From: Azospirillaceae bacterium
Lineage (GTDB): Bacteria; Pseudomonadota; Alphaproteobacteria; Azospirillales; Azospirillaceae
NCBI GenBank assembly: GCA_031291675.1
Contig: JARLIO010000034.1
Span: 124,001-188,000 of the forward strand
Direction: 5' to 3'
DNA length: 64,000 bases
Positions 1 through 64,000 of this stretch are shown here, one piece after another (the stretch's first letter is position 1; the number at the start of each line of letters is the position of its first letter). Below the pieces are notes generated by a model that searched no databases, was not told the origin of the DNA, and saw only the letters and a program-made list of their open reading frames with translations. A program made the translations under genes and the position numbers.

Positions 1-818
1 TTCAGCGCCAGGCAGTCCTTGAGCGACGGCAGGGGGCGTCCCGGCAGGCCCCGCATATGCGGCCGGCCGGGAACCGAGCACAACACCAGGGCATCGGGCT
101 GGGCGCCATGCAGCAGGCCCAGGCTGACCCCGGCATAGGACAGATGATACAGCGATCCCTGGCCTTCAACGAGGTCCCAATGGTCCGGGTCATTGGCGGG
201 GCTGAGCCACTCGGTGGCGCCCGAGATGAAATCAGCCACAACGGCATCAACCGACACGCCGCCGCCGGCGATCAGGATCCCGGTCTGGCCGGTTGCCCGG
301 AAATCGGCCTTGTGGCCGCGCCGGCGCAGCTCCTTTTCCAGCGCCAGCGCCGTAAACATCTTGCCGACCGAACAATCGGTCCCGACCGTCAACAACCGCT
401 TGCCGGCGCGGCGCAGGCCCGACGCAACGTCAAAGCTCTGGCTGGGATGACGGACATCGTGCAGGGTCCGCCCCAGCGCCGCGGCGCGCTCGCGCAGTGC
501 CGGTTGGTCGGACAGCCGATTGTGCAGACCGCTGGCAATGTCCATCCCGCGGTCGAGCGCGTCCAGGATGGTCTCCTGCCACAGCTCCGAAATCTTGCCG
601 CCCCGGTTGGCGACCCCGATAATCAGCGTCCTGGCGCCTTGCGCCGCCGCCGCGGCGACCGTCAGATCGGGGAGCCCCAGATCGGCTTTGCAGCCCGGCA
701 GGCGCAACTGTCCGACGCAGCCCTCACGACGCCATTGAGCGACACCATCCGCCGTCTTGGCCGCCAACTGATCGGGCGCGTCGCCCAGGAACAACAAATA
801 AGGTTGCGCAATTGCCAT
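1..818 (-). CDS. dgcN: DgcN-type protein (DUF1611), 3' end cut by window
   Basis: The minus-strand frame from 818 to the window edge translates to an N-terminus MAIAQPYLLFLGDAPDQLA and a VGQLRLPGCKADLGLPDLT segment, both typical of DUF1611. A P-loop GTDCSVGKM lies near residue 150 and an EGQGSL motif follows. Characterised members (DgcN) N-acetylate D-glutamate in D-glutamate catabolism, usually beside DgcA; the partner would lie outside the window. I chose the second of two in-frame ATGs (818, not 824) because a GGAG sits six bases before it but directly abuts the first. About 272 residues are visible and the C-terminus is missing. The family assignment is firm; the substrate is inferred from characterised homologues. 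Confidence 0.85.
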   Translation of the reverse strand, partial: MAIAQPYLLFLGDAPDQLAAKTADGVAQWRREGCVGQLRLPGCKADLGLPDLTVAAAAAQGARTLIIGVANRGGKISELWQETILDALDRGMDIASGLHNRLSDQPALRERAAALGRTLHDVRHPSQSFDVASGLRRAGKRLLTVGTDCSVGKMFTALALEKELRRRGHKADFRATGQTGILIAGGGVSVDAVVADFISGATEWLSPANDPDHWDLVEGQGSLYHLSYAGVSLGLLHGAQPDALVLCSVPGRPHMRGLPGRPLPSLKDCLAL

Positions 819-941
819 CGCCATCTCCGTCAGATCTGATCATCCGCTGGGCGTGTCAATTCCGGCAATCCGAGTCCGGCAACCAGCCCCCCGGGGCCCC
901 AGCAACGAACAGTCTACAAGAAGCGGAGATAATTTCTACCC

Positions 942-1017
942 CGGCGCGGCCCGCGGGAGCCGAAGCCGGCGGGACATCTGAACGCAATGGTCATTGCCAA
1001 TGACCGTTGCTATCAGA
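942..1017. repeat. Intergenic palindromic repeat, copy C (partial)
   Basis: About 75 bp resemble the sequence at 21727-21800: a GC-rich GGCCCG stretch, an AAGCC-GCG segment, CTGAACGCAA, then an inverted repeat (AATGGTCATTG / CAATGACCGTT, one G-U pair) followed by a TTG-TAT box. It lies between dgcN and the FG-GAP gene and overlaps the stop codon of the latter. It lacks the ACCAGCCCGC hairpin present in copies A and B. Confidence 0.55.
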
Positions 1018-2395
1018 GCGGCGGATGCGGCACGGTCAGAACCCGTCCCAACGGTGGGTCCTGAACGACGACCACGGCACCATCGGGCCATCGCACTTCG
1101 ACCCGGGTCACCCGGGTCAACTCCCCAAGGCCGAAATGCGCCACCGGCTCCATCTGGCACCCGGCGCCGCTGCCGCCGCAGATCACCCGCCCCTGGGTCC
1201 GTCCCCCGGCACGGCACAGCACAACCGCCCCGCGCGCCGGGGCGCCGGCGCTGGTCAGCGGCATCACCCGCAACCAGCCAAAAGCGGTGGGAAAGGGTCG
1301 GAACAAGGCCAGGGGTTGGTCGGCGGCCTCGCCATGGGCCACCAGAAGCTCCAGACGGCCATCGCCATCGATATCGGCCACCGCGGCCCCGGTCCCGAAC
1401 CCGTCAGGCAAGGCGGCGTCGCCACTATCGATCGCGGTCCAACGATCGCTGCGCCAGGCGAACAGGCGATTCGGCTCACCGAACAGGGTGAAAAACAGTT
1501 CCTGGAAACCGTCATTGTCGAAATCGGCCGCGATGACGCTGCGCACCCGGCCGGGCTCGGCCAGTTCGGGCGGCGCGACATCGGCAAAACCGCCGCGGGG
1601 TTGCTGCACGAACAACCGGTTGGGCTGCCGCCAGGCGGCCACCGCCAAATCGAAATGCCCGGTGCCGTCACCGTCGAGGATCGCAGCACCGCGGCCTCGC
1701 GGCTCGCCATCGGAAAATCCCCAGCCGTCGCCGCATTCCTCGAAGACGCCATTGCCGTCGTTGCGAAACAGCAGATGCGGGTCACTTTCATTGAGAACGA
1801 CCAGATCTTGACGTCCACCCACCAAGGGTAGCGGCAACAGGCCACAGGGCGAGGATTGCAGGTCAAGGCCAGCGGCCTCGGCACCATCGGACAGGCGTCC
1901 GTCCTTGTCCATTTCGTAAAGACGCAGCGAACCGTCACCGGCAGCAACGACGAAGCCATAGCGACCCTGGCCCCAGCGATCGAGCGCCGCGACAACACGA
2001 CCGGGCGTCCGCTGCGTCGCCGCGAAATTCTCCGGCTGGGCCAGCAGATCGAGCCACTGGCGCCCGAACCCGGTGAACAACCGATCCGGTGCCGGCTTGG
2101 CACCACGGCCGGCCAACCGGTCGCTCCGGTCACCATTGAGAATATAGAGTTCCTCACGGCCGTCACCATCGACGTCGCCGGCGGCAAGGGCAATCGCCTC
2201 GCCCTGGACGTCGGCGATCACCGGATCCGCGATATTGATCAACCGCCGTCCGTCCCAATGCAGAACGAGATTGGGGCAAGCGTGGCCGGACACGACAAAC
2301 TCGAAGCGGCCATCGCCGTCGAGATCGGTCACGGCAATGGCGGAACCCGAGCGCGGCCGATTATCCACGACAAGCGCCGAAGCATCGAGAAACAT
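1013..2395 (-). CDS. FG-GAP/VCBS repeat protein with ASPIC/UnbV C-terminus (CRTAC1-like)
   Basis: About 460 residues made of repeated calcium-binding-like blades of the form D-D-G-D-G (for example TDLDGDGRFEF, GDVDGDGREEL, ADFDNDGFQEL, ADIDGDGRLEL), predicting a beta-propeller. The last 90 residues fit the ASPIC/UnbV domain (CGGSGAGCQMEPVAHFGLG). The first possible start is TTG at 2416. I prefer ATG 2395 because GAGGG lies seven bases upstream. No signal peptide is visible from either start, which is odd because most relatives are secreted. The true N-terminus may be elsewhere, or the gene may have lost its leader. The function is unknown; such proteins are thought to mediate binding or adhesion. 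Confidence 0.75.
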   Translation of the reverse strand: MFLDASALVVDNRPRSGSAIAVTDLDGDGRFEFVVSGHACPNLVLHWDGRRLINIADPVIADVQGEAIALAAGDVDGDGREELYILNGDRSDRLAGRGAKPAPDRLFTGFGRQWLDLLAQPENFAATQRTPGRVVAALDRWGQGRYGFVVAAGDGSLRLYEMDKDGRLSDGAEAAGLDLQSSPCGLLPLPLVGGRQDLVVLNESDPHLLFRNDGNGVFEECGDGWGFSDGEPRGRGAAILDGDGTGHFDLAVAAWRQPNRLFVQQPRGGFADVAPPELAEPGRVRSVIAADFDNDGFQELFFTLFGEPNRLFAWRSDRWTAIDSGDAALPDGFGTGAAVADIDGDGRLELLVAHGEAADQPLALFRPFPTAFGWLRVMPLTSAGAPARGAVVLCRAGGRTQGRVICGGSGAGCQMEPVAHFGLGELTRVTRVEVRWPDGAVVVVQDPPLGRVLTVPHPPL

Positions 2396-2736
2396 TCCCG
2401 AACCCTCTGCCCCCAACAGGCCTTGACGGCCTACACCCTGCCAACCGGCGCGGCGCCGGCGGGGTCCGACGCGGCGGCGTCAGCAGCATGATGCCACAGT
2501 TGCGCGGGCGGCGGGTATAAAACGGCGTGAAGAACAGTGCCATCGAGCCGCGGACGGTCGAAGGGCGGACCGCTTCATCCGGCAGATCGGCGATGCCATG
2601 ATCGGCACCCCGGCGCACAGAAGAGGGTCAAAAGCAGGCGGACCATAACCAAGGCCGTGATCCTGGTCTGCCGCGGATGGTGGGACAGCAGTCTGTCCAC
2701 CCCGCGTCAGTCAGTTCAGTCGCATAATCCGGAGGA
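2396..2736. other. Intergenic, no gene seen
   Basis: No coding frame on either strand looks real. The only structure seen is a short hairpin (ATAATCC-TCC-GGATTAT, 2724-2740) that overlaps the stop of the DUF1127 gene and could weakly terminate it. Confidence 0.4.
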
Positions 2737-2955
2737 TTATTGACCGTAGGTCCCATTGGCGACATCGACGATGTCGGAACGGCACAGGCCGAGTTCGGCC
2801 AGTTCACGATCGGTGTAGGTGTTCAGTTCACGCTCGATCTGGGCGCGTTGACGACGCTCGGCCGAGAAGGCATTCCAACGGGCCGCGAGACGGCTCAGGA
2901 CGGGGATGCCGAAGCGGCTGCGGGGCTGGAGCAGGTCTACAAGATTGGTCATCAT
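2737..2955 (-). CDS. Small DUF1127 domain protein
   Basis: A 72-residue protein ending in the DUF1127 signature YTDRELAELGLCRSDI, preceded by a basic helix (SAERRQRAQIEREL). DUF1127 proteins are short, arginine-rich and abundant in alphaproteobacteria; some bind RNA or affect sRNA turnover and phosphate or stress responses. The start is the first of two adjacent ATGs at 2955, with AAGGA five bases upstream. Longer starts up to 3219 add sequence of no family resemblance. It stands alone; its role here is unknown. Confidence 0.8.
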   Translation of the reverse strand: MMTNLVDLLQPRSRFGIPVLSRLAARWNAFSAERRQRAQIERELNTYTDRELAELGLCRSDIVDVANGTYGQ

Positions 2956-3707
2956 ATTGATCCTTGTGAGAGAAACCGTGTTGTTGCACCGCATGATAAA
3001 AGCTCGGAGAGGCCCGGTTACAAGAGTGGCTTCAGCGGAGAAAGCCCCGGTCGGACGAAATGTGGTAATACCGCAACATGGTATTCGGCGAGCCCGCGCA
3101 CGACCCGACGCCGTGGCATATCCCGCCGCAAAACGACCGCGGGGCGCCTCCAAAACACCTGCGGCTTCCGTCACAGCCGCGATTATTGTGATGTTTTTCA
3201 ACATGTTATGAAAAAACACGCCGGGCGCGCCACGCGCGTGTCGACGGCCTTGACGCGGGCATCGGGATGGGCTCCCGCAACGGCAAATGCCCCGATCATG
3301 ACCTTACCTCAGTAATATTCATGCGCATTTCGCCCGATTTTTGTGACAGTCTTGACGTCACACGAACCCTCGACCAGACGTCATGGCTGATCTACCCGGA
3401 TGCGATGGCACCGGCGCCTTGAAGCGCGGGTGGCGACAACGGGGCGATCGGGGTACCGGGATCAACCACGCCGCCGGCCGAAGATCCCCCTTCACGATCG
3501 CCGGGGGGTGTGTTAGCCCCTATCGCGTCGCGGGAACCGCCCGATCGACGATCCTTGGCGCGACCGCAACGCAGCGCCCGGGACCCGACGTCCGGGGGGA
3601 TCGGAAACGGGTAGACCGGGGCGAAAAACGGGGACAGGAAATCGGTCACCGACCGGGAATGCCATCCGTATTGGCCCGGCGTTCGTCCGGCAACAGGGGC
3701 GCCATTG
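2956..3707. other. Long intergenic region upstream of panB
   Basis: About 750 bp with no convincing gene on either strand; the open frames here lack ribosome-binding sites and family resemblance. A TTGACG motif at about 3351 could be part of a promoter towards panB but its -10 is poor. No RNA gene was recognised. Confidence 0.35.
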
Positions 3708-4580
3708 ATGAGCACGACAACCACGGGCAAGCGAATCACGGTTCCGGATCTGATCGCCCGCAAGGCGGCAACACCGATCACCGCCCTCACCGCCTACAGC
3801 GCGCCGATGGCGCGCCGGCTTGATCCGTACGTCGATGTGCTTCTGGTCGGCGACAGCGTCGGCATGGTGCTTTACGGCTTTGACAGCACCCTGCCGGTGA
3901 CGCTGGAGATGATGATCGCCCATGGTGCCGCCGTCGTCCGCGGCGCCACACGGGCCTGTGTCGTCGTCGACCTGCCGTTCGGCAGCTACCAGGCCTCCCC
4001 CCCGGTCGCCTTTGCCAACGCCGCCCGGGTCATGGCCGAAACCGGCTGTGCCGCGGTCAAGCTGGAAGGCGGCGCCGCGATGGCCGAGACGATCCGCTTC
4101 CTGACCGACCGCGGCATCCCGGTCATGGGCCATGTCGGCCTGACCCCCCAGGCGGTCAATGTTCTGGGCGGCTATCGCGCGCGGGGGCGCGATGAGGCGG
4201 AAAGCGCCCGGATCACCGCGGATGCCAAGGCTGTCGCCCAGGCGGGCGCCTTTACCGTGGTGCTGGAAGGCGTGATCGAGTCCCTGGCCCGCGACATCAC
4301 CGCCGCCCTGGTGATCCCGACGATCGGAATCGGCGCCTCCCCGGCCTGTGACGGCCAGATCCTGGTCAGCGACGACCTGCTGGGCCTGTTCGGCACCTTT
4401 ACTCCCCGTTTCGTCAAACGCTATGCCGAGCTGGGCCCGATGATCGAAGCCGCGGCCCGGGCTTTTGCCGCCGACGTTCAGGCCCGCCGCTTCCCCGGCC
4501 CCGAGCATTGCGTCTCGACGGCCATCGCCCCGGCCACGCCCGCGCCACCGACACCGGAACAAGGGATTTCCACCCCATGA
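3708..4580 (+). CDS. panB: 3-methyl-2-oxobutanoate hydroxymethyltransferase
   Basis: Catalyses the first committed step of pantothenate (vitamin B5) synthesis, transferring a hydroxymethyl group from methylene-THF to 2-oxoisovalerate. About 290 residues form a TIM barrel with family motifs [12 protein letters not shown] near residue 22, [12 protein letters not shown] near 45, AVKLEGG near 115, MGHVGLTPQ near 137 and [14 protein letters not shown] near 206. Start ATG 3708 has AGGGG nine bases upstream; an in-frame TTG directly before it is less likely. The stop overlaps the panC start (ATGA), so the two are cotranslated. Fragments of this gene recur at 7687-7830. Confidence 0.97.
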
Positions 4581-5437
4581 CCACACAAACCAAGGGTATC
4601 GCCGTTGTCCGGACCATCACGGACCTCCGCGCCACCGTCGCGACATGGCGTGCCGCCGGCCACCGCATCGCCCTGGTTCCCACGATGGGCGCCCTCCATG
4701 ATGGCCATCTCGGCCTGGTGCGCGCCTCGTTCGAGCACTGCGATCGCACCGTCGTCTCCCTGTTCGTCAATCCAACGCAGTTCGGTCCGACCGAGGATCT
4801 GTCGATCTACCCCCGCGCCGAAGCCGAGGACATCGCCAAGCTCGACGCCATCGGCACCCCGCTGCTTTATGCGCCGTCGGCCGATATCATGTATCCGCCG
4901 GGCTTCATCACCAGCGTCACGGTCGGCAAATTGACCGAACGGCTGTGCGGCCTGACGCGGCCGGGCCATTTTTCCGGCGTCGCCACCGTCGTCACCAAGC
5001 TGCTGATGCAGGTGCAGCCCGACGAGGCCCTGTTCGGCGAAAAGGACTATCAGCAGCTGCAGATCATCCGCCGCCTGGTTGCCGATCTCGACATTCCGGT
5101 GCGGATCCGCAGCGTTGCCACGGTTCGCGACGAATTCGGCCTGGCCCTGTCATCGCGCAACAAGCTCTTGAAACCCGATCAACTGGCCGTGGCACAGCAG
5201 CTCAACCGCGTCCTGACGGAGATTGCGGCGGCGATCCGTGCCCAGCCCGATCAGGTGCGCAAACCGGTTCTCGACGGGCTGACCCGGTTGCAATCCCTCG
5301 GCTTCGCGCCCATCGACTATCTCGTGCTGGTCGACGATGAGACACTGGAGCAGCTTGACCATTTCGACCGGCCGGCCCGCTTGATGGTCGCCGGCTATCT
5401 GGGTCCAACCCGCCTGATCGACAACCTGTCCCTCTGA
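4577..5437 (+). CDS. panC: Pantothenate synthetase (pantoate-beta-alanine ligase)
   Basis: Joins pantoate and beta-alanine with ATP to form pantothenate. The 286-residue protein has the nucleotidyl-transfer HIGH-type motif in [11 protein letters not shown] (residues 35-45), [10 protein letters not shown], the pantoate-binding [17 protein letters not shown] and the ATP-binding FGEKDYQQL and ALSSRN segments. It overlaps panB by four bases. Its last 155 bases and the following intergenic palindrome are repeated at 7827-8136 with 97-98 percent identity. Confidence 0.97.
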
Positions 5438-5592
5438 ACCGCCGGCGGCCCCGTTGAGGCGGCGGCCCGCGGTTGTCGCGCCAGGAACTCACGGGGACCG
5501 GCATGCCGGTCCCCGTGAGCGGTGACAGAGACTACTGATAGAAGTTATAGCCGGCAAACAGCAGGCTGTCGGCTTCCTGGGTCAACAGATCC
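5283..5592. repeat. Left copy of 310-bp direct repeat (panC 3' end + terminator + phosphatase 3' tip)
   Basis: Matches 7827-8136 base for base at a constant offset of 2544, with seven mismatches that I counted. It comprises the end of panC, the intergenic palindrome, and a relic (5532-5592) of the last 19 codons plus stop of the phosphatase-like gene whose intact copy is at 8076-10166. Homology stops abruptly at 5592/5593, where the foreign segment begins. Confidence 0.93.
5488..5519. terminator. Palindromic bidirectional terminator candidate after panC
   Basis: A perfect 32-bp palindrome (arms CTCACGGGGACCGG, centre CATG) just after panC. Originally it lay between convergent genes. It has no T-run, so its strength as an intrinsic terminator is uncertain. 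Confidence 0.6.
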
Positions 5593-5616
5593 CATCATAT
5601 TCAAGGACGCGAGCCA

Positions 5617-6120
5617 CTAGTTTGAAAGAGCAATCCCGCGCATTGTCGCTTCAGTCGACCCACCATTCTTGCTCTCGTGATCGATCCATTGCCTGATCCA
5701 GGCGACGTGCTCGGCTTCCTCGGCCGCGAACTCCGCGGCCAGCCTGCGGATCTCCGGATCATCGGTGGTGTCGTGCACGGATTTGTAGAAGTCGTAGCCC
5801 GCGGTCTCGCTTGCGAGCGCGATCTCGAGCGCCTCGTTCTTGGCCAGAAACGGATCGGCGGCCCAGATCGCCGCCGCTTCCGGGCTTTCCACGTCGGGCC
5901 ACTGATAGGCGCCGGGGTCCATCACCGGGATGTCGCGGAAGCCGCTTCGCGCGCGCGCGTCGGCCAGATGCCGCCGGGAGTACTCCGACAGCCGCCGGAA
6001 CAGGGAGCCGACATCCTTGTTGCCATAGCCCTGCATGGCGTCGGCGAGCTGGTCGAAGCGCAGCGTCGCCTCCTCCTCGAGCTTGGTCGCGTAAGCGAGA
6101 AATTCCTCCACCGATTTCAT
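5617..6120 (-). CDS. Ferritin-like (rubrerythrin-type) domain protein
   Basis: A 167-residue protein made almost only of a ferritin-like four-helix fold. Likely metal ligands include the glutamates of LEEEATLRF (near residue 15), an EIALASETAGYDFY helix (near 105) and AEEAEHVAWI (ExxH, near 137). It is a clear paralogue of the C-terminal half of the next gene upstream (shared pattern Y-WP-D-E-PE---W---DP and DPEIR). The role may be iron or peroxide handling; this is inference. Start ATG 6120 has GAAGGA about nine bases upstream. It lies 145 bp downstream of the ferredoxin fusion, probably in the same transcript, inside the foreign segment. Confidence 0.8.
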   Translation of the reverse strand: MKSVEEFLAYATKLEEEATLRFDQLADAMQGYGNKDVGSLFRRLSEYSRRHLADARARSGFRDIPVMDPGAYQWPDVESPEAAAIWAADPFLAKNEALEIALASETAGYDFYKSVHDTTDDPEIRRLAAEFAAEEAEHVAWIRQWIDHESKNGGSTEATMRGIALSN

Positions 6121-6265
6121 CGGGCTGTGTCCTTCGTGCTGGCAAACTGGCGCTCACGCGTCGTCCGGCGAAGCGGGTCGCGGACGACGGGCGGGCCACT
6201 CGCGGGGTGAGTTATCTTCGAATCGTCATCCCGCTCTATTGCTTCGAACTTTTCCGGATCACGTT

Positions 6266-7174
6266 CTAGGCGAGTGGCATCGGATTTTTCTGCAGCCATT
6301 CCTCGCGGGTGATCCAGGCCTCGAGCACCTGCACGTGCTCGGCCTCTTCCATATAGAATTCCTTGGCCGCCTCTCGAATCTCCGGATCTTTGGATGTGCC
6401 GGCGATGGAGTAGTAAAATTCGTAGCCGCGCCGCTCGCCGACCAGCGCCGCTCGCAGCGCGTCGAGCCGCGACATCAGCGGATCGCCGGCCCACAGCGCG
6501 GTACGCTCCGGCGTTTCATGATCGGGCCAGGCATAGTCGGGCGGAAGCAGCTTGTCGGTATCGGTTCCGGCCGCCCGCCTCTGCGCTTCGGCCAAATGCA
6601 GCCTCGAGAAGCCCGCGAGTTGCGCGAACAGTTTCGCCACCTCGTGATTGCCGCAGGCCTGCATCGCCGCCGCCAGCTTGTCGAAATGCAGCGCGGCGTC
6701 CTGTTCGACCTTGACGGCGAAACCGTGAAACTCCGCAAGCGAGCCGATTTCTACGCCGCCCTTGTAGACTTTGGCGGCCGGCGTCAGATACGGCGCCTGC
6801 GCCGGCAGCGTCTTGTCGCCCTCGAAGGCGACGACGATGTCCTCGTTGCGGATGAAGCACTGGCAAGCCAGCCGATAGTGCGGCGGCATGTCGTTGACCT
6901 CGGCCTCGTAGATCTCCTCCTTGGAGATTTTACCGAGCTGGCGCAGCAGCTCCTTTTCCTTCTCGGTCAGTGCGATCGCGTACTTGCGATGCTTTTCCCT
7001 CGCAAGGTGCTTGACCTCGACCAGGCAGGAGCCGCAATCGCCGTCCTGGCAATCGAATGGGATCGGGATCTTGTGGGCCTTGGCGACGGCGAGAATGGTG
7101 CCGCGATCACCGGCGACGGCATAAACGGTGATGTCCCGCGCCATCACAGGCGACGAGAATGTAACGTTGCTCAT
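6266..7174 (-). CDS. 2Fe-2S ferredoxin fused to ferritin-like domain
   Basis: Residues 1-120 form a plant/Shethna-type [2Fe-2S] ferredoxin with C42-x4-C47-x2-C50 and a fourth cysteine at C104 (or C106) in RLACQC. Residues 148-295 form a ferritin-like domain with the helix motif YMEEAEHVQVL. The fusion suggests direct electron transfer between a 2Fe-2S cluster and a di-iron site. Start ATG 7174 has AGGAG six bases upstream, better than ATG 7195. A good sigma-54 -24/-12 element lies about 120 bp upstream (7292-7307), so I infer nitrogen- or NifA-linked expression, perhaps oxygen protection or iron supply for nitrogenase. No nif gene is in the window to confirm this. Confidence 0.82.
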   Translation of the reverse strand: MSNVTFSSPVMARDITVYAVAGDRGTILAVAKAHKIPIPFDCQDGDCGSCLVEVKHLAREKHRKYAIALTEKEKELLRQLGKISKEEIYEAEVNDMPPHYRLACQCFIRNEDIVVAFEGDKTLPAQAPYLTPAAKVYKGGVEIGSLAEFHGFAVKVEQDAALHFDKLAAAMQACGNHEVAKLFAQLAGFSRLHLAEAQRRAAGTDTDKLLPPDYAWPDHETPERTALWAGDPLMSRLDALRAALVGERRGYEFYYSIAGTSKDPEIREAAKEFYMEEAEHVQVLEAWITREEWLQKNPMPLA

Positions 7175-7291
7175 AGCATACTCCTGTGATGACACGGTTC
7201 AAATGCCGTCGTCAATGCTCGTCAAGTGTCGGACTGGAGTGCCGCTCGTGAGCGCCGATCAGAACACCAGCCCCGCGTCCAGACACCACCG

Positions 7292-7307
7292 AGCAAGAAG
7301 CGCGCCA
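7292..7307 (-). promoter_or_regulatory. Sigma-54 (RpoN) -24/-12 promoter
   Basis: On the minus strand the sequence TGGCGCGCTTCTTGCT fits the consensus TGGCACG-N4-TTGCW with one mismatch, and the GG and GC doublets are exactly 10 bases apart. It would start transcription near 7281, about 107 bases before the ferredoxin-ferritin gene. I found no TGT-N10-ACA NifA site upstream, so the activator is unknown. Confidence 0.65.
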
Positions 7308-7686
7308 ACGCTACTTCATGCGTCGTTATAGATAGTTAGCTGATCGGCATGCCTCGTTCGAGACGTCGGCCCGCGTGCTTTCGTCGGGTTTGCGACCGCT
7401 TTGGCGGCCACCGGTGTTTGGATTTGTGCGCTCCAGCCTTTCAGCTGCGCCTCTCGCGCGCTTTCATCATTTTACGTTTCGACGCATTGGCTTTGATCTT
7501 CGCACGCCACGGCCACACGTGGCCTTTGGCACAACTTCCCAGCCGATGCGCTTCCCTAAGGTATTGGCATCGCTCTTGCTGTTCATCCCCACGCTAAACC
7601 GGGACACGCTCCTGCACATCATCGTGTCGGAATGCCTTCACGGTTTGCGTCAAAGCCGACAGGCAAGTCGAAAAGCGGAGCAAGTC
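7308..7686. other. Upstream part of the foreign segment, no gene assigned
   Basis: About 380 bp between the sigma-54 promoter and the panB relic. It is less GC-rich than the host genes. An open frame runs from 7375 into the relic, but it is a chance fusion. No transposase, integrase or terminal inverted repeat was recognised. Confidence 0.4.
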
Positions 7687-7981
7687 ATGGCCGAGACAAT
7701 CCGCGTCCTGACCGACCGCGGCATCCCGGTCATGGGCCATGTCGGCCTGACCCCCCGGGCGGTCAATGTTCTGGGCGGCTATCGCGCGCTTACTCCCCGT
7801 TTCGTCAAACGCTATGCCGAGCTGGGCCCGGTTGCAATCCCTGGGCTTCGCGCCCATCGACGATCTCGTGCTGGTCGACGATGAGACGCTGGAGCAGCTT
7901 GACCATTTCGACCGGCCGGCCCGCTTGATGGTCGCCGGCTATTTGGGTCCAACCCGCCTGATCGACAACCTGTCCCTCTGA
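7687..7981 (+). pseudogene. Eroded panB-panC relic
   Basis: A mosaic of three collinear pieces of the pan locus: 7687-7789 matches panB 4080-4182 (three mismatches seen), 7790-7830 matches panB 4399-4439, and 7827-7981 matches the panC 3' end including its stop. The internal deletions are about 216 bp and about 843 bp; the second joins panB to panC at a shared CCCG. Reading frames are not preserved across the second joint, so no functional enzyme is made. Confidence 0.92.
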
Positions 7982-8136
7982 ACCGCCGGCGGCCCCGTCG
8001 AGGCGGAGGCCCGCGGTTGTCGCGCCAGGAACTCACGGGGACCGGCATGCCGGTCCCCGTGAGCGGTGACAGAGACTACTGATAGAAGTTATAGCCGGCG
8101 AACAGCAGGCTGTCGGCTTCCTGGGTCAACAGATCC
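7827..8136. repeat. Right copy of 310-bp direct repeat
   Basis: Partner of 5283-5592. This copy continues without break into the intact phosphatase-like gene, so it holds the ancestral right-hand junction, while the left copy holds the intact panC. Confidence 0.93.
8032..8063. terminator. Second copy of the palindromic terminator
   Basis: Identical 32-bp palindrome to 5488-5519, here 12 bases past the stop codon of the minus-strand phosphatase-like gene. Confidence 0.6.
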
Positions 8137-10166
8137 AGTTCCTGGGGCACCACGTCGGCGCCCCGGAACGGTGCGTTGACGGCCACCTTGATCCGGCTGA
8201 CAAGGGCGTTGCGCTGCGTCGTCAAAGCCGCAATCTGGTTCTGGATCTCGCTGTAGGTCTGGTCGGTCCCGCGCAAACCATCGGTCATGGCCGCGATCGC
8301 CGTCAGCGACAGCATGCCGAAGGGCGCATTGATCGTCTTGAACGCCTGCCCCAGGCCGACAAGACTGTCGTAATTCAGCGCCGCTTCGATCGGCAGCGCC
8401 GCCGGGGACAGGTACTCGACCAGCACCCGCCCATCGCCCACATAGTCGTCCGTCAACCCCAGCAAGGCCATAATGGTGGGGCGGACGTCGGTGTGATCGG
8501 ACCAGACCGCACCGGTCAGGCCGAGCTGACGCACTCCCGGGCCGACCATTCCCAGGAACGTGGTGCGGATATCGTTCTGCACGTCGCCATGATTGTAGGC
8601 ATAGCTTGGCAACTGTTGAACACAAGCCGTGCCGGTGGTGCAACTGGTCGTCTGACCCGAGGCAGACGAATAATAGTTCTCGTCCTGGAAGATCGCAAAT
8701 GTCGGCATACGCGCCGTATCGCTGCTGCCCATGTGAACCAGATACTGGGCCGTCTGATCGATCGCCGCGTCGACCAGCGAACCGCTGGTATTGGTCATCG
8801 GGTTGGTCACCGTCAGCGCCAACATGTCGCGTTCCAGGGTCCGGGTCACCGCGTCGGTCTGCGCCGGATTGCCGGTGATATAGACGGTGGGCGCACTGTC
8901 GGCGTGAACCGCGAAGGGCGTGGTGTTGCCCCGCTGCGTCGCGAGCAGGCGGCTCAGATCGGCATTGATTTCGCCGATCTGGGTGTAGGTGCAGGGCGTG
9001 ACCGTGCCGTCGCAACCGGCGGGCGATCCGGCGCCGCCAACAAAATGATCACCTTCGTCCTGGGTCACGACGAACAGGGTGTTGGTTTCGTCGATGCCAT
9101 CAGCCTTGAGCCGGGCGAAGAAGGCGCTGAAACCGGCGTCATATGCCTTGAGCTGACTGACATAGAGCGCCTCACCGGGCCCATAGGCCTGGGCGGTGCT
9201 GGTAAAATGTCTGTCGTGCGCGTCGGAGAGATAGCCGTAGACCACCGGAATCCCGGCTTCCAGCATCGTCGCGACATAGGCCAGCGAGGTTGACGGCACC
9301 ATGCCATCGAAACCCGGGAAGCCGGCATTACCGGACATGTCCACGATGGTATTGCCAAACAGATTCTGCAGCGGCAATGACGCAGTGATCGCCGGCGCAA
9401 CATATTTGTGCCCGAACAGGGCGTTGAAGCCGGTATATCCCCCCGGTTCGTCGGGCAGCAGGTCGGACTTGGCATTGCTCGAGCCGGCACAGAGCGGGCT
9501 GCTCTTGGCGCAATGAACGGCGATGCCGACGAAATCCGCGGCGGCAAGCGTCGAATTGGCGGCCGCCTCCTGGGCTTCGACAGAACTGGCGCCGAACACC
9601 GTCGAGACGTCCCGACCGGTATTTTCCAGCACGGTGTTGGCAAAGCCCGCCATGCCGACGTCGCAGCCGGCACGGGTGTAGGTGACCCACGGGGCCGGGG
9701 TATTCTTGCCGCGCTCATCGACCATCAAGGGGGTCGACCGGGTCGCCGAAACCGGATCGGTCCAGTACCCGAAAGCGGACGCCGAGGTCGAGGTCCCGTC
9801 CGCGTTGAAATAACGGAAGCTGTTGGTCGTCCCCATCCCCATCCGGTCGGGATAAAGCCCGGTCAGCGTGCTGAGAAAACCCGCACCGGTATGAGAGATG
9901 ATATCGGTATGATCATTGTTCGACAGCACGCCCTTGCCCGTCAGAAAGTTGAGCAGGGAGGGGATTTGCTCCAGATCCGATGGCACGGCGGCGCGATCCC
10001 GCAGCAGGTGAACATTGTCGAATTGCAGGACGACAACGTGGTGGATCGAATTGCTCGCCTGGCTGAGGGCGCATGCGGTCTGCGCCAAAGCGGAGCCTCC
10101 CGCAACGCTGGCCGCGGTCAGCGCCAGCATGCCCAGAAGCAATGATTTCGCAATTTTAGCGATCAT
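8076..10166 (-). CDS. Secreted alkaline-phosphatase-superfamily phosphodiesterase/sulfatase-like protein
   Basis: A 696-residue protein with a Sec signal peptide (MIAKIAKSLLLGMLALTAAS..., cleavage near ALA-Q, residue 29). The core shows alkaline-phosphatase-fold features: VVVLQFDN near residue 45 (first metal-binding Asp), SHTGAGFLSTLTGLYPDRMG near 92 (nucleophile Ser/Thr region), VVTQDEGDHF near 367 and WSDHTDVRPTIMALLGL near 560 (late metal-binding Asp/His). It probably acts in the periplasm or outside the cell on a phosphate or sulfate ester; the substrate is unknown. It converges on panC in the ancestral order. A relic of its 3' tip lies at 5532-5592. Confidence 0.7.
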   Translation of the reverse strand: MIAKIAKSLLLGMLALTAASVAGGSALAQTACALSQASNSIHHVVVLQFDNVHLLRDRAAVPSDLEQIPSLLNFLTGKGVLSNNDHTDIISHTGAGFLSTLTGLYPDRMGMGTTNSFRYFNADGTSTSASAFGYWTDPVSATRSTPLMVDERGKNTPAPWVTYTRAGCDVGMAGFANTVLENTGRDVSTVFGASSVEAQEAAANSTLAAADFVGIAVHCAKSSPLCAGSSNAKSDLLPDEPGGYTGFNALFGHKYVAPAITASLPLQNLFGNTIVDMSGNAGFPGFDGMVPSTSLAYVATMLEAGIPVVYGYLSDAHDRHFTSTAQAYGPGEALYVSQLKAYDAGFSAFFARLKADGIDETNTLFVVTQDEGDHFVGGAGSPAGCDGTVTPCTYTQIGEINADLSRLLATQRGNTTPFAVHADSAPTVYITGNPAQTDAVTRTLERDMLALTVTNPMTNTSGSLVDAAIDQTAQYLVHMGSSDTARMPTFAIFQDENYYSSASGQTTSCTTGTACVQQLPSYAYNHGDVQNDIRTTFLGMVGPGVRQLGLTGAVWSDHTDVRPTIMALLGLTDDYVGDGRVLVEYLSPAALPIEAALNYDSLVGLGQAFKTINAPFGMLSLTAIAAMTDGLRGTDQTYSEIQNQIAALTTQRNALVSRIKVAVNAPFRGADVVPQELDLLTQEADSLLFAGYNFYQ

Positions 10167-10628
10167 GATATCCCTGCCAATTTATGTTAGGTTGCTTTGC
10201 CGACTTGGCATTAACAGAATATTCATTGATCATTTCGATTTGGCGACAAACCATTTGATCAATATTATGGAAAATTATCCTGAATATTTTTTTGTTCTAA
10301 TTCAATAGATAGCTGGAATATTGCAACTTTACGAATTTTATATTACGGAGCATTCCCGATTCCTTTTCAACGAGACCATCACGACAGATGTTTTCGCCGG
10401 TCGTCATCGCAGCGACTCCGGCCCGCGACCGGCCAAAAGACTGGCAATGCCGGATCGCGATCCCGGTGCCCCCGACACCTTCGCGTGTTGAGCGCGGACG
10501 CGGCCACCCGCCGGAGCGTGACCCGCCGCCATCTTCCGGTTTATTTCGTAAGACAGCATGGGGCCGTAAGACCGCATGGAGACACGGCCCGCTTGGTGGG
10601 CATCGGTTGCCGATGGTCGACCGCACCC
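10167..10628. other. AT-rich promoter region and tail of the tonB operon
   Basis: 10170-10350 is strikingly AT-rich for this genome and probably carries the promoter of the secreted phosphatase-like gene. 10350-10628 lies behind tonB; it holds a short imperfect direct repeat (CGTAAGAC-GCATGG at about 10550 and 10567) and no gene that I can support. Confidence 0.4.
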
Positions 10629-11546
10629 TCAGCGCGTCAGCGAAAAGCGGATCGGCACCGTCAGTTCGATCCGTTCGCCCGTGACCGCATCGGGCGGCGG
10701 CGGCAGAGGCGCGGCCCGCTGCAGCAAGGCCAGACTTTCGTCGTCCAACGCCGAGGAGTCCGAAGACCGAATCAACTGGGATGAGAGCACCTGGCCATCG
10801 CGATCGATCACGAAATGCACCAGCGCCACCCCTTGCTGCTGACGGGCGCGTGCCGCGGCGGGATAACGCTTGAAGCGTTCGAGACGGGCCACCAGCGCCC
10901 CCTGCCAGGTTCGCGCGGCGGTACCGGCCGGGACCGGCGGCGACGACTCGGCCTCGTGAACCGGGATGGCCTCGGGCGTCGGAATCGCGGCCGCGGGCGT
11001 TGGTACTACCAACCGTTCCAACGGTGGCACCGTTTCCCGATGGACCACGGGCCTGGGCGGTTCGGCCCGAACGGTTTGCCGGCGCGGTCGAGGCGGCCGC
11101 ACCGACGGCGGCGGGACAGCGAGGACCGGCGTCGCCGCTGGCAGCATCACCGGCACCAGCGGCACAACCGGTTCGGGGCTGGCATCGATCGGCTGTGCCG
11201 CCGGGACCGGATCTGGGACCGGCGCCGGTGGCGGACCCGCGGCCGGTTCGGGGCTGATATCCGCCGGCCGCTCCACCGGAACCGGCAGGGGTGGCAGGGT
11301 CTCGACCGGCGGGACCGGCTGCGGCGGCGCCAAGGGGAGCAGATCGATACCGAGGAACGCGGTGGGCCGGACCGGCGCTGGCAACGGCGATGACGACAGC
11401 TTGACCAGCGAGAGACCCACGATACCGTGTATCGTGACCATCAAGACTGTGCTCAGGATCCACAGCGGCCAGCGGCGCGGGCTCCGACCGGGGGCGTCGA
11501 AGGCGATCCCGGCCGGTTGGCGAACCAGGCGTATCGCGCCGGTCAC
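10629..11546 (-). CDS. tonB: TonB family energy transducer
   Basis: A 305-residue protein with one N-terminal membrane anchor (WPLWILSTVLMVTIHGIVGLSL, residues 27-48). A very long Pro-rich periplasmic spacer (about residues 55-200) follows. The C-terminal TonB domain has FKRYPAAARARQQQGVALVHFVIDRDG, including the family YP motif. It transfers proton-motive energy from ExbBD to outer-membrane receptors. It overlaps exbD by four bases as the last gene of the PepSY-exbB-exbD-tonB operon, opposite a TonB-dependent receptor. Confidence 0.9.
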   Translation of the reverse strand: MTGAIRLVRQPAGIAFDAPGRSPRRWPLWILSTVLMVTIHGIVGLSLVKLSSSPLPAPVRPTAFLGIDLLPLAPPQPVPPVETLPPLPVPVERPADISPEPAAGPPPAPVPDPVPAAQPIDASPEPVVPLVPVMLPAATPVLAVPPPSVRPPRPRRQTVRAEPPRPVVHRETVPPLERLVVPTPAAAIPTPEAIPVHEAESSPPVPAGTAARTWQGALVARLERFKRYPAAARARQQQGVALVHFVIDRDGQVLSSQLIRSSDSSALDDESLALLQRAAPLPPPPDAVTGERIELTVPIRFSLTR

Positions 11547-11968
11547 GGCACATCCCCGGGATCGCGCGCCACCAGGGCGACCTTGAGATAGCCCGCGGCG
11601 CGCATCCGGTCCAGGGCGGCCATCAGGGCACCATAGTCGACGCTCTTGTCGGCGGCCAGGAACACGCGGGTATCCTTGTTGGCCCCCGATGCGGCGTCAA
11701 GCGCCGCCCCGAGATCGTCATCGGTCACCGCGGTCTCGCCCACGGCCAGGCTGTGATCAGCTCTCAGGGTCACCGCAACGGGATGGTTGGGTGGCGGGGA
11801 CGGTGCCGCGGTGGCCGCAGGAAGATCCACCTTGACATCGACGGTGGCCAAAGGCGCGGCGACCATGAAAATGATCAGCAACACCAGCATCACGTCAATG
11901 AACGGGGTGACGTTGATCTCGTGCATTGCAGCGAGATCGTCGCCCCACGGATCGAGCCGAGCCGCCAT
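11543..11968 (-). CDS. exbD: Biopolymer transport protein ExbD
   Basis: A 141-residue stator subunit with the hallmark INVTPFIDVMLVLLIIFMV membrane helix, including the proton-channel Asp (residue 25 region), and a periplasmic domain ending VALVARDPGDVP. It works with ExbB to energise TonB. The downstream tonB start overlaps its stop. Confidence 0.95.
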   Translation of the reverse strand: MAARLDPWGDDLAAMHEINVTPFIDVMLVLLIIFMVAAPLATVDVKVDLPAATAAPSPPPNHPVAVTLRADHSLAVGETAVTDDDLGAALDAASGANKDTRVFLAADKSVDYGALMAALDRMRAAGYLKVALVARDPGDVP

Positions 11969-11971
11969 GGT

Positions 11972-12766
11972 TCAGGCCGCCGCGTGGGGCCGCAACAGCA
12001 GCCCCCGATCGAGATCGCGCGAGACCTGGCACAGCACCCGACTCGATGCGTCGGCCAGGCCATGGCGATAGCCGGTAATGGCGCGTGTCAGCGTGTTGTA
12101 GATCACCACCGCCGGGATCGCGGCCACCAGACCGATCGCCGTGGCCTGCAGGGCCTCGGCGATGCCCGGGGCCACCACCGCAAGGTTGGTGGTGTGGGCC
12201 TGGGAAATCCCGACAAAGCTGTTGACGATGCCCCAGACCGTACCGAACAGACCGACGAAAGGCGCCACGGCACCGACGGTCGCGACGATTCCGGTGCCGG
12301 ACATCATGCGGCGCGCCGCGTCGATCTCGACCTGTCTCAACCGCGCTTCAACGCGCTCCTTCAACCCGGTGGACACCCCGCCCCGTGAAGCACCGACCTC
12401 GGCCACCGCTTCGTGGATCAATTGCGCTTCGGGGCCGCTCAGGCGTTCGGCATGATGCACCGCATCGGTCAACGTCCCGCCCGCATCACAGGCCGCCAGC
12501 ACCCGTGCCACACGGCGCCGGGCCCGCCACAATTCGATGCTTTTGACCAGCCAGACGGTCCAGACGGCCACCGAAGCCAGGGCCAGGCCGATCATCACGC
12601 CTTTGACCACGGAATCGGCCGACAGGAACATGTTCCAGGGCGACAAGTCGTGCGGTAGCAGACGGGCATCGATCCCCGGCATCGCTGGCGCGAGCGATGA
12701 CAGATCGGCTGGGGATGGCATCGCCGCAGCCGGTGCGACAGCAGAGGTTATGGCTTGTTCATTCAC
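11972..12766 (-). CDS. exbB: Biopolymer transport protein ExbB (MotA/TolQ/ExbB proton channel)
   Basis: A 264-residue protein with three membrane helices: about residues 50-75 (VVKGVMIGLALASVAVWTVWLV), about 150-175 (GTGIVATVGAVAPFVGLFGTVWGIVNSF) and about 195-220 (ALQATAIGLVAAIPAVVIYN). The conserved polar motif EALQATAIGLVAAIPAV fits ExbB. The N-terminus has an Ala/Pro-rich extension before the first helix. It overlaps the PepSY gene by eight bases and is spaced three bases from exbD. Confidence 0.95.
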   Translation of the reverse strand: MNEQAITSAVAPAAAMPSPADLSSLAPAMPGIDARLLPHDLSPWNMFLSADSVVKGVMIGLALASVAVWTVWLVKSIELWRARRRVARVLAACDAGGTLTDAVHHAERLSGPEAQLIHEAVAEVGASRGGVSTGLKERVEARLRQVEIDAARRMMSGTGIVATVGAVAPFVGLFGTVWGIVNSFVGISQAHTTNLAVVAPGIAEALQATAIGLVAAIPAVVIYNTLTRAITGYRHGLADASSRVLCQVSRDLDRGLLLRPHAAA

Positions 12767-14438
12767 GATCGGTGGTCCTTGCTGCGTCCGGCCCCGCGGG
12801 GCCGGCGGTCTGTGATGGCGATGAAAGCCCGGGGCCGATCACGGTGGCGACGGGCCAGTTGATGCGATGATGCATGCCGGACCAATCCTCGACGGTCAGC
12901 CATATCCTGTCGCCGGGATCAGGAGGCTCAGGCAATGTCAGCCGGGCCAGCAGCGCATCCCCCGGCCCCCGCAGCAACGTCCCGCGGCCGCGGGGTACGG
13001 TGATCCGCCCGATCCGTATGAAAGCGGCGCGGATCAATCGCGGATAGCCCTCGGCGAAACGTATGGCCAATGTCGTCTCGGGCACCGCCGCCGATGGCGC
13101 GGTGACACTGAGCGTAACCCGCCAGGGCCCGACGGACCGCTCGGCCAGGGTGCGCGACACCGCAGGGGCCAGAGCTTGACCTGTCCCAACGGCAACGACG
13201 ACCGCCAGCGGCACCAGCAGCAACAAACCGCTGAGGTGGAACCGGTGCCGCCGCACCAGCCGGACCCTGCGGGCGCGGAACGAGGCCGCGCCCGGATCGG
13301 CCACAGCGCGTATCGTCATCAGGTCGCGCCCCGCCCGTACCGTGCGGCGCATCCAGACCATGGCGCCGCTAAGCACCAGCAGTGACAGCATCGTCCCGAA
13401 AACGAGCCACAGAATCTTGAGGGCCAAACCGCCGAAATCGCCGAAATGCAGAGCCCCCAGCACCGCGGTTATCGCTGGCGCCACCCGCGCCGAGACCGGC
13501 CCAACGCCGTCGACCAGGGTGCCGCTGTAGGGGTCGGTCCAGAACTGCCCGGCGAAGGTTGGCGCCGCCAAACGGGTGTAAAAGCCGACCGCGGTGAAGG
13601 GATCTTCCGGCAGCGTAATGCGCCAGGGTCGGGCGTCGGGTCGGCGTGCCACGATATGCTGCCAGCCGGCGTCGAGATCCGCGCCGAAGAACGGGATGCC
13701 GGGGACCCGATCGGGAATTGCGTCGGGGGCGATTGGCGGCGCGCTCTGCCATAGCGGAACATTGCTGTCGATCAGGATGCCTTCGATCAGGAACCACAGA
13801 CTCGACACCGCGATGATCGCGACGAACGGCGCCCCCAACGCGCCGGCCAGGCGATGCATATCGCCCCAGAAGACACGCGCACCCTGGCCGCGGCGTAGCA
13901 TCGGACGCCGGAACGACCGCCAGAACCGCTTGTGGATCATGAGGCCGCTGACCAGCAATGCGATCAACGGCAGCGACAGCGCCGTGACCGCATACCAGCC
14001 GAAGGGGGTGCCCCGGGTCCACGACATCAGCAGCCAGCCATGCAAAGCAGCGAGCGTATCGGGAAAGGACCGCCCGTGCGACAGCGCCTGAATCCGGCCG
14101 CCATCCGCCCCTCCGAACGGGTTCACCCAGGCGACCGCCGCGTCACCATCGGGCAACGCAACCTCGACTGCGGCGGCGCGTTCACGGGCGCCGAACGCGA
14201 TCGTGCGGACCCGCGCGCCCGGGATCTGACGTTCGACATTCAGCACCAAACGGTTCAGCGACAGACGCGGCATATAGGGGGGTGGAGCGACGCGGACCGC
14301 CGGATCGATCAGCCACAGGATCTCATCATCGACCGTCGCCAGGGTTCCCGTGGCGCAGATGAAGAACAGGAAGATCCAGAGGGGGAGCGCAGCCCAGCCA
14401 TGGATGACCAACCAGCCGAGTTTCGCCGCGCGCGCCAT
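12759..14438 (-). CDS. PepSY-associated membrane protein (iron-uptake linked)
   Basis: A 559-residue inner-membrane protein with four or more helices: near residues 10-30 (WLVIHGWAALPLWIFLFFICATG), near 165, near 215 and near 360. A PepSY-type periplasmic domain lies between them, with conserved HGW, HRWLL-like and DMHRLAG histidines. Such proteins often sit with siderophore receptors and are proposed to reduce or import ferric siderophores; this is inference. Start ATG 14438 has AAAGG seven bases upstream, preferred over 14489. First gene of the operon leading to tonB. Confidence 0.8.
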   Translation of the reverse strand: MARAAKLGWLVIHGWAALPLWIFLFFICATGTLATVDDEILWLIDPAVRVAPPPYMPRLSLNRLVLNVERQIPGARVRTIAFGARERAAAVEVALPDGDAAVAWVNPFGGADGGRIQALSHGRSFPDTLAALHGWLLMSWTRGTPFGWYAVTALSLPLIALLVSGLMIHKRFWRSFRRPMLRRGQGARVFWGDMHRLAGALGAPFVAIIAVSSLWFLIEGILIDSNVPLWQSAPPIAPDAIPDRVPGIPFFGADLDAGWQHIVARRPDARPWRITLPEDPFTAVGFYTRLAAPTFAGQFWTDPYSGTLVDGVGPVSARVAPAITAVLGALHFGDFGGLALKILWLVFGTMLSLLVLSGAMVWMRRTVRAGRDLMTIRAVADPGAASFRARRVRLVRRHRFHLSGLLLLVPLAVVVAVGTGQALAPAVSRTLAERSVGPWRVTLSVTAPSAAVPETTLAIRFAEGYPRLIRAAFIRIGRITVPRGRGTLLRGPGDALLARLTLPEPPDPGDRIWLTVEDWSGMHHRINWPVATVIGPGLSSPSQTAGPAGPDAARTTDRE

Positions 14439-14887
14439 GCCCTTCCCTTTCTGATTGAAAATTTGCGGCACGGCCGGTGACGCCGGCACATGGCGCGGCC
14501 CGCGTCGAGCAACGCCATGCCTTGGAAACGCAGCTTATCGATATTGATAGTGAATCGCAATATCGATTCGATTAGACCCCCCTGTAGGAGCCCAGCCCTG
14601 TTTTCGAGAGGGATACATCCTGTCCCATCACACCGTGCCAAATAATAACTTCGTAATTTTAACGTAAAAATATCATATAGTTTCATGAATACGGTACACA
14701 CCTTCCTTACGCAAATTATTGTCGCATAATAATTCTATTATTATTTTTGAATATCGGAAGATATGTTCATTTTATCTCATTCCCATCAAGCCTTTGTCGA
14801 TGTAGCGGCGAGGTTTTCGATCCCGCATGCCGGTGCGAAAACACTTTACATCCGGGGAAAATATGGCATAAGCGCGGCAATATAAGA
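14439..14887. promoter_or_regulatory. Divergent iron-uptake control region
   Basis: This AT-rich stretch separates the PepSY-tonB operon from the receptor. It holds two palindromes: CGATATTG-N11-CAATATCG at 14539-14565 (13 of 19 positions also fit the Fur box when read from 14540) and ATAATAA-N5-TTATTAT at 14726-14744. Either could be an operator for Fur, Irr or a similar iron regulator; neither is proven. Confidence 0.5.
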
Positions 14888-17122
14888 TTGATTCTTACTC
14901 GCATCAAAGGAATCCCATCAGGGCGCAGACCTGCGAAATTGGCTGTGTGGCGCAGCGCCCTGTTCGGCGCAGCCCTGGCCTCGGGTATGGCAACCATCGA
15001 TAACAGCAACGCCCAGGAGGTTCCGGCCGATTCCGACGGCGGCACCGTGACCCTGCCCGCGGTCACGGTCGAGGATGCCACGGTCAATGCCGGCGAAACC
15101 GCGACGTCGCCGGTCAAGGGCTATGTCGCCAGCCGAAGCGCCGGTGCCACCAAATCCGACACGGCGCTGATCGAGACACCCCAGTCCGTGTCGGTGATCA
15201 CCAGCGACCAGATGAAAAGCCAGGACGTCCAGAACCTCAACGACGCCCTGCGTTACACCGCGGGCGTGACGCCCGAGACCCGCGGGGCGATCGGCAGCCG
15301 CTATGACCTGTTCAAAGTCCGCGGCTTCGATGCCGACACCTACTGGAATGGCCTGAAACTGATTGGCAACGGCAATTTCGCCATCCCCCAGCTCGACACC
15401 TCCTTCATGGGGCGGATCGACGTCGTCAAGGGGGCATCGTCTGTGCTTTACGGTCAGGCCCACGCCGGCGGCGTGGTCGATGAAATCAGCAAACAGCCGG
15501 CAAGCGAGCCGTACCACGAGATCGGCATTGAAGCGGGCACCTTCGGTCACTGGCTCGGAACCATGGACATCTCGGGTCCCGTGGCCCCCGACGGCGGCCT
15601 GCTCTATCGCTTCGTCGGCGTCGGCCTCGACGAGGACGGCCAGATCGACCACACCAAGAGCCAGCGCATCGGCGTGATGCCGTCGCTGACCTTCCGCGGT
15701 GGCGATGATTCCCGGCTCAATCTCTACGCCCTATACCAGTATGATCCTGCCGCCGGCGCCTATGGCCTGGTTCCCGCCAAGGGGTCGGCCCTGCCTGCCA
15801 AAGGCGGCTCGATTGACACGAGCTTCTTCGACGGCGATCCGGACTATGACCGCTTCGAACGAACCCAGGGCGCCCTGGGCTATCGATTCGAAACCGCGCT
15901 GGCCCCCCCGATCACGTTGCGCATGAATGGCAGGTGGTTCCACATCTCTCAGGCCTATCGGTCGATTTACGGCACCGGCGACGTTTCCGACGACGGCACC
16001 TTGCTGCGCAACATCTACAAGTCAAACGACGAGTCCGACACCTTCGCCTTCGACAACCAGATCGAAGGCAAGCTGCTCACAGGCCCGGTCCGCCACACCC
16101 TGCTGGGCGGCATTGATTACCAGCGGCTGCGTACCTCCTATTGGGCCGGCGGCATCTACGACACGTCGGTGGTGCCGTCGATCAATGTCTATTCCCCGCA
16201 ATATGGCTTGGCCAATCTTCCGGAACCGAACCTGACCAAGACCAGCATGACCAGCGATCAGGTCGGAACCTATATCCAGGACCAGATCGCCTTGGGTGGC
16301 TTCGTCCTGACGGCATCAGGCCGCGAGGACTGGGCATCTTCCAAGACATTGACCAGTGGCCAAAAGCAGTTCGACCGGGCCACGACGGGCCGGGTCGGAT
16401 TGACCTATGTTTTCGACAATGGCATCGCACCCTATGTCAGCTGGTCGCAATCCTTTGTGCCCCAGGCCGGCACCGATGCCCTCACCGGCAAGATGTTGTC
16501 GCCCGAACATGGCCGGCAATACGAGGCCGGTGTCAAATTCCAGCCGAACGGGATCAATGCCCTGTTCACGGGCGCGGTGTTCGACCTCGATCGTTCCAAT
16601 CTCGCCACCTATACCAGCGGCCTGGGCTATGTCCAGAATGGCGAAGCGCGCTCGCGCGGCTTCGAGCTGGAGGGCCGGGGCGAGGTCCTTCCTAATCTCG
16701 GTATTGTGGCCAGCTATACCTATCTCGATACCCGCTACGTTCACGACGATAGTGGCCTGCAAGGCAAGCGGCTGGCCGGAATTCCCCACAACAGCCTGTC
16801 GCTCTGGGGTGACTACAAGCTGACCCGGGGTCCGCTGACCGGTCTGGACGCCGGGCTCGGGGTGCGCTGGTTCGACAGTTCGCCAAACACGAGCAACACC
16901 TTCTCGGTCGACGGCGCGACCCTGGTCGATGCGACGCTACGCTACGACCTCGAACAGCTTTCGACGAAGCTGGCCGGTGCCGACATCTTCGTCAACGGCA
17001 AGAACATCTTCGACGAGAAATATGTCGCGTCCTGCTATTACGGCGACGCCAGCGGCGCCACAAACTGGTGCGGTTACGGCGACCAGCGCACGATCACCGG
17101 CGGCTTCCATTATCGCTGGTAG
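14888..17122 (+). CDS. TonB-dependent siderophore receptor
   Basis: Outer-membrane receptor of about 745 residues. A signal peptide ends near NSNAQ-E, then a TonB box (TLPAVTVEDA), a plug domain (PQSVSVITSDQMKSQDVQNLNDALRYTAGV; VRGFDADTYWNGL; VDVVKGASSVLYGQ-like segment) and a beta-barrel ending in FHYRW. A cysteine pair near the end (SCYYGDAS...WCGYGDQR) is typical of ferrichrome/ferrioxamine-type receptors. The frame is open from TTG 14747, but the palindrome at 14726-14744 and the position of the signal peptide favour a later start. No ATG is available, so TTG 14888 is a guess. The ligand is probably a ferric hydroxamate siderophore. Confidence 0.88.
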   Translation: MILTRIKGIPSGRRPAKLAVWRSALFGAALASGMATIDNSNAQEVPADSDGGTVTLPAVTVEDATVNAGETATSPVKGYVASRSAGATKSDTALIETPQSVSVITSDQMKSQDVQNLNDALRYTAGVTPETRGAIGSRYDLFKVRGFDADTYWNGLKLIGNGNFAIPQLDTSFMGRIDVVKGASSVLYGQAHAGGVVDEISKQPASEPYHEIGIEAGTFGHWLGTMDISGPVAPDGGLLYRFVGVGLDEDGQIDHTKSQRIGVMPSLTFRGGDDSRLNLYALYQYDPAAGAYGLVPAKGSALPAKGGSIDTSFFDGDPDYDRFERTQGALGYRFETALAPPITLRMNGRWFHISQAYRSIYGTGDVSDDGTLLRNIYKSNDESDTFAFDNQIEGKLLTGPVRHTLLGGIDYQRLRTSYWAGGIYDTSVVPSINVYSPQYGLANLPEPNLTKTSMTSDQVGTYIQDQIALGGFVLTASGREDWASSKTLTSGQKQFDRATTGRVGLTYVFDNGIAPYVSWSQSFVPQAGTDALTGKMLSPEHGRQYEAGVKFQPNGINALFTGAVFDLDRSNLATYTSGLGYVQNGEARSRGFELEGRGEVLPNLGIVASYTYLDTRYVHDDSGLQGKRLAGIPHNSLSLWGDYKLTRGPLTGLDAGLGVRWFDSSPNTSNTFSVDGATLVDATLRYDLEQLSTKLAGADIFVNGKNIFDEKYVASCYYGDASGATNWCGYGDQRTITGGFHYRW

Positions 17123-17135
17123 CCCTTTTCGCCAA

Positions 17136-17166
17136 GGCCGGCAAGGGCCTTTGCCCCTTGCCGGCC
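17136..17166. terminator. Bidirectional terminator between receptor gene and motA
   Basis: Twelve-base perfect stem (GGCCGGCAAGGG / CCCTTGCCGGCC) with a 7-base loop between the convergent genes. Confidence 0.7.
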
Positions 17167-17179
17167 GGTCATGCCGCGA

Positions 17180-18052
17180 TCAGGCAGCCTCGGGCGGAAT
17201 ATTGTTGAGCGCCTCTTCGACCTGGGCAAAATTGGGCTGGTGCTGGCTCGGGATGCTGCCGCGGGCGATTTCGACCGAGATCTGCGCCGCATTGCCGTGC
17301 AGATGAGCGATCACGGTTTCTTTGATCATCAGATAGAACTGGAATTCCTCGTCGGCGATTTCCTTGAGCCGTGATGAAATCGGCCCCACCAGGCCATAGG
17401 CCAGGAACACGCCCAGAAAGGTTCCGACCAGGGCACCCCCGATCAACATGCCCAGCACTTCCGGCGGCTCGTTGATCCGCGCCATGGTCTTGATCACGCC
17501 CAGCACCGCGGCAACGATGCCCAGTGCCGGGATGCCATCGGCCATGGTCTGAATCGCGTGCGACACTTTCAGGGACTCGTGGTGATGCTTCTCGAGTTGC
17601 GTCTCCATCACCTCGGCAAGCTGATGCGGATCATCCAGACTCATCGACATCATACGCAAGTTGTCGCACAGGAACTCGACCGAAAAATGGTCGCCAAGAA
17701 TCTTGGGATAGCGCTTGAACATGCTGCTGTCCTTGGGATTCTCGATGTGGGGTTCGATCGCGATCAACCCCTTGGTTTTCATCATTTTGGTGATCAGGAA
17801 CAGGAGACACAGCAGATCTTTATAGTCTCCCGGCTTCCATTTCGGGCCCGAGAAGATCTTCGGAACTTCCTTCAAGGTCCGCTTGAGCGTATCGCCGCCG
17901 TTGGAAATCAGATAGGCGGCGATCGCGGCACCGAGGATGGTCACGGCTTCAAGCGGCGCCGCCTCGATCAGGATGCCGATTTTTCCGCCGCCGACGATAT
18001 AGCTGCCAAACACACAAGCAAACAGCAGTACGATTCCCGCAATCGGCAGCAT
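17180..18052 (-). CDS. motA: Flagellar motor stator protein MotA
   Basis: About 290 residues with four membrane helices (residues 1-20, 30-50, about 165-190 and 200-225) and the cytoplasmic loop typical of MotA (LEKHHHESLKVSHAIQTMADGIPALGIVAAVLGVIKTM). It forms the proton channel of the flagellar motor with MotB, which is not in this window. Two more upstream in-frame ATGs exist (18061, 18070). I chose 18052 because GGAG lies nine bases before it and the family begins directly with the first helix (MLPIAGIVLLFACVFGSY). Confidence 0.93.
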   Translation of the reverse strand: MLPIAGIVLLFACVFGSYIVGGGKIGILIEAAPLEAVTILGAAIAAYLISNGGDTLKRTLKEVPKIFSGPKWKPGDYKDLLCLLFLITKMMKTKGLIAIEPHIENPKDSSMFKRYPKILGDHFSVEFLCDNLRMMSMSLDDPHQLAEVMETQLEKHHHESLKVSHAIQTMADGIPALGIVAAVLGVIKTMARINEPPEVLGMLIGGALVGTFLGVFLAYGLVGPISSRLKEIADEEFQFYLMIKETVIAHLHGNAAQISVEIARGSIPSQHQPNFAQVEEALNNIPPEAA

Positions 18053-18244
18053 GCCAGTCATCTCCGTCATCCACAGCGACGCCGGCCCCGTTGGCCTGAC
18101 ACAAGCTGCGCATCCTCAGTCCGCGCAGACTGCCTGCAAACTTTCTAAATTATTACTAACATTTCGGCGCTTTCGCCCCCCCGCCAAACGCACTTCCGGA
18201 TAGGTGCTCGACCGCGCCGCACCGTGCCCGGTGGGCTCGCAAGG

Positions 18245-18538
18245 TCAGGAGTTCGCGGCTTTGGCGGCCGCCTTGCGCCGGGCATCGGGTGACGGCAGCT
18301 CGATATTGACCTCGAGCATCGAACAATCACCGCCCCGATCGAGCTTGACCTCAACTTTTTTCTCATCGATCTGGACATATTTCGCGATGACCGACAAAAG
18401 CTCCTTCTGCAGCAAAGGCAGGTAGTCCGGGCTCGACCGATCCGCCCGCTCGTGCGCCAGGACGATCTGGAGCCGCTCCTTCGCATGTTCAGCCGTGGTC
18501 TTTTGCGGTGACGACAGGAAGAAGCGAAAGATGCTCAT
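18245..18538 (-). CDS. minE: Cell division topological specificity factor MinE
   Basis: A 97-residue protein with the N-terminal MinCD-binding helix (KERLQIVLAHERADR) and C-terminal dimerisation domain (VEVKLDRGGDCSMLEVNIELP). It stimulates MinD ATPase and drives pole-to-pole oscillation so that the Z-ring forms at mid-cell. The start overlaps the minD stop by four bases. Confidence 0.95.
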   Translation of the reverse strand: MSIFRFFLSSPQKTTAEHAKERLQIVLAHERADRSSPDYLPLLQKELLSVIAKYVQIDEKKVEVKLDRGGDCSMLEVNIELPSPDARRKAAAKAANS

Positions 18539-19350
18539 GCAGTCCTCCCCAGCCAGCGTTGCAGGATGCCCTTCTTCTCCGGCTTGACGAACCGATGTTC
18601 GACGGGCTCGCCGAGAAACCGCGCCACCGCATCAAGATAAGCCTGCCCGGCATTGCTCTTTTCATCGAGAACCACGGGCATACCGACATTGGAGGCGCGC
18701 AGCACCGCCTGGCTCTCGGGGATGACGCCGAGCAGCGGGATCGCCAGAATGTCGAGGACGTCGTCGACCCGCAGCATTTCACCCTTCTCGACGCGGTCGG
18801 GATCGTAGCGGGTCAGCAGCAGATGCTCCTCGACCGGGTCCAGTGACAATTCAGCGCGACGCGACCGGCTGGCCAACACCCCGAGAATACGGTCGCTGTC
18901 GCGAACGCTGGAAACCTCGGGATTGGTCACGACGATGGCGCAATCGGCGAAATACAACGCCATCAGCGCACCCTTTTCGATCCCGGCCGGGCTGTCGCAG
19001 ATGATGTAGTCGAAATCGCGGCGCAATTCGTCGAGCACCTTCTCGACGCCGGCTTTGGTCAGCGCGTCCTTGTCCCGGGTCTGGGAGGTCGGAAGAATAT
19101 AGAGATTGTCGACCCTCTTGTCTTTTATCAACGCCTGATTGAGATTCGCCTCGCCATTAATCACATTAATGAAATCGAACACGACCCGGCGCTCGCAGCC
19201 CATGATCAGATCGAGGTTTCTTAGCCCAACATCGAAATCAATAACAATTGTCTTAAACCCCCGCAATGCCAAGCCCGTACCAAAGGCAGCACTGGAAGTT
19301 GTCTTGCCAACGCCACCTTTGCCCGATGTCATGACGATAATCTTGGCCAA
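18535..19350 (-). CDS. minD: Septum site-determining ATPase MinD
   Basis: A 271-residue ParA-type ATPase with deviant Walker A (SGKGGVGKTT, residues 9-18), IDFDVGLRNLDLIMG, DYIICDSPAGIEKGA and a C-terminal amphipathic membrane-targeting helix (KKGILQRWLG). It recruits MinC and MinE to the membrane. Middle gene of minCDE. Confidence 0.97.
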   Translation of the reverse strand: MAKIIVMTSGKGGVGKTTSSAAFGTGLALRGFKTIVIDFDVGLRNLDLIMGCERRVVFDFINVINGEANLNQALIKDKRVDNLYILPTSQTRDKDALTKAGVEKVLDELRRDFDYIICDSPAGIEKGALMALYFADCAIVVTNPEVSSVRDSDRILGVLASRSRRAELSLDPVEEHLLLTRYDPDRVEKGEMLRVDDVLDILAIPLLGVIPESQAVLRASNVGMPVVLDEKSNAGQAYLDAVARFLGEPVEHRFVKPEKKGILQRWLGRTA

Positions 19351-19413
19351 GTCGGCTCTCCCACCTATCGTTGCACTCTACAAATTCGATGTCATGCCGG
19401 ATCCCTCCGCCAT

Positions 19414-20193
19414 TCAGCTCAGGGCATTGATCCTCAAATAGCCGCTGTCGAGGTAAATTTGCACGTGCTTTTTTAGCAGCGACTTATCGAGATCCTCGCT
19501 GACACGATAAAGGCCGGCGATTGAAACCAATTCGGCTTCGAGACTTTGGCAGAAAATCCGCGCCGTCTTGTCGCCCGCGACCCCGGCCAGGGCGCGCCCC
19601 CGCAAAGCGCCATAAACATGAATATGGCCGTCGGCAAGCAGTTCGGCGCCGGCACTCACCGGCCCCAGAACGATCAGGTCGCCCTTGGCGGCGTAGACCT
19701 GCCGCCCGGAACGCACCGGCTCGGCAATCACCATCGCCGCCCGGGCCGGCAAATCACCGCCGGCATCGCCGCCGCCCGCATTGCCCGACACCCCTGTCGC
19801 ACCGCCCGTCCCCGCGGCCGGCGGCGACGATCGATGATCACTGTCGACACGCCCGCCCCGCCCCGCCGGCAGGACGGTCAAGCCCGCCCGCAACGCCTGT
19901 TCCTGCAACGCCGCGGTACCGCCGAGAATCCCGACCGCAAACAGATTGACCTCGCGCAATGAAGTGACCAGACGCCCAAAGTCCAATCCCGCAATATCCC
20001 CGACCAGGTCGTCAAGATCAAGGACCACCGGCGCCTGCCGGAAAAAATTCGGGGCTTGACGGATCTTGTTGACCAGATTGGGTAGAAAGCCGGGATCACC
20101 GGGATCGATCAGTTTCAAAACCATCAAGGTAAAATTATTACCCCGCAACTGGAACGATCCGTCCCGTTCGGAGTTTTGTTGAATGTTGTTCAC
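19414..20193 (-). CDS. minC: Septum formation inhibitor MinC
   Basis: About 259 residues with an N-terminal FtsZ-interacting domain ([15 protein letters not shown]). A Gly/Ala-rich linker follows (about residues 115-150). The C-terminal beta-helix has [34 protein letters not shown], which binds MinD. The likely start is GTG 20193 ([12 protein letters not shown]); the frame also allows 20244, which adds unrelated sequence. 63 bp upstream of minD. Confidence 0.92.
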
Positions 20194-20613
20194 GCCTTGC
20201 CTACCCGCTCCAGAACGTCCTTGCCAGGGGCTCTGGCATGACAACCGCCTGATTCCCTACTGCGGGAATCCATCGGCTGTCCATGCCCCATAATGCCGCC
20301 GCGATGCCGGCCCGCGCCGCGTTCAGAATGCCCGCGAAAATAAGGGGCTTCGCGCGAGACCGCCAGACGGGTCCGACATTGAATTCGTCATCTTTTGCCA
20401 GAGTAACCACCATGCAACGCCCGGGGCAACGCCCGGGGCAACGCCCGGGCAAAGCGATTTGCCGACCGCGGCGTCGGCGGCAGACCCGGGTTCGGTGCCC
20501 GATCCGGCGGCATCCGACCCCCGGCGGGTCCCCGCCGCCGCGTCAGCTCGCCCCGGAACGATGCACGGCAGCCACATCTAGTATGAAGCTTTTGTTTGGG
20601 CACACAAAATGTG
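20194..20613. other. Intergenic with 12-bp tandem repeat
   Basis: Upstream region of minC on one side and of the phoH leader on the other. It contains three tandem copies of CAACGCCCGGGG (20415-20449). No gene seen. Confidence 0.5.
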
Positions 20614-20642
20614 CTGACAGCGCCGTCAACTATCCCTAACCT
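20614..20642 (+). promoter_or_regulatory. Candidate sigma-70 promoter for the phoH leader
   Basis: CTGACA at 20614-20619 and TAACCT at 20637-20642 are separated by 17 bases, giving a predicted start near 20649, about 300 bases before the phoH gene. Confidence 0.4.
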
Positions 20643-20648
20643 GCGCGA

Positions 20649-20847
20649 CGTCAGCCCAACCGTACCTGCGGGAGGATTTGCGAAACGTGCCGATGTTCCG
20701 ACATCCAGCAGCCGCCGGCGACTTTCGTCCGGCCCCATCGGCCGATGGGTATCCAGCACCGGCAACCCTCGCATCCCGTTCGGCCCGCCCCTCACACGAT
20801 CGTATTCGTTACCAGCCTCCCGCCGTCACCGGTGCGGAGGTTTTTTT
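20649..20847 (+). ncRNA. Candidate structured leader RNA with terminator and competing long-range stem
   Basis: Three local hairpins: GATGT-TCCG-ACATC (20692-20705), GCCGG...CCGGC (20714-20733) and CCCATC-GGCC-GATGGG (20734-20749). CCTCCCGC at 20816-20823 can pair perfectly with GCGGGAGG at 20668-20675, or with GCGGAGG at 20834-20840, which is followed by seven T residues. The second pairing is an intrinsic terminator and the first would prevent it. This is the layout of an attenuator or riboswitch, or of a stand-alone RNA of about 200 nt. I recognise no known riboswitch class. Confidence 0.45.
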
Positions 20848-20949
20848 GTGTTCCGCTCCGCCTTGTCTCCTCGTGTGTTTCTTTTTCGCCCTCCCCCTTC
20901 GATGCGTCTTCGTCCTCCACCCTGTCTATGTTTCCCAAGGAGTCGACAA

Positions 20950-21684
20950 ATGGCCAAACGCCAGAGCAAGGGCATGACTGATCCGTACACCAGCGATACC
21001 AAGGTGCATCCATTGTTCCCGGACGATGGTTGGGACCCGCTGGAGGAACGGCGGGAGCAAAGCTACATCCGTAAAGTCAAGCCCCAGGGCGTCAACCAGC
21101 AGACTCTGATGGACGCGATCGCGAGCCACAATCTCACCATCGCGCTGGGCCCGGCCGGTACCGGCAAGACCTATCTTGCGATCAGCTGCGCCGTCGAGGC
21201 CCTGGAGGCGGGCCGAGTCGACCGCATCGTGCTGTCGCGTCCGGCGATCGAAGCCGGCGAAACCCTGGGCTTTCTGCCCGGCGATCTGCATGACAAAATG
21301 GCCCCCTATCTGCGACCGCTTTACGACGCGCTGAGCGACCGGGTCGGCGGCAAGCGCCTGCGGACCTTCCTCAGCGACGGCACGATCGAAATCGCGCCGA
21401 TCGCCTATATGCGCGGTCGCACCCTCAACAACGCCTTTGTCGTGATCGACGAGGCCCAGAACTGCACCTATGGCCAGATCAAGATGCTGCTGACCCGGCT
21501 CGGATGGCACGCGACGATGGTGTTGACCGGCGACCCGGACCAGACCGACCTTCTGGAGGGCATGTCGGGATTGCTCGAAGTGGCCCGGCGTCTTGACACC
21601 CTGCCCGATATTGCGGTGGTGCGACTGACCGACAAGGATATCGTCCGCCATCCGCTGGTCGCCACGATGTTGTCGGTGCTTTAA
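20950..21684 (+). CDS. PhoH-like ATPase
   Basis: A 244-residue PhoH-family P-loop NTPase with Walker A GPAGTGKTYLA (residues 63-73), RPAIEAGETLGFLPGDLHDKM, Walker B FVVIDEAQNCT and TGDPDQTDL. The length fits the short form without KH or PIN domains. PhoH relatives are implicated in RNA metabolism and ribosome maturation; YbeZ partners YbeY. The start at ATG 20950 is fixed by AAGGAG seven bases upstream; upstream in-frame starts are inside the leader. No ybeY is adjacent, so a YbeZ role is uncertain. Confidence 0.85.
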   Translation: MAKRQSKGMTDPYTSDTKVHPLFPDDGWDPLEERREQSYIRKVKPQGVNQQTLMDAIASHNLTIALGPAGTGKTYLAISCAVEALEAGRVDRIVLSRPAIEAGETLGFLPGDLHDKMAPYLRPLYDALSDRVGGKRLRTFLSDGTIEIAPIAYMRGRTLNNAFVVIDEAQNCTYGQIKMLLTRLGWHATMVLTGDPDQTDLLEGMSGLLEVARRLDTLPDIAVVRLTDKDIVRHPLVATMLSVL

Positions 21685-21685
21685 G

Positions 21686-21800
21686 ACCAGCCCGCGATGA
21701 GCTTGCCTCATCGCGGGCTGGTATCGGCGGCCCGTAAGGGCCGGAAGCCTGCGTGGCGTCTGAACGCAACGGTCATTTCTTATGACCGTTGGTATAGGAT
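21686..21800. repeat. Intergenic palindromic repeat, copy A (also phoH terminator)
   Basis: Begins with a perfect 16-base stem (ACCAGCCCGCGATGAG, 21686-21701 / 21707-21722, loop CTTGC) directly after phoH. A GC-rich segment follows, then CTGAACGC and a second hairpin (AACGGTCAT / ATGACCGTT, 21768-21790) ending in GGTAT. The same order of elements is seen at 25718-25870 and, in part, at 942-1017. Confidence 0.6.
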
Positions 21801-21878
21801 CAAGCCCGGCCGGCGCGGCAGCAGCGACACCGCAGCCGCGCCGGCGTTCGCACTTCCTCCGGCAACCGCACCGACCCC

Positions 21879-22553
21879 ATGACCGGCTTCCGCCTGCCGC
21901 GCCGCCTTTCGCCAGGACCCGGGCGGCGGCATCGCGTCGCGATCATCGCACTGATCATCCTGGCCGCGACGGCGATCGGCGGCTATCTCGGGCTTGCCGG
22001 CCCCGGTGCCGGGCTGCCGGGCACCGTGCCGGTCGTCGGGTCCGCCATCGGCGGACCCTTCACCCTGGTCGATGACCATGGTCGGACGGTGCATGACACC
22101 GACTATCGCGGCAAGATCCTGCTGCTCTATTTCGGCTACAGCTTCTGCCCCGATCTCTGCCCGACCGCCCTGCAAACCATGGCCCAGACCCTGAGCCTGC
22201 TGGCGGACGATGCCGCAACGGTCCAAGCCCTGTTCATTACCGTCGACCCCGGCCGCGACACCCCGGAAAAACTGTCCGACTATGTCCACCAGTTCGATCC
22301 GCGTTTGATCGGCCTGACCGGTGACAGCCGCCAGATCGCGGCGGTGACGGCGGCCTACCATGTTCAATTCACCAAGGTTGACGGCAACGATCCCGCAACC
22401 TATCTGGTCGACCATTCCAGCTTTTTCTACGTGACCGACGCAGACGGAAAGTTCGCCGCCATGCTGGAGTCGCAGGCAACCCCGGACCAGATCGCGGCGG
22501 TGATCCGGGCCCAGCGCCGGAACCCGGTCCACCGCGCCAGCGGCGATCCGTGA
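21879..22553 (+). CDS. SCO1/SenC family copper chaperone
   Basis: A 224-residue membrane-anchored thioredoxin-fold protein: one N-terminal helix (VAIIALIILAATAIGGYLGLA), then GGPFTLVDDHGRTV, the copper-binding CxxxC motif in YSFCPDLCP (near residue 89), FITVDPGRDTPEKL and the distal histidine in YLVDHSSFFYV. SCO proteins deliver copper to the CuA site of cytochrome c oxidase. It stands between phoH and the ATP synthase genes; no oxidase gene is in view. Confidence 0.93.
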   Translation: MTGFRLPRRLSPGPGRRHRVAIIALIILAATAIGGYLGLAGPGAGLPGTVPVVGSAIGGPFTLVDDHGRTVHDTDYRGKILLLYFGYSFCPDLCPTALQTMAQTLSLLADDAATVQALFITVDPGRDTPEKLSDYVHQFDPRLIGLTGDSRQIAAVTAAYHVQFTKVDGNDPATYLVDHSSFFYVTDADGKFAAMLESQATPDQIAAVIRAQRRNPVHRASGDP

Positions 22554-22760
22554 CCCGCGATACGTGTTGATATCAAAGGATTTCGGGCGGAACCCGAGGG
22601 CGATCCCCCCCGGACGAGCGGTGCCCGAATCGATCGGTGCGGCGATCGCCAGCCTGCGTCAAACGGGCCCGCGACAACCGGTCGCATTTTTCCGCCACTC
22701 CCCGGCAAATCCAGTCATTTTCCCATTCTAATCAATCACTTGATGCTTGGCTTTTGCGAC

Positions 22761-22789
22761 TTGACAGGGTACAGCCCTGCCCGTATGGT
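22761..22789 (+). promoter_or_regulatory. Sigma-70 promoter of the atp (Fo) operon
   Basis: A near-consensus promoter: TTGACA at 22761-22766, 17-base spacer, TATGGT at 22784-22789. The -10 box overlaps the first ATG of the atpI frame (22785), so translation must begin further downstream. Confidence 0.7.
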
Positions 22790-22835
22790 GCCGCCACTTT
22801 CGGATGGCACCTCGCCAACTGGGAAAGCCGGGTTC

Positions 22836-23228
22836 ATGGCACCGCGATCGCAACCGCCGGATGAGCAAGGCCAGACCAACGAGGGCGCCCCCCCGGAGCC
22901 ATCGATGGATCTCGATGCCCGATTGCATAAGGCCCGGGAGCGGAACGCCACTGGCAAATCCACCAGTGACCCCAACGCGCTACCCACCGGACCCATCGGG
23001 ATCGCTGTTCGTCTCGGTGTGGAGTTGCTGGCCGCGTTGATCGTCGGCGTGGGCGCGGGCCTGTTGGTCGATCGCTGGCTGGGAAGTGCGCCTTGGGGCC
23101 TGATCGGGATGTTCGTCCTGGGCTCCGCGGCGGGAATAGTGAATGTCTATCGGGTCGTCAATGGCATCGGCTACGCACCCGGGTATCGGAAGGACAAGAC
23201 TCCGAGCCAGGGTCGCGATGTGGAATAA
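22836..23228 (+). CDS. atpI: ATP synthase protein I
   Basis: About 130 residues: a polar N-terminal half, then two membrane helices (VRLGVELLAALIVGVGAGLLVDRWLG and WGLIGMFVLGSAAGIVNVYRVV) and a short basic tail. AtpI assists assembly of the c-ring and may aid magnesium uptake. Start 22836 is chosen because the ATG at 22785 lies within the promoter. First gene of atpI-B-E-F'-F. Confidence 0.88.
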   Translation: MAPRSQPPDEQGQTNEGAPPEPSMDLDARLHKARERNATGKSTSDPNALPTGPIGIAVRLGVELLAALIVGVGAGLLVDRWLGSAPWGLIGMFVLGSAAGIVNVYRVVNGIGYAPGYRKDKTPSQGRDVE

Positions 23229-23251
23229 AGTCAAAGAAGCGAGGACGAACC

Positions 23252-23995
23252 TTGAATCCCCTTGAGCAATTTCAGATTCATGCGATCGTGCCGATAACGG
23301 TCGGCCATGTGGACACCTCGTTCACCAACTCGGCCTTGTATATGGCCATCGCGGTGGCGTTGATTTACGCGCTGCTGAAATACGGCATGAAGCCCAAGGC
23401 GCTGGTCCCCGACCGTCTGCAGGCGCTCGCCGAAATTTTCTATGAGTTCGTCGCCAACCTGGTCGATGAAAACGCGGGACACAACGCCAAGCCTTATTTC
23501 CCGTTCGTGTTTTGCCTGTTCATGTTCATCCTGCTGGGCAATCTGCTCGGCATGATCCCCTACACCTTCACCTTCACCAGCCACATCATCGTCACCTTCG
23601 GGCTCGCGCTCACGGTGTTCGTGTTTGTCACGGCGCTCGGCCTGATCAAGCATGGCTTCGGCTTTTTCCGCCTGTTCATGCCCCAGGGGGCGCCGATCAT
23701 CATGGCGCCGATCCTGATCCCGATCGAGATCCTGTCCTATTTGTCGCGACCGGTCAGCCTGTCGATCCGGCTGTTTGCGAACATGATGGCTGGTCATACC
23801 ATGCTCACAGTGTTCGCCGGCTTTACCGTCATGATGATCAGCGCACTGGGCGGTCTCGGCTACGCCATCGGCATTCTGCCCCTGCTCATCAACATTGCCT
23901 TGATCGGCTTCGAGATCCTGGTTGCTTTTCTGCAGGCTTATGTGTTCTGCATTCTAACCTGCCTTTACATTCACGATAGCCTCGAGCTGCACTGA
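23252..23995 (+). CDS. atpB: ATP synthase Fo subunit a
   Basis: A 247-residue membrane protein with five or six helices. The proton-channel helix contains the essential arginine in SLSIRLFANMMAGHTML, and the C-terminal helix reads GFEILVAFLQAYVFCILTCLYI. Start is TTG 23252 (MNPLEQFQIHAIVPI), with GAGGA about six bases upstream; this matches the usual alphaproteobacterial N-terminus. Confidence 0.96.
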   Translation: MNPLEQFQIHAIVPITVGHVDTSFTNSALYMAIAVALIYALLKYGMKPKALVPDRLQALAEIFYEFVANLVDENAGHNAKPYFPFVFCLFMFILLGNLLGMIPYTFTFTSHIIVTFGLALTVFVFVTALGLIKHGFGFFRLFMPQGAPIIMAPILIPIEILSYLSRPVSLSIRLFANMMAGHTMLTVFAGFTVMMISALGGLGYAIGILPLLINIALIGFEILVAFLQAYVFCILTCLYIHDSLELH

Positions 23996-24133
23996 TCTGC
24001 GCCATCGAGGTTCCCTGGCGGTGGCCGGCCCTCAATCGTGGGCCGTCTGTCGTCTCTGTCTTCGCCTATCAGCTCTCCCCCCCCCCCACGCTGCCAAGCG
24101 TTTCATTCCCGTCAACACAGAGGAAATATTACC

Positions 24134-24358
24134 ATGGACCCTCAAGCCGCTAAGTACATCGGCGCCGGTCTGGCGGTTTTCGCCCTGGCCGGCGTTGGCC
24201 TTGGTATCGGTCTCATCTTCTCCAATCTGATCACGGCCGTCGCCCGCAATCCGGCGTCCCGCGCCACCGTGTTCCCGATCGGCATCCTGGGCTTCGCGCT
24301 GACGGAAGCGGTCGCGCTGTTCGCTCTGCTGATCGCGTTCCTGATCCTGTTCGCCTGA
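24134..24358 (+). CDS. atpE: ATP synthase Fo subunit c
   Basis: A 74-residue hairpin of two membrane helices ([52 protein letters not shown]), with the proton-carrying Glu in TEAVALF and the polar loop ARNPASR. Start ATG 24134 has AGGAA nine bases upstream; a longer upstream frame is spurious. Confidence 0.97.
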
Positions 24359-24471
24359 TTGCGCGGCAGCGGCTTTTCCGCCCACCGTCAGGTCCATTAC
24401 CGGCACCGCTTCCCGGATCGGGATCGTCTTTCGATCCGGGGCGCGTGCCTTAGAAGCTTGGGGTTCCGAAC

Positions 24472-25107
24472 ATGCCCAACCTATTGGCCCGGACCAGGGC
24501 AGGCGGGATGAGCCGGGAGCGGATGGCACGAGCTGGTTGTGCCGTTGCCGCACTGCTGGTCTCGTCGACGGCTGCGCTGGCCGAGACCCCCGGCGCGGCC
24601 GAACATCAGGGCCTGCCACAGCTTGACACCTCGCTTTTCCCGCCGCAGCTCGTCTGGTTGGCGATCTGCTTCATCGTGCTTTACCGCCTGATGACCAAGA
24701 GGGCCCTGCCCCTTGTCGCCGAGGTCCTCGAACAACGGCGCAGCCGCATCGGTGCCGATCTCGACAAGGCCACGACCGCCCGCGATGAATCCCAGGCCAT
24801 TGTCGCCCACTATGAACAGGCCCTGGCCGCAGCCCGGTCCGATGCCCAGACGGTGATCGGCACCGCGGTCACCGCGACCGCAGCGACCAACGCCCAGCGC
24901 CTGGCAACCGTCGTTGACGAAATCAATGCCAAGACCAAGGGCGCCGAATCCACGATCCGGGCGGCCCATGATCAGGCCGTCACCGAGATCCGTTCGGTCG
25001 CCGTCGGCATTGCCCGCGACGCCACCGCACGGCTGGCGGGACTCGATATCGACGACGCCACGGCCGACCAGGCGGTTGCCGTCGCCCTGCAGGAGCACGG
25101 TCGATGA
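24472..25107 (+). CDS. atpF': ATP synthase Fo subunit b'
   Basis: A 211-residue peripheral stalk subunit: an N-terminal hydrophobic leader, then LFPPQLVWLAICFIVLYRLM (membrane helix near residue 60) and a long Ala/Glu-rich coiled coil. It pairs with subunit b as in phototrophs and many alphaproteobacteria. The stop overlaps the atpF start (ATGA). Confidence 0.93.
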   Translation: MPNLLARTRAGGMSRERMARAGCAVAALLVSSTAALAETPGAAEHQGLPQLDTSLFPPQLVWLAICFIVLYRLMTKRALPLVAEVLEQRRSRIGADLDKATTARDESQAIVAHYEQALAAARSDAQTVIGTAVTATAATNAQRLATVVDEINAKTKGAESTIRAAHDQAVTEIRSVAVGIARDATARLAGLDIDDATADQAVAVALQEHGR

Positions 25108-25598
25108 TCCATAACGCGGAATTCTGGGTCGCCCTGGCCTTTGTCATCTTCTTTGTCGTGCTGTGGAAGAAAATCGCGTCCGCCGTGACCAGCATGCTCG
25201 ATCAGCGGGCGGAAAAGGTCCGGGCCGAGTTGCGCGAAGCCCAGCATCTGCGCGAAGAGGCCGAACAGCTTCTGGCCCGCGCCCAGAAACAGCAGCAGGA
25301 AGCCCTGGCCGACGCCGAAAAGATCGTCGCCCACGCCCGTAGCGAGGCCGAACGCCTGGGCGTCAAGGCCACGGCAGATGTTGAAGACCAGTTGAACCGC
25401 CGTCGCGCCCAGGCCTTGGAAAAGATCGCCCAGGCCGAAACGGCAGCGCTTCAGGAAGTCCGGAACCTGACGGTCGACATCGCCATGGCGGCCACCGGCC
25501 GTCTGCTGGCCGAACAACTGCAATCGGCACAAGCCGGTATGCTGGCCGATGCCCTGGTTGACCACGCGATCGCCGAGTTGTCCCCCAAACTGCATTGA
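25104..25598 (+). CDS. atpF: ATP synthase Fo subunit b
   Basis: A 164-residue stalk subunit with an N-terminal membrane helix (FWVALAFVIFFVVLWKKI) and a coiled coil (QRAEKVRAELREAQHLREEAEQLL...). Last gene of the Fo operon; the F1 genes (atpHAGDC) are not in the window, as is usual for lineages with split F1 and Fo operons. Confidence 0.95.
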   Translation: MIHNAEFWVALAFVIFFVVLWKKIASAVTSMLDQRAEKVRAELREAQHLREEAEQLLARAQKQQQEALADAEKIVAHARSEAERLGVKATADVEDQLNRRRAQALEKIAQAETAALQEVRNLTVDIAMAATGRLLAEQLQSAQAGMLADALVDHAIAELSPKLH

Positions 25599-25640
25599 TC
25601 CAAACGGCACCGATCCAAACGGTGTTAAGGCGGATCCTTC

Positions 25641-25682
25641 AACCAGACGCAGGGCGACACGCCGCCGGCGTCTGGTTTTTTA
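25641..25682 (+). terminator. Rho-independent terminator of the atp operon
   Basis: Stem AACCAGACGC (25641-25650) / GCGTCTGGTT (25668-25677) followed by a T-rich run. Confidence 0.9.
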
Positions 25683-25717
25683 TTTCCCGCGATGCGGAAG
25701 TACCGATCGTCGCATAG

Positions 25718-25872
25718 ACCAGCCCGCCATGATCCTGACTCATGGCGGGCTGGTCCCGGTCACGACTGCGACCGGGCCGCCCCCGGGGGCGCGGAGCCAA
25801 GCGCCCGGAGGGGCGCGCCGGCGCCTGAGGCTTCGCTTTGATCGGCCACGATCAAAGCCGGATTGGTATCAT
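25718..25872. repeat. Intergenic palindromic repeat, copy B
   Basis: Starts with a 15-base perfect stem (ACCAGCCCGCCATGA / TCATGGCGGGCTGGT, 25718-25754), nearly the same sequence as copy A. A GC-rich stretch follows, then CCTGAGGC and a second stem (GCTTTGATCG / CGATCAAAGC) ending in TTGGTAT. The second stem has changed on both arms relative to copy A, so pairing is kept while sequence differs. Confidence 0.6.
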
Positions 25873-25900
25873 ACTGTTCGCGATCCCCCGGCTCGGGTAG

Positions 25901-27385
<1,485 letters not shown>

Positions 27386-27388
27386 AAT

Positions 27389-27418
27389 CCCGCCCCGGGG
27401 GTGCGCCCCCGGAGCGGG
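27389..27418. terminator. Bidirectional terminator between hydA and leuC
   Basis: CCCGCCCCGGGGG / CCCCCGGAGCGGG stem with one mismatch and a TGCG loop, between convergent genes five bases apart from each stop. Confidence 0.7.
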
Positions 27419-27422
27419 TTCG

Positions 27423-28829
27423 TCAAACCAGGTCGCGGACGTCGGTCAAATGGCCGGTCACCGCGGCCGCGGCGGCCATCGCCGGGCTGACCAGGTGGGT
27501 GCGCCCCCCGCGCCCCTGACGGCCCTCGAAATTGCGATTCGAGGTGCTGGCGCAACGCTGTCCCGGTTCCAGCTTGTCGGCATTCATCGCCAGGCACATC
27601 GAACAGCCAGGTTCGCGCCATTCGAAGCCGGCCTCGCGGAAGATCTGGTCGAGGCCCTCGGACTCCGCCTGCTCTTTGACCAGACCCGATCCCGGCACCA
27701 CCAGCGCGCGGACACCATCGGCGACCTTGCGTCCCCGGGCCACCACAGCCGCGGCGCGCAGATCCTCGATCCGACCGTTGGTGCAGGAGCCGATGAACAC
27801 GGTGTCGATCGCGACCTGCGCCAACGGCGTTCCTGGAACCAGCGCCATATAGTCGAGCGACCGCTCCACGGCGCGGCGCCGGCCGGGATCGCTGATTTGC
27901 GCCGGATCGGGAATCTGGCCGGTGATCGGCAGAACGTCCTGCGGGCTGGTGCCCCAGGTGACATGGGGGACGAGGTCGGCGGCATTCAGCACGACCTCGC
28001 GGTCATAGACCGCCCCTTCGTCGCTGGGCAGGGTCTTCCAATAGGCCAGTGCCTGCTCCCAGGCCCCCGCCTTGGGCGCCATCGGGCGGCCCTGGATATA
28101 GGCGAATGTCGTCTCGTCGGGGGCGATCAAACCGGCGCGGGCGCCGGCTTCGATCGACATGTTGCAGACCGTCATCCGGCCTTCCATGCTCAGCGCGCGG
28201 ATCGCCGGGCCGGTATATTCGATGACATGGCCGGTGCCGCCGGCGGTACCGATGGTCCCGATGATCGCCAACGCCAGATCCTTGGCGGTGACCCCGGGCG
28301 GCAGGGCGCCTTCCACGCTGATCCGCATGTTCTGCGCCGGCTTCTGGATCAGGGTCTGGGTCGCCAGCACATGCTCGACCTCCGACGTGCCGATGCCGAA
28401 GGCCAGGGCCCCGAACGCCCCATGGGTCGAGGTATGGCTGTCACCGCAGACGATGGTCATACCCGGCTGGGTAAAGCCCTGTTCCGGCCCGATAATGTGC
28501 ACGACACCCTGGCGGATATCGTCCATCGCCAGATAGGGGATCGCAAAATCGCGGGCATTGCGTTCCAGCGTTTCGATCTGGATCCGGCTTTCCTCGTCGG
28601 CAATGCCCTTCGAGCGATCGGTCGTCGGAACATTGTGATCGGCAACCGCCAACGTCGCCTGAGGCTGGCGCACCGTGCGGCCGGCCAGGCGCAATCCCTC
28701 AAAGGCCTGCGGGCTGGTCACCTCGTGGACGAGATGGCGGTCGATATAGATCAGGCAGGTCCCGCCGTCTTGACGATTGACGATGTGGCTATCCCAGATC
28801 TTATCGAACAGGGTACGGGGCTTCGACAT
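27423..28829 (-). CDS. leuC: 3-isopropylmalate dehydratase large subunit
   Basis: A 468-residue aconitase-family enzyme of leucine synthesis. It has [13 protein letters not shown] at the start, [30 protein letters not shown] near residue 135, and the 4Fe-4S cysteines in [15 protein letters not shown] (near 347) and [11 protein letters not shown] (near 408-411). It works with LeuD, which is not adjacent here. Start ATG 28829 ([10 protein letters not shown]) is preferred over the longer 28859. Confidence 0.97.
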
Positions 28830-29088
28830 GGGGTGTGTTATTCTCCGCAAGGGCAACACCGGCGCACGACCGGAGCCGGCGCGGATCAGGGGCGGAGCAT
28901 AGCTCGCGCTCCCCGCGGGAACAAGCCAGCCAAGCGTTGAATTCGGGACTGGTATCCCATTGGCAGCCCGTGACGGGACGGCCTGCCGGTTCTATGGTGA
29001 TGGCGAATCGGAAAACTCCGGCCCCGGAAGAGCGCGCCTCTGTCCCGCACCCGACCGCCCCGGCCCTGCACGGAAGCGAATTGCAATC

Positions 29089-30678
29089 ATGTCGGGTTCA
29101 TCGACCACCGACGTCACCCTGGTGCCCCACCGCGAGACCCTGATCATCCTGTCGGGCCTGATGATGGTCATGTTCCTGGCCGCGCTCGACCAGACCATCA
29201 TCGCGACAGCGCTGTCATCGATGGCTGATGACCTGCGCGGCTGGGGCCTGATGTCCTGGGTGGTTTCGGCCTATCTGGTCTCGTCGACCGCGATGACCCC
29301 GATCTATGGCAAGCTCAGTGATATTTTCGGGCGGCGACGGATGGTGCTGACCGCGCTCGGCGTCTTCATCGCCGCGTCGGTGCTGTGCGCCCTGTCGCAA
29401 TCGATGATCCAGCTGATCGCGGCCCGCACCCTGCAAGGGGTCGGTGGCGGTGGCCTGATCACGCTGTCCCATACCGTGATCGCCGACATCATCGCGCCAC
29501 GCCAGCGGGGACGATACCAGGGCTATATTTCCAGTGTCTTCGCCGTCGCCAGCGTGCTCGGCCCGGTCCTGGGCGGTATTTTCGTCGATCACCTGTCCTG
29601 GCACTGGATCTTCTGGATCAATCTGCCGCTCGGCATGGTCGCGATGGCCATCTGCAACCAGTCCCTGAAGCGGCTGACCCAACCGCTGCAGCACCACCGG
29701 ATTGACTGGGCCGGCTTCGTGCTGCTGCTGGCGAGCGTGATTCCGATCCTGATCGGGGTCAGCCAGGTCGAACAGCTTGGCGGCTGGCAGTCTCCGGCCG
29801 TGATCGGCCCGGTGGTTCTAGGCCTGGTTTTTCTCGCGCTGCTGGTGCGACAGGAATTGCGGGTCGTCGACCCGATCCTGCCGCCCCGGCTGTTCGTCAA
29901 TGGGATCGTCACGGTCGCTTCGGTGATGTCGTTCCTGGTGGCCATGGTGATGATCCCGGTCACGATCATGATTCCACTGGATTACCAACTGGCGCGCGGC
30001 CTGTCGGCACAGGCGGCCGGCCTGCACCTGACCGCCCTGAGCGGCATGGTCGTCGTCGGCGCCCTGATCGGCGGCCTGGGCACCGGGCGAACCGGACATT
30101 ACAAACGCTTCGCCGTTGCCGGCGCCATCATGATGACCGCCGCCGCCGCGGCCATTGCCGCGGTCGGGTTGGGGCACGGGCTCGGCTTTGATCTCGCCAC
30201 CACCGCCGTGCTGGGGGTTGGCATCGGCCTGCAGTTGCCGGTGGCCGTGATCGCACTGCAAAATGCCCTGAATCCCGAGGATCTCGGGATCGGCACATCG
30301 TGCATCAGCTTTTTCCGCTCGATGGGCGGTGCCCTGGGCGTCGCCTTGTTCAGCACCATCCTGATCGGACGGCTCGACCGCCTGGTCCTGGCGGTGCCGG
30401 GCCACGAGGTCCTGGGCGCCGACCCCGGACTGGCCCTGGTGCATCTCGACCAGAGCGCCACCACGGCGCTGGCACCGGCGCTCCATGCCGCCTTCTCCCA
30501 GGTCATCACGATCGCATTCTCCAACGTGTTCCTCGGCGTCACCGTCGTGGCCGGCCTGACCCTCCTCGCCACGGTGGCGCTGCGGGAAATCCCGTTGCGC
30601 ACCCGCCTGATCGCCGCTGACCTGAAACCCGCCACAGCGCCCGCAGCGGAACCTTCCAGGGAGTGCGCCGCGGAATAG
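29089..30678 (+). CDS. MFS multidrug efflux transporter, DHA2 (EmrB/QacA) family
   Basis: A 529-residue protein with about 14 membrane helices. Motif LAALDQTIIATALSSM is in helix 1 (DHA2 motif D1), GKLSDIFGRRRMVL follows helix 2 (MFS motif A) and VGGGGLITLSHTVIAD lies near residue 120. It probably exports drugs or other amphiphiles by proton antiport; the substrate is unknown. Start ATG 29089 is favoured because the upstream frame lacks helix character. Confidence 0.9.
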   Translation: MSGSSTTDVTLVPHRETLIILSGLMMVMFLAALDQTIIATALSSMADDLRGWGLMSWVVSAYLVSSTAMTPIYGKLSDIFGRRRMVLTALGVFIAASVLCALSQSMIQLIAARTLQGVGGGGLITLSHTVIADIIAPRQRGRYQGYISSVFAVASVLGPVLGGIFVDHLSWHWIFWINLPLGMVAMAICNQSLKRLTQPLQHHRIDWAGFVLLLASVIPILIGVSQVEQLGGWQSPAVIGPVVLGLVFLALLVRQELRVVDPILPPRLFVNGIVTVASVMSFLVAMVMIPVTIMIPLDYQLARGLSAQAAGLHLTALSGMVVVGALIGGLGTGRTGHYKRFAVAGAIMMTAAAAAIAAVGLGHGLGFDLATTAVLGVGIGLQLPVAVIALQNALNPEDLGIGTSCISFFRSMGGALGVALFSTILIGRLDRLVLAVPGHEVLGADPGLALVHLDQSATTALAPALHAAFSQVITIAFSNVFLGVTVVAGLTLLATVALREIPLRTRLIAADLKPATAPAAEPSRECAAE

Positions 30679-30694
30679 CGGCCCCGGCCGATCC

Positions 30695-30729
30695 CCCAGC
30701 GCTTCTCCTTTTGGCGACGAAGCGTTGGG
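30695..30729 (+). terminator. Terminator after the MFS gene
   Basis: Stem CCCAGCGCTTC / GAAGCGTTGGG (one G-U pair) followed by CTTTCTCC, separating the MFS gene from imuA. Confidence 0.6.
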
Positions 30730-30878
30730 CTTTCTCCCAAACCCAACGGGGGCCATGCCACAGACCCCTTTGTTTTTGTCAAAATAGCGGGGGATTCGGG
30801 GTTCACCCCGAGCGGGTGCGAGCGGCAGCCCGCGGGCCGACAGCCGAAATGAGAACGGCTGCCGATCCCCAATCCACC

Positions 30879-30915
30879 TTGACTCTTCACCCCAAAAAGA
30901 GAACAAATAGGGAAC
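30879..30915 (+). promoter_or_regulatory. LexA-controlled promoter of imuA
   Basis: TTGACT (30879-30884), 16 bases, then GAACAAATAGGGAAC (30901-30915), a perfect GAAC-N7-GAAC alphaproteobacterial LexA box lying where the -10 region should be. The imuA start is 20 bases further on. Confidence 0.85.
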
Positions 30916-30935
30916 ATTATCCGGTTTCCCGCACC

Positions 30936-31706
30936 ATGAGCCTGCCGCCGACCCTCCGGGCCCCGCCCGTTCTTGACGCTTTGCGCAGCCGGATCCGGCA
31001 GATCGAATCCGGTCACCGCCGCACCGCATCGGTCCTGCCCTTCGGGATCGATGCGATCGACGCCCGTCTTCCCGGGGGCGGGTTGTCGCTGGGGGCGCTG
31101 CATGAGGTTGCGGGGGGTGGCAATGGCGCCCTCGACGGTGCCGCCGCGGCCTTGTTCGCGGCCGGCATCGCGGCCCGGACGCAGGGGCCGGTGCTCTGGT
31201 GCGTCACCCGCCAGGACCTGTTTGCCCCGGCCCTGGCCCAGGCCGGCCTGGCCCCGGATCGCGTCATCTATGTCGAGGCCGGGGACGAAACCGCGGTCCT
31301 GGCCTGTTTCGAGGAAGGCCTGCGCCATAGCGGGCTGGGCACCGTGATCGCTGAAATCGCACGACTGTCGATGACGGCATCCCGCCGGCTCCAGATCGCC
31401 GCAGAAGGCGCCGGCGTCCTCGGTATTGCGATTCGGCGCTGGCGCCGACAGACCGAGGCTGCGGATTTCGGTCAGCCGACCGCAGCCACGACGCGCTGGC
31501 GGGTGACGGCACTGCCTTCGACTCCGCTGCCGGTTCCCGGTGTCGGCCGGGCCCGCTGGCATGTCGAACTGATCCGCTGCCGCGCCGGCGACAGCGCGGA
31601 TTTCATCGTCGAGGCCTGTGATCCCCAGGGCCGTCTCGCGCTTCCGGCCGAACCGGCATCCCGCGCGGTCCCGGTAAAGGCCGGGCGATATCTCGCGGCG
31701 GGTTGA
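30936..31706 (+). CDS. imuA: SOS mutasome accessory protein ImuA
   Basis: A 256-residue RecA/SulA-like protein with LPFGIDAIDARLPGGGLSLGALHEVAG (residues 35-61), the ImuA signature, and a RecA-like core (GPVLWCVTRQDLFAPALAQAGL). It acts with ImuB and DnaE2 in damage-induced mutagenesis. Start ATG 30936 lies just downstream of the LexA box. Normally imuA is directly followed by imuB; here they are 4.57 kb apart. Confidence 0.9.
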   Translation: MSLPPTLRAPPVLDALRSRIRQIESGHRRTASVLPFGIDAIDARLPGGGLSLGALHEVAGGGNGALDGAAAALFAAGIAARTQGPVLWCVTRQDLFAPALAQAGLAPDRVIYVEAGDETAVLACFEEGLRHSGLGTVIAEIARLSMTASRRLQIAAEGAGVLGIAIRRWRRQTEAADFGQPTAATTRWRVTALPSTPLPVPGVGRARWHVELIRCRAGDSADFIVEACDPQGRLALPAEPASRAVPVKAGRYLAAG

Positions 31707-31929
31707 GGCCTTGCGGAGACCGGCCAGCACACCCTGTGCCGTGGGGCTGATGATGTCCGGATCAAGCCAGAGCGACGATGCTCCATAAAAGAGCGCGGTG
31801 CCGCGGAATTTCCACGCTCGTGCTTTGCACAAATCAAGAATTCAGAGCCGGCCCGCATGGTCGCTTTCGACCCCCAATCGCCACTCGAGACCGATTTTGG
31901 CGCATCGAAAAGCGATCGTTTCGCAGGAT

Positions 31930-32328
31930 CTATACACCGTCCTCCTCCTTCGCACGATCATAGGCAGAGCGCGCCCCCTCAAGGGCATCACCATAGACGA
32001 GCGCCCATTCGCAGAGTGCCTCGAAGGGTTGGCGCAGCGAATGGCCTAAAGGCGTGATCGCATATTCCACGCCGATCGGCGCGGTCGGGAGCACCGTTCG
32101 TGTCACCAAGCCGTTGCGCTCCAGCCGCTTCAGCGAGTCCGCGAGCGCCTTATGCGTGATCCCATCGAGCCGCCGTTTGATCTCGTTGAAACGCGACGGT
32201 TTCGGACAGAGCACCGTGAGGATCATGATCGTCCATTTGTCGGCGACCTTGTCCAGGATGGGGCGAACACGCGCCATCTTGGAAAGCGCGCGGTGCGACA
32301 GAACCTCAAGGTCGGTATCGTCTGTCAT
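31930..32328 (-). CDS. HxlR-family winged-helix transcriptional regulator
   Basis: A 132-residue protein with the HxlR winged-helix core: ILDKVADKWTIMILTVL (residues 24-40), RFNEIKRRLDGITHKALADSLKRLERNGLVTR and EYAITPLGHSL. The usual redox cysteine near the N-terminus of many relatives is absent. It is divergent from the SDR gene 90 bp away and probably controls it. First gene of the island between imuA and imuB. Confidence 0.9.
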   Translation of the reverse strand: MTDDTDLEVLSHRALSKMARVRPILDKVADKWTIMILTVLCPKPSRFNEIKRRLDGITHKALADSLKRLERNGLVTRTVLPTAPIGVEYAITPLGHSLRQPFEALCEWALVYGDALEGARSAYDRAKEEDGV

Positions 32329-32418
32329 ATCTAGGCTCTAGGCTATCCAGGGTGCGTTCTTGCTATCTGATATATCCCGTATACTCTCCCCCCCATCGTT
32401 TAACAAAGGGGTATCACG

Positions 32419-33150
32419 ATGGCTCGAATGACCGGGAAGGTGGCGCTGGTTGTGGGCGGCGCGAAGGGTATCGGCTTTGCAATCGCAGAGCGGCTGGCGG
32501 CAGAGGGCGCTGTGGTCTTCCTCACGGGACGACACAGCGATGAAGTCGAGCAGGCCGCCAAGAGGATCGGCCGCGGTGCGCGCGGCTTGGTCGCGGACGC
32601 GAGCCTGCCGGTGGATCTGGAGCGGGTCGTCGCGACGGTGCAGGACGCACAGGGCCGCATCGACGCGCTGGTTCTCAATGCCGGGACCGCGATACCTGCG
32701 TCGCTGGCCGATGAGACCATCGAGCACTTTGACAGTCTCTTCGCCGTCAACGTTCGTGGTCCCCTCTTCGGATTGCAGGCGGCGATCAGGATCATCAGTC
32801 CGGGCGGCTCCGTGGTGCTGATCGGATCGATCGCAGGGTCGGCAGGCGCCCCGTCCTACGGTACCTATGGCGCAACGAAGGCTGCGCTGCGCTCCTACGC
32901 CCGCACCTGGACCGCGGAACTGGCGCCCCGCGGCATACGCGTTAATGTCGTAGCACCCGGCCCAACGGACACGGAGATGATGGCCAGGGTGCCCGAAGAG
33001 AGGCGCGCCGCCTTGATCGCCGCGATCCCGCTCGGCCGCATGGCGCGCGTCGAGGAGATCGCCGCGGCCACGCTTTTCCTGCTCAGTGACGAGGCCAGCT
33101 TCATTGCGGGCGTCGAATTGTCCGTGGACGGTGGCATGCGTCAAGTCTGA
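32419..33150 (+). CDS. Short-chain dehydrogenase/reductase (SDR)
   Basis: A 243-residue classical SDR: cofactor loop VGGAKGIGFA (residues 11-20), LNAGT near 88, catalytic Ser in IGSIAGS near 138 and YGTYGATKAA (Tyr/Lys near 149-156), then APGPTDTEM. Its substrate is unknown. The divergent HxlR-SDR pair is a common arrangement. Start ATG 32419 follows AAAGGGG. Confidence 0.9.
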   Translation: MARMTGKVALVVGGAKGIGFAIAERLAAEGAVVFLTGRHSDEVEQAAKRIGRGARGLVADASLPVDLERVVATVQDAQGRIDALVLNAGTAIPASLADETIEHFDSLFAVNVRGPLFGLQAAIRIISPGGSVVLIGSIAGSAGAPSYGTYGATKAALRSYARTWTAELAPRGIRVNVVAPGPTDTEMMARVPEERRAALIAAIPLGRMARVEEIAAATLFLLSDEASFIAGVELSVDGGMRQV

Positions 33151-33177
33151 GACCGTCGCCGCAACCCACCGAGCACG

Positions 33178-33213
33178 CGTCCGCTTTCGCCAACGCCAAT
33201 CCGAAAGCGGACG
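33178..33213 (+). terminator. Terminator of the SDR gene
   Basis: Perfect 11-base stem CGTCCGCTTTC / GAAAGCGGACG, 28 bases past the stop. Confidence 0.7.
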
Positions 33214-33357
33214 AACGGCTAACCACCAAATTAAGACGTTGCAGATATCAATATTTTTGCACGAACGTTACGCTATTGAAGTCAAGTCCGTTGCTCTGTG
33301 CAAAATATAGTGGCAGAAATAATTGAATTCGGGCGTGTCTTATGATAAGAACAACTT

Positions 33358-33681
33358 ATGAACGTGCGAATCGTTACGGACCCCATCCTGACGCGCTTTC
33401 GTGCCGCACTCGACGAGTTGTATGGCCCTCGCTTGGAGCGTGTCGTGCTGTTCGGCTCACGGGCACGCGGCGATGCGCGTCCGGATTCGGACTACGACAT
33501 TGCGGTGTTCGTCAAAGATCTTGACGACCGTTGGCAGGAGGTTGACCGCATCGTTCCCGTGGTCACGGATATTATTGACGACACCGGTGCGGTCATCCAC
33601 GCCATGCCCTACCACGCGGGTTCCTACCAGGACCGAACCTCCTTGATGCGGGAAATCCGTCGCGAAGGCGTTGACCTGTGA
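33358..33681 (+). CDS. MNT-type nucleotidyltransferase (antitoxin of MNT-HEPN module)
   Basis: A 107-residue minimal nucleotidyltransferase with LFGSRARGDARPDSDYDIAVF, i.e. the GS-x10-DxD catalytic motif. In HEPN/MNT modules the MNT protein is the antitoxin and can inactivate the HEPN toxin by nucleotide transfer. It overlaps the next gene by four bases (GTGA), so the two are translationally coupled. An AT-rich upstream region (33215-33357) likely holds its promoter. Confidence 0.87.
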   Translation: MNVRIVTDPILTRFRAALDELYGPRLERVVLFGSRARGDARPDSDYDIAVFVKDLDDRWQEVDRIVPVVTDIIDDTGAVIHAMPYHAGSYQDRTSLMREIRREGVDL

Positions 33682-34064
33682 CCCCGGAAACGAACGAGCA
33701 CCTTGACAAAGCGCGTGAATACCTGGTCAAGGCGCGTGGATTGCTTGACGTGATGCACTACAACGATGAGGCTGGACGCGCAGCCTATCTGGCCGGATTC
33801 CGCGCTGCGGAGGCTCTGATCTCCGAGCACACCGGAAAAATCGCCAAAACCCATGAGGGGGTAAACGGTCAGTTCAATCTGTTGACAAAGGGAAACCCGC
33901 GCGTTGACTCGGAGCTGCGCCGCTTCCTGTCAAAAGCGTACAGTTTGAAGTCTGTCGCCGATTACGAAACCGGACCGGGTTCAATCGGGCCTCTCGACCG
34001 GGTCGAAGCCGCGATCGCAACCGCCATACGCTTCGTTGACTGCGTGGCAGCGCTGTTATCGTGA
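33678..34064 (+). CDS. HEPN domain protein (UPF0332-like), partner of MNT
   Basis: A 128-residue helical protein matching the HEPN/UPF0332 pattern: EHLDKAREYLVKARGLL, YNDEAGRAAYLAGFRAAEAL, KTHEGVNGQFNLL and a late AYSLKSVADY. The canonical RX4-6H nuclease motif is not evident, as in other UPF0332 proteins. It is probably the toxin or substrate side of the module. The start is GTG 33678, coupled to the MNT gene. Confidence 0.82.
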   Translation: MTPETNEHLDKAREYLVKARGLLDVMHYNDEAGRAAYLAGFRAAEALISEHTGKIAKTHEGVNGQFNLLTKGNPRVDSELRRFLSKAYSLKSVADYETGPGSIGPLDRVEAAIATAIRFVDCVAALLS

Positions 34065-34435
34065 TCGACGGGTCCGTGCGAGTCTCGACGGACGGCCAGA
34101 GCGTTGATGCTCAAGCGCGGCAACTCGCCGCCGCCGGTTGCGAGAAGGTCTTTCAGGAAGTGGCAAGCGGCGCGAAGACTGACGCGCGACCTCCTCAACA
34201 CGATAGCGACGATCACCGGCAAGGGGCCGGGTTCCGTTCGCTGGCCGACGTATGGGCCGACACCACGACTCCGCACGGGCGACTTATACTGACCGTGCTG
34301 GGCAAGCTGGCGGAATTCGAGTGCGAGTTAATTCGGAGTCGGACGACCGAGGGACGGGAACGCGCCAAGGCGCACGGTGTGAAGCCGGGGCGGAGAGCGC
34401 GGGAACCGCGGAATAAGAAAGGGAAACAAGTTTAG
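34061..34435 (+). pseudogene. Broken serine recombinase (resolvase)
   Basis: The frame begins RVSTDGQSVDAQARQL (serine-recombinase N-terminus with catalytic Ser) and resumes with GAGFRSLADVWADTTTPHGRLILTVLGKLAEFECELIRSRT. The middle is lost: after SGAKTD the DNA jumps to a DLLNTIATITGKG segment readable only in another frame. The RLDRLARS catalytic arginine segment is deleted. It is therefore inactive, and is the only trace of a mobility enzyme in this island. Confidence 0.85.
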
Positions 34436-34923
34436 TCATTTTTTTCCCGCCGAACCGCTTGCACGGAAACATAGCCTTTTTGTATTCCGTATAATTGTCC
34501 GCACAAGAAACCAATAGACCGCTTGAGTCGGTGATCAAGTGGTTCACGCTGAAACTCAGCGATAGGAATTTCAGGGTCCTCAAACAACCGAACAAAAATT
34601 TCGATTTGATCTTCGATCTGTGCGGGGTTGAGATTGTGAGCAAATTTATTCCGTAATGTGTTCAGTTTTTCTACAGCATCAAGATCACCATAAAAATCTC
34701 TCATCGGCAAGAGTGCCCGAAGAAGGCGTATCCGTTGAAAACAATCAAGCCTGGTCGCTTTCAGTGCGTCGGGGTTGGGCATAAGATTCGAAATAAAGCT
34801 GTTGACCGCTTCCTCGATCAAGAGGTGCCCTTTGAGAACGATCAACGTGAGGTCACTTGATTTCGGAAAGTGCTGTCGAAAGTGATCTTCAGACTCTTTG
34901 GAAGTTGGGGGAGTTGTAACCAT
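34432..34923 (-). CDS. HEPN-like hypothetical protein with RNxxxH motif
   Basis: A 163-residue helical protein. LIVLKGHLLIEEAVNSFI (residues 27-44) and LNTLRNKFAHNLNP (near 89-102) fit the HEPN superfamily; RNKFAH is a textbook R-N-x3-H ribonuclease motif. I do not recognise a named family. It converges on the resolvase relic with a four-base overlap. A free-standing HEPN RNase (toxin or defence effector) is possible but unproven. Lower GC than its neighbours. Confidence 0.6.
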   Translation of the reverse strand: MVTTPPTSKESEDHFRQHFPKSSDLTLIVLKGHLLIEEAVNSFISNLMPNPDALKATRLDCFQRIRLLRALLPMRDFYGDLDAVEKLNTLRNKFAHNLNPAQIEDQIEIFVRLFEDPEIPIAEFQREPLDHRLKRSIGFLCGQLYGIQKGYVSVQAVRREKND

Positions 34924-34999
34924 CGGCAGAACCTCTTATGCAAGCTGGGTCATTCCATGAATCCCCCGCGTTCAGCTAAGGCCACCATATCGAGCGCGC

Positions 35000-35134
35000 C
35001 TAATAGCTTTCTCCCGCGTCGGTGATGCGGGGTGCGTCAAAATTCTGTACCCGGTCGTCGGCCAGATCGGCCAGACCCATGTCAATATCGGCCTTGAGCG
35101 TGGCAAGTTCCTCCGGTTGTGGGATGCGTTTCAT
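35000..35134 (-). pseudogene. Truncated ParD-like antitoxin remnant
   Basis: A 44-residue frame MKRIPQPEELATLKADIDMGLADLADDRVQNFDAPRIT that resembles the C-terminal part of ParD/Phd-type antitoxins (LKADI-GLADLA-GRV-DFD) but lacks the DNA-binding part and ends in a divergent tail. It overlaps the GNAT stop by four bases, so it may still be translated. Confidence 0.4.
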
Positions 35135-35658
35135 ATCTGGCCTGCCGCTTTCAGGTCGGCCGCGAAGGTGGCAAGCGCCATAACCACGGTGCTCGGCGCG
35201 GCCTGCAAAGGCAGTGCGCCATAAGCCGCATACCATTTGGCCGTACGCTCGTTCTTGGCGTCGATGATGAGAATCACGCCGCCGACTTCGGTCGCGGCTC
35301 TGATACAGCGCCTTGCCGCCGCACCGAGAAGCTGGCCGCCAAGCCCTCGCCCTTGAAGGCCGATATGCGTAGCGAGGCGGGTCAGGCGAAAGCCAGGAAC
35401 ATCGTGGCGGGCCAGGCCGCGGCACAGCGCTTCCGGTACGCGCCCATAGGCGAGCGCCGCCGGAGCCAGGCTGTAGAAACCGAGGATTTTCGCGGGATCG
35501 CTGTCGTCGATCGCCAGAAACGTCTTCGCGCCGCCCTGTTCATGACTCTGCCGGGCGTAGCGCTGAAGGAAGTCGTTCAGTTCGGCATCGCCGCAATCGA
35601 ACGACTTGCGATCGTGCGTTTTCGCGACGGCCTCTTCGTGCCACCGCGGAACTGTCAT
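35131..35658 (-). CDS. GNAT acetyltransferase toxin (TacT/AtaT-like)
   Basis: A 175-residue GNAT protein with the family start FDCGDAELNDFLQRYARQSHEQG, acetyl-CoA loop HIGLQGRGLGGQLLGAAARR (Q/R-x-x-G-x-G/A near residue 100) and a C-terminal YAAYGALPL. TacT-type toxins acetylate the amino acid on charged tRNA and block translation. It overlaps the DUF1778 antitoxin gene by four bases in the canonical antitoxin-toxin order. Confidence 0.9.
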   Translation of the reverse strand: MTVPRWHEEAVAKTHDRKSFDCGDAELNDFLQRYARQSHEQGGAKTFLAIDDSDPAKILGFYSLAPAALAYGRVPEALCRGLARHDVPGFRLTRLATHIGLQGRGLGGQLLGAAARRCIRAATEVGGVILIIDAKNERTAKWYAAYGALPLQAAPSTVVMALATFAADLKAAGQI

Positions 35659-35933
35659 GTCAGTTTCGGCATCGCGGCGAGAGCCGCCCGCAGTTTGGCG
35701 TTGGGCGCGGGCGGATGTTCAAGGAGATCGAGCACGCGCAGACTGTCCCGCTCCGAGAGCGTCACGACCTCGGCCGCCGCAATCACGGCGTCCGCTTCGC
35801 GTAGTGCGGTCTGGGTCACGAAATCCGTCAGGTCAGTCTGACGTAGCGCCGCCGCCCGCACGAGCCTCGCCTTGACCTCGGGTGTGACCCGGAGGTTCAT
35901 TCTTTTGTTGTCGTCAATGGCAACACGCGGCAT
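35655..35933 (-). CDS. DUF1778 (TacA-like) antitoxin
   Basis: A 92-residue protein: RHH DNA-binding N-terminus (RMNLRVTPEVKARLVRAAALRQTDLTDFV) and a C-terminal toxin-neutralising tail (VTLSERDSLRVLDLLEHPP). It is expected to bind the GNAT toxin and repress the shared promoter at 35966-35994. Confidence 0.9.
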   Translation of the reverse strand: MPRVAIDDNKRMNLRVTPEVKARLVRAAALRQTDLTDFVTQTALREADAVIAAAEVVTLSERDSLRVLDLLEHPPAPNAKLRAALAAMPKLT

Positions 35934-35965
35934 CGCGGATTCCTTCCCTGCTCATGCGCATTTAA

Positions 35966-35994
35966 AGAGTACGCTAACTCAAGGGGTTTATCAA
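35966..35994 (-). promoter_or_regulatory. Promoter of the DUF1778-GNAT pair
   Basis: On the minus strand TTGATA and TACTCT are 17 bases apart. The imperfect palindrome GAGTTAGCGTACTC overlaps the -10 box and could be the antitoxin's operator. Confidence 0.45.
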
Positions 35995-36145
35995 GAAATG
36001 TGCATCTTGAATGTGTACACAATAGGTTTCTACATAAGATATAAGGAAATTATCAAATACCGCGGGAAGAAGAAATCCACCCGCGGTTGAAGCCGGCCTC
36101 TTCACCGGCCGCCAAATGAGGACACCGGCGCGGAGATCGGCGCCC

Positions 36146-36182
36146 TTGACTCGCAGGCGTCAAATAGGAACAAATAGGGAAC
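36146..36182 (+). promoter_or_regulatory. LexA-controlled promoter of imuB-dnaE2
   Basis: TTGACT (36146-36151), 16 bases, GAACAAATAGGGAAC (36168-36182). The 15-base LexA box, including its free N7 spacer, and the distance to the -35 box are identical to those at imuA. Confidence 0.85.
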
Positions 36183-36277
36183 TAATAGCACCCGCGCTCG
36201 GCCCTCCCTCTGACCTCGGCGGGACCGGTCTACCGGTCGAACCGGCGGCCACGCGAATTTCATGTTGGAAACAGGTG

Positions 36278-37810
36278 ATGACCCGGGTCGTGTCGTTGTT
36301 CCTGCCGACCTGGCCCACCGACCGGTACCGTCGGGGGCTGGGCCAGGCGGCCCCCTCGCCGGCGGTTCCGCTGGTCCTGGTCGGACGGGACGACCGGCGG
36401 CGGGTCGTACTGGCCGCCGATGCCCCGGCACAAGCCGCGGGACTGCGTGTCGGCATGCCGGTCACCAAAGCCCAGGCTCTGGTGCCGAGCCTGATCATCA
36501 AGGACGCCGCCCCCGCGGCAGACGCCGCGGCGCTGGCGCGGCTGGCGGTCTGGGCGCTGCGGCGCTATGCGCCGATCGTTGCCGCCGATCCACCGGACGG
36601 GCTGGTCATCGAGGCCGACGGCGCCGCCCACCTCCATGGCGGCGAAACCGCGATGCTGGCCGACCTGATCGCCCGGCTGGCAGCATCCGGCATCACGGCC
36701 CGCGCCGCGATCGCCGATAGCTGGGGGGCAGCCCATGCCCTGGCCCGCTATGCCGGCCATCCCGTCACCGTGATGCCGCCGGGGACGCACATCCCAGCGA
36801 TCGCGGCGCTGCCGATCGCCGCCTTGCGCCTGCCCGCCGCGCTTCTCGACGGCCTGCGCCGGCTTGGCTTCGAGCGGATCGGGGATCTGGCCGCACAGCC
36901 GCGCGCCCCCTTGGCGTTACGCTTCGGCCCCGAACCCGGCCGCCGCCTCGACCAGGCCCAGGGCTCCCGGCCCGAACCGATCGATCCGATCCGGCCGCCG
37001 GACCTGATCGCGGTGCGCCGCGTTTTCGCCGAACCGATCGGCGCCCCGGAAACGATCGCCCGCTTTATCGGCACGCTGGTGGTTCCGCTCTGTGCGGCGC
37101 TGGAGGCCCAGGGACTCGGCGCGCGCCGCCTCGACCTGCTGTTGCACCGCGTCGACAACCACATCGAAGCGATCCGCGTCGGCACGGCGCTGCCGGTACG
37201 CGACGTCCGGCGCCTGACCCGGTTGCTGTGCGACAGGATCGAGACCATCGATCCCGGCTTTGGCATCGAAATCATCAGCCTCACCGCGACGCTCGCCGAA
37301 CCGCTCGCGGCGAAACAGGCCTTTGTCGCGCTGACCTTGGATCCGGAAACCCCGGAGACCGGCATCGCCGAGCTGATCGACACCCTGGCCAATCGCGTCG
37401 GCGAACAGCGGCTCTACCGCTTCGCCCCCGTCGCCAGCGACGTCCCGGAACGATCCGTCTGCCGCATTGCCCCGACCGCACCACAGACCGGCGCGGCCTG
37501 GCCGGATCCCTGGCCGCGGCCCTCGCGCCTGTTGCCCCAGCCCGAACCGATCGAGACCGTCGCCTTGCTGCCGGATCATCCACCGGTCAGCTTCACCTGG
37601 CGCGGCATCCGCCGTCGCGTCAAACGCGCCGACGGCCCGGAACGGGTCTTTGGCGAATGGTGGCGGCGCGATGCCGAGCTGATCGCGGTGCGTGACTATT
37701 TCCAGGTCGAGGACGAGGACGGTGAACGGTTCTGGATCTATCGCGCCGGTGATGGCGAGGATGCCGCCACAGGCTCGCATCGCTGGTTCCTGCACGGGAT
37801 CTTCGGATGA
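36278..37810 (+). CDS. imuB: ImuB, catalytically inert Y-family polymerase homologue
   Basis: A 510-residue Y-family polymerase-like protein. The N-terminus [14 protein letters not shown] replaces the catalytic acidic residues of DinB, as in known ImuB, which is thought to be a beta-clamp adaptor. Palm/finger-like segments ([25 protein letters not shown]), little-finger region (about residues 230-340) and the conserved C-terminus ([32 protein letters not shown]) are present. Start ATG 36278 lies 95 bases after the LexA box. The stop overlaps dnaE2. Confidence 0.92.
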
Positions 37811-40800
37811 GCAACGGATCACACACCGGCCCCCGCTATGCCGAACTGCAATGCACCTCGCATTTCAGCTTCCTGCGCGGCGCCAGCTCCTGCGAGGAGT
37901 TGTTCGTCCAGGCCGCCAATCTTGGCATCGAGGCCCTGGCGATCGCCGATCGCAACAGCCTCGCCGGCATCGTTCGCGCGCATGAGGCCGCCAAGGCGGC
38001 CGGGATCCGCCTGATCGTCGGCTGCCGGCTCGACCTGGCCGATGACCTGTCGATCCTGGTCTATCCCACCGACCGGCCGGCCTATGCCCGCCTGTGCCGG
38101 CTGCTGTCGCGGGGCAAGAAACGGGGTGGCAAGGCGCACTGCCAGCTCGACTGGTCCGACCTCGTCGCCGATGGCGAGGGCCTGATTGCGATCCTGATCC
38201 CCGACGCGGCCGACGACGGCTGCGCCCTGCGGCTGCGGCGGCTCGCGGCGGCCTTCGGCGACCGCGCCTATCTGGCGCTGACCCTGCGCCGGCGGCCCAA
38301 CGACGCCCTGCGGCTGTTCAATCTTGCCACCCTGGCCACCGCGGCCGGGGTGCCCCCGATCGTCACCAACGACGTCCTGTTCCATGTCCCGGACCGGCGC
38401 ATCCTGCAGGATGTCGTCACCTGCATCCGTCACAACTGTACCATCGATGACGCCGGGTTCCGGCGCCAGCGCCATGCCGACCGCTATCTGAAACCGCCCG
38501 AGGAAATGGCCCGGCTGTTCAGCCGCCATCCCGAGGCGCTGGCCCGCACCATCGCGGTCGCCGAACGCTGCCGGTTCTCGCTCGATGAATTGAGCTATCA
38601 ATATCCCGAGGAAGCCACGATCCCCGGCCTGACGCCACAGCAGGCCCTGGAACGCCTGACCTGGGCCGGCGCCACCGAACGCTATCCCGCCGAGCTCTAT
38701 CCTGAAGGCGTCCCGGAAAAAGTGACGACGATCCTGCGCCACGAGTTGGGCCTGATCGAGACGCTGCATTATGCGCCTTATTTCCTGACTGTGAATTCGA
38801 TCGTCCGCTTTGCCCGGAGCCAGGGCATTCTGTGCCAGGGCCGCGGTTCCGCCGCCAACAGCGCGGTCTGCTATGTCCTCGGCATCACCGCGGTCGACCC
38901 CGATCGCAATGACCTGCTGTTTGAACGCTTCGTCAGCGCCGAACGGCGCGAACCGCCCGATATCGACGTCGATTTCGAGCATGAACGACGCGAAATCGTG
39001 ATGCAGTGGGTGTTTGAGACCTATGGCCGCGATCATGCCGCGCTGTGCTCGACCGTGATCCGCTATCGCGCCCGCGGCGCGTTGCGCGATGTCGGCAAGG
39101 CGCTCGGCCTGCCCGAGGACCTGATCACGATGCTGTCCGCCCAGGTCTCAAGCTGGTCGGAAAATGGCGTCGAGCCCCGCCACGCCGCGGCGCTCAATCT
39201 CAATACCGCCGACCGGCGCCTGCGCCTGGCCCTGGACCTGGCCCAGACGCTGATCGGTACGCCGCGGCACCTGTCACAGCATCCCGGCGGCTTTGTCCTG
39301 ACCCGCGACCGGCTTGACGAGCTGGTGCCGATCGAACCCGCGGCGATGGCGGACCGCCAGGTGATCGAGTGGGACAAGGACGACATCGACGCGCTGCGTT
39401 TCATGAAGGTCGATTGCCTGGCGCTGGGCATGCTGTCGTGTCTGAAACGGGGCTTCGATCTTTTGGCCGAACACAAGGATATCGCCCTCGACCTCGCCAC
39501 CATCCCGGCCGAGGACCCGCGCACCTATGCCATGATCCGCAAGGCCGACACCCTGGGCGTGTTCCAGATCGAGAGCCGGGCCCAGATGGCGATGCTGCCC
39601 CGGATCAAGCCGCGCACCTTCTATGATCTGGTGATCGAGGTCGCGATCGTCCGGCCCGGCCCGATCCAGGGCGACATGGTCCATCCCTATCTGCGCCGGC
39701 GCGAGGGCAAGGAGCCGGTCGAATACCCCACCCCGGCGCTGGAGCGGGTCCTGGGCAAGACCCTGGGCGTGCCATTGTTTCAGGAACAGGCGATGCGCGT
39801 CGCGATCGAATGCGCCGGCTTCACCCCCAGCGAGGCCGACCAGCTGCGGCGGAGCATGGCGACCTTCAAGCATACCGGCGGGGTCGTGCATTTCCGCACC
39901 AAGCTGGTCAACGGCATGGTCGCCAACGGCTACGAACCGGCCTTTGCCGAAAAAACCGTCAAACAGTTGGAGGGCTTCGGCAGCTACGGTTTTCCGGAAA
40001 GCCACGCCGCCTCGTTCGCCCTGATCGCCTATGCCTCGTCCTGGCTCAAATGCCATCATCCCGATGTGTTCTGCGCCGCTCTGCTCAATGCCCAGCCGAT
40101 GGGCTTCTACGCCCCGGCCCAGATCGTGCGCGACGCCCGCGACCATGGCGTCGCGGTGCGTCCGGTCTGCGTCAACGCCTCACGCTGGGACTGCACCCTG
40201 GAACCCGCGGACCCGGAGGGGCCTTTCGCGGTCCGGCTTGGCCTGCGCCTGGTCCGGGGCCTGGGCAATGGCGCGGCCGCCACCCTGATCGCGGCACGCG
40301 CCGACCAGCCGTTCCGGACCATCGACGAGCTGTGGCGCCGCGCCAGGATCCCGGCCGCCACCCTGGTGGCAATCGCCGAGGCCGACGCCTTCCAACCCGC
40401 GTTCGGCCTGTCGCGACGGGAGGCGCTGTGGGCGATCAAGGCGCTGCGCGACGAACCGCTGCCGCTGTTCGCCGCCGCCGCGGCCCGCGACGCCGACGCC
40501 ACGCCGGAAGCCACGGAGCCCCCGGTGATGCTGCGCCCGATGACCGAGGGCGGCGAGGTGGTCGAGGATTACGGCCATATCGGGCTGTCGCTGCGCCGCC
40601 ACCCGGTCAGTTTCCTGCGGGATGAGCTGCGACGACGGCGCATCGTGCCCTGCGCCGAGGTGATGCGGGCCCACGACGGACGCTGGCTCGAAACCGCCGG
40701 CCTGGTGCTGGTCCGGCAAAAGCCGGGCTCGGCCAAGGGTGTTTTGTTCGTCACGATCGAGGACGAAACCGGCATCGCCAATCTGGTGGTCTGGCCGGCG

Positions 40801-41109
40801 CTCTATGAAAAGCAGCGCCGCGTCATCCTGTCCGCCGGAATGCTGGGCGTCACCGGCCGGATCCAGCGCGAGGGCGCGGTGGTGCATCTGATCGCCCACC
40901 GGCTGAGCGACCTGTCTGCGGAATTGGCCAGCGTCGGCGCACGCGACACCGACTTTCCGGTGCCCCACAGCCGCGGCGACGAGGCCCATCACGGCGGCTC
41001 CGGGATCGATCCGCGCAGCCGCAAGGCGGGCGGGGACAGAGTTGGGGATGTCGGCGATCCGGATCGGCCGGGGGATGTGATCCGGATCAAGACCCGGGAC
41101 TTCCGCTGA
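37807..41109 (+). CDS. dnaE2: Error-prone DNA polymerase DnaE2
   Basis: A 1100-residue C-family polymerase. The N-terminal PHP domain ([33 protein letters not shown]) is followed by the palm with [13 protein letters not shown], whose Asp residues 385 and 387 should be catalytic, [28 protein letters not shown], a tandem HhH region and an OB fold ([25 protein letters not shown]). It makes the mutagenic bypass synthesis with ImuA and ImuB under SOS control. Overlaps imuB by four bases. Confidence 0.97.
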
Positions 41110-41202
41110 CGCAGGACCTGGGAAATCGCCACCCCGACCCCCCATCATCGGACCCGGGCAAGCCCTGTTCCGCTCCGCGGTCGGGTTGCCACCCGAACCC
41201 GC

Positions 41203-41230
41203 CTGGAGCGACGCTCCAGACCTCATTTTT
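41203..41230 (+). terminator. Terminator after dnaE2
   Basis: CTGGAGCG-A-CGCTCCAG stem (41203-41219) followed by ACCTCATTTTT. Confidence 0.7.
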
Positions 41231-41422
41231 CTTGAAAACAGACCCAAAATAAGGAGTTCGGGCTGGATCCTTCGGACGCCAGCATCGCGGAAGCGCTTGT
41301 TGATGCGCAATGGTTCCGGTTCACCGCGATGCCGCAATGACGGCTTGAGGGCGAACCCGACGACGAGCGGCTGGATCGCCTCAGGCCTCGTCCCGGCAAT
41401 CCCCCATGCGCGCTATCACACC

Positions 41423-41572
41423 ATGCCGGATGCCACGCCCTTCAGCGCCTTCAGCCTTTGCACCGCCCAGGCGACGACGCTTCTCCACGACGAGGGAGAG
41501 GATGAGATCCGCGCCCAATTGGGCGCAATGATCGACACCGCCTTGCAGCGGGCGTTTTCGCCGCCACCGTGA
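41423..41572 (+). pseudogene. Possible 3' relic of a TetR-like regulator
   Basis: The frame ends DEGEDEIRAQLGAMIDTALQRAFSPPP-stop, resembling the last helix of TetR-family regulators, but there is no DNA-binding part upstream. The closing segment (L-x-R-x-F-S-P-x-P, stop) recurs at 42623-42655 in the same frame. I propose that the two are remnants of one gene. The rest of 41231-41423 holds nothing I can name. Confidence 0.35.
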
Positions 41573-41623
41573 CACGGTGCGACCCGCTTGACAGACCCAA
41601 TCAAGGAAAGTTCGATCCGCGCT

Positions 41624-42511
41624 TCAGTAATCCATGTTGCGCAAGTCGGTCAGCAGGTCCGGTCCGGTCGGATTCCAGCCCAGCCTTTGACGCGTCAGCG
41701 CACTGGAGGCCGCAAGATCGATCGTCACGAGGTTCGCCAACCCGCCGAAATAGTCCTGTGCCGCCTCCGGTGTGATCGATTCGACGGGCATCTTCAACCC
41801 CGCACCGATCACCTCGGCGATGTCGCGCAGGGCAACACCGTCCTCGCCTACGGCATTGTAGCGCGCGCCGGCCTGGCCCTTCTCGAGCACCAGCCGGTAA
41901 AGCCGGACGGCATCAGAGACGTGCACGGCCGGCAAGCGGTTCCTGCCCTCGCCGACATACGCCACCCGGCCCTGTTGCCGCGCCAACCGAACATGGTGTG
42001 TGATCCGGCCCTGGTGGCGCGTGTCGTGCACCTGCGACAGCCGCATCACCATCACGCGACCGCCCTTGGCGATGAGGGCGTCGGCCGCCTCCTCGGTCGC
42101 GGCGCGGGGGAACTCGGCCGCGGTGACGTGATCGTCGGTCTCTATCACCGGGGCGCCGGTCTTTGACCGGGCAAGGCCCGTCCCGGAGGAGATGACGAGC
42201 GGCCGGTCCGAGCCAGCCAGCACCTCGCCCAGCGTCTCGATGACTTTGCGGTCGTCCTCGCTGTTTTGTCTCAAGTTGGAGAAATCGTGGTTGAAGGCCG
42301 CGTGGATGATGCCGTCGGCCGCCTCTGCCGCGGTGCGCAGGCGGTCCCGGTCGTTCACGTCGCCGCGAAAGACCTCCGCCCCGGCACGGGCCAGCACCTC
42401 GGCGCCCGCATCCGAACGGCTGAGCCCGACCACCTGATGGCCTGCGTTGATGAGTTCCGGAACAAGAAAGGTACCGATAAAGCCGGTGGCGCCGGTCAAA
42501 AACACTCGCAT
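41624..42511 (-). CDS. NAD(P)-dependent epimerase/dehydratase-like (extended SDR)
   Basis: A 295-residue extended SDR: MRVFLTGATGFIGTFLVPELI (Rossmann GxxGxxG, residues 7-13), GDVND near 50, HAAFNH near 70 and ISSGTGLA near 108. The usual YxxxK is not obvious. It belongs to the atypical group often annotated as 3-beta-hydroxysteroid dehydrogenase-like or NmrA-like; the substrate is unknown. Start ATG 42511 is chosen because the frame upstream has no family character. A perfect inverted repeat lies 50 bases upstream. Confidence 0.82.
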   Translation of the reverse strand: MRVFLTGATGFIGTFLVPELINAGHQVVGLSRSDAGAEVLARAGAEVFRGDVNDRDRLRTAAEAADGIIHAAFNHDFSNLRQNSEDDRKVIETLGEVLAGSDRPLVISSGTGLARSKTGAPVIETDDHVTAAEFPRAATEEAADALIAKGGRVMVMRLSQVHDTRHQGRITHHVRLARQQGRVAYVGEGRNRLPAVHVSDAVRLYRLVLEKGQAGARYNAVGEDGVALRDIAEVIGAGLKMPVESITPEAAQDYFGGLANLVTIDLAASSALTRQRLGWNPTGPDLLTDLRNMDY

Positions 42512-42906
42512 CCTGCACCTCTTGGCAGTCGGGGTATAAACGGGACAGCGATTCCGCTTGTACGGAACTATGTTCCGTTTGTCGAGGGTGTTGTGGCGCG
42601 GCTCTTTGCTCGGGAGGCTCAACCTGCGACGGACGTTTTCGCCGCTGCCATGACGCGGCGCGGCCGGGCTTGATCGCCCATGCCGGCTGGTGCATTGTCC
42701 CGCGACGACGCGGCCGGGTGACCGGCCCGATCCCACCCCGGGACACCAGCGTGACGGGGTGCCCCTTGGACCGGACAGATCCCGTACGGGATGTCCCAGT
42801 GACGATCGGGTCCGCGACCGGCGCCCCGGCATGACCGATCCACACCCGGATTCCCGGGGCGGCGGCAGGCCCAGGCTTCGGGATCGGCACCGAAACCGGA
42901 GCGATC
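42512..42906. promoter_or_regulatory. Operator-like palindrome and region upstream of cbiX
   Basis: ACGGAAC-TAT-GTTCCGT (42562-42578) is a perfect 7-base inverted repeat fitting a TetR-type operator for the divergent SDR gene. 42571-42655 reads as a short remnant frame (see the 41423 relic). 42680-42906 precedes cbiX; I looked for the conserved boxes of a cobalamin riboswitch on both strands and did not find them. Confidence 0.45.
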
Positions 42907-44013
42907 ATGAGCGAGCATCAGAAACGCGGCGTCCTGATCTGCGGCCATGGCAGCCGCGACGACGACGCCATCGTCGAATTCAACGCGCTGGCGGCGCAAT
43001 TGCGCGACTGGCTGCCGCAATATGATGTCGAACATGGCTATCTGGAGTTCGCCACGCCGATCCTGCGCACCGGGCTCGATGCCCTGCGCCACCGGGGCAT
43101 CCGCGAGGTCCTGGCCGTTCCCGGCATGCTGTTTGCCGCGGGCCACGCCAAGAACGACATTCCCTCGGTCCTGAACGCCTATCAGGCCGAGCATCCCGAG
43201 ATGACCATCCGCTATGGCCGCGACCTCGGGATTGACCTCAAGCTGGTGCGCGCCGCCGGCGAGCGGGTCCGCCAGGCCCTCGAAGCCGCCACGGCCGGCT
43301 CCGACGCCCGCCTCGGCGCCCCCCTCGGCGCCCCCCTCGGCGCCCATGACACGTTGCTGCTGGTCGTCGGTCGCGGCTCGTCCGACCCCGATGCCAACTC
43401 CAACGTCGCCAAGGTAACCCGGCTGCTGTGGGAAGGGCTGGGCTTCGGCTGGGCCGAGACTGCCTATTCCGGCGTCACCTTCCCCCTGGTCGAGCCGGCG
43501 CTGGAGCATGCCGCCCGGCTTGGCTATCGCCGCATCGTCGTGTTCCCCTATTTCCTGTTCACCGGCATCCTGGTCCAGCGCATCTATGATGCCACCGACC
43601 GCGTCGCCGCCCGCCATCCCGGGATTGCCTTCGCCAAGGCCGGCTATCTCAACGACCATCCCCTGGTGATCCAGACCTTCGTCCAGCGCCTCCAGGAAAT
43701 CGTCGAGGGTACCGGCAACATGAATTGCCAGATGTGCAAGTACCGCGAACCGATGCTGGGCTTTGAAGACGAGATCGGCCTGCCGCAGCAAAGCAACCAT
43801 CATCACGTCGAAGGGATCGGAACCTTCAATCAGCCCGGCGCCGCCGAAACGCCGCATCACCACGATCACGATCACGATCACGATCACGATCACGATCACG
43901 ATCACGAACATGACCATGAACATCCCCACCCGCATCACCACGACCACCATCACCCCTATCCGCATGCCGACCATCCGCTGGGGCCGCGCAGCCTGAAGCG
44001 GGAAGACGCATGA
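42907..44013 (+). CDS. cbiX: Sirohydrochlorin cobaltochelatase CbiX, long form with His-rich tail
   Basis: A 368-residue two-lobed chelatase. Lobe 1 has GVLICGHGSRDDDAIVEFN and a VPGMLFAAGHAKNDIP histidine; lobe 2 has LLLVVGRGSSDPDANSNVAK and VVFPYFLFTGILVQRI. It inserts cobalt into sirohydrochlorin, the entry to the early-cobalt B12 route. The C-terminus carries CQMCKYRE, known in long CbiX as part of an Fe-S site, and a tail of repeated His-Asp/His-Glu that may store metal. In-frame DNA repeats lie at 43312-43344 (LGAP) and 43861-43908 (HD). Overlaps cobH by four bases. Confidence 0.93.
   Translation: MSEHQKRGVLICGHGSRDDDAIVEFNALAAQLRDWLPQYDVEHGYLEFATPILRTGLDALRHRGIREVLAVPGMLFAAGHAKNDIPSVLNAYQAEHPEMTIRYGRDLGIDLKLVRAAGERVRQALEAATAGSDARLGAPLGAPLGAHDTLLLVVGRGSSDPDANSNVAKVTRLLWEGLGFGWAETAYSGVTFPLVEPALEHAARLGYRRIVVFPYFLFTGILVQRIYDATDRVAARHPGIAFAKAGYLNDHPLVIQTFVQRLQEIVEGTGNMNCQMCKYREPMLGFEDEIGLPQQSNHHHVEGIGTFNQPGAAETPHHHDHDHDHDHDHDHDHEHDHEHPHPHHHDHHHPYPHADHPLGPRSLKREDA
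43861..43908 (+). repeat. Hexanucleotide microsatellite (CACGAT)7 in cbiX
   Basis: Seven perfect CACGAT units (43861-43902) and one variant encode alternating His-Asp. The repeat is in frame, so slippage would change tail length by two residues per unit without breaking the protein. Confidence 0.95.
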
Positions 44014-44675
44014 TCGGGCCCTATCTCCACGATCCCGCGGCGATCTATCGCCAGAGTTTCGCGGTGATCCGTGACGAGGCGGTGCTGGACGGGCTCAGCG
44101 AGGCGGAAATCACGGTCGCCCTGCGCGTCGCCCATGCCTGCGGCATGGTCGATGTCACCGCGGCGCTGCGCTTCCATCCCGACGCCGTGGTCCGGGCCCG
44201 GGACGCGCTGCGCGCCGGGGCACCGATCCTGGCCGACTGCACCATGGTCACGGCCGGGATCATCCGCAACCGCCTGCCCGCCGACAACCGCGTCCTGTGC
44301 ACCCTGGACCATCCCGCACTCCGGGACCCGGCGGTCGCCCCGACGACGACAAGATCCGCCGCCGCGGTCGAGCTGTGGCGCCCGGACCTCGACCAGGCGG
44401 TCGTCGTGATCGGCAACGCCCCGACCGCCTTGTTCCGGTTGCTGGAGTTGCTTGAGGCCGGCGCACCGACGCCCGCGGCGATCCTGGCATTTCCCGTCGG
44501 TTTCGTCGGTGCCGCCGAAAGCAAGGACACCCTGATCCGCCTGGCCCCGGTGCCCTACATCACCCTGCCCGGCCGCCGTGGCGGCAGCGCCATGGCCGCC
44601 GCGGCCCTCAATGCCCTCGCCGGTTTGACCGTTCCCCCGGTCGGTGGCGCCACCACGGACGCCGCCGCATCATGA
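44010..44675 (+). CDS. cobH: Precorrin-8X methylmutase (CobH/CbiC)
   Basis: A 221-residue enzyme moving the C11 methyl to C12 to give hydrogenobyrinate or its cobalt form. Motifs: HDPAAIYRQSFAVIRDEA (residues 7-24), RVAHACGMVDV with catalytic His, ADCTMVTAGI, VVIGNAPTALFRLLEL and FPVGFVGAAESKDTL. Overlaps cbiX upstream and cobL downstream. Confidence 0.96.
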   Translation: MIGPYLHDPAAIYRQSFAVIRDEAVLDGLSEAEITVALRVAHACGMVDVTAALRFHPDAVVRARDALRAGAPILADCTMVTAGIIRNRLPADNRVLCTLDHPALRDPAVAPTTTRSAAAVELWRPDLDQAVVVIGNAPTALFRLLELLEAGAPTPAAILAFPVGFVGAAESKDTLIRLAPVPYITLPGRRGGSAMAAAALNALAGLTVPPVGGATTDAAAS

Positions 44676-45895
44676 CCGGATCCCCCCTCACCGCGCCCTG
44701 GCTGGCGGTGGTCGGGATCGGCGAAGACGGGCTGGACGGACTGGCCCCGCCGGCCCGCGCCCAGTTCGACGCCGCCGAGATCCTGGTTGGCGGAACCCGG
44801 CATCTGGCCATGGTTCCCGATGACGGCCGTCCGCGCCTGTGCTGGCCCTCGCCGCTGACCGCCCTGATCGAGACCCTGGCGGGCTGGCGCGGCCAGCGGG
44901 TCTGCGTCCTCGCGTCCGGCGACCCGCAGTGGTTCGGTGTCGGCACGACCCTGAGCCGCCATTTTTCCGCGGCCGAGATGGTGATCATTCCCAACGTATC
45001 GTCCTTCAGCCTGGCCTGTGCCCGGCTGCATTGGCCGATCGACCCGGTCGAGTGCATCACCCTGCATGGCAGGCGGCTCGACAGCGTCGGCCGGACCCTG
45101 CAACCCGGGGCGCGGATCGTGGCGCTCAGCACCGACGGCACGACCCCGGCAGCGCTGGCGGCATTGCTGGTGCGCCACGGCTACGGCGCCAGCCGCCTGA
45201 CGGTGCTGGAACATCTGGGCGGACCGGCGGAACGCCGGATCGAGAGCACCGCCGCAACCTGGACCGTGCCGGTGGTCGCCGATCTCAACACCGTCGCGAT
45301 CGAATGCCCGGCCCATCCCGAGGCCCGGCTGCTGCCCCTGGTTCCGGGCCTGCCCGACGCGGCGTTCGCCCATGACGGCCAGTTGACCAAGCGCGAGGTC
45401 CGGGCGATCACGCTGGCGGCGCTGGCGCCGGTCCCGGGACAACTACTGTGGGATGTCGGTGCCGGCAGCGGCTCGGTCGCGATCGAATGGCTGCGCAGCC
45501 ACCCGCGCAATCGCGCGATCGCCATCGAACGCGATCCGCAGCGCGGCGAGCGCATCCAGAGCAATGCCGCGAACCTGGGCGTGCCGGCACTGAAGCTGGT
45601 CGCCGGCCTGGCCCCCGCGGCACTGACCGGTCTGGAACCGCCCGATGCCATATTCGTCGGTGGCGGCGTGGCGACGCCGGGCCTGATCGCGGCCTGCTGG
45701 GCCGCATTATCCGCCGGCGGGCGACTGGTCGCCAACGCCGTGACTTTGGAAGGCGAGGCCGTGTTGTATACCCATTGGCACCAATTCGGCGGCGATCTGC
45801 GCCGGCTGGCCATCAGTCACGCCGAACCGATCGGCGGCTGCACCGGCTGGCGCGCGGCGATGCCGGTGACCCAATGGGCCGCGATCAAACCATGA
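44672..45895 (+). CDS. cobL: Precorrin-6B C5,15-methyltransferase/decarboxylase (CobL, CbiE-CbiT)
   Basis: A 407-residue bifunctional enzyme. Residues 1-200 are the CbiE-type tetrapyrrole methylase (VVGIGEDGLDGL; CVLASGDPQWFG). Residues 230-407 are the CbiT methyltransferase/decarboxylase (TKREVRAITLAAL; WDVGAGSGSVAIEWLR; FVGGGV). Adjacent genes overlap at both ends by four bases, giving one tight operon. Confidence 0.96.
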   Translation: MTGSPLTAPWLAVVGIGEDGLDGLAPPARAQFDAAEILVGGTRHLAMVPDDGRPRLCWPSPLTALIETLAGWRGQRVCVLASGDPQWFGVGTTLSRHFSAAEMVIIPNVSSFSLACARLHWPIDPVECITLHGRRLDSVGRTLQPGARIVALSTDGTTPAALAALLVRHGYGASRLTVLEHLGGPAERRIESTAATWTVPVVADLNTVAIECPAHPEARLLPLVPGLPDAAFAHDGQLTKREVRAITLAALAPVPGQLLWDVGAGSGSVAIEWLRSHPRNRAIAIERDPQRGERIQSNAANLGVPALKLVAGLAPAALTGLEPPDAIFVGGGVATPGLIAACWAALSAGGRLVANAVTLEGEAVLYTHWHQFGGDLRRLAISHAEPIGGCTGWRAAMPVTQWAAIKP

Positions 45896-46620
45896 CCGGA
45901 ACGCTTTACGGCCTGGGCGTCGGCCCCGGCGATCCTGAACTGATCACGGTCAAGGCCCTGCGGCTGCTGCGCCACTGCCCGGTGATCGCCTATCCCGCCG
46001 CCGACGAGGGCGACAGCCTGGCCCGGGCGATCGTGGCCCCCTATCTGGTGCCTGGAACCACGCCACCGCCGCAGGAAATCGTGTTGCGCCTGCCGATGCG
46101 GACCGACCGGGAAGCCGCCCGCGCCGGTTATGACCGTGGTGCCGCGGACATCGCGGCCCATCTCGACCAGGGGCGCGACGTCGCCGCCCTGTGCGAAGGC
46201 GACCCGCTGTTTTTCGGCAGCTTCATGTATCTTTTCGACCGCCTGGCCGGTCGCTATCGCGTTGAAATCGTCCCCGGCGTCTCGTCGCTGGGCGCGGCCG
46301 CGGCCAGTGCCGGCTTGCCCCTGGTCGAACGCAATCAGGTTCTCAGCGTGATCCCGGCGCCGCTGCCCGCGCCGGACCTTGAGGCCCGGCTGCGCCGCGG
46401 CGACGCCTGCGCCATCGTCAAGCTGGGCCGCCATTTCACCAAGGTCCGGGCCGTCCTCGGCGACCTCGGCCTGCTCGACCACGCCCGCTATGTCGAACGC
46501 GCCACCATGGATCGGCAAAGGGTCCTGCCGGTGCGCGCCGTCGACCCCGGGACCGTGCCCTATTTCTCCCTGATCCTCGTCGCCGCACGGGGCGCTCAAG
46601 CCTTGCCGGAGGTGTCGTGA
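45892..46620 (+). CDS. cobI: Precorrin-2 C20-methyltransferase (CobI/CbiL)
   Basis: A 242-residue tetrapyrrole methylase with GVGPGDPELITVKALRLL near the N-terminus, CEGDPLFFGSFMYLFDRL near residue 100 and VPGVSSLGAAAASAGLPL near 128. Start ATG 45892 overlaps the cobL stop; the longer open frame from 45448 is inside cobL. Confidence 0.95.
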   Translation: MTGTLYGLGVGPGDPELITVKALRLLRHCPVIAYPAADEGDSLARAIVAPYLVPGTTPPPQEIVLRLPMRTDREAARAGYDRGAADIAAHLDQGRDVAALCEGDPLFFGSFMYLFDRLAGRYRVEIVPGVSSLGAAAASAGLPLVERNQVLSVIPAPLPAPDLEARLRRGDACAIVKLGRHFTKVRAVLGDLGLLDHARYVERATMDRQRVLPVRAVDPGTVPYFSLILVAARGAQALPEVS

Positions 46621-48404
46621 CCGTCATTCTTGTCCTCAGCGCGGGAGCGATGGACACGGCGCGCCGGATCGCCGCGATCGTGCCCGGGGCCCGGATCCAT
46701 GGCTGGGCGCCCCGGGTTTCCGGGACCGATGCCGGGTTCAGCGATGTTGGCGCCGAGCTGCGCTTGCTGTTCGGTGCCGGGATCCCGATCGTCGGGGTCT
46801 GCGCCGCGGGCCTGTTGATTCGCCTGCTGGCCCCGGTGCTGACCGACAAGAGCACCGAACCGCCGGTGCTCGCGGTCGCCGAGGATGGCAGCGCGGTCGT
46901 GCCGCTGCTGGGCGGTCATCACGGTGCCAACATCCTGGCCCGTGAGATCGGCACGGGTCTGGGCGCCGCGGTCGCGATCACGACCGCCAGCGATGTCCGC
47001 TACGGCATCGCGCTCGACGAGCCACCCCCCGGCTGGAGCCTGGCCGCAGGCGGCGACGTCAAGGCCTTCGCCGCGGCCCTGCTGTCCGGACAGGGCGTCG
47101 CGGTGACCGGAACGGCGCCCTGGCTCGACGCCCTGCCCCGAACCGACACCTCCAGACTGCGGATACAAATCACCGACGCGATGACAACGCCGGAGCCAGG
47201 GCTGCTGGTCTATCATCCGCATCGCCTGGCGATCGGGGTCGGCTGCGAACGCGGCGCCGACCCGGACGCGGTGATCAGCCTGGTCCAGGCCACCCTGGCC
47301 GAAGCCGGACTGGCCGGCGCCGCGGTCGCCGGGGTCTATTCCCTCGACCTCAAGGCGGATGAGGTGGCCATCCATGCCGTCGCCACGATGTTGCAGCGCC
47401 CGGCGCGGTTTTTCGCCGCCGCGACGCTGGAGGCCGAAACGCCGCGTCTGTCGGCGCCCTCGGCCGCGGTGTTCCAGGCCGTCGGTTGCCACGGCGTCGC
47501 CGAGGCCGCGGCGCTGGCTGCCGCCGGTCCCGATGGCATCCTGGTGGTCACCAAACGCAAATCGGCCCGCGCCACCTGCGCCGTGGCCCGGGCCACGGCA
47601 CCCTTCGCGGGCTCCGACCGCGGCCAGGCCCAGGGCCGGCTGGCGATCGTCGGCATCGGCCCGGGATGCCGCGACTGGCGCACACCGGAAGCGGAACGGC
47701 TGATCGCGGCGGCCACCGATCTGGTCGGCTATCACCTTTATCTCGACCTGCTGGGGCCGCTGACCACCGGCAAACAGCACCACGGTTCCGAGCTGGGCGA
47801 CGAAACGGCACGGGCGACACTCGCGCTCGAACTGGCGGCGGCCGGACGCTCGGTGGTGCTGGTGTCCTCGGGCGACGCCGGCATCTACGCGATGGCAACG
47901 CTGGTCTTCGAATTGCTCGACCGCGCCCCGCGACCCGGCTGGCGCCGCATTGCAGTTCAGGTCAGTCCAGGGATTTCCGCGTTGCAGGCCGCCGCCGCCC
48001 GGGCCGGCGCACCGCTGGGCCATGATTTCTGCGCGATTTCCTTGTCCGATCTGCTGACGCCCTGGCCGGTGATCGAAACGCGGATCCTGGCCGCAGCCGC
48101 GGCCGATTTCGTGATCGCCTTCTACAATCCGGCCTCGCTGCGACGGCGGACCCAGCTGGAGCGGGCTTGCGCGATCCTGCGAGCCCATCGGCCGGCCGAC
48201 ACCCCGGTGATCCTGGCGCGCAATCTGGGCCGCGACGACGAACAGGTGACGACGACGACGCTGGGCGCCCTGGACCCCGCGGTCGTCGACATGCTGACCC
48301 TGGTCGTTGTCGGCGCGACGACCAGCCGCCGCGTCGGTCCCTGGACCTACACCCCGCGCGGCTACGCCGCCAAGGACAGTTTTCCACAGGGCGAAACCCC
48401 ATGA
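46617..48404 (+). CDS. cbiG-cobJ: CbiG-CobJ fusion: cobalt-precorrin-5A hydrolase + precorrin-3B C17-methyltransferase
   Basis: A 595-residue fusion. Residues 1-340 are Cbi[18 protein letters not shown] in the central part and the CobE-like C-terminal part ([28 protein letters not shown]). Residues 345-595 are CobJ/Cbi[57 protein letters not shown], and [13 protein letters not shown]. CobJ makes the ring-contracting C17 methylation and CbiG opens the resulting lactone, consecutive steps in the early-cobalt pathway. Confidence 0.95.
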
Positions 48405-49195
48405 CGGTTCATTTCATCGGCGCCGGTCCCGGCGCTCCCGACCTGTTGACCCTGCGTGGTCGGGACCTGATCGCACGCTGCCCGGTGTGCCTTTATGCCG
48501 GATCGCTGGTTCCGGCCGAGGTGGTCGCCCATGCCCCGGCCGGGGCGCGCCTGATCGACACCGCCGCGCTGACCCTGGATGAGATCATCGCCGAGATCCG
48601 GACGGCGCACGCCGCCGGGGCCGACGTCGCCCGGGTGCATAGCGGCGACCCTTCGCTCTATGGTGCGATCGCCGAACAGATCCGCCGCCTGCGGGCCCTG
48701 GATATCCCGTTCGACATCACCCCCGGCGTCCCGAGCTTTGCCGCCGCCGCCGCGGCGCTGGGCGGAGAACTGACCCTGCCCGGCGTCAGCCAGACCGTGA
48801 TCCTGACCCGGACCGCGATGGCGGCAAGCCCGATGCCCGCGGGCGAGGACTTGGCGACCTTGGGGCGCTCGGGCGCGACCCTGGCGATCCATCTGTCAAT
48901 CCGCAACCTGACGCAGATCCGGCGCGAGCTGGAACCGCTCTATGGCGCCGACTGCCCGGTCGCGGTGATCTACCGCGCGAGCTGGCCGGATCAGCAGATC
49001 ATTCGCGGCACGCTGGGCGACATCGCAGCCCGGGTCCGCGCCGCCAAACTGACCCGCACCGCCCTGATCCTGATCGGGCGGGTGCTGAAACCGGGCGACT
49101 TCGCCGACAGCGCGCTCTATGCCCCTGATCACGCCCATGTGCTGCGGCCGCGCAAGAGCAGCGCCGATGACGCCGGGAAGACGGGCGATCCCTGA
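48401..49195 (+). CDS. cobM: Precorrin-4 C11-methyltransferase (CobM/CbiF)
   Basis: A 264-residue methylase starting [36 protein letters not shown], with [18 protein letters not shown] near residue 80 and [32 protein letters not shown] near 107. It overlaps the fusion gene by four bases and is the last gene of the first cobalamin operon; foreign DNA begins directly at its stop. Confidence 0.96.
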
Positions 49196-49407
49196 TGAAG
49201 GAACCGGCTCCACGAACGACGAACCACTCACATACGTGTATGGTCCTCAGGGATCATATCACCCGCGAAGGCTTGAGCCAGAGCGAGGCGGCGCGGATGT
49301 TCGGGGTGACAAAGCCGCTTGTGTCTGATCTCATGCGCGGCGGGGCCACACTTTGTAGCCTCATCAATATGGCAGCCTTACGGCAGTATTCAGAAACGAC
49401 TTCCTAA
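49195..49407 (+). pseudogene. Truncated XRE/HigA-like HTH protein
   Basis: A 70-residue frame with LRDHITREGLSQSEAARMFGVTKPLVSDLMRG, the helix-turn-helix of HigA-type antitoxins. After DLMRG the normal K-I-x-LFSLDTL tail is degenerate (GGATLCSLINMAAL). Its ATG overlaps the cobM stop by one base. Probably a decayed antitoxin brought in with the epoxide hydrolase. Confidence 0.5.
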
Positions 49408-49420
49408 AGGAATGCCGGTA

Positions 49421-50569
49421 ATGAATAGCTTCAAAATCAGCATCGAGGAAAAGGCACTCGAAGATCTGAAGACGCGGCTGCACTCGACACGCTGGCCCGA
49501 TGGTATCTTCGAAGAAGGCGATGCAGATGGCTTCTGCCTTTCGTCCCAGCATAATCTGATCCGCTACTGGACTGACGTGTTCGATTGGCGTGCTCAGGAA
49601 GCACGCCTGAACGCGCTTCCCCAACAGACGGTCACAATCGATGGCCTGCGTGTCCACCTGATTCACGCGAGGGGCCATGGACCATCACCGCTGCCTCTCG
49701 TGCTTACCCATGGTTGGCCAGGATCATTCTTGGAATTCGAGCGGATCATCCCGCTTCTGACGGATCCCGGCCGGCATGGCGGCGACCCCGGTGATGCCTT
49801 TGATGTCGTCATCCCTTCACTGCCGGGCTTCGGATTTTCCGCAGCACCGGTCGGACCGGGCGTCAGTACGCGCAAGATTGCCGATATGTGGGCAAGCCTT
49901 ATGACGTCGTTGGGCTATGATCGGTTTGCCGCGCAAGGTGGCGACATCGGAGCCGGCGTCTCCATGTGGCTCGCGCGGAGGCATCCGCGACGAATGATCG
50001 GCGTACACTTGAATTACATTCCGGGTAGCTACAGGCCGGCAATTGATCCCCAGGAGTCCCCCCTATCGGCGGATGAACAGGCGTTTCTGAACCGCAGCAT
50101 GCAGTTCGCGGCATTGGAAGGGGCCTATGCACAGTTGCAATCCACGAAACCACAGACGCTTGGCTACGGCCTTTCGGATTCTCCGGCCGGCTTGGCCGCC
50201 TGGATCGCAGAGAAGTTCTATTCGTGGTCTGACCGGCGAGAGCGACCGGACCCCATCAGTCTTGATGTGCTCTTGACGAATATTTCGATTTATTGGTTCA
50301 CGAATACACTTGTCAGTTCATTTCGAATCTATAAGGAAAACCGCCTTGACCCGCTCCACTTTGGAAGCGGGGAGCGCGTCGCCGTACCGTTTGGGTTCGC
50401 CGCGTTTCCTTGCGAACTGCCAACTCCTCCCCAGAGTTGGGTTGAGCGAGTCTTCTCTGTCAACCGTTGGACCGACATGCCCCGTGGCGGACACTTCGCG
50501 GCGCTCGAGCAGCCAAAGTTGCTTGCGGACGAAATACGAGCCTTCTTCCGGCCACTGCGACCGCAATAG
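49421..50569 (+). CDS. Epoxide hydrolase (alpha/beta hydrolase with EHN domain)
   Basis: A 382-residue protein: N-terminal EHN domain (FKISIEEKALEDLKTRLHSTRWPD), oxyanion loop LTHGWPGSFLEF (near residue 90), nucleophile in AAQGGDIGAGVSMWLA (Asp near 172), and the late catalytic His in MPRGGHFAALEQPKLL. It hydrolyses an unknown epoxide to a diol. Start ATG 49421 is favoured over 49412 because AAAGGA lies nine bases before it. GC and codon use are lower and unlike the flanking cob genes, so it is a likely transfer. Confidence 0.9.
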   Translation: MNSFKISIEEKALEDLKTRLHSTRWPDGIFEEGDADGFCLSSQHNLIRYWTDVFDWRAQEARLNALPQQTVTIDGLRVHLIHARGHGPSPLPLVLTHGWPGSFLEFERIIPLLTDPGRHGGDPGDAFDVVIPSLPGFGFSAAPVGPGVSTRKIADMWASLMTSLGYDRFAAQGGDIGAGVSMWLARRHPRRMIGVHLNYIPGSYRPAIDPQESPLSADEQAFLNRSMQFAALEGAYAQLQSTKPQTLGYGLSDSPAGLAAWIAEKFYSWSDRRERPDPISLDVLLTNISIYWFTNTLVSSFRIYKENRLDPLHFGSGERVAVPFGFAAFPCELPTPPQSWVERVFSVNRWTDMPRGGHFAALEQPKLLADEIRAFFRPLRPQ

Positions 50570-50574
50570 AATCT

Positions 50575-51339
50575 TTAATAGAAGCCGCCCGCGGTAACAG
50601 CGAACGACCGCTCCAGCCAGGCCAGCGCCGCCGCCGGATCGGCAACGGTGTCGCCGGGCGGTGCCGGCGGGCGGTCGATCATCACGACGGGCACACCCAA
50701 CTGCCGCGCCGCGATCAGCTTGGCCTCGTCGCCACCGCTATTCCGGGTGACGACAAGGCCAATCCGCTCGGCGGTCATCAGCGCCAGTTCGTCGGCCAGT
50801 GCGAACGGCCCCCGGCCCCGGACCACTGTGGCCGCGAAGGGCAGCGATCCCGGATCGTCGACGCTGCGGACCACGAGGCGCCGGCCGGCGCAGCCGGCGA
50901 AGGCCGGCAACCCGCCGCGGCCCACCGTCAACAACACCCCGGCATCGCCGGGCAGTGACAGTGCCATCACCGTTTGTGCCGCCGCCGCGCTCGGCACCGC
51001 CAGCCAGCGGTCGCCAGGACCCGCTTGCCAGGGCGGCCGTTGCACCACCAGGCGCGGCACCCCGGTCGCAGTACAGGCCACAACGGCGTGCGCCGAGATC
51101 GTCGCGGCAAACGGATGGGTGGCGTCGATCACCGCCGCGATCCGCTCCAAGGTCAGATAGGCCGTCAGGCCGTCGACACCACCGAAGCCCCCGACGCGCA
51201 CCGCACCAGCCGGCATTCGCGGGGTGATCGTGCGCCCGGCCAGGGACGTCGTCACCGTGAAGCGGGGCGCCAGCACCGCGGCCAGCATTCGCGCCTCGGC
51301 GGTGCCGCCCAGAATCAGCAGTCGGGGCCGGTCAGGCAT
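50575..51339 (-). CDS. cobK: Precorrin-6A reductase (CobK/CbiJ)
   Basis: A 254-residue reductase: LLILGGTAEARMLAAVL (nucleotide loop, residues 7-23), IAAVIDATHPFAATISAHAV near 92 and LVVTRNSGGDEAKLIAARQLGVPVVMIDRPP near 200. It reduces the macrocycle of (cobalt-)precorrin-6A. It overlaps cbiD by eight bases and converges on the inserted epoxide hydrolase with a 5-base gap. Confidence 0.95.
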   Translation of the reverse strand: MPDRPRLLILGGTAEARMLAAVLAPRFTVTTSLAGRTITPRMPAGAVRVGGFGGVDGLTAYLTLERIAAVIDATHPFAATISAHAVVACTATGVPRLVVQRPPWQAGPGDRWLAVPSAAAAQTVMALSLPGDAGVLLTVGRGGLPAFAGCAGRRLVVRSVDDPGSLPFAATVVRGRGPFALADELALMTAERIGLVVTRNSGGDEAKLIAARQLGVPVVMIDRPPAPPGDTVADPAAALAWLERSFAVTAGGFY

Positions 51340-52399
51340 CGGACTGCCCGATCAGCGCGCCCTGGCGATCAAACACCAGCACATCGACCACCACCGGCGC
51401 CCCGTCCAGCACCGCCTGCGCCGCGTCGCGGGCCTGTCGCGCGATCTCATCGGCCAAGGGCACCGCCTGCGTCGCCGCAATCGTCAGAATCCCCAGCGCG
51501 GTATGCGCCCCCCGCGCCGGCCCGTCATCGCCCCCGGCGGCGCGCAGTTGATCGGCCAGCCAGTCCAGATCGACCTGGCTGCGCCCGGAATGCAGATCGA
51601 GGCTGCCCCGCGCCAGCTTGGCCAGTTTGGCGAAGCCACCACCGATCGTCAGGCGCGGCACCGGATGGCGCCGCAGATATTTCAACATCCCGCCGGCGAA
51701 ATCACCCATGTCGATCAGGGCCAGGTCGGACAGGCCGAGACGAGCCCGCACCGCCGCTTCCGAGGTCGGGCCGGTGCAGCCGGCGACATGCTCGATGCCG
51801 TTGGCCCGGGCGACATCAATGCCGCGATGGATCGAGTGGATCCAGGCCGAACAGGAAAACGGCACGACGATCCCGGTGGTGCCCAGGATCGACAAGCCGC
51901 CCAGAATGCCCAGGCGCGGATTCCAGGTTTGCAGCGCGAGACGTTCGCCATCCTCGACCGCGATTTCGATCGTGATATCGCCGGCATCACCATAGTGCCC
52001 GGCCAGGTCGGCGATCGTCGCCTGCATCAGGGCCCGCGGCACCGGATTGATCGCCGGCTCCCCCACCGCCAGCGGCAAGCCGGCGCGGGTCACGGTGCCG
52101 ACCCCCGGACCGGCACGGAACCGGACGCCGGTTCCCGGTTCGCCCCGCGACACCGTCGCCATCACCAGCGCGCCATGGGTGACGTCGGGATCGTCGCCCG
52201 CATCCTTGATCACACCGGCCATTGCGGAATCCCGGTTGACCATTTCACAGGCCAGGGCGAAGCTCGGCCGCTCGCCACGCGGCAAGGTGATCGAAACCGG
52301 GTCGGGAAACCCGCCGGTCAAGAGCGCCTGATAGGCGGCGCGGGTCGCCGCGGTGGCGCAGGCACCTGTCGTCCAGCCACGGCGCAGGGTGTCGGACAT
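51332..52399 (-). CDS. cbiD: Cobalt-precorrin-5B C1-methyltransferase (CbiD)
   Basis: A 355-residue protein beginning LRRGWTTGACATAATRAAYQALLTG, the CbiD hallmark, with GVGTVTRAGLPLAVGEPAINPVPR near residue 110, LGTTGIVVPFSCSAWIHSI near 185 and LTIGGGFAKLAKLA near 268. It methylates C1 in the oxygen-independent route. Start ATG 52399; a longer open frame upstream (to 53383) is antisense to cobA. Confidence 0.96.
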   Translation of the reverse strand: MSDTLRRGWTTGACATAATRAAYQALLTGGFPDPVSITLPRGERPSFALACEMVNRDSAMAGVIKDAGDDPDVTHGALVMATVSRGEPGTGVRFRAGPGVGTVTRAGLPLAVGEPAINPVPRALMQATIADLAGHYGDAGDITIEIAVEDGERLALQTWNPRLGILGGLSILGTTGIVVPFSCSAWIHSIHRGIDVARANGIEHVAGCTGPTSEAAVRARLGLSDLALIDMGDFAGGMLKYLRRHPVPRLTIGGGFAKLAKLARGSLDLHSGRSQVDLDWLADQLRAAGGDDGPARGAHTALGILTIAATQAVPLADEIARQARDAAQAVLDGAPVVVDVLVFDRQGALIGQSDA

Positions 52400-52450
52400 T
52401 ACAGGACCTCCGGACGGAACCTCCGGGGCGCAGAATACTGATCTTCCGGG

Positions 52451-53257
52451 ATGCATCCAATGACTGATCTCGCCTTCGCCGCTCTGCCGAACCTGCCAAT
52501 CTTCGAACCGGGCTGGGTCTGGCTGGCCGGCGCCGGGCCCGGTGATCCCGGCCTGCTGACACTGCATGCCGTCAATGCCCTGCGCCAAGCGGATGTCATC
52601 GTCTATGACGCGCTGGTCAGCGAGGACTGCCTGACCCTGGCCCGTCCCGGGTCGCAACGCGAATTCGCCGGCAAGCGCGGCGGCAAGCCGTCGCCGTCCC
52701 AGCCCGACATCACGCGGCGGGTCATCGAGCTGGCCGGTCAGGGCCTGCGGGTCCTGCGTCTCAAAGGCGGCGATCCGTTCGTGTTCGGCCGTGGCGGTGA
52801 AGAGGCGCTGGCCCTGGCCGGGGCCGGCATTCCATTTCGCATCATTCCCGGCGTCACCGCGGGGATCGGCGGCCTCGCTTATGCCGGCATCCCGGTGACC
52901 CACCGCACCATCAATTCCAGCGTGACCTTCGTCACCGGCCACGATGCCAATGGCGAGGTGCCCAGCCTGGATTGGACGGCGCTGTCGCGCGGGGCCCCGG
53001 TCCTGGTGCTGTATATGGCGATCAAGCATCTGGATTCGATCGCGGCCCGGCTGATGGCCGCCGGGCGTCCGGCCGACCACCCGGTCGCGGTGATCAGCCA
53101 CGCCACAATGCCGCAGCAGCGGATTCTGGAAACGACGCTGGGCGACTGCGTCGCCGCGGTCGCCGCCGCCGGCCTGGAGCCACCCGCCCTGATCGTCGTC
53201 GGCGAGGCGGTGCGGCTGCGGGCGCAATTGGGGTGGGCGGCATGGCCCGCGGCCTGA
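52451..53257 (+). CDS. cobA: Uroporphyrinogen-III C-methyltransferase
   Basis: A 268-residue SUMT: VWLAGAGPGDPGLLTLHAVNALRQADVIVYDALVS (residues 23-57), VLRLKGGDPFVFGRGGEEAL near 100, IIPGVTAGIGGLAYAGIPVTHR near 130, LYMAIKHL near 193. It makes precorrin-2, the branch-point precursor for B12 and siroheme. Start is ATG 52451 or 52460; neither has a clear ribosome site. It begins 51 bp from the divergent cbiD and overlaps cobB by 16 bases. Confidence 0.96.
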   Translation: MHPMTDLAFAALPNLPIFEPGWVWLAGAGPGDPGLLTLHAVNALRQADVIVYDALVSEDCLTLARPGSQREFAGKRGGKPSPSQPDITRRVIELAGQGLRVLRLKGGDPFVFGRGGEEALALAGAGIPFRIIPGVTAGIGGLAYAGIPVTHRTINSSVTFVTGHDANGEVPSLDWTALSRGAPVLVLYMAIKHLDSIAARLMAAGRPADHPVAVISHATMPQQRILETTLGDCVAAVAAAGLEPPALIVVGEAVRLRAQLGWAAWPAA

Positions 53258-54573
53258 TTCTGGCCGCCCCGGCGTCGGGATCGGGCAAAACCACTCTGAC
53301 CCTGGCCCTGCTGCGCGCCCTGGTTCACCGCGGGATTGCCGTCGCGTCGGCCAAGGTCGGCCCCGATTACATCGACCCGGCATTCCATGCCGCGGCGACC
53401 GGCCGGTGCTGCGTCAATATCGATAGCTGGGCGATGCGCGCCGGAACCCTGGCACGCGTGATCGCCGATGCCGCGCAGGGCGCCGATCTGCTGCTGGTTG
53501 AAGGCGTGATGGGTCTGTTCGACGGTGCCATCGGTCCCGGCGCCAGTGGCGACGGTTCAACGGCCGATCTTGCGGTGTTGACCGACTGGCCGGTCGTGCT
53601 GGTGGTCGATGCCGGCGGCATGGGCCGCTCGGCGGCGGCACTGCTGCACGGCTTCGCCACCTTCCGGCCGGAACTGCCTCTGGCCGGTGTTCTGTTCAAC
53701 CGCGTCGGCGGACCGGGACATCACCGGCTGCTGCGCGCAGCGGCGGCCGAGACCGGCATCCCGGTTCTCGGTCTGGTGCCGCGCGATGAGCGCCTGGTCC
53801 TGCCGCGGCGCCATCTGGGCCTGGTCCAGGCAACGGAGCTTCCCGACCGGGACTCCTGGCTCGATCGCGCCGCCGCGATCATCGATGCCGCGGTCGATCT
53901 GGACCGGCTGGGCGCCATTGCCCGCCCGGTAGCCGATCGGGGCGGTCCGGCCGAACCGGTTGGCCCGGCGATCCGCCCGCCGGGCCAACGCATCGCAATC
54001 GCGCGGGACGATGCGTTCCGCTTCTTTTATCCGCATATCGCCGCCGCCTGGCGCGATGCCGGGGCAGAACTGTCCTTCTTTTCCCCCCTGGCGGATCAGG
54101 ACCCGGATCCCGCCGGGGACGCCGTCGTCCTGCCCGGCGGCTATCCGGAGCTGTATGCCGGAATTCTGGCCGGGCATCAGCGCTTCCACAACGGGCTGCG
54201 CGCCGCTGCCGACCGCGGCGCCGCCGTGCTGGGGGAGTGCGGCGGCTACATGGTGCTGGGGCGCGGCCTGATCGACGCCCAGGGTCAGCGGCATGCCATG
54301 ACCGGCCTGCTGCCGATCGAAACCAGCTTTGCCGCGCCCCGGCTGCAGCTCGGCTATCGCCGCGCCGTCGCGCTCCAGGCTACGGCGCTGGGCCCGGTCG
54401 GGACGGTGTGGCGGGGACACGAATTCCATTACGCCAGCCTGCTCGACACCGGGGACGCCCCACCGAACTGGCTGGACGTCGCGGATGCCGAGGGCAAGCC
54501 GCGGCCCCAGCGGGCCGGCCATCGGGCGGGCACTGTCGCCGGATCCTTCCTTCATTTCATTGACCAGGCATGA
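53242..54573 (+). CDS. cobB: Cobyrinate a,c-diamide synthase (CobB/CbiA)
   Basis: A 443-residue amidotransferase. The N-terminal dethiobiotin-synthetase-like ATPase has LILAAPASGSGKTTLTLALLRAL (P-loop, residues 5-27), KVGPDYIDPAFH and EGVMGLFDGA. The C-terminal glutaminase has AVVLPGGYPEL, VLGECGGYMVLGRGL (catalytic Cys) and WRGHEFHYASL. It amidates carboxylates a and c of the corrin. Overlaps cobA and cobD. Confidence 0.96.
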   Translation: MARGLILAAPASGSGKTTLTLALLRALVHRGIAVASAKVGPDYIDPAFHAAATGRCCVNIDSWAMRAGTLARVIADAAQGADLLLVEGVMGLFDGAIGPGASGDGSTADLAVLTDWPVVLVVDAGGMGRSAAALLHGFATFRPELPLAGVLFNRVGGPGHHRLLRAAAAETGIPVLGLVPRDERLVLPRRHLGLVQATELPDRDSWLDRAAAIIDAAVDLDRLGAIARPVADRGGPAEPVGPAIRPPGQRIAIARDDAFRFFYPHIAAAWRDAGAELSFFSPLADQDPDPAGDAVVLPGGYPELYAGILAGHQRFHNGLRAAADRGAAVLGECGGYMVLGRGLIDAQGQRHAMTGLLPIETSFAAPRLQLGYRRAVALQATALGPVGTVWRGHEFHYASLLDTGDAPPNWLDVADAEGKPRPQRAGHRAGTVAGSFLHFIDQA

Positions 54574-55556
54574 TGGCACCTTCCCTTTGGATCCTGGCCG
54601 CAGCCCTGGTGCTGGATGCGATCATCGGCGACCCGTCATGGCTGTGGCGGCGCCTGCCACATCCCGTGGTCCTGATGGGCACCGTCATTGCGGCCTTCGA
54701 CCGGGGCCTCAACCGCTCGACCTGGCCCGGGCCGGCGCGGCGTCTGGCCGGCGTTGTCGCGGTGCTGGTGCTGGTTGGCGGCGCCGCGGCGCTGGGCTGG
54801 GGGCTGATGCAGGTGCCTGGCGCCACGGTGATTGCCCTGGTGCTGGCCACGGTGTTCCTGGCACAGAACAGTCTGTTCCGCCATGTCCGGGCGGTCGCGG
54901 TGGCCTTCAGGGCCGGTGACGACCTGACGGCCGCCCGCCACGCCGTGGCACAGATCGTCGGCCGCGACCCCGACAGTCTGGATCGCGCCGGGATCTGCCG
55001 GGCCGCGATTGAATCCTGCGCCGAGAATTTCTCCGATGGCATCGTCGCCCCGGCGCTGTGGTTCGCGGTTGCCGGCCTGCCGGGTTTGCTGGTCTACAAG
55101 GCGGTCAATACCGCCGACAGCATGATCGGCCACCGCACGCCGCGTTACCGTGCCTTCGGATGGGCTGCGGCCCGGCTCGACGACCTGTTGAATCTGCCGG
55201 CGTCGCGGCTCGCCGGCGCCCTGGTCACGCTGGCGGCGCCCGCCGGCTTTTCACGCCGCCCCGGCTGCGGGTGGCACAGAGCCTGGCAAGCCATGATGCG
55301 CGACGCTCCCCGTCACCGCTCCCCCAATGCCGGCTGGCCGGAGGCGGCCATGGCCGGAGCCCTGGGCTTGGCCCTGGCGGGACCACGGCAATACCATGGG
55401 GCCATCGTCGATGATCACTGGATGGGCGACGGCGGCGATCCCGAGGCCGTGCCAACCGATATCCAGGCCGCACTGCGGGTCTACGCCGCCGCCTGCGCGC
55501 TGCTGATGCTCCTGATCATTGGCCTTGCCGTCGTCGCCGCGGCGGGTACGGCCTGA
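54570..55556 (+). CDS. cobD: Adenosylcobinamide-phosphate synthase (CobD/CbiB)
   Basis: A 328-residue membrane protein with several helices and signatures LDAIIGDPSWLWRRLPHPVVLMG (residues 15-37), CRAAIESCAENFSDGIVAPALWF near 145, YKAVNTADSMIGHRTPRYRAFGWAAARLDDLLNLP near 180 and SPNAGWPEAAMAGALGLALAG near 255. It attaches the aminopropanol arm. Last gene of cobA-cobB-cobD. Confidence 0.96.
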   Translation: MMAPSLWILAAALVLDAIIGDPSWLWRRLPHPVVLMGTVIAAFDRGLNRSTWPGPARRLAGVVAVLVLVGGAAALGWGLMQVPGATVIALVLATVFLAQNSLFRHVRAVAVAFRAGDDLTAARHAVAQIVGRDPDSLDRAGICRAAIESCAENFSDGIVAPALWFAVAGLPGLLVYKAVNTADSMIGHRTPRYRAFGWAAARLDDLLNLPASRLAGALVTLAAPAGFSRRPGCGWHRAWQAMMRDAPRHRSPNAGWPEAAMAGALGLALAGPRQYHGAIVDDHWMGDGGDPEAVPTDIQAALRVYAAACALLMLLIIGLAVVAAAGTA

Positions 55557-56148
55557 CCTCGCACGGGCCGAATACCGGCTTCCGGTCCGATTTCATACCA
55601 TGGTCGCATGGCAAATGAGCGCTGCCGCACCCACGCGAAGCTTGGGGTTTACGCGTGATTCGGTAGGAACTTCTCATTCCTCGCGCAAATCACGGCGTTC
55701 TCAGCGATATCACACTGCGCCATCAAGAAAATGGGCTTTCGCCACGAAATCTTCTCTTCAATGGCAATAATAACCCGCTATTTTTCAGAATTTCGGCACA
55801 CCAGTCCTTCTACTACGCATGACGACGAGATTTTTATCCAAAAATAATGACATTTATTAACGAAATATATCGCATAAATTGTATTTATTCATGTATAAAT
55901 CGTATTTATTGCACACATACCAACGCTTGGTCAGCGCGACAATCTTCGTTGACTTGGTGATAAAACCGGCCTTCAATCGCATTCGGATATCGAACGATCT
56001 CGATGTGCCGAGTAGCGATCGGCGTACGCCCCTGCGATTGCGGAAGACCCAATGGCAATGGGCGCCCGACCGGAGGATCGGGACATGCTCGATATCGTCA
56101 CCGAAGGAACATATCTTTCCTTCTGGTACAATCCGGAGGAATGCCACT
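55557..56148. other. Intergenic leader of the porin gene
   Basis: 592 bp without a convincing gene. 55790-55925 is strongly AT-rich, with two GTATTTATT direct repeats 19 bases apart (about 55880 and 55900), the likely promoter. The roughly 220 bases after that would be a long untranslated leader. An open frame through the leader is not supported by start or codon use. Confidence 0.45.
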
Positions 56149-57567
56149 GTGATCAATAACAATGAAAAGCAGCGCCCCATCGGCTTGGCCCTGTTGACCG
56201 GCATCGCGGCCCTCATGGTGCCCGTCGCGGCGTCCGCGCAGACGGCAACGACGACGGCCAGCCCCATGGCGCCGCTTGCCGGCGCCAGCCTCGCGCCTTA
56301 CTACAACGACCTTGTGAATGACGGGATCTATCTGAGCGGCCGCTACAATGGTGAGTTCGCGACCAATCCGAGCGGCGGCATCCGCAACGGCGCGCTATTC
56401 ACCGGTGAATTGAGCCTGGGCGCCGTCTTCGATATGGACAAGCTGGCCGGCATCAGCGGCGGCGCCTTGCATGTCACCGCGACGGACCGCGCGGGTAACA
56501 ATCTGGCCGCCCGTGACATCGGCAACAGCATCTCGGTTCAACAAATCTATGGCCAGGGCCAAACCTACAAGCTGACCGAATTCTATTGGGATCAGGCGTT
56601 GTTTGGCGACCATCTCGAAATCCAGGCCGGTCGATTGGCCGCGGCCTCAGGCTTTGCCGATGCCAGCCCGTTCAATTGCTATTTCCAGACCAATTCGGTG
56701 TGCGGCAACCCGTCGATCTTCGGTTTCGACAACCAGGTCAGCTACTGGGCGTCGGGGGTCTGGGGTGGCCAGGTCACCGTCAAGCCAACACCCGACCTCT
56801 ATGCCAAATTCGGCGCCTTCGCGCAGGATCCGAACCAGGCCAACAGCAATTATCATGGCTTCAACTGGGGTGAAAATCGCGGAATCGACGGCGCGGATAT
56901 CACCACAGAACTCGGCTATACCACGTCATTCGACAGCGACGCCTATCCACGCGATTTCGCGGTCGGTGCCGTATTCGATACCGCTCCCTACAGCGACCCC
57001 TATTACGACACCAGCGGCAACTCAGCGGTCCTGAGCGGCAAGCCCTATCAAACTCATGCCGGCCGAACCACCGTTTATGGCCGCTTCGACCAGATGATCT
57101 GGCGGCCCGATCCCCAGGACACACGCGGACTTTACGCGTTCGGAACGGTCGCGCTGCCGACGGACGGCAACCAGCCGATGGATCTGTATCTGCAGGCGGG
57201 CCTGCTCGACAAAGGTCCGTTCGCCAGCCGCCCCCTGGACACGGTCGGCTTTGTGGTCACCGACAGCCAATGGAGCGACGCGGCGCTGCATTATGTCCGC
57301 GATTCCCGACGCAGCGTCGGCGGCAGCGGCATGCCGGACGCCAACGAAGTCATGATGGAGGTGAACTATGGCGCACAGGTCAGTCCCTGGCTCAACATCA
57401 TGCCGAACCTGCAATACATCATCAACCCGGACCAGATGAACGAACCGACACGCCTGACCAACATCCCCGACACGTTTGTCATCGGGGTGCAGTTCGTCAT
57501 CGGTATCCCGGAATTGCTGGGGGCAACGACCCAAACCTACCATCATACGGCCGGATCTTCCCTGTAA
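56149..57567 (+). CDS. Carbohydrate-selective porin, OprB family
   Basis: A 472-residue outer-membrane porin: a signal peptide (KQRPIGLALLTGIAALMVPVAASAQ, cleavage after ASA) then OprB-type strands (DLVNDGIYLSGRYNGEFATNPSGG; YWDQALFGDHLEIQAGRLAAASGFADASPF; FNWGENRGIDGA) ending in a C-terminal barrel. It is expected to admit sugars or small neutral solutes. Start is GTG 56149, with GGAGGA (56135-56140) eight bases upstream; the open frame from 55879 runs through the leader. Confidence 0.87.
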   Translation: MINNNEKQRPIGLALLTGIAALMVPVAASAQTATTTASPMAPLAGASLAPYYNDLVNDGIYLSGRYNGEFATNPSGGIRNGALFTGELSLGAVFDMDKLAGISGGALHVTATDRAGNNLAARDIGNSISVQQIYGQGQTYKLTEFYWDQALFGDHLEIQAGRLAAASGFADASPFNCYFQTNSVCGNPSIFGFDNQVSYWASGVWGGQVTVKPTPDLYAKFGAFAQDPNQANSNYHGFNWGENRGIDGADITTELGYTTSFDSDAYPRDFAVGAVFDTAPYSDPYYDTSGNSAVLSGKPYQTHAGRTTVYGRFDQMIWRPDPQDTRGLYAFGTVALPTDGNQPMDLYLQAGLLDKGPFASRPLDTVGFVVTDSQWSDAALHYVRDSRRSVGGSGMPDANEVMMEVNYGAQVSPWLNIMPNLQYIINPDQMNEPTRLTNIPDTFVIGVQFVIGIPELLGATTQTYHHTAGSSL

Positions 57568-57619
57568 CCGGATCGTCCCTGCACCTTGACCGGCGCAGCA
57601 TGTCACCGGGGCGGCGGCC

Positions 57620-58129
57620 CTATCGCTGCCGCCGCCCCGCGGCGAGCGGTGACGCGCAGGCCACATCCTCGGCCATGGCCAGGCCCAATTGTTTGAGTGC
57701 GGTCCGCAGCGCGTCATCCTCGACCCCCGCGGTGGCCCGATCCATGGCGGCCTCTTGTTCGGCGGTGGGGGGGCGCGGCACGCTCGGCTGACGGCGACGG
57801 GGCACCGGTCCCTGGACCAGGCGCAGCCGTTCCACCGCAGCGAAACCGAAATAGGCGTTGATCCGCTCCACGATCCGCGGCTCGGCATGCTGAAGTTCGA
57901 GCGCCGCGGCACCACAGGCGCGCAGATGGAGAACGGCGCAATCGCGCCGGCCCGCGCTGAAGCTCAAGCGTTCCGGGACCGCCATCGCCGCCATTTCCGG
58001 GCCCATGATACTGTCCCAGTCGGCGACCAGAGCGCCGAAGGCGGCACCCTTCTTGCCCAGGGCTTTGCCGGCGATGGTCGGAACCAACCGGGACAACGGC
58101 CGCGGTCCCTGAAAACCACCGCTGCTCAT
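57620..58129 (-). CDS. dciA: DUF721 protein, DciA-like helicase loader
   Basis: A 169-residue protein with the DUF721/DciA fold in its first 110 residues: ALGKKGAAFGALVADWDSIMGPEMAAMAVPERL, LHLRACGAAALELQHAEPRIVERINAYFG. The basic Pro-rich linker that follows (PRRRQPSVPRPP) leads to a short helical tail. DciA helps load DnaB in bacteria without DnaC. Start ATG 58129 is chosen; the upstream frame lacks family character. Divergent from mutY by 109 bp. Confidence 0.83.
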   Translation of the reverse strand: MSSGGFQGPRPLSRLVPTIAGKALGKKGAAFGALVADWDSIMGPEMAAMAVPERLSFSAGRRDCAVLHLRACGAAALELQHAEPRIVERINAYFGFAAVERLRLVQGPVPRRRQPSVPRPPTAEQEAAMDRATAGVEDDALRTALKQLGLAMAEDVACASPLAAGRRQR

Positions 58130-58238
58130 CGCGCCACACCGTAGCGGCTGTGGCAACACTGTTCCGTCTGCGCCATAGTTCCCCCCTGCCCTCGAGTCGA
58201 CCGCTTCCCGCCCGTCGCTCACCCGGAACGAATGATTC

Positions 58239-59336
58239 ATGGCCGAGCTTGCGCTGTCTAGCACTTCCGCCCCCCAGCCGACCAGTCACGATGATCTGCC
58301 CGATCGCCTGTTGGTCTGGTATGACCATAATCGCCGCGTCCTGCCATGGCGGGTTGCGCCGGGACTGACCGCCGATCCCTACCGGATCTGGCTGTCCGAA
58401 ATCATGCTGCAGCAGACCACGACCGTCACCGTCGCCGGCTATTATCAGGATTTCCTGGCGCGCTGGCCCACCGTCGACGCCCTGGCCGCGGCACCGCTCG
58501 ACGCGGTCCTGCAGGCCTGGGCCGGACTGGGTTATTACGCCCGGGCGCGCAACCTGCACAAATGCGCCCAGGCGGTCGTCAACCAGCATCGCGGCCGGTT
58601 TCCGGACACCGAGGCGGCGCTGCGCGATCTGCCGGGGATCGGCGCCTATACCGCGGCCGCGATCGCGGCGATCGCCTTCGATCGTGCAGCGACCGTCGTC
58701 GATGGCAATGTCGAGCGGGTGATCGCGCGCCTGTTTCAGGTGGAACAGCCATTGCCCGCGGCCAAGCCGGCCCTGCGCGCCCTCGCCGCGACCCTGACCC
58801 CGGCCACGCGCCCTGGTGACTACGCCCAGGCTCTGATGGATCTCGGCGCCACGGTGTGTGTACCGCGGCAACCCCGCTGCATGCTGTGTCCGTGGCAACA
58901 GGCCTGCGTGGCGCAGCACAACGGCACCGCCGCACAATTGCCCCACAAGCTTGCCAAGGCCGAAAAGCCGACCCGCCGCGGCGTCGCCTACTGGCTGACC
59001 GATCGCAGTGGTGCGGTTCTGCTGCGCCGCCGCAGCGAGACCGGGCTGCTCGGCGGCATGATGGAGATCCCCTCGACCGAATGGCGCAGTACCGCTTTGC
59101 CGTCCGCCACGGAGATCCGCCGCCAGTCACCGGTGCCGCACCTGGATTGGCATCCCGTGCCCGGCCTGGTCCTCCACAGTTTTACCCATTTCGACCTCGA
59201 ACTCGCGGTGGTTTCGGCTGTCGCCGATCATGGTGCCGCAGCCGGACTCTGGGTTGCCCTCGATCAACTCGGCCAACAGGCCCTGCCCACGGTGATGCGC
59301 AAGGTGGTGCGCCACGCCCTGGCCGCCAGGTCCTGA
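58239..59336 (+). CDS. mutY: A/G-specific adenine DNA glycosylase
   Basis: A 365-residue base-excision enzyme removing A opposite 8-oxoG. It has LPWR...PYRIWLSEIMLQQTT (residues 35-62, catalytic Glu), helix-hairpin-helix LPGIGAYTAAAI (near 130), catalytic Asp in VDGNVERVIARL (near 152), the 4Fe-4S motif C-x6-C-x2-C-x5-C in CVPRQPRCMLCPWQQAC (near 206) and a C-terminal NUDIX-like 8-oxoG recognition domain. The mutY-dciA neighbourhood is common in alphaproteobacteria. Confidence 0.97.
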   Translation: MAELALSSTSAPQPTSHDDLPDRLLVWYDHNRRVLPWRVAPGLTADPYRIWLSEIMLQQTTTVTVAGYYQDFLARWPTVDALAAAPLDAVLQAWAGLGYYARARNLHKCAQAVVNQHRGRFPDTEAALRDLPGIGAYTAAAIAAIAFDRAATVVDGNVERVIARLFQVEQPLPAAKPALRALAATLTPATRPGDYAQALMDLGATVCVPRQPRCMLCPWQQACVAQHNGTAAQLPHKLAKAEKPTRRGVAYWLTDRSGAVLLRRRSETGLLGGMMEIPSTEWRSTALPSATEIRRQSPVPHLDWHPVPGLVLHSFTHFDLELAVVSAVADHGAAAGLWVALDQLGQQALPTVMRKVVRHALAARS

Positions 59337-59585
59337 CCGGCGCACGATGGAACACGGCCTCATCGGCGGCGCCACGGGGAATCAGATCGCGGCACCATGA
59401 CCGTGGCGGGAGGCTAACGCCACAAGCGTCAAATTAAAAATGTGGCTAGCGGTCACTTTGTTCCAATTATGTCCCAATGCGACTTTAAGCGAAGGGCGTA
59501 TGTTTGTCGTGTACGGCAAAACAAGTGCACCGGAACCGAAATTGTCTTATCCTAAATCACGATGCGAACGGCCTGGAGGCATGCG

Positions 59586-59813
59586 ATGACCCCCATTGAC
59601 GAGGACTGGACGCCAAGTCTCAACAAACTATTAAGCGACCCTATTGTTTCATTGATCATGGAGAGCGATCGTATTGATCGCGACGACATGGCAATGATGC
59701 TGCACCGGGTACGCAATCATCTTCTGGATAATGCGCAACGACCAACCCGGATGGCGCAACCACCGCGATCCGTCACGGTCAATCATCCGGTCGCAGACCT
59801 GTGCTGCCCCTGA
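59586..59813 (+). CDS. Small protein of unknown function
   Basis: A 75-residue acidic-to-basic protein starting MTPIDEDWTPSLNKLLSDP, with a central amphipathic helix (SDRIDRDDMAMMLHRVRNHLL) and ending VADLCCP. GGAGG lies six bases before ATG 59586, and a strong terminator follows five bases after the stop, so the gene has its own transcription unit. I recognise no family. Confidence 0.6.
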   Translation: MTPIDEDWTPSLNKLLSDPIVSLIMESDRIDRDDMAMMLHRVRNHLLDNAQRPTRMAQPPRSVTVNHPVADLCCP

Positions 59814-59817
59814 TCGC

Positions 59818-59848
59818 GACGCAGGCTTGCACGTGGCAAGCCTGCGTC
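59818..59848 (+). terminator. Terminator of the small unknown gene
   Basis: Perfect 13-base stem GACGCAGGCTTGC / GCAAGCCTGCGTC with ACGTG loop, then CTATAG. Confidence 0.75.
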
Positions 59849-60012
59849 CTATAGAATTGCGGTAACGCGCGATGGATGCGGTGGAACCGATTGTCCGAAG
59901 TGCGTTTGGCGGCCACCGGACCGCCCCTCGCCAGGCGGTGCCAAACCCGATGGCGATCAAAGGCCCCCGGAAACCAAGGGCGCGACAGACCCGGTAATCG
60001 AGGATGGCGCCG

Positions 60013-60804
60013 ATGAAACGACGGACGTTGTTGCATCTCACGGCGGCCTGGATGACGGCGGCGGCGCTGACGTCGTCGGTGCGGCCGCTGTCGGCAGCGC
60101 CCCTGACCGCGCCCGTTGATCGCGCGGGCGATCACGCGGTTGACTTGGCCCTGGTCCTGGCGATCGACAGTTCAGCCAGCATCACCGACGGTGACATGGC
60201 GTTTCAGCTTCGCGGCCACGCCGCCGCGTTCCGCAACCCCCGGATCCGCAACGCCGTCGCCAGCGGGGTGCACGGCGCCATCGCGGTCATCGCCGTGCAA
60301 TGGTCAGGCCCGAACACCACCGGCGTTCTGATCCCGTGGACGCGGTTGGCCTCGCCTGCCGACGCCGAGCACTTTGCCGCGACTCTCGAACATGTCAGCG
60401 GATCGGCGCGGATCGACAGCACGGCGATCGGCAGCGCCATCCAGCAGGCAACGGCGCTGTTCGACCGGATTCCCTGGCCGGCGGATCGGCAGATCATCGA
60501 TTTGTGCAGCAACGGTTTCAGCAACAGTGGAATCGACCCGACCGGCCCCCGCGACGCCGCGGTTGCCCGCGGCATCGGGATCAACGCCGTTGTCATCCTC
60601 GATGAATATGACTGGCTGGAGCAATATTATCAGGAAAACGTGATCGGCGGTCCGGGTGCCTTCGTTCGCGTGGCCGAGTCGCGGGACAGCTTCGCCGACG
60701 CGATCCTGGAGAAGCTGGCGACCGAGATCGCCGGGATCGCGGCGTCAATCCGCCTTGGTGGAATCGCCGCCGATCCAGTCGGTGAAACCACCGGCGACGC
60801 GTAA
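60013..60804 (+). CDS. DUF1194 (von Willebrand A-like) periplasmic protein
   Basis: A 263-residue protein with an N-terminal export signal (KRRTLLHLTAAWMTAAALTSS) and a VWA-like core: VDLALVLAIDSSASI (MIDAS-type DxSxS, near residue 45), IAVIAVQWSG, and IIDLCSNGFSNSG. Function unknown; the fold suggests metal-dependent protein binding. Start ATG 60013 is preferred over 60004 because GAGG lies nine bases before it. Its last 60 bases overlap the convergent Rieske gene. Confidence 0.8.
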   Translation: MKRRTLLHLTAAWMTAAALTSSVRPLSAAPLTAPVDRAGDHAVDLALVLAIDSSASITDGDMAFQLRGHAAAFRNPRIRNAVASGVHGAIAVIAVQWSGPNTTGVLIPWTRLASPADAEHFAATLEHVSGSARIDSTAIGSAIQQATALFDRIPWPADRQIIDLCSNGFSNSGIDPTGPRDAAVARGIGINAVVILDEYDWLEQYYQENVIGGPGAFVRVAESRDSFADAILEKLATEIAGIAASIRLGGIAADPVGETTGDA

Positions 60805-61356
60805 CGCGTCCGCCTCCTGTTGCAGCGGCAGCGCCGGCAATGTCCGGGACGCCGGACCGAACAGCACCGCGCCACCGGCACGGGGGTCGAATTCGGAACC
60901 ATGGCAAGGACAGCGCAACCGCTCCTGCCCGGCGTCCCAATCGGTTACAGCACAAGCGGCATGGGTGCAGATCGCGGAAAAAGCAACGATCCCCCCAGCA
61001 GCCCACGGTGCGGCCTGCGGCGCCAGCCGGTCCGGCGCGAAACGAAGCAGGAGCACCTGATTGGTGCGGTCATCGCTTCGGACAAGCGCAGAACCCGGCG
61101 CCATCGGCCAGGCCAGAATCGGCGGTGCCCCGACGGCAATATCCTGCGACCGAATTTCCGTGTTGGCGCGGGGACCGTCCTGAAACACCAGCGCATCACC
61201 GGCAACGGGCCTCGTTGTCGCCGCGGCAGCCGTTGGCGCCAGCGCGGCGACGCCCGTTGCGGCAAGCCCGATCTTGAGAAATTGGCGCCGGGCGCAGCCG
61301 CCCTGATGCGGCAACGGGCACGAAACGGGACCCGATCCCAAACCTGACTTTGTCAT
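60745..61356 (-). CDS. Rieske [2Fe-2S] protein with twin-arginine-like leader
   Basis: A 203-residue protein. RRQFLKIGLAATGVAALAPTAAAA (from about residue 23) is a Tat-type signal. The Rieske cluster is formed by CTHAAC (near residue 130) and CPCHGSEFDP (near 150). Electron partner unknown. Start ATG 61356 overlaps the P-type ATPase stop (TGATG), with GAAGGG upstream, so the two are coupled. The 3' end overlaps the DUF1194 gene on the other strand by 60 bases. Confidence 0.85.
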   Translation of the reverse strand: MTKSGLGSGPVSCPLPHQGGCARRQFLKIGLAATGVAALAPTAAAATTRPVAGDALVFQDGPRANTEIRSQDIAVGAPPILAWPMAPGSALVRSDDRTNQVLLLRFAPDRLAPQAAPWAAGGIVAFSAICTHAACAVTDWDAGQERLRCPCHGSEFDPRAGGAVLFGPASRTLPALPLQQEADALRVAGGFTDWIGGDSTKAD

Positions 61357-63323
61357 CACCCTTCCGCCCTTTCCTGACACACCGGCTCCCTCGGGGACGG
61401 CGACACGTGCATTTCGTCAAACGACAGGAGCCGTCCGGCATTCGCCATGCCGGCGAAAGTGCTGAAATTATGCACCACGGCAGCAATCAGCGCGCCTTGA
61501 TGGCCGAGGATGCCCGAGGCAGCCAAAACAACCAGAATCACCGTCCAAACCAGACCGATTGCAACATTAACGTGAATTGTCCGACGACAGCGCCGGCTCA
61601 ACCGAATCGCGGTGCCAAGCCGGCACAGATCGCTGGTCATCAGCACCAGATCGGCCGAGGCCAGGGCAACATCGGTGCCCTGTGCCCCCATGGCGACGCC
61701 AACGGCACCGGCCTTGAGGGCCAAGGCGTCATTGATGCCATCGCCCACCACCAGCGGCTGGAAACCCTGGTCGATCTCCTGGAGCACCCGCGCCATCTTC
61801 TGCTCGGGCAAGACGTCGGCGGTGACATCGGTGATCCGCAGTTGCGCCGCGATGCGCCGGGCCACGGTCTCCCGGTCCCCGGTCAGCAGCACCTGACGCT
61901 CGAGGCCCAGGGAGCGCAGATCGTCAAGCGCCCATTCGGCCTCGGGACGGGCCTGGTCGGCCAGCAACAGCCACCCCATGAACTCCCCGCCCCGGCTGAG
62001 ACCGGCCAACGGCCCGTCATGATCGGGGATCTGTGAAACCGCAATGCCCAGCCGCTCGAACAGCGCCGGCCGTCCCAATGCCACCGCCTGATCGCCAATC
62101 CTGGCCGTCACACCGAAACCCTGGGTTTCACGGGCCTCGACCAGGGGCAGCCGGGCGCCATCGGGCGCCAACCCGGCCAGGGCACGGCTGACCGGGTGAT
62201 TGCTGGTCGCGCCGATTGCGGCGGCGAGCTGGGCCAGGGTCTCCCGGCTTTGACCAGCCGACGGTACAACGCCGACCACGGTCAACTGGCCTCGCGTCAC
62301 GGTACCGGTCTTGTCGAACACGATCGAGGTCACTTCGGCCAGGCGTTCGAGAAATCCCGAGCCTTTGATCAGGATGCCATGCCGCGCGGCGACCGCGATC
62401 GCAGCAATTGCCGTCGCCGGCGCGGCGAGGATCAGCGCACAGGGGCACGACGCCACCAGCACCGCCAGCATCGCCGCGGTATCCGCGGAGGCAAACCAGA
62501 CGCCCGCCGCGATGATCAGAATCAGGGTGATATAGGCACCGGCATAGCGTTCCAGCAACCGGGTGATCGGGGGCTTGGCCTGTTCGGCCTGCCGCATCAA
62601 CGCGATGATCTTGCCAAGGGTGGTCTCGCCGCCGACCCGTGTGACGTTGACCACCAAACGGCCATCGAGATTGATCGAACCCGCGAGGACCGGATCCCCG
62701 GCAACGACATCAACCGGCACGGATTCACCGGTCAGCGACGCCGTGTCGATACTGGACGTGCCGTCCCGGACGATGCCGTCGGCCGGGATGCGGTCACCGG
62801 CGCGGAGTTCGATCGCATCGCCCGCCGCGAGGCGTCGGGTGGATACCACCTCAACGGCGCCATCGTCGCCAACAAGACGCCGTGCCGACGCCTCGACCAG
62901 CCGGCCCAGGCTGCGAATGGCCGCCTGCGAGCTCAGCAGGCTTCGTTCCTCCAGAACATGGGCCAAAATCATGACGATGGGCAACACCGCCGCTGTCGTC
63001 ATGTCACCGGTCGCCGCCGCGGCAATGAAGGCGATCGCCACCAGCCGATCGGTGATTCCGTGAAGATCGGGCGATATCAGGCTGCTGACGCCGGCCGAGA
63101 GCACGGGAACGGCAACGACAGTCGCCGCGACACCGGCAATCAGCGCCGCGACTTCGGTTTCGGCGGGGAACAGCACGCGCCAGACGACGGTGACAGCCAG
63201 CAGGCCGGCTGCGATCATCGACAGCGTCAGGCGAAATGCGAGCGCCGCGTGCGGTCCGGGGCGCGGCAGCCGCCAGGGCCAAAAAGCACGCTGTGTCGCA
63301 GCCGCAATGCCGCTATCCGTCAT
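61356..63323 (-). CDS. P1B-type heavy-metal-translocating ATPase
   Basis: A 655-residue P-type ATPase. It has CPC in VLVASCPCALILAAP (near residue 300), actuator TGES in SLTGESVPV, phosphorylation site IVFDKTGTVTRGQ (near 340), SNHPVSRAL and VGDGINDALAL. No N-terminal HMA domain. The last helix reads HNFSTFAGMANAGRLL, where zinc/cadmium pumps usually have an Asp, so the metal is uncertain. Both neighbours overlap it (SPFH stop/ATG; stop/Rieske ATG), implying one operon. Confidence 0.9.
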   Translation of the reverse strand: MTDSGIAAATQRAFWPWRLPRPGPHAALAFRLTLSMIAAGLLAVTVVWRVLFPAETEVAALIAGVAATVVAVPVLSAGVSSLISPDLHGITDRLVAIAFIAAAATGDMTTAAVLPIVMILAHVLEERSLLSSQAAIRSLGRLVEASARRLVGDDGAVEVVSTRRLAAGDAIELRAGDRIPADGIVRDGTSSIDTASLTGESVPVDVVAGDPVLAGSINLDGRLVVNVTRVGGETTLGKIIALMRQAEQAKPPITRLLERYAGAYITLILIIAAGVWFASADTAAMLAVLVASCPCALILAAPATAIAAIAVAARHGILIKGSGFLERLAEVTSIVFDKTGTVTRGQLTVVGVVPSAGQSRETLAQLAAAIGATSNHPVSRALAGLAPDGARLPLVEARETQGFGVTARIGDQAVALGRPALFERLGIAVSQIPDHDGPLAGLSRGGEFMGWLLLADQARPEAEWALDDLRSLGLERQVLLTGDRETVARRIAAQLRITDVTADVLPEQKMARVLQEIDQGFQPLVVGDGINDALALKAGAVGVAMGAQGTDVALASADLVLMTSDLCRLGTAIRLSRRCRRTIHVNVAIGLVWTVILVVLAASGILGHQGALIAAVVHNFSTFAGMANAGRLLSFDEMHVSPSPREPVCQERAEG

Positions 63324-64000
63324 GGCGTCGGTCCCGGGAAAATGAGTTGCCGCGTGCCGCGATGATCGATCACCGTCACGTCGCCGGCCTTTCGCAGGAT
63401 TGCCGCAATCTGTTCGCGGTAATATTGCGCCAGGACATTGTTATGGCTGGCGGTGGTCGTGTGGATTTCCAGGGCCGAGATCGCGGCGGTGTCGGTCATG
63501 GCATTCCGGACTCGCTCCTCGGCGACGGCGCGGCCATCGCTGAGGATCCGGTCGCGCTCGCTGGCCGCCTCCCGCGCCGCGCGTGCCGCGTCGGTCCGCG
63601 CGGCCGCGGCGGCCTGATCGGCGGTCTGCGCCGCGGTCAGGACGGCATCGAAGGCGGATTTGGCAATCGGCGGCAGGTCCGCCACGATATCAACGCGCGA
63701 GACGGTGACGCCAAGATCGTCGCCTTGTTCCTTGAGGGCGTCGAGGCGCGCGTTGATCGCACGCAGAAGATCGCCGCGCAGCGCCGCCCGCTGGGCTTCG
63801 GTGCCGACATCCGGCGCCCGGGTGCGGCGCCCCGCGACCCGGTCCTGGTCGGGCCGGGCAACCAGGAAATCATCGAGATCGCGGCTCGCGGCCAGGGCGA
63901 CCGCGCTGGTCTGATAAAGCCGGCGCAGCGCCGGCTCGACATGGGTTTCGGCGAGAAGATAGGCGGCAGGATCCGTGATTTCATAAAACAGCGTGGTATC
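63320..64000 (-). CDS. SPFH/Band 7 protein, HflK/HflC-like, N-terminus outside window
   Basis: About 226 residues of the C-terminal part are visible. They include EITDPAAYLLAETHVEPALRRLYQTSAVALAASR and LLRAINARLDALKEQGDDLGVTVSRVDIVADLPP (band-7 core end). An Ala/Arg-rich coiled coil (AAAAARTDAARAAREAASERDRIL) follows, then a conserved tail with LAQYYREQIAAILRKAG. It is a paralogue of the FtsH modulators HflK/HflC tied to a metal ATPase rather than to the usual hflKC locus. The ATPase start overlaps its stop by four bases. Confidence 0.8.
   Translation of the reverse strand, partial: DTTLFYEITDPAAYLLAETHVEPALRRLYQTSAVALAASRDLDDFLVARPDQDRVAGRRTRAPDVGTEAQRAALRGDLLRAINARLDALKEQGDDLGVTVSRVDIVADLPPIAKSAFDAVLTAAQTADQAAAAARTDAARAAREAASERDRILSDGRAVAEERVRNAMTDTAAISALEIHTTTASHNNVLAQYYREQIAAILRKAGDVTVIDHRGTRQLIFPGPTP

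Follow-up and report, generated by a model that had tools for sequence, protein, structure and literature searches.

How did a 2.1-kb segment come to lie between panC and a phosphatase-like gene, with pieces of panB, panC and the phosphatase-like gene repeated on both of its sides? The locus, found in the window (the whole analysed stretch of 64,000 nucleotides), looks like a half-erased record of gene-order reshuffling in bacteria. The answer that we favour, with a confidence only just above even, is that it is the fossil of a tandem duplication whose redundant gene copies were then lost in a complementary way, as in tandem duplication-random loss and in the SNAP model. Usually only the end state of a bacterial gene-order change is there to be read, whereas the relics and active genes of this locus are arranged as a duplication-loss history predicts, and its junctions are short enough for base-by-base reading.

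Two complementary copies of the pan-phosphatase region

The window was searched for repeats (exact seed 14, length at least 60), which yielded three direct families, each of them part of one pan-phosphatase duplication in direct, tandem orientation. Local alignment showed that the right flank of the segment is a collinear repeat of three stretches of the left flank, with 10 differences in 454 bases. Such collinear repeats are not due to chance. The two panB pieces and the panC-phosphatase piece differ from their left counterparts (Table 1) by 3 mismatches in 103 bp, 0 in 41 bp and 7 in 310 bp, respectively. The first-pass annotation had described the longest pair as 310-bp direct repeats with seven mismatches and the panB pieces as collinear with two deletions, and had suggested computing the repeat identity; the alignment reproduced the repeats to the base as well as the order of the pieces. 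Compared with the left copy, the right copy carries two internal gaps, one of 216 bp that is in frame and was joined without microhomology, and one of 847 bp with the 4-bp microhomology CCCG at its junction.

Table 1. Features of the locus, with positions in the window.
Feature	Position	Strand	Basis
panB, intact, ketopantoate hydroxymethyltransferase	3705-4580	+	PF02548, E 1.3e-105; TIGR00222 over cut-off
panC, intact, pantoate-beta-alanine ligase	4508-5437	+	PF02569; TIGR00018 over cut-off
Perfect 32-bp palindrome separating panC from the convergent phosphatase tail	5488-5519		identical to 8032-8063
Phosphatase-like gene relic, left copy, last 19 codons and stop	5532-5592	-	alignment
AGATCC, 6-bp microhomology common to phosphatase tail and MITE-like repeat	5587-5592		left junction
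Truncated right end of ~155-bp MITE-like dispersed repeat, ending in CCACTAG	5587-5620		32 bases matched, 5587-5618
Rubrerythrin/ferritin-like gene, 167 aa	5617-6120	-	PF02915, 50.5 bits
[2Fe-2S] ferredoxin-rubrerythrin fusion gene, 309 aa	6266-7195	-	PF00111 and PF02915 above gathering scores; relatives; tree
Sigma-54 (-24/-12) promoter motif TGGCGCG-N4-TTGCT	7292-7307	-	sole match in window; 96 bases before ORF start
Right part of segment, apparently non-coding	7308-7686		no relative found
panB relic, piece 1 (= 4080-4182)	7687-7789	+	alignment
panB relic, piece 2 (= 4399-4439)	7790-7830	+	alignment
panC 3' relic, intergenic palindrome and phosphatase 3' end (= 5283-5592)	7827-8136	+	alignment
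Phosphatase-like gene, intact, 696 aa	8076-10166	-	open over 696 codons

Each duplicated gene has one intact copy, panB and panC on the left and the phosphatase-like gene on the right, and the losses are complementary. The family match of PanC starts at residue 32-33, so that the true start of panC probably lies near 4600. The phosphatase-like gene, which owes its name to the first-pass annotation, had no match in Pfam, NCBIfam or PDB; its division into a tip on the left and an intact gene on the right, already noticed there, corresponds to 19 against 696 codons. The right panB relic is altered at PanB Gln149, a residue invariant in 19 of 19 relatives, and the right panC relic at PanC Tyr271, invariant in all eight relatives compared. 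These changes at invariant residues mark the right copy as freed from selection. The earlier proposal of an extra pan copy that then decayed is thus correct for the right copy, which lost panBC, but the loss was reciprocal, as the left copy lost the phosphatase.

The 32-bp palindrome is unchanged in the left and right copies and is probably a bidirectional terminator, as its sequence suggests; it was absent from the list produced by a terminator scan. Because both copies share the panC-phosphatase intergenic junction including this palindrome, panB, panC and the phosphatase-like gene would once have been contiguous in this order, in agreement with the ancestral order proposed before. No other genome of the genus was among those returned by our searches, and the order is thus read from the shared junction itself.

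The same features bear on whether the pan loci of two strains were joined in one contig by assembly or strain mixing. The assembly is a draft of 99 contigs, but the right copy has internal deletions as well as substitutions at invariant residues, and a microhomology of a typical kind marks the left junction. In addition, both ends of the 655-kb contig are well away from the locus, and the stated contamination of the genome is 1.1%. Such an artefact is the least probable of the readings considered here.

The operon and its edges

The 2.1-kb segment was found to be a two-gene operon that encodes a rubrerythrin and a fusion of rubrerythrin with a [2Fe-2S] ferredoxin. In the tree, the fusion gene grouped with genes of Hyphomicrobiales/Acetobacteraceae, apart from the host's own family. 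This position outside the host-family branch indicates that the operon was horizontally acquired, and the foreign ancestry that had been ascribed to the segment was confirmed. In the rest of the genome the operon proteins had only distant protein matches, and no second DNA copy of the operon was found among the 40 of 185 candidates that were scored. A search of contig positions 104001-188000 for remains of another copy of the operon found none.

Two observations could tie the operon to nitrogen fixation, namely the sigma-54 motif upstream of the fusion gene and the presence of nifH elsewhere in the genome. No exact TGT-N10-ACA site was present within 500 bases upstream, where three sites with one mismatch were found, and no nif genes were seen in 10 ORFs around two relatives (L068 and L060).

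The right part of the segment was compared with several collections. Positions 7196-7686 gave nothing beyond chance in the rest of the genome (all 35 candidates scored), and a search of 384 further genomes of the class with positions 7190-7690, in which no more than two candidates from each genome were scored, had no match at E 0.001. Neither a plasmid record nor an Rfam family matched, and in 80 related loci no match extended past base 7221.

At the left edge, the end of a dispersed repeat was recognized. The ~155-bp repeat is MITE-like and resembles the MITEs or dispersed palindromic repeats of proteobacteria in its length, its many copies and its ends, readable by eye as related inverted repeats; unlike such elements, it is represented at the locus by its last 32 bp only. 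The repeat-end pattern (5587-5618) occurred within three mismatches at 16 places in the genome and at none for the reversed control. Among 81 genomes of the family, in each of which at most ten candidates were scored, the full-length repeat was found only in this one. The CTAG that ends the repeat contains the stop codon of the rubrerythrin/ferritin-like gene, and a comparison of C-termini showed that the last ~20 residues of the protein do not align with its homologues.

The first-pass annotation had seen no terminal repeats, which does not hold for the left junction. Since this edge is a truncated repeat whose full-length form was found, within the family, in this genome only, the operon was probably resident in the lineage before the left junction formed. 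Its arrival together with an extra pan copy, as proposed earlier, is therefore not obvious. The MITE-like repeat could, however, also have been inserted after the operon had reached its present place.

The repeat end, located exactly at the left edge of the segment, would suit transposition or movement of a composite element in which the MITE-like repeat formed one end. We consider this very unlikely, since no repeat match was present at 7686, leaving a repeat end on the left only. Target-site duplications usually measure 2-14 bp; the 310-bp flanking direct repeat is far too long for one, and it holds gene pieces with deletions. No transposase or recombinase was recognized when twelve ORFs between the repeats were compared with Pfam (two are the ferritin-like genes, one matches the panB relic only and nine had no match), which agrees with the earlier view that the event was no ordinary IS insertion. 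A simple IS insertion was rejected, as no transposase was recognized, a second end was lacking and the repeats are too long.

Duplication with reciprocal loss as the proposed history, and import of DNA as its rival

Under duplication and reciprocal loss, the horizontally acquired operon would first, within this lineage, have gained the MITE-like element next to its 3' end, and the duplication would then have left it between two pan-phosphatase copies. Purifying selection would have kept one functional copy of each gene, while short-homology deletions and point mutations would have erased the redundant ones. The left junction may be the duplication breakpoint itself, in which case the operon originally lay left of panB, or a later deletion between the AGATCC in a phosphatase copy and that in the repeat, in which case its original place was to the right of the phosphatase. 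Overall, the operon would have moved between panC and the phosphatase without a recognized transposase, after which both genes would retain a copy of the presumed bidirectional terminator. The relics of the lost copies sit exactly where a tandem duplication would place them. A duplication that included the operon predicts, at first, an operon relic as well, so that the missing relic weighs against it; as such a relic may have been lost completely, its absence lowers the probability of this reading without excluding it.

The main rival, which we regard as unlikely although clearly less so than transposition, is the insertion of imported DNA by transformation-type recombination, either through merodiploid formation or through homology-facilitated illegitimate recombination. 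DNA from a donor, with the operon and a pan piece on it, would have recombined through homology on the right and through the 6-bp microhomology on the left, and by bridging sister chromatids would have duplicated the pan region. Microhomologies in homology-facilitated illegitimate recombination usually measure about 3-8 bp. The foreign ancestry of the operon and the pan homology on one side, with AGATCC at the other, fit this scheme, but the repeat beside the operon was found full-length only in this genome. Unless the repeat was inserted afterwards, the donor would thus have to be a near relative in which the operon already lay next to panB. The evidence fits duplication within the cell and recombination with DNA of a close strain alike.

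Relation to known systems and to similar loci

In mitochondrial tandem duplication-random loss, remnants remain between genes. As outlined for that system, duplicated genes are lost reciprocally, as here; the present case differs in that it concerns a bacterial chromosome, in which an operon acquired horizontally has moved. In the SNAP model, a segmental duplication is followed by asymmetric loss, giving a new gene order (PMC7055797). The model and this locus have in common a duplicated region in which each gene has a single active copy, pseudogene relics to which active copies correspond, and a new order without inversion or IS (PMC7055797). Unlike the SNAP case, the region is small, with about 1.5 kb of identifiable duplicate, and the selection for dosage in a new niche that the model invokes would have to be assumed here.

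For the import of DNA, merodiploids made by transformation are documented in S. pneumoniae, in which one small duplication, of 3,276 bp, formed although it had no flanking repeats (PMC3784515), and homology-facilitated illegitimate recombination is described for several species (PMC3240628; PMC5361080). Homology on one side, illegitimate joining on the other and duplicated host sequence are shared with the present locus (PMC3784515; PMC5361080). It differs in that its cargo edge bears a repeat of the host's own lineage.

We give somewhat less than an even chance to the tentative claim that a change of gene order through duplication and reciprocal loss is preserved here at a natural intermediate stage, with relics still readable. 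If true, the locus would supply the kind of evidence that the authors of the SNAP hypothesis described in 2020 as still missing (PMC7055797). It gives a search pattern for any genome collection, namely collinear gene scraps and complementary intact copies around a moved operon.

Direct pairs were counted by a fixed rule (at least 100 bp, at least 85% identity, gap of 0.5-15 kb, pan pieces counted once). This genome had four in 1.03 Mb; of two family relatives, each covered over 400 kb, G031 had one and G006 had none. These counts do not show an enrichment of such loci in this genome. Pairs below 100 bp fell outside the rule, as did the close tandem pairs of G006, two tandem pairs of this genome (1,494 bp and 138 bp) that lie less than 100 bases apart, and a pair of G031 (1,207 bp, 99.5%) whose gap measures 15.7 kb. 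Cargo-flanking direct repeats are not unique to this genome, as the pair in G031 is comparable. Finally, a second, independent locus of like anatomy was observed on the same contig, where a methyltransferase gene, intact on one side and present as a fragment on the other, flanks transporter genes.

Structure of the locus and decay of the two copies

The locus lies on contig C88 (655,335 bases) of a draft genome of 5.87 Mb in 99 contigs. The duplication of pan sequence described in the first-pass annotation is real and was well read: the left and right copies differ at 3, 0 and 7 positions in the 103-, 41- and 310-bp pieces, respectively (10 of 454 in total). A repeat search of the whole window listed no further direct repeats of at least 60 bp. 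The right copy carries two deletions, one of 216 bp, in frame and with a junction lacking microhomology, and one of 847 bp with CCCG common to both junction sides.

Features of the pan locus (window positions) and of the other direct-repeat loci of the genome under study (G000)
Feature	Position	Strand	Description
panB	3705-4580		intact
panC	4508-5437		intact
32-bp palindrome	5488-5519		3' of panC
Tail of phosphatase-like gene	up to 5592	minus	last 19 codons, after palindrome
Dispersed-repeat end	5587-5618		left edge of segment
Segment		minus (both genes)	2.1 kb, two genes, after left phosphatase tail
Strict sigma-54 motif	7292-7307		96 bases before fusion ORF
panB relic pieces			103 bp and 41 bp, after segment
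310-bp stretch			after panB pieces; panC, palindrome, then intact 696-aa gene
Phosphatase-like gene	8076-10166	minus	696 aa, intact
L217 methyltransferase gene	C88:374754-375596		intact
L217 4.2-kb stretch			HlyD-type and MFS-type genes, one ORF without Pfam match
L217 internal methyltransferase fragment			446 bp, 94.4%; 25 differences, 12 non-synonymous
L217 TetR gene			after methyltransferase fragment
Shorter pair, C88	C88:527634-529049		187 bp at 89%, around 1.0 kb
Shorter pair, C23	C23:105707-111522		101 bp at 88%, around 5.6 kb

Seven of the ten differences fall in pan coding sequence, four of them synonymous and three non-synonymous. In the right copy, the non-synonymous ones replace Phe132 by Val and Gln149 by Arg in PanB, and Tyr271 by Asp in PanC. 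Gln149 is invariant in 19 related panB loci and residue 132 is Phe in 18 of the 19, while Tyr271 is invariant in all eight panC sequences that aligned. Changes at such invariant or near-invariant residues indicate that selection no longer acts on the right pan copy. Of the phosphatase-like gene, the left side retains only the tail. Since the right pan copy has decayed and the left phosphatase-like copy is reduced to its tail, intactness is complementary: the left side has intact pan genes and the right side an intact phosphatase-like gene. The earlier proposal that an extra pan copy decayed thus stands for the right panBC, but the losses were reciprocal. The palindrome is identical in both copies and probably represents the shared terminator of the convergent genes. 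The 696-aa protein gave no match in Pfam, NCBIfam or PDB, nor in 81 further genomes of the family that were searched; as it has no recognised family, "phosphatase-like" is the first annotator's name only.

The operon of the segment and its ancestry

The segment encodes two proteins, a [2Fe-2S] ferredoxin-rubrerythrin fusion of 309 aa and a rubrerythrin-like protein of 167 aa; of ten further ORFs between the repeats, a single one matched Pfam, and what it matched was the panB relic. In 34 of the 68 related loci with enough downstream sequence, mostly Hyphomicrobiales, the fusion gene is followed by the rubrerythrin-like gene in the same orientation (loci L131-L138, matching the ferredoxin part only, were left out here, from the looser sigma-54 count and from the tree). 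The strict sigma-54 motif is the sole match in the 64 kb, and 5 of 100 shuffles showed at least one. A looser pattern was present within 500 bases upstream in 16 of 72 related loci, and 362 control stretches taken from these loci contained none. No exact NifA-type site (TGT-N10-ACA) was found upstream of the fusion gene in the window. The genome contains two matches to nifH that exceed the cut-off of the family. The sigma-54 motif suggests that the ferredoxin-rubrerythrin gene may have a role in nitrogen fixation or at low oxygen.

In a maximum likelihood tree of 72 rows (five loci with an in-alignment stop codon were dropped), the fusion protein grouped first with two MAG sequences, one from Bradyrhizobium and one from a bog member of Hyphomicrobiales (100/99), and next with Acetobacteraceae (98/96). 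It was placed apart from the clade formed by its own family (Skermanella and Azospirillum; 100/99), which indicates that the operon was horizontally acquired at some point and bears out, as to ancestry, the description of the segment as foreign. As both nearest neighbours in the tree come from MAG contigs, the donor's name is unsure.

The left junction and the origin of the arrangement

No terminal repeats had been seen at first; nevertheless, the segment begins on its left with sequence that matches one end of a dispersed, MITE-like repeat. With the three positions at which the window differs left free, the pattern of this end was found within three mismatches at 16 places in the genome, the window's included, and the reversed control at none. 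These places include C88:101095-101264 and loci L004, L005 and L140-L152. The repeat end at the locus agrees with its two nearest copies at 29 of 32 bases. Other copies span about 90-160 bp (some 155 bp in the full form and some 90 bp in the short one), have different flanks, and their ends read as related inverted repeats. When a full copy was used to query 81 family genomes, 10 of the 108 candidates in G000 itself were scored, and all ten were copies at 94-100% over at least 150 bases; with up to ten candidates scored per genome, the full-length repeat was not found in the other 80 genomes, and eleven of these gave partial matches to its middle only. The locus keeps only the last 32 bases. 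They join the phosphatase tail inside AGATCC, common to both, and the rubrerythrin-like stop codon lies inside CTAG at the repeat's end; the last ~20 residues of that protein did not align with homologues. The simplest order is acquisition of the operon, lineage-internal insertion of the repeat at its 3' end, and formation of the junction with the phosphatase tail, although insertion after the operon's arrival at the locus, followed by deletion, is also possible.

Tandem duplication around the operon with subsequent loss of redundant copies would account for every piece of the locus and is slightly more likely than not. The duplication would have left the operon between the copies, and whichever copy was redundant would have been lost until one working copy per gene remained, giving the phosphatase tail after panC and the panBC scraps before the phosphatase-like gene. 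If the operon first lay left of panB, the AGATCC join would mark the point of duplication; if it lay right of the phosphatase-like gene, the join would have arisen by deletion. Two points count against duplication and loss: the 84 kb examined showed no remnant of a second copy of the operon, and no sister genome was found. The scheme is that of tandem duplication-random loss, familiar from mitochondria. A scheme of this type, segmental duplication followed by asymmetric loss (SNAP), has been proposed for bacteria; its authors state that direct evidence is lacking and suggest pseudogenes with matching active copies as its trace (PMC7055797; on SNAP see also PMC8046335). The main rival, which we regard as rather improbable, is recombination of imported DNA that bridged sister chromatids, an event described as likewise giving a duplication (PMC3784515). 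Given the lineage-specific repeat, the last step is unlikely to have involved a distant donor, but a close strain could have served as one.

Similar loci elsewhere

Self-comparison of C88 revealed one more locus built in the same way (L217, C88:374754-380849). Under the rule of direct repeats of at least 100 bp separated by 0.5-15 kb, two shorter pairs were found in the 1.03 Mb of G000 read; of two relatives, each represented by a 400-kb control stretch, one had a single such pair and the other had none. Such fossils may recur, but these counts (1.03 Mb versus 2 x 400 kb) do not establish an enrichment in G000. Next to the C23 pair lies the MITE-like repeat in truncated form. In the family relative G031, a 269-bp direct repeat (94.8%) surrounds 0.8 kb (G031:C1:109286-110617) and is possibly the same kind of fossil.
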